IMG/VR virus record: IMGVR_UViG_3300017958_000048
Coordinates: 1 to 27,517 of that record
Origin: a virus
Length of the DNA: 27,517 nucleotides
Strand: one strand, 5' to 3'
This document shows positions 1-27,517 of the stretch, piece after piece. Under the pieces are notes generated by a model, which saw only the letters and a program-made list of their open reading frames with translations, was not told where the DNA came from and did not search any database. Each line of letters begins with the position of its first letter. Position 1 is the first letter of the stretch. The position numbers and the translations under genes were made by a program.

Positions 1-3000
1 ATTTATTACAGGTAAGCCACTGGTTCTTTCAAGCAAGAATTTAGCCTGTGCTGTCTCTGCACGTTGTAAAGTAGCGCCGTTAGACGCTGTATTAACGCTT
101 TGCTCGTACCATACTCTGCCCTGTCTTTGAACTACTCTTAGTTCTAAACCATCTTGAGGCTCATCCCTCAACACTAATTTATAGTAATTTTTACCAGTTG
201 AGTCTGCTACTGGTTCAATAGTAAATTCAGGTGTTTGCAATACATCACTTGATGTACCATCGCTGTCTACTTCATCGCTATCATAAGCAATTTCTATATC
301 GTGTACCTTAATAGGATTGTTACTTACTGTTGGTTTTTGCAGTTTTCTACCACCTAAATACACTTCAACCTGATCATGTGCATCAGCACCGTTTGAAATG
401 TTCACAGTTTCAAGCACATGTTCTTGTTTACCGTTTGGTAAACCAGGACGCATAACACTAGTATAGACATTTACTGTTTCTGTATATGGAACAGTTTGCT
501 CAGGGCCAGCATCAAACACTTTTGTTCCTGCTGTATGAACTGTTTTTATACCTGTACCTAAGGTACCACGTGTAATTTGTCCCAGTGTATTGCCACTAAT
601 AGTATAAAACTCAATACGCTCTCTATCAATCCACACAACGCCCGGTGTTTTGTCCGCTGGACTTGGTGTATCAAAGAAACTTGCATCTGCAACTACAATT
701 TCCGTGTCACTAATATTCAAATCTTGTGCAAGTGTTGTGCTGTCTTGTTCACTGATACGCTTGAAGTGTGTTCTGTTAAGCATATCATTAAACACTTTGT
801 AACCAATTGAGTTGTAACTTAGTTCTTCACTGAATGTTGTTACCGTAATTCGTGATGTGGGCAACACTGTAAACTTGTTATCAATTTCAACGGTGGTATT
901 GTTGTCTAAAATTTTGTAATCACGTTCTGCAACCAAAGGTGTTCCATCAATTTCGACCCAAATATAGTTTGAATCAATAGCAGGACGACTTAATTTATAA
1001 GTTCCGCCTAGTTTTCCAGTAAACACTTCTTTTCTAATTAGGTTACTATCATGATTTGTAAATGTTGTTACATGATATTCAGCACGAGTTGGTAACTCTG
1101 CTCTGTCTTTAACAATAATCAAGTTTGCTTCTGTATCGCCTGCACTATCGCCGGTAACATTTACTTCATATTCATGATTTCTCAAAATACTAATTGCAAT
1201 AACATCACCACTTGTTAACACATTCTGGTTAAATGTAACCAAGTTTGTTTGAGTATCAAAGTTAAAGTCTCTAATTGGAACAAGTTTTGCGCCATTTAGA
1301 TACACTTCAATCTCACCTAGTGCTAGTGCAAACACAGGATATTCAGGATCTTGACTTACTGTGTATTGTTGTGTAACACCATTGCTTACATAGTAAACAG
1401 TATCTGGTGGTAACAATCTAGTAATTGTACCTGTGTCTAGATCTTTTACTTCTGCAATTACCATATTGTGATAAGGAGCAATATTACCAGGAATATTTGA
1501 CATTGTGTATGCCATTGTGCTTCCGTCATCTGCTATAGATTCTTTTACAATTTCACTATATGTTTTTTCTGTACTGCTTAGTGCGGTAATTTGAATAACT
1601 GCATTACTTACAGGAGGAGGATTTGAAATATCAATAATTGCACTTCCTGTATCGCTTTCTCTAATTACATATTCTTTGCTTACACCATTTGAAGTAACAA
1701 ATGCACTGCCAACATCTTCATATTTCGCAGTTAATTCATACTCTGTTGTGCTACCATCTCCAATAAATTGTTTTCTTTCAAGAATATTTGCACCGCCAAC
1801 ATTTAAAGTCTGGATGGTTACAAGTTCATCTATTTCAGGTGCATCAACAAAAACGATTTCTTTGTTTTGATAATCAATTGTGTAGTCTGTGCCATTTTCT
1901 AAATATGAACCTGCTACGGTAACAAATACACTATCTTCTGTGCCTGGATATAAATCAAACCCATAGCGTCTTAATAAACTGTTACCAAAGTATCTGTTAG
2001 TAACAATTAGCGGTGATCCATCTGCAGGAGCATTGTAAATGCTCATGCTTAAACTATCAAAACACTGACCTGGAACTACTTCTTCTGGTGCATGGCTAGT
2101 ATCCGGTGTAACAAACCCATCACCGTCTATGTTAATATCTTCTGGTTTAGTACCTGTTGCAGTATTGTAACTAAAATTACCACCTTGAATAATAGCATCA
2201 AGGTTGTTTACATCTGTTGGAACAAGCGAACCGTCTGATTCTTTTTGTCTAAACACAACAAGTGTGCCGTCTTGTGCCGCAACTCCTAATGTAAATGTAT
2301 CTGTATTACCGTCGCCAACAATAGTAGGTGTATTTGTCGGATCTTGTCTTACACTGTCAAAGTACACATTTATTTCTTGTCCACTTTCTGGTGTGTATGG
2401 TAATGTAAATGTAGTTGTTGTACCATCTGCACGGAAAGCATAATCAGTGTTAGTACCTGAGAATGTATCCCAACCATGACTAAACCATGGAAGACCATCC
2501 CAGCCAACACTAATATCAAACTCTAATCCTTGTACTTGAACGCCATCATACTCAACTCCTGCCATTAACTGTGCTGGATCTTTACCAAGCATACCTGCTG
2601 TTGGTGCATAATAGTAATCAATTCTATCAGTAGCCTGCATTAGATTGATCGATTTTTCATATGTAATGCTTACATCTGCATTTGCACCAGGAGGTGTATT
2701 AAAAATAATATAACCTTCTTGTTTTTTATAGGTTCTATCTTTTACTGATACAATACTAACATCATAGTTTTCAATATAAACTGTTTCGTTTTCAATGTTA
2801 ATATCAATTTTACGTTTATCAAGTGTTGGAAGATAGGTTAGTTTAAACTTGATCTGTCCAGCACTTGCTGTAAATGTATCAGTTTGTGTTTGTGTTTGAA
2901 TAAGTTTTTTGGTTGCAATTCTATCAAACTTCATATTAACTGTGTTAATACGCACTTTTTTATTTTCAAGTATTGCATAAGCAGTTGCTTCTTGTGTAAC

Positions 3001-6000
3001 AGCATTTTCTCCACCGCCTCCAGCAAGTGTTACTGTTGGCGCACTTACATATCCACTACCAGGATTAGTAACAACCACTTCTCTTACAATACCTCTTGAA
3101 GTATATGCTACTGCTGTAGCATCTATAAACTCTTCTCCTGGCAATGTCTTATTACCGTTTGGTAGTATAGGTGCTCCATAATAGGTAGGACCAATGATGT
3201 AAGGATAAACTGCAATATCTGTATCGGTAGGATCTACAGTTACAAAATAAGCATATGTTCCATTTGGATATTCTGGAGTATTACAGGTTCTACCGTTGTG
3301 TTGGTCTAGATCTCCTAGGCCCGCTACATACTCAAAATCTTGTACATATCTTCCATCAGGATCGCTTCCATCAGTTCTTGGAGTAGTTTTAAGTCTATAA
3401 CTAGATTTCATTACCCTAGGATTGCTTCTACCAGTAGGTGTGTCCCATCCATATGGTCCATAAATTGGGAATCCATCAAGTGCATAACCCAACAACGGTG
3501 AATGCTGTGTTGGATCTTTATCATACATTAAGCGTGGATCGCTATGATAATGATAAACACCATCTTCTTGTGGATGTCCACTACCATCATCAATACCTAA
3601 CTCGTCATGGCTGAATACTGCGTTTATTTCATAATCAACATTTCCACGTTTTTCTGTCAGTGCGGCTTTTGGATTGAAGAACACCACACCATTAACAGCA
3701 ACACCAATAGTACCCAGCGGAGTAGCAACTTTATCAAGTGCTTCAACTGGGGTACGTGTAATTTCAAAAGTAAAGTCTTGTGCTGTTACTGTATTAACAC
3801 CAGGATTTCTAGCGAAACCATGATCTGGTATACTTGTGGTTTTTACAAAAAATCTGTTATCTGTGTAATCTGTAGTAACAAGAGGTCTAAATTCTTGTGT
3901 TTCTGTAATTGTAGGTTTATTTGTTCTACCGCCACTAATAACAACAATAGGTGGCTCAGTGTATCCTGCGCCTTCGCTAGTTACATTGATGCTTCCAATT
4001 TTAAATTTATAATTGTCAAACCAATTTACATACGGACTTTGTGTAATTATATCACTAGTAATTTTAGGTGCTATGAACGATTTAAGTTCATCGTCCCAAT
4101 AACTAGGTAAATCAAAATCAGTATTACCAATATTTGATGTTTCAATACTTTCGTATTGATTAACAAAATTACGTAAAACTGTTTTGTATGGTTTGACTTC
4201 TTCAATATATCTTTCAACATAACCAGGATTACTAATTTTGTAGTTTATTTTCTTAGAAAGGCCGCCGAGTTTATTTTTAACTGTAATTAAACTGCTCTTA
4301 AATACCCAATCAACAAAACTCTGTTCACTAAAAACGTATCTAATTGCAATAAAGAATAATTTATTCCAATTTTCTTTTAGATCATCTACAAAAATATTAT
4401 CTTTAATGATTTCTATAATACGCCTTGTTTCAGTAATAGGTTCACTATCAAACAAGTTGACATCATAGTTTTCTAAACCAGCATAACCAAAGTTTAGTTC
4501 TTCATAATTGTATATGTTTGAATTTATTTGAATTGTTGAGTTTGCTTTGTACATTAAATCATAATCATTATTAAATGTACCATTAGTAATAACTTTTTTC
4601 AAGATCATGCTATTACCATCGCCGGCATTTTCAACTCTTATAATATCTCCTTCTTGCGGATTAATTGTATTCAATTCATACGGAGCACTAATTTTATAAT
4701 CTATAATTGTATCAATATTATAACCCGGAACAATGTAATCTTCATATCTCCAAAAACGTCTTAAATCATAAGTTTGAGTATTTGTTCTTGACCATAACTT
4801 TGTTGTAGTTTGCCATTCGTAAATTGCCCAGTTATTATTAGCAGTACTATCAACTTGAACTAGCACTCTAAAAGGTCTAATATAGATATTACAGAAACTA
4901 TAATTTGTTCCTTGTTTTACAACATCAATTGAGGTTATTTCGCCATTAGCATTAATATTTGCTTTTAGTTTGGCGCCGGTTCCGTTTCCTGTAATTTGTA
5001 TTTCTGGAGGATTTTTATATCCAAAGCCAGAATTTACTACTTTTACAGATTTTACTCTACCATTGACTAGATTTACTGTAGCACTTGCTTGTACTAAATC
5101 TTGTGTTCCAACATTATCTAAATCTTCAATTTCATCAATAGTAATATCCCACTTACCTGTCCCTTGTGCTGGTAATGGATCTTTTTCAAATAATGGTTGA
5201 ATATTTTTGGTATCAACAATTCTTTCCCTAAGCATTATTTGATTTGTGTATGTAATCAACGTTTCTAAGGCTTTTAGTCTTTCAACAAACATGCTTTGTC
5301 TAGGACGAACTTGAATCCCGTATTTGCGTTGCAACGGTAATGCTGTATCTGGTACTGGATTTCCAGTGCTGTCATATCCTGTTAAACTATCAATAAGTTT
5401 TTTAATAAGAAGTTCGTTATCGATTTTCTTATATTGATTTTCTCCTATTAATTGCCATTCATTGTGTTCAGGAATATCAGTTTCAATATTTCTATACTGA
5501 ATGTTAAGGAAAACATTACTGTCATCTAATGTTGTTTTAACATTACTAATGCTTAGTGCATTTTTACTTAACAACTGAATGCTTTTTACTCCATAGGCTT
5601 GCGGGTCTGTAATAATATTTGCAATCTCAACCACAGGAATATTTCTATCCGGTAAATTAGGAACATCAACTTTATTTTTTACCCAGAAATAATATCTAGT
5701 TTCAAAACCGCCCGAAACACTATTATAGATATTTTTCTGTGTAAACACATCGTCGCCATATTTAGGTGTTCCACTAATTCCTTGTGCATATCCTTGCTGA
5801 GTTGAAGATAACTCTAACCATTCGCTAGGCAATAAACTAGACTCAACCCATTCATATACATCTATAGTAGATCCAGGAAATAATGATCCCCAGTTTGTTT
5901 TTCTATACTCAGTATCACCCTGTTCATACCAAATAAAACTAGCGGTTGACAAATCCCACCAAACTTCCCCTACATGCTCGTCTGTCCATGCAGTTGTTGG

Positions 6001-9000
6001 CTTAACATTAACAGTATTTGTACCAAAAGTATACGTTGCAGGATCTACATCTGTTTTATATTTGAGTTCCGCATCTGCAAGGTAGGATATTTTTCCTTTT
6101 GCAGGATCAATTGTTTCTAAAAAGTCTTTAACTTTATTTGTAGCACGATTGTAAGTAAATGCCTTTTTAACACTGTATGGATCTACTGGATCATCTTGTG
6201 CTCTTAATTTATTCCAGCCGCCACTACCTGTTTTTTGATATACAAACAAACTTCCAATTGATTGATTATCAATATTTTTGCTATTAGGGGATCCTACAAC
6301 AAGAGAATTTCCTGTATAAGCAAGACCTCTACCAAACTCATCAAATTCATTTGTGGTAATAGAACTAATATTTTGTCCAAAAACAAACTTAGTATTAATT
6401 AAAGTATATGTATAAACTGTACCACTTGCATAATTTTCATCGATAATACCTAATGTCCCTGCATCAAATGTTGTTTCCGCACTAGTTTCATCTATTGTGC
6501 TATCTTCTAGTATAGTAAATTTGTCAAATGTTGTTTCTAACCTATTACGCCCATGTTGGCTCCATACTGCAAAAGCATTTCCTTCTGCATTTAAAGATAG
6601 ATTAGCACCAAACTGTTCTTGAACTGCTTTTAGAGGACTAAAAATAGTTTGCTGGTATGTGTACAGGTCTTGACTGCTATCGTCGCCTGTTTTTTTGAAG
6701 TAATAAACTGCACCGCTGTTAACAGTATTTGTATCGTCATATGGCGCACTTATAATAAGTGTGGTTCCGTCACTGCTCATATCCATCGCATAGCCAAAAC
6801 TATCGCCTGAATCTATTTCATTAAGTGTTGCACTGCTAATTGTTTGTAAAAGTTGATATTCATTATTGTTGTCTAAACTATAAATGAATACTGCACCTTT
6901 ATTGGCTGTGCTATCATCGCCTTGTTCTTCGTATCCTGGCGCACTGACTGCAATCATGCTTAGGTCACTAGTTGCAGTCATAGTAGATCCAAATCTATCA
7001 CCATCTCTGCTATTAGGAATAGATAGAATATGATGATCACTTAAATCCCAATCGAGTGTGCTACCATCTGGTCTAGTTGTTTTATCGTAAATGTAAACTT
7101 TACCTTGATAATTTGTTTTACCCGGAGCACCTACAAGCAATTTAGTGTTAGACACTAATACACTAGATCCAAAGTGCATGTCATCTTCAGGTTCACTTGC
7201 TCCGATTACATAATTTAATTTAAAAAGATTTTCTTGTGTGTCATATGTATGAAGTGTTACTACACCTTCTCTGCTGTAAGGACTTGGCTCTATAGTGAAG
7301 TCACCCACGCTTACTCTAAATCCATTACCGTATGTGCTATCATCTGCACCTTTAAAATTACTAGATTCAGGTGCACCTGCGGCTAATACCGTTCCATCAT
7401 TGCTTAGAGCAAGACTAGTTCCTAGTGCAGGATTTCCTGCGTCACTTACAATGTTATCACTAGCATTAAATGAAATACTAAAACCTTGTGTTGTTTGTAG
7501 TGTTTCAATACCTGTGTTAAATTCTCTATTAAGAACATATATTTGTCCTTCATCTCCAAATGTAGGAGCCGCAACAACTATAGTTCTTCCTTGATTGGCT
7601 GTTGCAACATTAAAACCAAACTTTTGTCCTAGTATTTCGTTCGGACTTCCCCATTTGTTTTCTTTGAATGCTCTTGTCTTTTGATATACTGCCCACTTGC
7701 CAGTACCGTCATCGTCGGCGTAGATTAAACTATCGTCTTCAATTTTAGTAACATTTTTTATGTTGTTAATATCGTCAGGATTACTAACTCTATTAGTAAT
7801 AAATTCTAAAATAGTTCCTGCTGTACTATCTTCTAAAGATGCACTTGAATCTTCTCCTGCAACTTTAAATGAAGTTGTACTTGGTATTGATTTTACTTCA
7901 TAAACATTATCGATATCATCACCGAAATTTTTAATACTAATAAGTTGTCCTACTTGTAGATCATGAGGTATATCTGTAAAGAAAGTGATTTCTCCATCAA
8001 AAAACTGTGTTTTGATATCATCAGTTTGAATAACCCTTGCAGGGATTGATTGCAACTGATATACATTCCAGTCATTATCTCTGTCTTTTGCTACCCAAAC
8101 TAAGTCACTATCATCTAACTGATTAATGATACTACTTCCAATCATATCACTATATCTAAATGCTGTTGTAGGAATATCATCTACTCTTGGATAACCTGCT
8201 ACCGGTAGTTTATTAATGTAATCGCTTGTTATCCCATCTTCGGCACTTAAATTTGTAATCGGCCATGGGTTATTATCATAGTTTGATGGCTTAATTGCAA
8301 TACCATTAGCAAGCAATTGAATATTATTACCTGGTGATGTATTTGTTGTAACTGCACTTACAAAGTCGTACGCCTGAGGATTATCTAAATTGTCTTTTTC
8401 ATTTAGAACAAATTCAATTTCATTTACAGTAGAGGTACTACCATAACTTCCTACCTTAAAGGCCCATTCTTCGTCAAGTTCTACATTTGTGTTCACACCG
8501 TCAATGCGTAAACGTCCAATCCCGTCAACAGCATTTTTGGTTCCTTTTTCTTTAATATAGCCTTGATAAAATTTATATTGTGCTGTACTGTCTTGAATAA
8601 GGTTATCTAAATAAAAACGCTTTTGATAGCCAATCAAGTGCTGTGATAATTTGGTTGTTGCATCATCAAATGTTTCTGTATCAAGGTTATAAAAGTCTTG
8701 GAAATTACTAATTTTAAAATCTAAATTAGGCAACAATTCGGCCTTGGGTTCATTTTCTAAATAAATCCACTTTGAATATTCAAATTCACTACTACCAGCA
8801 ATAAAAGATTTTGCACTATAAAATTTAGATTTATATTTTACAACATCACCTAAATTATAATCTTTATAATTTGTCCACGGAGCAATCTTTGCTTCATCAA
8901 AAACAAATCCCGGACTGAACAAATCACCATCCCATTCTGTAGTTTTAAACCCAATTAATTTTAATCTTTCTTGTCTGTATCCTGCTTCTTGATCATATAT

Positions 9001-12000
9001 AACATCGCCAAAAACACTCTTATCGTCAAACACTAGAACATGTTCTTTTTGTATTAAATTTAGTTGTGCATTAAAGATACCTTCTAGTGTATCTTTTGGC
9101 ATTAGTTGAAAAGTACCGCTCTCTCTAATAGTGCTGATATTATTTCTACTAATAATAGTTCCTGCGGCATTATAGATAGAATATTCATAAAAACTATCTA
9201 AAACATTATCTACTTGGCCTGTTGCAAAGTTGAATTTAATTTTGCCAGCAAAAGGAGATAATGTAATAACACTTCCTACATTCCAGTTTTGTGTTGTCCA
9301 GTATAAAAATTCTTTGCCGCTTAACTCCCAATTTGAAAGTTCTCCAAGTTCATTAATTTTTTCATCAAACACAAATCCTATACTTTCTAAATATTTTCCG
9401 TATCCTAATAATAAGTTATACACTTCCTGAATATTAGGTAGAACAGTATTGTATGGAACATTTGATACAACTTCTTCAAATCTAGTTGGCTTTTGAACAC
9501 TTGCTCCGCCAGTAAGTGGAAGTTCTGCTAATCTAGAAAATTTTGTAGGATCGAAGACTGTATCACTAGTGTGATCTTCGTTTGTTCTATAATAAAATCC
9601 ATCATACTGAACTATTTGGCCGATACCATAAAATTTTTGTTCTTGCCAAAGAATAAATTTTGCAGAAGTTCCACCAATGTTTACCGCTTGATCTCTCTGT
9701 GAAAGAATAGGTTTGTAAATTTGAAACCGTGGTTGATACTTGTTATATCCTTTAACCAAATATCCTTTATCAGTCTTTTCAACAATTACACCGCTTATGT
9801 TTGCAGTAAAGACTGGATTGCTTTTTCTAAATGTAACTTCATAATTCTCATCTGGTAAGAAAATACTTTTGTCTGGTTGATTAGGATTACTGCTTTCTAG
9901 TAAAACTCTTAATCGTTCTTTGTTAACAAATGCACCCGTTTTGTATGCTAGATTCATACTGATGTTTGTTAGTCTTTCGTGATATCCAGCAACAACATCT
10001 TGTGATTTAGATTTTAAGTAATCAACAACAAAAACATGATATCCTGCACCAAAGTATCTTACATCATTGTAAAATAGATTGTGTATTTTAATATCTGTAA
10101 AATCTATAATTTTACCAGTTGATTTATAAATTGTGTTTCCGCTTGCTGATTGTAAATTTTGACTTGTATCAAACTGTGTAGTTAGATAGTTTGCAGGTTT
10201 TGTTAATGCTAGTGCCACTTGAAGTGCATATGGATACCAACTGCTAGATCTCCAAGCATATTCTGCAGGGCCGGTGTCACCAAATACCCAATCTTGGTTA
10301 AGATTTGTTGTGATAAATCCACTAACTAAGTTTGCTTGAATAGGACTTAATAAATCTCCATAATCATTTACAGGAAGAATTTTACTCAATCCAGGTCGTG
10401 CATAGATTGGATTTGATTTTCCAATGCCGTAATCAAATCCTTTTTCGATATCTTCCCAAAGAATATCATTTCCTTTTGTGTAAGGCGCCGGGCCATAACG
10501 ACCTTCCCACCAACTAGGTTGTTCCGAATATCCTAGCATTTCCCACGGTGCAGTATGCGGACGATCGGTGTCATAAAACTTTTTATATATTGCTCGCCAA
10601 TATCCTGGTAAACTTTCATTATTAATAACATCGTTGCCTGACGATAGGTTATAAGAAAATACATCTCCTTCAACGCTTGTTGTATTTTCTAAATATTCGA
10701 TACTATATAGATTTGACCAGTAGTTAAAATCGTCTTCTAATATTTCGTTAAATTCTTGTGTAGTATAACTATTATTTCTAAAAGCACCTGGAATAAATTT
10801 ATTGCTATCAAAAACACTTCTATTATATTCTACTTTTATGTTGTTGTAAATTCTTTTTTCCAGTTCAAGAATAATGTCATCTCTATAATCGTCATAGGCT
10901 ACTACTTTACTACCGTCATGGCCTTGGATTACTTTTGTTGGAGTAACATATGTGTCATCTACATAAATTTTAGGTTGAAATTTTGGATACAAACCTAACT
11001 TAGTTGGTGTGCTAGGTATAACATTACCCGTTGTGTCATAGTCGTATACTACAACTGTATCTCCAATACTTGTTGGTCTCAAAATAGTTACAGTATTATC
11101 TGTAGGATCAAACTCATAGTCTTTAGTATTAATTAAATGCTCACCATTAAAATAAACATATACACTTCTATTAGATATTTGATTTAAATTAAAGTTTGAT
11201 TGAATTCCAAATATCTGTTGTTCAAACGCATTAACAGTATATTCATTTTTAGTTAATGAACGACCAAACCCAGCCATGTCACTATAAAAATATTGACTAT
11301 TTGGTTGCGTATTCAGTGCCATGCTGTACAATATTGCATCTACATCATCGCGAGGATTGCCAGATATTTCAGTTTTATCAAAAACTTTTATAAACTGTTG
11401 TTTGAATACATTATAATCTAAAGCATTTTTTCTAATTGCTTTAATAACATTTGTTTCACTATCTACTAAACCAAAGATAGCAGGAAGTACACTGCTTTGA
11501 TGCTTTACGTACCTTCTACCAAATTTGTATAAATCTTTAATGTCACGTGCATTAGAAGTACGATTAAATTGTCCCACAACACGCTGATCATTTGAAAAAA
11601 TTGTTTGTACGTGATCTGAAACACTACCTAAAGTAAATGTTTTTAAGTCATTATTTTCACTGTTATTAGTTAAATTGATAGGAGGTTCATAAAATCCAAA
11701 CTGTGTTGGTGTTTGGTCTGTTAAAATTTTAATTGTAACTCTTACATCACCCGGGATGCTTTCTGCAAAATCTAAGAAAAGTCTTTTGTTCTCTGCTCTA
11801 AAACTAAATCCATGATTTGATTTTAAAATATTACTTTCGTATTCTACAACAATATCTTGAGGTTGCAAATGTAACCCAGGATCAATTATTGATGTTATTT
11901 CTATAAACGGTGTAGTAATAACTGTATCATTTATTTGTATAATTTTTTGTCTAATGTCTTCATCTACAATAGACCAACCAGATTCAAAAACATAAGTTGT

Positions 12001-13923
12001 TAAATCTTCGCTAACTTTTACATTACCACCAGCAGTATCTTGGACAACATTTTGATCGCCATTATTATATGTAAAACTTTGATCATCCCAATCAAACTCA
12101 AAAACTATATCGCCAATATTAGCAACGTTTTGATATTCGAGTGGAAATCCTAAAATATTATCGTTTGCGCCTGTGCCAATTTTATAACTTACTAATTCAT
12201 TTCCTTGAAATGCATTGACCCCATATTTTGAATCACTAAATGATGTGTTATTGTTATCATACAATTCAAATAGAGGTGCTTGATTTATAGTAGTTTTTTG
12301 TTGCCCACGAACCCAATGCACTCCGTCAAAATACCAACTAGTACCTTTTTCACTTCTACCGTCTTTAACTACTATACCTTGACCGTTAACAGGCGTTTCT
12401 TTTTCAATTAAATGTAGTCTAGATTTACCGTCGTGACTTACAAAGTCTACTTCATAAATTTTGCCTCGAACTGTAATATCAGTATCTGCATTGAATGTAA
12501 CCCTCATGCCTTTGGTTAAATCAATTTCATCAATGTAATAACCAATCTGTCCTTCAACATCACTAAATGCATCTGTAGTAACAGTATCAATAACATCAAT
12601 GTTGCCGATTCCTTGTGTGGCAAAATTATGTAATTGTATATTAGGCTTAAATTCAATAATCGGTCTTTTTGCCCTAGTATTTTCATCTAATACCGCATTG
12701 ATATTATTATATTTTGCTGTTGCTTCAATAACATCAACATGGAACCATCTATTATAGCGACTCCACGGATTTTTATCAATGCTTGCACGATTGATTGTTA
12801 CATATTCAGGAATTGTTGGCGAACTTTCTGCATCATCGTATGGAGTTTCATCAAAACTTTCAATATCAAATTCGTAGTCAAAATTCTGACTGTATCCTTC
12901 TGGTGTGTCAAATTCTGTAACAGGTAGTAGTTTAATTTTATCGCCAACACCATCAACATAAAAGTTTTTATTCTTATAGGTTGACGGAGTTACATCGCCT
13001 GTAAAATTAACTTTTAATCCGTTTGTAAATTCTACACCATTTGCACTTGTATATTCTCTTTTACCTAAAATTTCCGTAGGAATATCAATGTTTAATTCAT
13101 CAACTGCATTTTTAATTTCAAAAATACCTTGCATTTCTTGATGATTGCCACAAACGTAATATAAAATATCAGGAGCACCTTTTGGAATAGTAAACACAAC
13201 TGCACCATTTTCTGTACCGTTATTTGTAATTCCTTCTTCGTATTGATCTAATTCTCCAACTGTTTTAGCAAGTTTAATATAAAAGGGATGTCCAGGTGCA
13301 TTAACCTCAAACTTATATGTTGCACCTCTATATAATTTGATAACTGGATTAGCACTGCTTCCGTCTGGAGTAAACACCCAAGCATTACTATTTTGATTAG
13401 TTACATTAAACGAACTTACACTTCCTTCTGCAAGACCTGTTACAGTAACCGGACTAGGACCTTGTGGTAGCCAATAGTATTGTCTGTAATTTGCAATCTT
13501 ATCAAAATCAATATGCGGATTCCAGGCATAATAATTTCCTGAAAATAATCTGTCATGATTGTTAGTTTTGCCGTTAAAAAAATCTATTTGATTAATTAAA
13601 TCGTCATATGTTGCTAACCAATCTGTTCTATCATCAAAATCATCTCTAATTACAGCACTTGGTAATAGATTATATCTTCTACGATTAGAGGTAGGCTCTG
13701 TTAAATATCTGTCAGAAGTTCTTGCAGAACGTGCATATCTAGAACCAACAAATCCATTAACTTTTTCTAGTTGGCCTTTAGAAATAAGTGAATCTAGTGT
13801 AGCCCCTAAAAACTTTTTATTGGCTTCTGTTCTAAAAAACAAAGGTAAAAGATTAGCACTATTTCTGTACTGGTCTTTGTTTTCTGCGTTTACTGGAACG
13901 TTGTTATTATCGCTATAAGCCAT
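1..13923 (-). CDS. Giant multi-domain baseplate/virion structural protein (C-terminus beyond window)
   Basis: The minus-strand frame is open from the ATG at 13923 to the window edge, giving at least 4641 residues and no stop. The start is supported by a TAATG overlap with gp6 and a GGAGGT ribosome site at 13935-13940. Domains in order are: a cupredoxin-like domain (about residues 165-275), two aromatic carbohydrate-binding-like modules (about 1420-1460 and 1680-1720), seven FG-GAP repeats forming a likely beta-propeller (about 2100-2562), Gly-x-Gly-Tyr-x-x-Pro-Pro repeats (near 2960, 3315 and 3625), a YHYH domain (about 3365-3582), and repeated beta-rich modules up to the truncation. It sits where T4 encodes wedge protein gp7, but I see no resemblance to gp7. 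A tail-tip or wedge-attached structural role is inferred from position, size and extracellular-type domains. Similar giant proteins are known beside gp6 in marine T4-like phages. The exact role is unknown. Confidence 0.85.
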   Translation of the reverse strand, partial: MAYSDNNNVPVNAENKDQYRNSANLLPLFFRTEANKKFLGATLDSLISKGQLEKVNGFVGSRYARSARTSDRYLTEPTSNRRRYNLLPSAVIRDDFDDRTDWLATYDDLINQIDFFNGKTNNHDRLFSGNYYAWNPHIDFDKIANYRQYYWLPQGPSPVTVTGLAEGSVSSFNVTNQNSNAWVFTPDGSSANPVIKLYRGATYKFEVNAPGHPFYIKLAKTVGELDQYEEGITNNGTENGAVVFTIPKGAPDILYYVCGNHQEMQGIFEIKNAVDELNIDIPTEILGKREYTSANGVEFTNGLKVNFTGDVTPSTYKNKNFYVDGVGDKIKLLPVTEFDTPEGYSQNFDYEFDIESFDETPYDDAESSPTIPEYVTINRASIDKNPWSRYNRWFHVDVIEATAKYNNINAVLDENTRAKRPIIEFKPNIQLHNFATQGIGNIDVIDTVTTDAFSDVEGQIGYYIDEIDLTKGMRVTFNADTDITVRGKIYEVDFVSHDGKSRLHLIEKETPVNGQGIVVKDGRSEKGTSWYFDGVHWVRGQQKTTINQAPLFELYDNNNTSFSDSKYGVNAFQGNELVSYKIGTGANDNILGFPLEYQNVANIGDIVFEFDWDDQSFTYNNGDQNVVQDTAGGNVKVSEDLTTYVFESGWSIVDEDIRQKIIQINDTVITTPFIEITSIIDPGLHLQPQDIVVEYESNILKSNHGFSFRAENKRLFLDFAESIPGDVRVTIKILTDQTPTQFGFYEPPINLTNNSENNDLKTFTLGSVSDHVQTIFSNDQRVVGQFNRTSNARDIKDLYKFGRRYVKHQSSVLPAIFGLVDSETNVIKAIRKNALDYNVFKQQFIKVFDKTEISGNPRDDVDAILYSMALNTQPNSQYFYSDMAGFGRSLTKNEYTVNAFEQQIFGIQSNFNLNQISNRSVYVYFNGEHLINTKDYEFDPTDNTVTILRPTSIGDTVVVYDYDTTGNVIPSTPTKLGLYPKFQPKIYVDDTYVTPTKVIQGHDGSKVVAYDDYRDDIILELEKRIYNNIKVEYNRSVFDSNKFIPGAFRNNSYTTQEFNEILEDDFNYWSNLYSIEYLENTTSVEGDVFSYNLSSGNDVINNESLPGYWRAIYKKFYDTDRPHTAPWEMLGYSEQPSWWEGRYGPAPYTKGNDILWEDIEKGFDYGIGKSNPIYARPGLSKILPVNDYGDLLSPIQANLVSGFITTNLNQDWVFGDTGPAEYAWRSSSWYPYALQVALALTKPANYLTTQFDTSQNLQSASGNTIYKSTGKIIDFTDIKIHNLFYNDVRYFGAGYHVFVVDYLKSKSQDVVAGYHERLTNISMNLAYKTGAFVNKERLRVLLESSNPNQPDKSIFLPDENYEVTFRKSNPVFTANISGVIVEKTDKGYLVKGYNKYQPRFQIYKPILSQRDQAVNIGGTSAKFILWQEQKFYGIGQIVQYDGFYYRTNEDHTSDTVFDPTKFSRLAELPLTGGASVQKPTRFEEVVSNVPYNTVLPNIQEVYNLLLGYGKYLESIGFVFDEKINELGELSNWELSGKEFLYWTTQNWNVGSVITLSPFAGKIKFNFATGQVDNVLDSFYEYSIYNAAGTIISRNNISTIRESGTFQLMPKDTLEGIFNAQLNLIQKEHVLVFDDKSVFGDVIYDQEAGYRQERLKLIGFKTTEWDGDLFSPGFVFDEAKIAPWTNYKDYNLGDVVKYKSKFYSAKSFIAGSSEFEYSKWIYLENEPKAELLPNLDFKISNFQDFYNLDTETFDDATTKLSQHLIGYQKRFYLDNLIQDSTAQYKFYQGYIKEKGTKNAVDGIGRLRIDGVNTNVELDEEWAFKVGSYGSTSTVNEIEFVLNEKDNLDNPQAYDFVSAVTTNTSPGNNIQLLANGIAIKPSNYDNNPWPITNLSAEDGITSDYINKLPVAGYPRVDDIPTTAFRYSDMIGSSIINQLDDSDLVWVAKDRDNDWNVYQLQSIPARVIQTDDIKTQFFDGEITFFTDIPHDLQVGQLISIKNFGDDIDNVYEVKSIPSTTSFKVAGEDSSASLEDSTAGTILEFITNRVSNPDDINNIKNVTKIEDDSLIYADDDGTGKWAVYQKTRAFKENKWGSPNEILGQKFGFNVATANQGRTIVVAAPTFGDEGQIYVLNREFNTGIETLQTTQGFSISFNASDNIVSDAGNPALGTSLALSNDGTVLAAGAPESSNFKGADDSTYGNGFRVSVGDFTIEPSPYSREGVVTLHTYDTQENLFKLNYVIGASEPEDDMHFGSSVLVSNTKLLVGAPGKTNYQGKVYIYDKTTRPDGSTLDWDLSDHHILSIPNSRDGDRFGSTMTATSDLSMIAVSAPGYEEQGDDSTANKGAVFIYSLDNNNEYQLLQTISSATLNEIDSGDSFGYAMDMSSDGTTLIISAPYDDTNTVNSGAVYYFKKTGDDSSQDLYTYQQTIFSPLKAVQEQFGANLSLNAEGNAFAVWSQHGRNRLETTFDKFTILEDSTIDETSAETTFDAGTLGIIDENYASGTVYTYTLINTKFVFGQNISSITTNEFDEFGRGLAYTGNSLVVGSPNSKNIDNQSIGSLFVYQKTGSGGWNKLRAQDDPVDPYSVKKAFTYNRATNKVKDFLETIDPAKGKISYLADAELKYKTDVDPATYTFGTNTVNVKPTTAWTDEHVGEVWWDLSTASFIWYEQGDTEYRKTNWGSLFPGSTIDVYEWVESSLLPSEWLELSSTQQGYAQGISGTPKYGDDVFTQKNIYNSVSGGFETRYYFWVKNKVDVPNLPDRNIPVVEIANIITDPQAYGVKSIQLLSKNALSISNVKTTLDDSNVFLNIQYRNIETDIPEHNEWQLIGENQYKKIDNELLIKKLIDSLTGYDSTGNPVPDTALPLQRKYGIQVRPRQSMFVERLKALETLITYTNQIMLRERIVDTKNIQPLFEKDPLPAQGTGKWDITIDEIEDLDNVGTQDLVQASATVNLVNGRVKSVKVVNSGFGYKNPPEIQITGNGTGAKLKANINANGEITSIDVVKQGTNYSFCNIYIRPFRVLVQVDSTANNNWAIYEWQTTTKLWSRTNTQTYDLRRFWRYEDYIVPGYNIDTIIDYKISAPYELNTINPQEGDIIRVENAGDGNSMILKKVITNGTFNNDYDLMYKANSTIQINSNIYNYEELNFGYAGLENYDVNLFDSEPITETRRIIEIIKDNIFVDDLKENWNKLFFIAIRYVFSEQSFVDWVFKSSLITVKNKLGGLSKKINYKISNPGYVERYIEEVKPYKTVLRNFVNQYESIETSNIGNTDFDLPSYWDDELKSFIAPKITSDIITQSPYVNWFDNYKFKIGSINVTSEGAGYTEPPIVVISGGRTNKPTITETQEFRPLVTTDYTDNRFFVKTTSIPDHGFARNPGVNTVTAQDFTFEITRTPVEALDKVATPLGTIGVAVNGVVFFNPKAALTEKRGNVDYEINAVFSHDELGIDDGSGHPQEDGVYHYHSDPRLMYDKDPTQHSPLLGYALDGFPIYGPYGWDTPTGRSNPRVMKSSYRLKTTPRTDGSDPDGRYVQDFEYVAGLGDLDQHNGRTCNTPEYPNGTYAYFVTVDPTDTDIAVYPYIIGPTYYGAPILPNGNKTLPGEEFIDATAVAYTSRGIVREVVVTNPGSGYVSAPTVTLAGGGGENAVTQEATAYAILENKKVRINTVNMKFDRIATKKLIQTQTQTDTFTASAGQIKFKLTYLPTLDKRKIDINIENETVYIENYDVSIVSVKDRTYKKQEGYIIFNTPPGANADVSITYEKSINLMQATDRIDYYYAPTAGMLGKDPAQLMAGVEYDGVQVQGLEFDISVGWDGLPWFSHGWDTFSGTNTDYAFRADGTTTTFTLPYTPESGQEINVYFDSVRQDPTNTPTIVGDGNTDTFTLGVAAQDGTLVVFRQKESDGSLVPTDVNNLDAIIQGGNFSYNTATGTKPEDINIDGDGFVTPDTSHAPEEVVPGQCFDSLSMSIYNAPADGSPLIVTNRYFGNSLLRRYGFDLYPGTEDSVFVTVAGSYLENGTDYTIDYQNKEIVFVDAPEIDELVTIQTLNVGGANILERKQFIGDGSTTEYELTAKYEDVGSAFVTSNGVSKEYVIRESDTGSAIIDISNPPPVSNAVIQITALSSTEKTYSEIVKESIADDGSTMAYTMSNIPGNIAPYHNMVIAEVKDLDTGTITRLLPPDTVYYVSNGVTQQYTVSQDPEYPVFALALGEIEVYLNGAKLVPIRDFNFDTQTNLVTFNQNVLTSGDVIAISILRNHEYEVNVTGDSAGDTEANLIIVKDRAELPTRAEYHVTTFTNHDSNLIRKEVFTGKLGGTYKLSRPAIDSNYIWVEIDGTPLVAERDYKILDNNTTVEIDNKFTVLPTSRITVTTFSEELSYNSIGYKVFNDMLNRTHFKRISEQDSTTLAQDLNISDTEIVVADASFFDTPSPADKTPGVVWIDRERIEFYTISGNTLGQITRGTLGTGIKTVHTAGTKVFDAGPEQTVPYTETVNVYTSVMRPGLPNGKQEHVLETVNISNGADAHDQVEVYLGGRKLQKPTVSNNPIKVHDIEIAYDSDEVDSDGTSSDVLQTPEFTIEPVADSTGKNYYKLVLRDEPQDGLELRVVQRQGRVWYEQSVNTASNGATLQRAETAQAKFLLERTSGLPVIN
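3180..3830 (-). other. YHYH domain inside the giant protein
   Basis: Residues about 3365-3582 show the order of conserved blocks I know from YHYH-family proteins: an opening Ile-Pro-Asp-His-Gly-Phe block, Gly-Val-Ala-Val-Asn-Gly-Val, the signature Gly-Val-Tyr-His-Tyr-His (Tyr-His-Tyr-His at 3457-3460), Leu-Gly-Tyr-Ala-Leu-Asp-Gly-Phe-Pro-Ile-Tyr-Gly-Pro, then His-Asn-Gly-Arg-Thr, Pro-Asn-Gly-Thr-Tyr-Ala-Tyr and a final Tyr-Pro-Tyr-Ile. The module looks complete. Its biochemical function is not established to my knowledge. Confidence 0.8.
6200..7640 (-). other. Seven FG-GAP repeats (integrin-alpha-type beta-propeller) inside the giant protein
   Basis: Seven blade motifs of the form Phe/Leu-Gly-x-x-(hydrophobic), then about 10 residues, then a strand ending Gly/Ser-Ala/Ser-Pro, recur at about residues 2102, 2169, 2253, 2317, 2378, 2432 and 2536. 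Most blades continue into a strand such as Gly-x-(Val/Ile)-Tyr-(Val/Ile)-Tyr. Blade 6 is degenerate and has lost the Gly-Ala-Pro end. Seven is the number expected for a closed integrin-alpha-type propeller. This fold commonly mediates protein or glycan binding. Confidence 0.72.
13096..13430 (-). other. Cupredoxin-like domain inside the giant protein
   Basis: Residues about 165-275 of the giant protein form a beta-rich segment with the ligand pattern of type-1 copper proteins. One histidine (H212, in Gly-His-Pro-Phe) comes from an early loop, followed by C258, H261 and M264 in the late loop Tyr-Tyr-Val-Cys-Gly-Asn-His-Gln-Glu-Met. The Cys-x2-His-x2-Met spacing equals that of amicyanin. The fold is inferred from this pattern. 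Whether copper is bound or the domain is only structural cannot be told from the sequence. Confidence 0.6.
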
Positions 13924-16900
13924 TAGTAGATAGAACCTCCGTTACTTACTGTAGTAGAACTTGTCGAAGTAACGGAGACCGTACCTATTGATTCAACGCT
14001 ACTAATAACGTTTCCTGATGCTTGTAAATTAGTTGCAGTCAAACTATCAATAATCTCAACATTGTCTACAGTTGCGGTGCTGATAAAAATTTCATCTGCT
14101 TTGCTGGTAATTTGAAATAAACTACCAAAACTTTGTGCATTAGATCTAGGAACAATTACTATGTTTGCTAGATCAGGAGCCATAACATTATGAATATATG
14201 TTGCAAGTTCTGTAAAGTAAAAAGTGTCACCAAAATCCCAATTTTGAATATTAAAGTAATCGTTAATCGCTCCTACCACTCCGCTTCTAAGTTGATTATC
14301 ACTAATTACACTCTGTGACGATCTTACTAATTTAAATTGTGCTTGTAGGCTTGTATCAGCAGTTGCACCAAATAAAGGTCTATACTTAACGCTATGAAAA
14401 ATTATTGTATCACTTATACTTTTAACTTTTTCTAATTCAGGTTCAAACTGTGACCTAAGTTGTTCACTGCTAGGTGCCGCTGGTATCGAACCGCCATTTT
14501 GTACAAAAGTTCTATAATCGCTATCATATGCTTCTGTAAGCATATACAGATCAATAATATTTGTTTTACTAGGATCTAATCTTCTGTCATTTTCTGCATT
14601 ATGAATATATTGGAATTTTAAATTATCTCTTCCAGGCTTTGCAAAATAAGAACTTTCTAATTCTAAAGCACCTGTTGTAGCATTATAACTTTTTATAACA
14701 TTTTCTGTTGACGCATAAAAATAAAACAGTTGACCATTTGTATAATCACTTAGTGCAGGAATACTTGTTTCACGATCAAATATTACAAAATTACTTGCAT
14801 TAACTTTTTGAGCAATTGAATAATTTTCAACTTGTGTTGTTTGGAAAAACACAAACTTATCTCTATAACCTCTAGTATCTACGCTATCAGGGGCAACAAC
14901 ATTTAAGAAACTATCCGGATCGTCGATCATTCCGTCATCGTCAGAATCATATAGATTAACTTCTATTCTGTTTGTATCTTCAAATCCATCATTATTTCTA
15001 ATCGAACCTGTAATCTCCCATTGATAATCTTTATCCAAAGATGTATCTAGGATTGGATCTTCGTTTACTTTTAAAATTTTAATTTGATCTTTAATTACTG
15101 TACCAGTCTTAGGATCATAAGTTTTTCCTCTTGCGTCAACATAAAACTGCACAAAGTCTTCGCTTTCAAATCTATAATCTAACCCTCTATAGGTTACATT
15201 ATACGTTTCACCGTCTGTTTCAAATAATACAAACCAACTCTTGTCTGATTTTGTTCCTGACAAGTCGCCTTGTCTATCTAAACTAAAAGGATCAATAGTA
15301 TTAACATTTGCATTTGTAATTATTTTCCAAGTCAATGTAGATTGATCATATCTAATACCAAAATTTTTGTAGTTAAAAGCAAGATCAACAATCTCTGTTT
15401 CAATATCACTTGGTAGGTCTGTTACAATATTTGGAACAATTTGACTAGGTACTGCAAGGCTTGGAATTTTTTCACTAAGTGTTACAGGACCCGAACCGTC
15501 ATCAAGTTCTCCTAAACCTCCATTAGAACCGTCGCCTACAACATTCAAAACCTTAGTCCAAATGTAATCTTTTGTTGTTTTTGTTTTTGTTGTTGTAAGT
15601 TCACCATTAGGTAAAAAATATCTACCAGTCGGTGGTACAAATTTTATCATTGAATCTGGAGCAATGAATCTAAAATTATTTCCTGTGAATGCACCAACTG
15701 TAATAGGAGCACCGTTAACGTTGTTTCTAAAATAACCTGTACTACCGTTTGATAAGTTAGTTGATAATGTCCAATCAATATTCAATCCTTCGGTATTAAT
15801 CCTAGGAAATTTATCATAATAAAAACTCTTTGTGCTAATTGAAGCGATAATAGGCTCTACTGTGTTACGCAATACACCTAATATATCATTTCTTGTGCTA
15901 AAAGTAAATGTAAAATCCACTTCAAAGTCATTTTTGTATAAAATTCCGTCATCAGCCATAATGTTAGTAGATGAATACTTACCTGTTGGATCTTTTATTT
16001 CAAACTGTCTGCTAACACCACTGCTTACTCTATTAATTGCTTTTGCTTTTACAATTTGAGGACTTGATGTAAGTGGTAAAGTGTTGTAATCTTCACCAGT
16101 AACCATTCTGTTTTGAGAATAAAATGCTTGTGGAGCATTTCTTTTAATTTCCGCAACAGACTCAGTTGAACTTGCATTTGTAACTGTTGACTGCAATGCA
16201 CATTGAATTGTTAATGTGTTACGCTGTCCTGACTTACTAGTGTATGGAATATCAATGAATATATTTTGTAAATCTGCAGGCCTAATTGTATATGTTAATC
16301 CATTAGACTGTCTGTAATAAACTCTAAAATTACCATTAGGTAAGTCACCAAAACTACCATCTGCAAAATTTAAACTAACTTGATCTTGGTTTCTAGAAAC
16401 AACAGTGTAAATTTTTCTGTTATTAGATGATAAAGAATTGTAAATTGCATTAGACCCTGTAGTGCTTTCAAGTTTAGTCCACTCATATAAAAAATTACCA
16501 GTCTGGTCTAACTCCCAAAGCCACACATCGGTGTTGTTAATGTTTGGAGTGTTAAGATTTACTATTTCGTTTGTTGTAGGATTGTCAATTCTAAATCCAG
16601 AAGTGTAAATTTCTCCTTGCTTAAACTGCAAAAAGTATCCTGTATTTTCTGAACTATTACCTCTTTTATCATTTCTATAAAGTAAACCAAACGTATTACC
16701 AGGTAACGGTGTTGCTTCTTCAATTTCGCCATTTCTAATTCTACTGCTTACAATGTTAAACTGTGTCTGAGTACCATTTACAGTTTTAGAAAATTTATAA
16801 GAAGGAATATCACTATTAGTAGAGTTTAATTTATATACATCTGTTTGAATTCCGCCTATAACTTCAGAAGCGTTTGGTTTACCAAATTGAATATTTCCTT

Positions 16901-17393
16901 GGAATGCATTATTAAAAATTGTGTTTATTTGTTCAAGCCAATTTACGTTAGCATCGTCGTTCCATAAAATAAATCGGTTTCTTAAAGGCGTACCTGTACT
17001 ATCACTGAGTGATTGTGTTGTTTGCACTCCTGTAATTTTTAATAATCCACTAGCACACTCGTTTCTTTTGTTGTTATACCCAACTAATCGTGCAAGTTTA
17101 AGTACACTTTCCTTTTTTTGTGCTGTTTCAATAAAATTTTCTCTAGCATTTAGATCAATTCTATAACTTAAACTTTGGCCTAAAAATGCTATAACATCAA
17201 TTAGTGCAAGATATTCACTTGATTCAATATAATCGTTAAAATCTTCTGGATAATTCTTACGAAGATAGTTGATCATAGTCCTACGTATTGTTGGAAAATC
17301 GTAAGAACTAAAGTTTGCGTCTGTGAAAGATCGGTAGATCTTGCTCCAATCTTCGTTAACTAAAAGTGAGTTTTGTCTATCATAACTTGCCAT
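13923..17393 (-). CDS. gp6: gp6-like baseplate wedge protein
   Basis: The 1156-residue product matches the gp6/baseplate-J family, the dimeric scaffold of the wedges that ring the myovirus baseplate hub. The N-terminal region (residues 43-115) has the typical run Leu-Ile-Asp-Val-Ile-Ala-Phe-Leu-Gly, then Tyr-Arg-Ile-Asp-Leu-Asn-Ala-Arg-Glu and Arg-Leu-Val-Gly-Tyr. The C-terminal third has the conserved Asn-Asp-Tyr-Phe-Asn-Ile-Gln-Asn-Trp-Asp-Phe-Gly-Asp-Thr-Phe block. T4 gp6 is about 660 residues, so roughly 500 extra residues lie mainly in the middle. An acidic Asp-x-Asp-Asp-Asp-Gly loop at 816-825 resembles a calcium-binding loop. It follows gp25 after a 45-base gap, and its stop overlaps the start of the giant gene (TAATG), suggesting coupled translation. 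Confidence 0.9.
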   Translation of the reverse strand: MASYDRQNSLLVNEDWSKIYRSFTDANFSSYDFPTIRRTMINYLRKNYPEDFNDYIESSEYLALIDVIAFLGQSLSYRIDLNARENFIETAQKKESVLKLARLVGYNNKRNECASGLLKITGVQTTQSLSDSTGTPLRNRFILWNDDANVNWLEQINTIFNNAFQGNIQFGKPNASEVIGGIQTDVYKLNSTNSDIPSYKFSKTVNGTQTQFNIVSSRIRNGEIEEATPLPGNTFGLLYRNDKRGNSSENTGYFLQFKQGEIYTSGFRIDNPTTNEIVNLNTPNINNTDVWLWELDQTGNFLYEWTKLESTTGSNAIYNSLSSNNRKIYTVVSRNQDQVSLNFADGSFGDLPNGNFRVYYRQSNGLTYTIRPADLQNIFIDIPYTSKSGQRNTLTIQCALQSTVTNASSTESVAEIKRNAPQAFYSQNRMVTGEDYNTLPLTSSPQIVKAKAINRVSSGVSRQFEIKDPTGKYSSTNIMADDGILYKNDFEVDFTFTFSTRNDILGVLRNTVEPIIASISTKSFYYDKFPRINTEGLNIDWTLSTNLSNGSTGYFRNNVNGAPITVGAFTGNNFRFIAPDSMIKFVPPTGRYFLPNGELTTTKTKTTKDYIWTKVLNVVGDGSNGGLGELDDGSGPVTLSEKIPSLAVPSQIVPNIVTDLPSDIETEIVDLAFNYKNFGIRYDQSTLTWKIITNANVNTIDPFSLDRQGDLSGTKSDKSWFVLFETDGETYNVTYRGLDYRFESEDFVQFYVDARGKTYDPKTGTVIKDQIKILKVNEDPILDTSLDKDYQWEITGSIRNNDGFEDTNRIEVNLYDSDDDGMIDDPDSFLNVVAPDSVDTRGYRDKFVFFQTTQVENYSIAQKVNASNFVIFDRETSIPALSDYTNGQLFYFYASTENVIKSYNATTGALELESSYFAKPGRDNLKFQYIHNAENDRRLDPSKTNIIDLYMLTEAYDSDYRTFVQNGGSIPAAPSSEQLRSQFEPELEKVKSISDTIIFHSVKYRPLFGATADTSLQAQFKLVRSSQSVISDNQLRSGVVGAINDYFNIQNWDFGDTFYFTELATYIHNVMAPDLANIVIVPRSNAQSFGSLFQITSKADEIFISTATVDNVEIIDSLTATNLQASGNVISSVESIGTVSVTSTSSTTVSNGGSIY

Positions 17394-17398
17394 GCAAA

Positions 17399-17406
17399 TA
17401 TTTACC
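17399..17406 (-). promoter_or_regulatory. GGTAAATA motif at gp6 start
   Basis: In the 45-base gp25-gp6 gap the minus strand reads AAGGTAAATATTTGC before ATG. AAGG is the only ribosome-site-like sequence. The same GGTAAATA octamer, also five bases before ATG, precedes gp25. It may be a shared translation-control site or coincidence. Confidence 0.35.
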
Positions 17407-17438
17407 TTAAATTATAAACTGCGTATATAATTTTGTTT

Positions 17439-17870
17439 TTACAAACCGCTTGCTTTATCAAAATTATACACTATTGTTTCTACTTGCGAATAGTCTACAA
17501 ATTCTAATTCTATAGCAAGTTGTATACCGTATTCTCTTTCAACAATATCAATGTTTGTTGCTGTAACCCTAGGATCAGAATCTATAATTTCTTGCACATT
17601 TGCCACAATCTGCTCACGAACGTCTGTTGTCATAGGTTCGTGAATAGCATCATGTAGTATGCTACCAAAGTTAGCATCATATATTTTTTCGCCTTTGCGT
17701 ATATTGAAGTGGTTTATAAGGTCTTGTTTAATTAATTCAATGTCATATAACGCAAAACTTTTGCTATTTTCATTGATACTGCTAACGCCTCTATAGACTT
17801 GGCTTTTTTGCTGTTCTATAGGATTTGTCGACTTTGGTTGTGCAATTACTATTTCTTTATACTGTCCCAT
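17439..17870 (-). CDS. gp25: gp25-like baseplate wedge protein / sheath initiator
   Basis: This 143-residue protein is close in length to T4 gp25 (132). In T4 that protein binds gp6 in the wedge and nucleates the contractile sheath. Family signatures are the block Ile-Arg-Lys-Gly-Glu-Lys-Ile-Tyr-Asp-Ala-Asn-Phe-Gly-Ser at 57-70, His-Glu-Pro at 77-79 (the position of the Glu-Pro-Arg motif, with Met in place of Arg), and Asp-Pro-Arg-Val at 99-102. The N-terminal 40 residues are polar and probably flexible. It lies 17 bases after gp5 and 45 before gp6, the usual neighbours in marine T4-like phages. The ATG at 17870 has only a weak GGG ribosome site inside GGTAAATA, a motif shared with gp6. Confidence 0.92.
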   Translation of the reverse strand: MGQYKEIVIAQPKSTNPIEQQKSQVYRGVSSINENSKSFALYDIELIKQDLINHFNIRKGEKIYDANFGSILHDAIHEPMTTDVREQIVANVQEIIDSDPRVTATNIDIVEREYGIQLAIELEFVDYSQVETIVYNFDKASGL

Positions 17871-17875
17871 GCTAC

Positions 17876-17883
17876 TATTTACC
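17876..17883 (-). promoter_or_regulatory. GGTAAATA motif at gp25 start
   Basis: The minus strand reads GGGTAAATAGTAGC before the gp25 ATG, with GGTAAATA five bases from the start exactly as at gp6. There is no canonical GGAG site here, unlike at the other genes of the operon. Confidence 0.35.
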
Positions 17884-17887
17884 CATA

Positions 17888-19840
17888 TTATTGTCCACTG
17901 GTTTGTATGTCAGTCCTACTTGAACTTGTGGCTTCTTTGTCTGTACCTTCGTGCAATGCCCATGGTTCGTGCATAGGTATACGTTTCATAATACTAAACA
18001 GTGTATCTTCACTTGCATAATAACCTTCATTCCATGGTAAACTAGGATCTGTAATAGGATTTTCAAATACACCAATTTGTGATACATTCGCTGTTCCTTC
18101 TGCATTTGTATCAAACGGGAATGGTATATTTGTAGCAAGAGAGGATACTGTTATTTGGTCGGCTGTAGCGGCGCCCGGGCCCGGTTTGTTTAAGTGTACT
18201 GCACTTGTTCCATCTATATAAACTGTTTTAGGAGTTTGCACATTAATGTCTTCTGTTAATGATTTAAGATTTATTGTACTTTCGGCTGATGTAATGCTGA
18301 TTGCATCTTTACTAAACATTTGAATTTGACCCGGTAACGGTCCTGTTAAATTTGTATCTACTTTGAAGTTAGGATGCAATGTTTCAGGTTTGACCGGTGG
18401 TACCTTAATCCAAAAAGTTCCAGGTGCAGGAGGAACAGGAACACTTGGCGTGTTTGGTTGAGCAGTTGTCCTTAGTGCTTGATAGAACTCTGTTGCAAAA
18501 ATAACAGTTTCCCCTTTGTTGTAAATTTTTCCTGGATTATAAGTTTGTGCATTCCAAACTTGGTTTTCTAAAACATTTGTTTTTATTTCTAAACCTGTAC
18601 CATGACTTTGACGCATGCCAAACTGTGTTACAAGATCAAGTTCTCCCGATCGTATTTTAGTGTTAATTCTATTAGATATATTCAAATTTGAAGAACTTAT
18701 GCTTAAATCGTTTGTACCGATACGCATGTCGGTGCTAACAAAATCAAGATCTCCTCTAATGTCTATAATACCGTCTTCTTTTCCTAAAACCCTTAATTGG
18801 TTACCTTCGATATATGTTTTTTCAATGCTTCTTAAATTAACATTTCTGCCTGCTTCTAGATTGATATCCCTATCTGCCCTAAAATTAAAATCTGCTTCTG
18901 TATGAATACTAACGCTATCTTTAGCATATATGTCAATTTTTCCATCGGCGGTCATTTCTATCCATGCACTGCCTGATTGATTTGTAATGTAAACTAATTC
19001 AGCAGTGTCATGCATTAGAACCTGTGCACCTTTACCACTACGTATTCTTACAAGATTATTCCTTCCTTCGTTATCTCCGTCGTCCATTACAAATGTATGT
19101 CCGCCTAAACGTGTTAATGGTCTAGCGTTTCGTGAGGCTTCACCACCCGGACCAGGATTAGAAACAATATCTCTGGAAGTACCAACACCCCCAGGCGTAT
19201 TGAATCCTATCATGCTAGTATCACCGTCACGTAAAAAACTACTTGTACTTTGGCCCCTGACAGTATCAACTAGCAATCCTTGCTTTTGCAGTACTCTTGC
19301 AAAAGGATGAACTGCACGTCTAGCACGATCGCGAGGAACCCTTCCGTCAAAACTTGCACTATTAATTTCACTTGCAGGTAATCCCACAGGACTTGCAAGA
19401 TCATCTAGATCACTTTGTTCTCCAACTGCATTGTCGCTTCTACCAAACTCAGGAAAAGTTTGTCCCAAGCCTGGAGGAATAATTGCACCAAGCCAAAATC
19501 CTGTTGTAGAATTTTTATCAGCCATAGCAACAATGCCTCTAGTTCCAATTTGAGGAGTAGGAGTTACCATAGCACTTGCAGTTTGACTGTCTTCAAAATT
19601 ATTAACATCATCACCACCGGCTGTTGGAGGTTTATAAGAAGCATGTGGAGATAAACTTCTTACTGTAATAGGTCTACGACCGCTGTGTTCATTACCTAAA
19701 ATTTTAACTTCAAACGAACCCTGGCCGCCTGTTTCTTTAACTTCTGCCTGTGTTATATAATGAAAGGCCGCATCTGCTATCTCTTCTCTTCTACTAACCT
19801 TTGCTGGTAGAGCAGATTTTTGTCCGCGAGTGAATACCAT
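17888..19840 (-). CDS. gp5: gp5-like baseplate central spike protein without lysozyme domain
   Basis: The 650-residue product has an N-terminal OB-fold region (about 15-130, with the Gly-Arg-Arg-Pro-Ile-Thr-Val-Arg block at 54-61) and a long beta-helical stretch (about 250-420) of short repeats such as Asp-Ile-Tyr-Ala-Lys-Asp-Ser-Val-Ser-Ile and Asp-Ile-Asn-Leu-Glu-Ala-Gly. Both fit gp5/VgrG-type spikes, where a trimeric needle caps the hub and pierces the envelope. T4 gp5 carries a T4-lysozyme domain between these parts. Here that interval (about 130-250) is a Gly/Pro/Asp-rich linker with no lysozyme-like motif. Residues about 428-482 form an aromatic module like carbohydrate-binding family 5/12. 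The start at 19840 overlaps the preceding stop as TAATG with an AGAGGA ribosome site upstream. Confidence 0.85.
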   Translation of the reverse strand: MVFTRGQKSALPAKVSRREEIADAAFHYITQAEVKETGGQGSFEVKILGNEHSGRRPITVRSLSPHASYKPPTAGGDDVNNFEDSQTASAMVTPTPQIGTRGIVAMADKNSTTGFWLGAIIPPGLGQTFPEFGRSDNAVGEQSDLDDLASPVGLPASEINSASFDGRVPRDRARRAVHPFARVLQKQGLLVDTVRGQSTSSFLRDGDTSMIGFNTPGGVGTSRDIVSNPGPGGEASRNARPLTRLGGHTFVMDDGDNEGRNNLVRIRSGKGAQVLMHDTAELVYITNQSGSAWIEMTADGKIDIYAKDSVSIHTEADFNFRADRDINLEAGRNVNLRSIEKTYIEGNQLRVLGKEDGIIDIRGDLDFVSTDMRIGTNDLSISSSNLNISNRINTKIRSGELDLVTQFGMRQSHGTGLEIKTNVLENQVWNAQTYNPGKIYNKGETVIFATEFYQALRTTAQPNTPSVPVPPAPGTFWIKVPPVKPETLHPNFKVDTNLTGPLPGQIQMFSKDAISITSAESTINLKSLTEDINVQTPKTVYIDGTSAVHLNKPGPGAATADQITVSSLATNIPFPFDTNAEGTANVSQIGVFENPITDPSLPWNEGYYASEDTLFSIMKRIPMHEPWALHEGTDKEATSSSRTDIQTSGQ

Positions 19841-20541
19841 TATGTTATTATTCCTCTAGTCTGATCAGTAACATTTGTTACTTTGGTTAAACTACTTTGC
19901 ACAGGTTGTGTTACCCTAGAAACTGATTGGCTAATCACATTATCAACCGGAACGCCACCTAAACTTGCTAATTCTGTAACCGCACCAGCGGCTTCTGTAA
20001 TCGGAGCAAGTGCAGAACTTACACTTGAAATCTTACTCGCTAGTGCATCGGGTCCTTGTGCTACAACACTGGCTACATCACCAATTTCGTCAATTATGTT
20101 TTCACCTTCGCTTTTGCGTTTAGAAATATCAGTTGTTCCGTCACCTGTGATTTTAGGTTTAGAAAATTTAGAAAGCAATGCAACAAGACCTTCAGGACTT
20201 GTAGGAATACTAAACCCCGTGGCTTGCTCTGCTAAACCTGCTACAAAACTTACAGGATCTGCCGCCGCTGATTGTGCTTGTGCAATACCACTTTGTACTT
20301 TATTAGACGCATCAGAAATTGCACTACTAATTTCTTGCACACCTTTAGACGCCGCTTTACTTGCACTAATTTGTCCATTACCTACGCTGTTGGTTCCTGT
20401 GGCTCTGCCTGCTTCATTCATGCCAGCATATCTATGGGCGTTTTGTGGAACCCTTACAGTTGTAGGTTGTGTGTGCCTACTTAATTCTGATTCATCTGCA
20501 GGAACACTTGCAGGTATAGTTCTAGTACTGTAAAATGGCAT
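19840..20541 (-). CDS. Unrecognised Ala/Ser-rich protein between hub and spike genes
   Basis: I do not recognise this 233-residue protein. The first 50 residues are polar and basic, with several Arg and Pro. The rest is rich in Ala, Ser, Val and Gly and reads as short amphipathic or mildly hydrophobic helices, for example around 130-200, without a clear membrane segment or signal peptide. It lies 25 bases after the hub candidate, has a good AGGAG ribosome site (TAGGAGAATAGCC before ATG), and its stop overlaps the gp5 start, so it is very probably a real late gene made with the baseplate proteins. A small baseplate or spike-assembly protein is a guess from position only. The opposite strand has a 216-codon open frame here, which I treat as a shadow. 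Confidence 0.75.
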   Translation of the reverse strand: MPFYSTRTIPASVPADESELSRHTQPTTVRVPQNAHRYAGMNEAGRATGTNSVGNGQISASKAASKGVQEISSAISDASNKVQSGIAQAQSAAADPVSFVAGLAEQATGFSIPTSPEGLVALLSKFSKPKITGDGTTDISKRKSEGENIIDEIGDVASVVAQGPDALASKISSVSSALAPITEAAGAVTELASLGGVPVDNVISQSVSRVTQPVQSSLTKVTNVTDQTRGIIT

Positions 20542-20566
20542 TGGCTATTCTCCTATTTTTAACAAA

Positions 20567-20581
20567 TTAGGTACTACCTAA
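20567..20581. repeat. Inverted repeat over the hub-gene stop codon
   Basis: TTAGGTA and TACCTAA flank one central base. With one mismatch the arms extend two more bases each side. On the transcript this gives a six-pair stem with a three-base loop that includes the stop codon, followed by a weak U-rich stretch. It is too AT-rich to be called a terminator and could be a minor attenuation or processing site. Confidence 0.3.
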
Positions 20582-23500
20582 ATTATCTATTCCTTGTGTT
20601 TTATATATGTTGTCAACTTTATAATCTTGAACTTGATTTTTTCTTCTTAGCAGTTGTAATCTCTGTGTAAATGCACCTTCGCTAAATCTGTTTTCTACTC
20701 CTATAACCTGATACAATCCATTGTATGCACCTTCCTTAATTTTTTGTTGACTCACTCCTTTTTTAAGTTGGTCGTTGGAGGGTAAATCGTCTGGAAATCT
20801 AAATTTAAAAATAACATCAGGCTCTCTTGTAAATCCATTAACTTCACCGTCTGGTGTTAATATATCTGTATTAGACAACACAGGTCGTTCAGCAATACCA
20901 CTACCTACTATATAAACAGGATCACCGATTATTTCAACATCTGCTCTTATAAGTGCAAGTTCTGCAGGCGGGTTTTCTAAAAACTCTTTAAGAGCAAGAC
21001 CGATATGGGACCTGTTGGTTATTTCTAGATCTCTGTAATTCATCTTTTCAACTGCCTGAGCAGGAGTAAATCCTGTAGTACCTAAATGATTAGAAATTTT
21101 ATTTTGCAAATTATCAATTGCTTCTTCATATGAATTTTCTGGTATGTTGCTGTTTACAACCTGTTCTCTTCCTCGTTGACCTTGAAGTGAACTTTCACTC
21201 GGTGGAGACAGAAGTAAAGGTGTTTGAAATAGGTTATTATATTTGATGTCAAATTTTAAAACATCAATATTTTTTCCAGTGTAGATATAGTTATATTCTC
21301 TTACCGCAAGTTCTCTTAACCTGTCTGTGCTAAAAATAATATTAACTCCAGGCATTTTACTATAATGAACTGAATAAGGCGAAATAATATAGTGGAACTC
21401 ATAAACAAAGTTCATTGTAGCAACATCAAAGCCAATTATATTAGGAACAATTTCTGTTTTATACCAAGGAATATATTCAGAATTTGCCATGGCATTTAAT
21501 TGTCCCTCATTTTGGAACTGGTCCATTACTTGGCTGTTAATAATCATTGTATCTATTACACCAAATAAACTTGCACCTTTTCTAAAATTCCATCTCACGC
21601 CAGATGCACCGAGGTTGTATCCTTCTCTTCCTTGTGCTCTAACATCATCAACTGCTTGTTGTGCCGCTTCTTTTTGTGTTTCTAAATCAGCAAGTTCGCC
21701 TGATAATTTTACTATTTCTTCTTGTGCTAGTTTTAGTTGATCCCTTGCTAATACTACTGCGGCTAGTTCATCTGGACTAAGGTTTGTATTCGCAGGTGGT
21801 ACCGGATCAGGACCGTTACCTGCTAGTGATATTGCTAATTGAATTCCTTCGTCTGTGACTTTTTGTGTTTCAGATAACAATTCGTCTGCTTTTGTAGTGC
21901 CACCTACTGTTAAATCTTGTACTAGATCGGTTTCTCTATCTCTATTTGGATCACCATATGTACCTTCTTGTAATCTTGCAAGACTTTCTCTTTGTCTATT
22001 AATAATTCTTATATATGTGTCAATCTGACGTTTTTTACTAGAAACTTGTCTATTAATTCTATTTAAATTGTCATTGGCTTCCTGTAATGCAGATTCATAA
22101 ACACTAACATTTATAGCAGAAGAAGGAGTTGTTGCATCATTTAAGCCAGCACGACCAAATCTATTTTGAAATGCCGGGTCAGATAGATTTTGGTCCGATT
22201 GAGATGGAGGTAATGCTTGGCCGAGCATACGTTCAACATGAGATTTCCATTTGCCTTTGTTAGCACTGAGTTCGGCGGCTGTTTTTGGAAAACTTCCTGA
22301 ATACCCTTCTGCAAACCAAACATAATATTCGTTGGGTATCCACGCACCTACATTAGAGGTACCTCCGGCCGCGGCTCTACTTACAATTTCTGCATCTCCA
22401 ATTTTGGCTTCTATTTCACTTTTTTGTTCATCGTTTAAACCACTTTTGATTCCTTCAAGAACTTCTCTATAAGCATTGGTGTTTTCATAAAAAGTACTGT
22501 ACAAGATACCTGCTACTGATTCACCTGCTGGATTCACATACGGCTGAATATCGTCCCACAATGAAGATCGTGTTAATCCTGCGGCTATGCTGTTATATCC
22601 CATAAATTCAACAGTGTATCTTGCTCCGCCTTCGTCTACACTCATTTGACTACCAGTAAACATGAAAGGCAAGTGTCTTGTTGTTTTATCAGGAATAATT
22701 GCTGTGTCTTCACCTGCTTTTCTCCCAACAAAATGAATTGTTAATAAAAACGGTGCTTGAATATAATTTTCATGTCCTGCAAATCTAGATCCTGTCCACA
22801 ATTCTTCATAGAATCCCCCAACACCATGAGGTTCTATTATTTCAAAACTGCCACGAGTAAGATTACTATTACCCATGTCATTAATTCCAATCCTGGTATC
22901 AAATACCAAATTTTCTATGTACAAATCTCTCGGCGGTTGTTCGTTACTTCCATTTTTTTCAAATCCTCCGCTTCTAGCAATAATATAAAAATCGCCTGAT
23001 TCTGCATTAAAAGTTTTTCCTCTATATGTGGCGGGATTTTTTAATTGGTCTTTTGATAATGCTGTTATTGTTAGCACATAGTTATATGTGTTAAAATCGT
23101 GTAATAAGTTATGTCTCCCGTCTACCTCTTTGTAAAAAGTATTCCAATCTGCATCACTCGGCGATGCACCGCTATTAGCAGGAGTACTGCTAGCCGCCTG
23201 ATCTAATGCTTGAGCATTTGCTGGAGCCGCTTGCTGATTTGATGACGCAATTTCAGAAGCAGGAGTTGTATTGTTATTACCTCTGCCTCGTGTTCTATCT
23301 TGAATATCCATAGGTGTAGGAGATCCAGAAGTGTTTGTTGGTCCCGGTTGACTACCACTAGTATCAAGACCATATTCATCATAAGTTCCAGTATCGACTT
23401 GAACGGTTCGAACGTCACCGGTAATGGTGTTTGTATTGGTTCCTACTATACCTTGGTCTAATGTTGCACGTTCTTCTGCATTTAAATCTTCATAAACATT

Positions 23501-23599
23501 CGAATTTCCTCCTACTCTAGCCATAAAGTCGTCCATCGACTCACCTTCTCGTCGGCGTGGAAACTCTATATCATCGTTTGGAGTAGCACCACTAGTCAT
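20567..23599 (-). CDS. Putative baseplate hub / virion structural protein
   Basis: The 1010-residue product has three parts. Residues 1-150 are disordered and rich in Asn, Thr, Ser, Pro and Gln. Residues about 155-340 form a beta-rich domain with Tyr-Val-Leu-Thr-Ile-Thr, Gly-Ser-Phe-Glu-Ile-Ile-Glu-Pro and Pro-Phe-Leu-Leu-Thr-Ile-His-Phe-Val-Gly, which resembles hub or tube-type domains of large myoviruses. About 495-660 is strongly charged and helical, with a coiled coil, followed by another beta-rich domain to the end. It lies between gp53 and gp5, and no gp27-like gene is visible elsewhere in the operon, so a gp27-equivalent hub role is my best guess. The name VrlC-like has been used for some large marine phage tail proteins and is an alternative. 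The start has a strong GGAGG site two codons upstream of ATG. Confidence 0.62.
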   Translation of the reverse strand: MTSGATPNDDIEFPRRREGESMDDFMARVGGNSNVYEDLNAEERATLDQGIVGTNTNTITGDVRTVQVDTGTYDEYGLDTSGSQPGPTNTSGSPTPMDIQDRTRGRGNNNTTPASEIASSNQQAAPANAQALDQAASSTPANSGASPSDADWNTFYKEVDGRHNLLHDFNTYNYVLTITALSKDQLKNPATYRGKTFNAESGDFYIIARSGGFEKNGSNEQPPRDLYIENLVFDTRIGINDMGNSNLTRGSFEIIEPHGVGGFYEELWTGSRFAGHENYIQAPFLLTIHFVGRKAGEDTAIIPDKTTRHLPFMFTGSQMSVDEGGARYTVEFMGYNSIAAGLTRSSLWDDIQPYVNPAGESVAGILYSTFYENTNAYREVLEGIKSGLNDEQKSEIEAKIGDAEIVSRAAAGGTSNVGAWIPNEYYVWFAEGYSGSFPKTAAELSANKGKWKSHVERMLGQALPPSQSDQNLSDPAFQNRFGRAGLNDATTPSSAINVSVYESALQEANDNLNRINRQVSSKKRQIDTYIRIINRQRESLARLQEGTYGDPNRDRETDLVQDLTVGGTTKADELLSETQKVTDEGIQLAISLAGNGPDPVPPANTNLSPDELAAVVLARDQLKLAQEEIVKLSGELADLETQKEAAQQAVDDVRAQGREGYNLGASGVRWNFRKGASLFGVIDTMIINSQVMDQFQNEGQLNAMANSEYIPWYKTEIVPNIIGFDVATMNFVYEFHYIISPYSVHYSKMPGVNIIFSTDRLRELAVREYNYIYTGKNIDVLKFDIKYNNLFQTPLLLSPPSESSLQGQRGREQVVNSNIPENSYEEAIDNLQNKISNHLGTTGFTPAQAVEKMNYRDLEITNRSHIGLALKEFLENPPAELALIRADVEIIGDPVYIVGSGIAERPVLSNTDILTPDGEVNGFTREPDVIFKFRFPDDLPSNDQLKKGVSQQKIKEGAYNGLYQVIGVENRFSEGAFTQRLQLLRRKNQVQDYKVDNIYKTQGIDNLGST

Positions 23600-23601
23600 T
23601 A

Positions 23602-23901
23602 CTATCCTCCAATTACCGATCTAATAACATCGCCATCAGGAACAAAAATTTCTACTCCTGCTACAAAATCAAAAATAGGATCATCTATAACACTGGGGTT
23701 TCTTGCTTTGAATACCCACCATAAATTAGGATCATTATAAACATCACTTGCTAGTAGATCTGGTCTATAATTGTATTGCGGTTCTATTTTATAAACAACA
23801 TCATCTCTCTTAAAAGGCAAGTCTCTAAATTTTAAAATATCCAGCGAACCATTACGAATAGGAGTTGCACCATATAAACTTGTTTTTGCGTAACCTGCCA
23901 T
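23602..23901 (-). CDS. gp53: gp53-like baseplate wedge protein (LysM-like)
   Basis: This 99-residue protein resembles the conserved part of gp53, the wedge component that in T4 clamps neighbouring wedges and gp6 together. T4 gp53 is about 196 residues, so this is a short form. Visible signatures are Tyr-Asn-Tyr-Arg-Pro-Asp-Leu-Leu-Ala (residues 43-51), Asn-Leu-Trp-Trp-Val-Phe (58-63) and a C-terminal Gly-x-Glu-Ile-Phe-Val-Pro strand, all typical of LysM-type baseplate proteins. It starts one base after the gp48 stop and ends two bases before the hub gene. Its ribosome site (AAAGGA) lies inside the end of gp48, which suggests coupled translation. Confidence 0.85.
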   Translation of the reverse strand: MAGYAKTSLYGATPIRNGSLDILKFRDLPFKRDDVVYKIEPQYNYRPDLLASDVYNDPNLWWVFKARNPSVIDDPIFDFVAGVEIFVPDGDVIRSVIGG

Positions 23902-23902
23902 A

Positions 23903-24733
23903 TTAAATCATTCCTTTGTTATTAGTTTCTTCACCTTCAATAAACTTATCAATACTAAATGTTGCTTGGTCTTTTCTTGAAAATGCTGGTAAACATTCAA
24001 TTGTAAATTCTGCTCTGCTTGGCATTGCTGTATATTCGTCTCCTCGTTTATGACTTGGATCTGCTGTGATATAGTCTACGTCTTCATTAAGTGTGTAGAA
24101 GAAACTTGAAATAACAACAGGCATGTCATTAAATTGATATGCTCCGTAACCGTCAAGCAAACAAACAGGCGGCGGAGCACCTAAATCTCTACCACTACCA
24201 AAATTCATTTTTGTAACTGACCTTAGAGCATGTATTGCTCCCATCATATATCTTGCTTCGTCTGGGTTTTGTGCTGTAAATGTTCCAACAATAGAAATTG
24301 CGTCCAATTGTGAATTCTGATAAGCATAAAATGCATAATTACTATGTGTTGGCGATAATGCATTGTAGTTTGCTCTTGTTTGAACAACTATTTGCGGAGT
24401 GTATGGAAATACTACTGCTCGGTCGCCGTTTAATGATAAATGCTTTGCTGGCCCTTTCAAATATGCTGTTGGAATTTTAATTTTGATGCGAGGATCACCA
24501 CCTAATCTCTGTCCTGTAAAAGAAAGGAACTGTGTTTTTGGTCTAGGAGTGCCGTTTTTTTTACCGTCAGGATTTAACTTTCCTTTAAGTCTTTTGTATG
24601 CATCGCCTAAACCGGTAGCATCTGCTAAACTATCAACAAGTTTAGTACCAAAGCGATTTAGTCCGTCTGCAAAATTTTCCTGTCCGCCACCTCTGCGGGC
24701 ATCAGCATCTAAATTGTCATTTCCAGTTGTCAT
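23903..24733 (-). CDS. gp48: gp48-like baseplate tail-tube cap / initiator
   Basis: The 276-residue product matches the gp48/gp54 tail-tube initiator group, which caps the hub and templates tail-tube assembly. In T4 these are 364 and 320 residues. Here only one such gene is visible, and I favour gp48 from synteny with gp53. Characteristic blocks are Val-Val-Phe-Pro-Tyr-Thr-Pro-Gln-Ile (about 107-115), Leu-Ser-Pro-Thr-His-Ser-Asn-Tyr-Ala-Phe-Tyr-Ala-Tyr (about 125-137), Gly-Thr-Phe-Thr-Ala-Gln-Asn (about 151-157) and Pro-Pro-Val-Cys-Leu-Leu-Asp-Gly-Tyr-Gly. The first 70 residues are charged and Gly-rich. It is the first gene of the leftward operon, with an AAGGAG ribosome site 10 bases before ATG and a late-type promoter box just upstream. 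Confidence 0.82.
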   Translation of the reverse strand: MTTGNDNLDADARRGGGQENFADGLNRFGTKLVDSLADATGLGDAYKRLKGKLNPDGKKNGTPRPKTQFLSFTGQRLGGDPRIKIKIPTAYLKGPAKHLSLNGDRAVVFPYTPQIVVQTRANYNALSPTHSNYAFYAYQNSQLDAISIVGTFTAQNPDEARYMMGAIHALRSVTKMNFGSGRDLGAPPPVCLLDGYGAYQFNDMPVVISSFFYTLNEDVDYITADPSHKRGDEYTAMPSRAEFTIECLPAFSRKDQATFSIDKFIEGEETNNKGMI

Positions 24734-24752
24734 ATCTTTTTGGCTCCTTTTG

Positions 24753-24769
24753 GCAATAATATTTATTGC
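24753..24769. repeat. 17-bp perfect inverted repeat in the divergent promoter region
   Basis: GCAATAA and TTATTGC are exact inverted copies around a TAT centre. The repeat contains the whole late box and the first four bases of the gp55 -35 element. It could be an operator for a dimeric regulator, or a by-product of AT-rich promoter sequence. Confidence 0.5.
24760..24767 (-). promoter_or_regulatory. Late promoter box for the baseplate operon
   Basis: On the minus strand the sequence AATAAATA lies 27 bases upstream of the gp48 start. It matches the late promoter of T4-like phages (TATAAATA in T4; NATAAATA has been described for cyanophages). It is the only such box in the gap, and no -35 element is needed for gp55-dependent promoters. 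A start point near 24750-24755 would leave a short leader containing the AAGGAG site. No other convincing late box lies in the short gaps further down the operon. Confidence 0.65.
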
Positions 24770-24794
24770 ATTTATTAACTGCGTAGTTTATAAT
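24766..24794 (+). promoter_or_regulatory. Sigma70-like promoter for gp55
   Basis: On the plus strand TTGCAT (24766-24771) and TATAAT (24789-24794) are separated by 17 bases, the optimum for host vegetative sigma factor. The predicted start is near 24801. A GGAG ribosome site (24808-24811) lies 6 bases before the gp55 ATG, giving a very short leader. Confidence 0.7.
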
Positions 24795-24817
24795 AAGACT
24801 TACATACGGAGATTCTT

Positions 24818-25672
24818 ATGAGAAAAGTAAAATATTTGAACAATAGAGATCTACTTAAACAGATCCATAAAAGTAAAAACAGTTTCAGTTCGTATACAGA
24901 TGACGAATACAGCACATATGATATAATTTTACCAAGTTTAGAGAAGGTTAATAGACTTACAGTAGCAGAAGCAAAGCGTAATCGTGCTGATCGCATTGGT
25001 AAACAAGCATATGAAGCCGCACGTGAAAGCGGTGACAAAAAGACAAAACTAGCAGAAGTAACACCGGATTGGCGTAAAATTGAAAAAACAGACCTAGTGT
25101 TTAGGATTATGACGTTTGATCATATTCCAGAAGAACCTGGTAGAAAACGCAAAACTAAAACAGTAGCAGACAAACACACGAGAGTAAATTTTCCTCCGTT
25201 TCAACATTGGAAATATGACGAAAATGACAACCTAATTTGTGTTGGTAAAAGCCACTGGCAAGGTGGTATGCAAAACGGAAACTTTAGCAAAACACACGGT
25301 CGCATTACAGAAGAACTAGGACGCATGTTCCTAAAACTTGCTGATCGATACGGCACACGTTCAAACTGGCGTGGTTACACATACAATGACGAAATGAGGG
25401 CACAGGCTGTGCTACAACTTTCGCAGATTGGATTACAGTTTGACGAAAGCAAAAGTGAAAATCCGTTTGCGTATTACACAGCGGCGGTTACTAACTCATT
25501 TACAAGAGTATTAAACATAGAAAAGAAGAATCAAAATATTAGAGACGACATTCTACAGGAAAACAATCTTAATCCTTCCTTTACTAGACAGAACGAAAAT
25601 GTGTTTAAAGAGGATAAAGAAAAACTTGCAGAGTTCTATAAAAGTATTAGACGTCCAAAAGCAGACTATTAA
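24818..25672 (+). CDS. gp55: gp55-like late-transcription sigma factor
   Basis: This protein redirects host RNA polymerase to late promoters; late structural genes depend on it in T4. The 284-residue product is longer than T4 gp55 (185). The conserved part is about residues 140-260: His-Gly-Arg-Ile-Thr-Glu-Glu-Leu, Asn-Trp-Arg-Gly-Tyr-Thr-Tyr-Asn-Asp-Glu-Met-Arg, then Asn-Pro-Phe-Ala-Tyr-Tyr-Thr at 215-221, which matches the sigma region 2 core, and Ile-Glu-Lys-Lys-Asn-Gln-Asn-Ile-Arg. This form agrees with what I recall of cyanophage gp55. The first 130 residues are charged and lysine-rich. The T4 protein ends in a hydrophobic/acidic clamp-binding tail; this one ends in basic and aromatic residues, so clamp contact may differ. 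It is divergent from the baseplate operon and followed by gp47, the same relative order as in T4. Confidence 0.9.
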   Translation: MRKVKYLNNRDLLKQIHKSKNSFSSYTDDEYSTYDIILPSLEKVNRLTVAEAKRNRADRIGKQAYEAARESGDKKTKLAEVTPDWRKIEKTDLVFRIMTFDHIPEEPGRKRKTKTVADKHTRVNFPPFQHWKYDENDNLICVGKSHWQGGMQNGNFSKTHGRITEELGRMFLKLADRYGTRSNWRGYTYNDEMRAQAVLQLSQIGLQFDESKSENPFAYYTAAVTNSFTRVLNIEKKNQNIRDDILQENNLNPSFTRQNENVFKEDKEKLAEFYKSIRRPKADY

Positions 25673-25674
25673 GG

Positions 25675-25704
25675 TTGACAAACACACACGTTTTCGCTTA
25701 TAAT
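25675..25704 (+). promoter_or_regulatory. Consensus sigma70 promoter for gp47-gp46
   Basis: TTGACA (25675-25680) and TATAAT (25699-25704) are both perfect consensus hexamers, 18 bases apart, placed just after the gp55 stop. The predicted start is near 25711. An AAGGA ribosome site (25720-25724) lies 5 bases before the gp47 ATG. This indicates early expression by unmodified host polymerase, independent of gp55 transcription. Confidence 0.82.
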
Positions 25705-25729
25705 ATTTTAGATTAGGATAAGGAAAGGC

Positions 25730-26752
25730 ATGACACAATTATTCAAGAAGGCCGCAGTGTTTACTGATATTCACTTCGGACTGAAATCTAACAGTAAAAT
25801 TCATAATGATGACTGTGAAAGATTTGTAGATTGGTATATAGAACAAGCAAAAGCAAACGGTTGTGATGTAGGAATATTCACAGGCGATTGGCATCACAAC
25901 AGAAGTGCGTTAAATTTAACCACAATGGATGCTAGTTTGCGTTCACTGGAAAAACTAGGTAAAGCATTTGATAAGTTTTACTTTTTTCCAGGCAATCACG
26001 ATCTTTACTACAAAGACAAAAGAGATATCCACTCAGTAGTATTTGGTAAACACGTACCAGGTGTTACAGTGGTTACGGAACCACAAGTAATAGATGATGT
26101 TGCTTTGGTTCCATGGTTGGTAGGAGAAGAATGGAAAGAAGTTGCAAAGATGAAGTGCAAATATATGTTTGGACACTTTGAACTTCCTAACTTCAAAATG
26201 AATGCTATGGTTGAAATGCCTGACACAGGCGAAATCAAAGCAGACGATTTCCAATACCAAGAAATGGTGTTCACAGGCCACTTCCACAAACGTCAACAAC
26301 GCAAAAATATCTACTACATCGGCAATGCCTTTCCACACAATTATGCCGATGCATGGGATGATGAGCGTGGTATGATGATATTAGAATGGGGAAGTGAGCC
26401 TGAGTTCATCGATTGGCCAGATTGTCCAAAATATAGAACTATTCCATTAAGCAGATTGCTTGATAAAACAGAAGAAATACTTGCACCTAAAAACTTGTAT
26501 TTGCGAGTAACACTAGATATTGATATTAGTTACGAAGAAGCAAACTTTATCAAAGAAAACTTTACAGCACAGTATGACATTAGAGAAATTGCTCTACTGC
26601 CAGATACAAATGCTGATGACGAAATGAACAAACTTGAACCTGGTGAAATTGATTTTGAATCAGTTGACCAAATTGTAACAGATCAAATAACAAAAATAGA
26701 TACAGAAACATACAAGCCTAACTTGTTGTTGGATATCTATAGAGGATTGTAA
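25730..26752 (+). CDS. gp47: gp47-like recombination nuclease subunit (Mre11/SbcD family)
   Basis: The 340-residue product is the nuclease partner of gp46. Together they process DNA ends for recombination-dependent replication, as Mre11-Rad50 or SbcCD do. All phosphoesterase motifs are visible: Asp13-x-His15, Gly-Asp-x-His at 52-55, Gly-Asn-His-Asp at 88-91, Gly-His-Phe-Glu at 148-151 and Gly-His-Phe-His at 183-186. The metal-binding residues therefore look intact. Length agrees with T4 gp47 (339). The C-terminal 130 residues correspond to the capping and partner-binding region. Its stop overlaps the gp46 start as TAATG, which would couple translation of the two subunits. Confidence 0.95.
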   Translation: MTQLFKKAAVFTDIHFGLKSNSKIHNDDCERFVDWYIEQAKANGCDVGIFTGDWHHNRSALNLTTMDASLRSLEKLGKAFDKFYFFPGNHDLYYKDKRDIHSVVFGKHVPGVTVVTEPQVIDDVALVPWLVGEEWKEVAKMKCKYMFGHFELPNFKMNAMVEMPDTGEIKADDFQYQEMVFTGHFHKRQQRKNIYYIGNAFPHNYADAWDDERGMMILEWGSEPEFIDWPDCPKYRTIPLSRLLDKTEEILAPKNLYLRVTLDIDISYEEANFIKENFTAQYDIREIALLPDTNADDEMNKLEPGEIDFESVDQIVTDQITKIDTETYKPNLLLDIYRGL

Positions 26753-27517
26753 TGTTTAAGATTAAAACACTAACAGTAAAAAACTTTATGAGTGTGGGCA
26801 ATCAAACCCAGGCTGTTGATTTTGATAAAAACTTGCTAACACTTGTGCTAGGCGAAAACCTAGATCTAGGCGGCGACGATGCTGGATCACGTAACGGTAC
26901 AGGTAAAACTACAATTATTAATGCATTAAGTTATGCACTATACGGTGAAGCACTTACTAAAATTCGCAGAGAAAACCTAATTAATAAAACTAATAGCAAA
27001 GGTATGTTGGTTACGGTTGAGTTTGAAACTAACGGACAAAACTACAGAATCGAGAGAGGACGTAAGCCTAACATTCTTAAATTTTATAGAGAAGACATTG
27101 ATGTTACAGCAGACGATATTGACGAGTCACAAGGCGATAGCCGTAAAACACAAGAAGACATACAAAAGTTACTGAACATGAGTCACACCATGTTCAAGCA
27201 TTTAGTGGCGCTCAATACTTACACAGAGCCTTTCCTTTCCCTCAAAGCCAATGATCAACGAGAGATTATTGAGCAGTTATTGGGCATCACTATCTTATCT
27301 GAAAAAGCAGAACGTCTAAAAGAAGAACAGAAACGTGTACGTGATGCTATTGCAGAAGAAGAAGCAACAATTAAAGGTATTGAAACTGCAAACAAAAAAG
27401 TACAAGAGTCAATTGACAATTTAGAAATTAAAAGCAAAGCATGGGACGCAAATCAAGCAGAAGAAATTGCAAAAACAACAAAAGCGATTAGCCAGTTGAT
27501 TACTGTTGATATTGAAG
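26752..27517 (+). CDS. gp46: gp46-like recombination ATPase subunit (Rad50/SbcC family), 5' part
   Basis: The frame starts at the ATG overlapping the gp47 stop and runs off the window after 255 codons. The N-terminal ATPase lobe is clear: a Walker A loop Gly-Ser-Arg-Asn-Gly-Thr-Gly-Lys-Thr-Thr at residues 45-54, an upstream beta strand with Val-Leu-Gly-Glu-Asn, and the following Ala-Leu-Tyr-Gly-Glu. From about residue 185 the sequence turns into a charged heptad-like coiled coil, as expected for the arm leading to the zinc hook. The hook, the signature motif and Walker B lie beyond the edge. T4 gp46 is about 560 residues, so a little under half is present. It acts with gp47 as an ATP-dependent DNA end-processing complex. 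Confidence 0.94.
   Translation, partial: MFKIKTLTVKNFMSVGNQTQAVDFDKNLLTLVLGENLDLGGDDAGSRNGTGKTTIINALSYALYGEALTKIRRENLINKTNSKGMLVTVEFETNGQNYRIERGRKPNILKFYREDIDVTADDIDESQGDSRKTQEDIQKLLNMSHTMFKHLVALNTYTEPFLSLKANDQREIIEQLLGITILSEKAERLKEEQKRVRDAIAEEEATIKGIETANKKVQESIDNLEIKSKAWDANQAEEIAKTTKAISQLITVDIE

Follow-up and report, generated by a model that had tools for sequence, protein, structure and literature searches.

Divergent predicted promoters overlap in a conserved unit at the late sigma factor gene of jumbo T4-like phages

The sequence analyzed here (the window) is a linear 27,517-base IMG/VR virus record (IMGVR_UViG_3300017958_000048, positions 1-27,517) and covers part of the genome of an uncultured jumbo T4-like phage. 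The cultured relatives with the best coverage are jumbo phages, namely PA5oct and its kin, Phosso, Atu_ph07, and the RaK2/121Q/Munch/CBB group. The gap under study separates two divergent transcription units, and the gene on its right was named as the late sigma factor gp55 in an earlier note made from the sequence alone. This identification was borne out by matches to PHROG 12791, annotated "sigma factor for late transcription", and to T4 gp55 of PDB 7d7c (residues 145-238, E 6.1e-6); PHROG 234 was matched as well (Table 1). The protein is thus homologous to gp55 in the part that holds sigma region 2, and a Pfam search with it returned no match. About 140 N-terminal residues are without a T4 counterpart, the T4 alignment starting only at residue 145. 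On the left, the divergent operon opens with a virion structural gene followed by a gp53-like baseplate wedge gene. To the right of gp55 lie SbcD- and SbcC-like genes (T4 gp47 and gp46). The sbcD-like gene is preceded by a perfect TTGACA-18-TATAAT (12/12; 25675-25704), kept in relatives G001-G004, so the promoter of that gene is separate from that of gp55. On the minus strand, positions 1-13923 hold a 4641-aa reading frame that runs off the window, with matches to families of virion structural proteins and of baseplate wedge proteins.

Table 1 Elements of the gp55 gap and its flanking genes, in window coordinates
Feature	Position	Strand	Evidence or remark
gp53-like baseplate wedge gene	23602..23901	-	PHROG 7145, E 1.4e-21; PF11246 at its cut-off
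Virion structural protein gene, first of the divergent operon	23903..24733	-	PHROG 12050, E 1.7e-42
Ribosome binding site AAGGAG, baseplate operon	24744..24749	-	sequence
Late box AATAAATA facing the baseplate operon	24767-24760	-	fits -13 to -6; predicted start 24754
Bases common to late box and -35	24766..24767	both	sequence
-35 element TTGCAT of gp55 promoter	24766..24771	+	3/6 match to TTGACA
Spacer of gp55 promoter, 17 nt	24772-24788	+	sequence
Near-palindrome AACTGCGTAGTT directly before the -10	24777..24788	both	partly conserved across gaps
-10 element TATAAT of gp55 promoter	24789..24794	+	6/6; predicted start 24801
Ribosome binding site GGAG, gp55	24808..24811	+	sequence
gp55-type late sigma factor gene, 284 aa	24818..25672	+	PHROG 12791, E 2.5e-83; PDB 7d7c

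The earlier note had also placed two promoters in the gap: TTGCAT, 17 bases and TATAAT facing gp55, and a late box toward the baseplate operon sharing two bases with that -35. Both placements proved correct to the base. Measured against sigma70-type sequences (TTGACA, 16-18 nt, TATAAT), the gp55 promoter combines a perfect -10 and a spacer of the permitted length with a poor -35, and it was absent from the list of a standard scan because this -35 matches at only three of six positions. On the other strand, the box AATAAATA lies about one helical turn before the predicted start, ahead of virion genes, as NATAAATA does in T4-type late promoters; the rule for this start was taken from PMC2988020 (this and the other papers are cited from the parts available). 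From these elements we infer promoter activity and start sites, and the leaders (AAGGAG, 10 nt and ATG on the minus strand; GGAG and ATG on the plus strand) are compatible with both predicted starts. No late box toward gp55 was found in the window.

The late box resembles those of known phages. T4 late promoters, served by gp55, gp33 and gp45, likewise have an 8-bp box at -13 to -6 in which A is allowed for T at -13 (9 of 50 sites; PMC2988020), and the window encodes a gp55 homologue alongside. Unlike in T4, the window's gp55 carries the N-terminal extension of about 140 residues, and its box is fused to an opposite-strand sigma70-type -35. The late box of S-PM2 is NATAAATA (PMC2984593). The late promoter type of Aeh1 is CTAAATA (PMC1524935), to which the commonest box of the relatives, ACTAAATA (88 of 165 gaps), is alike; the window differs in having AATAAATA, and both types occur in one clade.

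We compared the elements with chance expectation. The box core ATAAATA has one copy in the window against 15.7 expected, and this single copy is the gap's late box. TTG-N20-TATAAT occurs twice against 1.05 expected, so the sigma70 promoter by itself is not significant. Among 20,000 dinucleotide shuffles of the window gap, a late box overlapping a TTG..TATAAT promoter arose once, and the fused element as defined for the relatives 12 times, both definitions being post hoc. A DNA search of phage records with the gap alone gave E values of 0.9 or worse among the matches listed (8 of 37). The decisive evidence for overlap of the predicted promoters is its conservation in relatives.

Searches with gp55 from the window, two uncultured relatives and RaK2 (at least 80 loci for three of the four), together with 13 named records, provided 280 gp55 loci, window included; the gap set drawn in this way is not a random sample. 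A 5' end and start were kept in 269 of the 280, and 262 of these 269 were called divergent from a minus-strand gene. For the other seven no neighbor was found, six of them being ~180 nt or less from the end of a contig. The script overlooked PA5oct despite the divergent order in its record, and this phage stands outside the gaps counted. The count covers 168 distinct gaps of 50-260 nt, with 5 of 173 distinct gaps excluded as shorter than 50 nt; ten pairs among the 168 have an identical 53-nt core. Genes on contigs were called with a home-made caller that misses some genes.

A late box, N[AC]TAAATA, faces the baseplate side in 162 of the 168 gaps (shuffles: mean 23.3, largest 34), with Phosso scored as a miss because the script's start call cut off its box. 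In the late-box count three gaps lacked one element, and one more was dropped in the conserved-base comparison. Boxes toward gp55 were found in 16 of 168 gaps against a shuffle mean of 17.3, and a late promoter for gp55 itself was rejected as a general feature, since these plus-strand boxes do not exceed the shuffles. In ten gaps such a box lies 16-21 nt before the gp55 start.

We defined the fused element as TATTTA(N0-1)TTG[AC] followed, after a permitted spacer of 16-18, by a -10 matching at least 5/6. Late box and -35 are fused in this way in 136 of 168 gaps (shuffles: mean 0.05; opposite strand: 0), and the spacer is 17 nt in all 136; once equal 53-nt cores are merged, 127 of 158 remain. 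When any distance was allowed, the two elements overlapped by 1 or 2 bases in 135 of the 141 gaps that have both, and in the other 6 there was no overlap. The -35 of fused gaps is TTGACA/T in 105 of 136 and begins with TTGC in 31, the window among them. In seven contigs carrying the fused element, and in the window, it occurs once per contig, at gp55, and none was found between other genes. The comparison of relatives, suggested beforehand in the earlier note, thus upheld the arrangement: the predicted target site of the late sigma factor lies physically within the promoter of its own gene, and this is kept in most of the 168 relatives. Chance overlap was rejected on the orientation counts, the shuffles, the rarity of the core and the overlap in relatives.

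In three relatives' contigs, late-type boxes per kb are far denser between genes than within them. Ten G001 proteins whose genes follow such boxes were scanned: six gave matches to virion families (two tail tube, one head-tail adaptor, two virion structural and one tail-fibre-like protein), one matched a ferredoxin family, and three are without an informative match. The ferredoxin-family gene of this uncultured jumbo phage (L099 6554-7228; PHROG 3704, E 1e-104) lies behind the late-type box ACTAAATA.

The named jumbo phage records extend this picture to cultured phages. gp55 is divergent with a late-type box facing away from it in 13 of 13 records (two pairs having identical gaps), and a late-type box toward gp55 occurs in 0 of 13. 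In enterobacterial jumbo phages the arrangement persists with the box next to the -35 and 25-27 nt between box and -10, and PA5oct has a wider spacing of 44 nt. Atu_ph07 keeps TATTTAGTTGACA, with its best -10 46 nt from the box and none at 17 nt. Phosso has a wide gap with CATAAATA close to the annotated start, and the SCTP-2 box is doubtful because the nearest one is only 1 nt from the start codon. In other lineages the -35 is lost and a TGTGCTATTAT type -10 lies near the box. Together these gaps form a natural series that runs from overlapping through adjoining to separated promoters, and some of its members are cultured jumbo phages. Loci L055, L058, L059 and L062 have wider promoter spacing and weaker boxes toward the baseplate side. 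These four, from a related lineage, also carry AATAAATA facing gp55, further upstream than 16-21 nt, an orientation that could make the feedback positive rather than negative.

Parts of this arrangement have precedents. In RB49 and S-PM2, early and late elements occur together at one gene, as here, but both promoters serve that gene, whereas here they point in opposite directions to different operons (PMC2984593). The RB49-type middle mode, with both promoters before the same gene, was not found at gp55: the window is without a gp55-facing late box, and the relatives have such boxes at chance level. Like the window, CBB has a promoter upstream of gp55 (CBB_244), an ATAAATA late motif, reported at 35 places, and a divergent gene order (PMC5259590). 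Unlike in the window, its box and -35 lie side by side without being fused, and the available part of that paper does not discuss overlap or feedback. The cyanophages P-SSM2 and S-SSM5 share the order gp55, gp47, gp46; both (2/2) differ in that gp55 is in line with upstream genes, with no divergent baseplate operon. No title or abstract that we found describes the fused divergent arrangement, subscription papers lying mostly beyond the scope of that search. Elsewhere in the relatives, CCTAAATA lies within the TTGACA-17-TATAAT spacer of a QueE-like gene, in the same direction (L098 12560-12600; G001 152572, minus strand). The same is seen in G003, with a similar form in G005, and looks like an early and a late promoter for one gene.

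The two predicted starts are 47 bp apart, which makes simultaneous occupancy physically implausible; this distance outweighs the two shared bases in importance. T4 late complexes melt -12 to +2 (PMC7892883), with gp33 near -39 and -36/-35 and a clamp that lengthens the footprint by 13 bp upstream (PMC2988020). By analogy, a late complex here would span 24753 to ~24806 and cover the gp55 promoter from its -35 through its -10 to the start, and its melted part would begin at 24766, the first base of that -35. A sigma70 complex would, by the size of its footprint, likewise cover the late box. From this geometry we infer that the predicted promoters exclude each other, and we consider it probable that the gap is a compact, conserved divergent promoter unit of this kind.

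In the mechanism that we propose, a sigma70-type promoter on one strand (poor -35 and perfect -10 in the window, TTGACA or TTGACT in most relatives) would drive gp55, and a T4-type late promoter on the other, read by polymerase carrying gp55, would drive the baseplate operon. Polymerase on either side would cover the opposite promoter, and each DNA copy would at any moment serve gp55 or the baseplate operon, never both. One outcome could be a self-limiting handover: after the onset of late transcription, gp55 would set a limit to its own synthesis. It is plausible that gp55 would shut off its own gene. That exclusion matters as such a handover is a weaker claim, which we put forward tentatively and at well under even chances. 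In its full form, late complexes at the baseplate promoter would silence gp55 on each DNA copy, synthesis would be capped by replicated, clamp-loaded genomes, and the overlap would be under selection for this throughout a large clade of uncultured jumbo phages; we regard this as rather unlikely. A search for the clamp family PF02916 found it in 0 of 6 contigs, where the controls were equally silent. Such a promoter unit would give a T4-like phage a specific and testable cis mechanism for keeping its late sigma factor in check.

The main rival of this feedback switch is compaction alone, whose chances we put a little below even. The promoters would then simply be crowded into a minimal gap, their use at different times having other causes, such as a host sigma factor or polymerase changed by the phage, and the overlap would have no regulatory effect. 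Gap lengths, mostly 62-101 nt, are in keeping with this, as are other very short divergent gaps in G001 (42 and 46 nt), in which either strand carries boxes. One 42-nt divergent gap (G001 48471-48512; L093 8471-8512) has one AATAAATA box per strand and separates a head-tail adaptor gene from a virion structural gene. A late/late pair as tight as the unit at gp55 indicates that close packing also arises without early/late logic. T4 turns off its early promoters by other means, and the gp55 promoter here may be silenced by other means too.

Against compaction alone, the spacing of box, -35 and -10 is constant in fused gaps, whereas the leaders range over 1-35 and 7-38 nt; a mere lack of insertions and deletions would not explain that constancy. 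The junction takes the forms TATTTAG/TTGA (87 gaps), TATTTA/TTGN (43, the window's form) and TATTTAT/TTGA (6), the slash marking the border of box and -35. On a FastTree gp55 tree these forms changed at least nine times, with only three changes between fused and not fused, which suggests that the box shifts between ACTAAATA and AATAAATA with the overlap kept. A junction rebuilt so often with its overlap retained is not what compaction alone would lead one to expect, and either promoter alone accounts only for its own part. Over 3,000 random pairs of gaps, mean identity is 1.00 for TATTTA, 0.91 for TTGN and 0.95 for the -10, against 0.40 and 0.37 for the 12-nt flanks, the first value being fixed by the selection of gaps and those for TTG[AC] and the -10 partly so. 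The proposal of the earlier note that polymerase carrying gp55 would block the gp55 promoter, giving a feedback switch, stands in part: its elements are conserved, the box faces baseplate genes and the starts are close, but the tight late/late pair, the relatives with wider spacing and the ten gaps with a gp55-facing late box speak against a special switch.

A second alternative concerns the class of the gp55 promoter, which the earlier note had called early. It could be a middle, or delayed-early, promoter dependent on a phage factor, which might act at AACTRCGTAGTT, a reading that we consider unlikely. In its favor, the window's -35 is poor, the bases ahead of the -10 are conserved, and CBB, which has three promoter motifs, places gp55 under the second, with TGAAACG replacing TTGACA, unlike its RpoD-like class (PMC5259590). 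Against it, TTGACA/T-17-TATAAT prevails among the relatives (105 of 136 fused gaps), and the conserved element may belong to the late side, since the large baseplate wedge gene has it too, ahead of its late box. In G001, TTGACA/TTGACT promoters precede genes such as QueE-like, dNMP kinase, SSB and small regulator genes, a set in keeping with early or DNA-metabolism functions; of seven such proteins scanned, three are without a named family. Given the TTGC forms in 31 of 136, window included, and the second class of CBB, "early or delayed-early" is a better term than "early".

A reverse effect, in which host polymerase on the gp55 promoter would keep the baseplate promoter from leaking early, before gp55 has accumulated, shares its geometry with the proposed handover and would be helped by the strong -35 and -10 of most relatives, but it is improbable, the window's -35 being weak and leakage expected to be small because late promoters need gp55 anyway.

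The near-palindrome before the gp55 -10 is not confined to this gap. A related sequence precedes, by ~9-10 nt, the late box of the window's large baseplate wedge gene (PHROG 10646, E 7.1e-299) and those of like-sized genes in G001, G003, G004 and G006, and occupies a similar position in G005; G007 has a degenerate form at best. Late boxes are mostly without an upstream element, and two baseplate promoters share ACTRCGYA.. ~9-10 nt upstream. Palindrome core and late boxes are associated (Fisher p 1e-5, a value inflated by homologous gaps and uncalled genes and given no weight as a test). The near-palindrome may serve some late promoters as an operator or upstream element. The form AACTRCGYAGTT recurs before the baseplate late boxes of the gp53 operon, the large wedge gene and a hub-like gene in G001; the sites are window 24777-24788 and ~17409-17424, L096 1041-1060 and the L122 4478 region.
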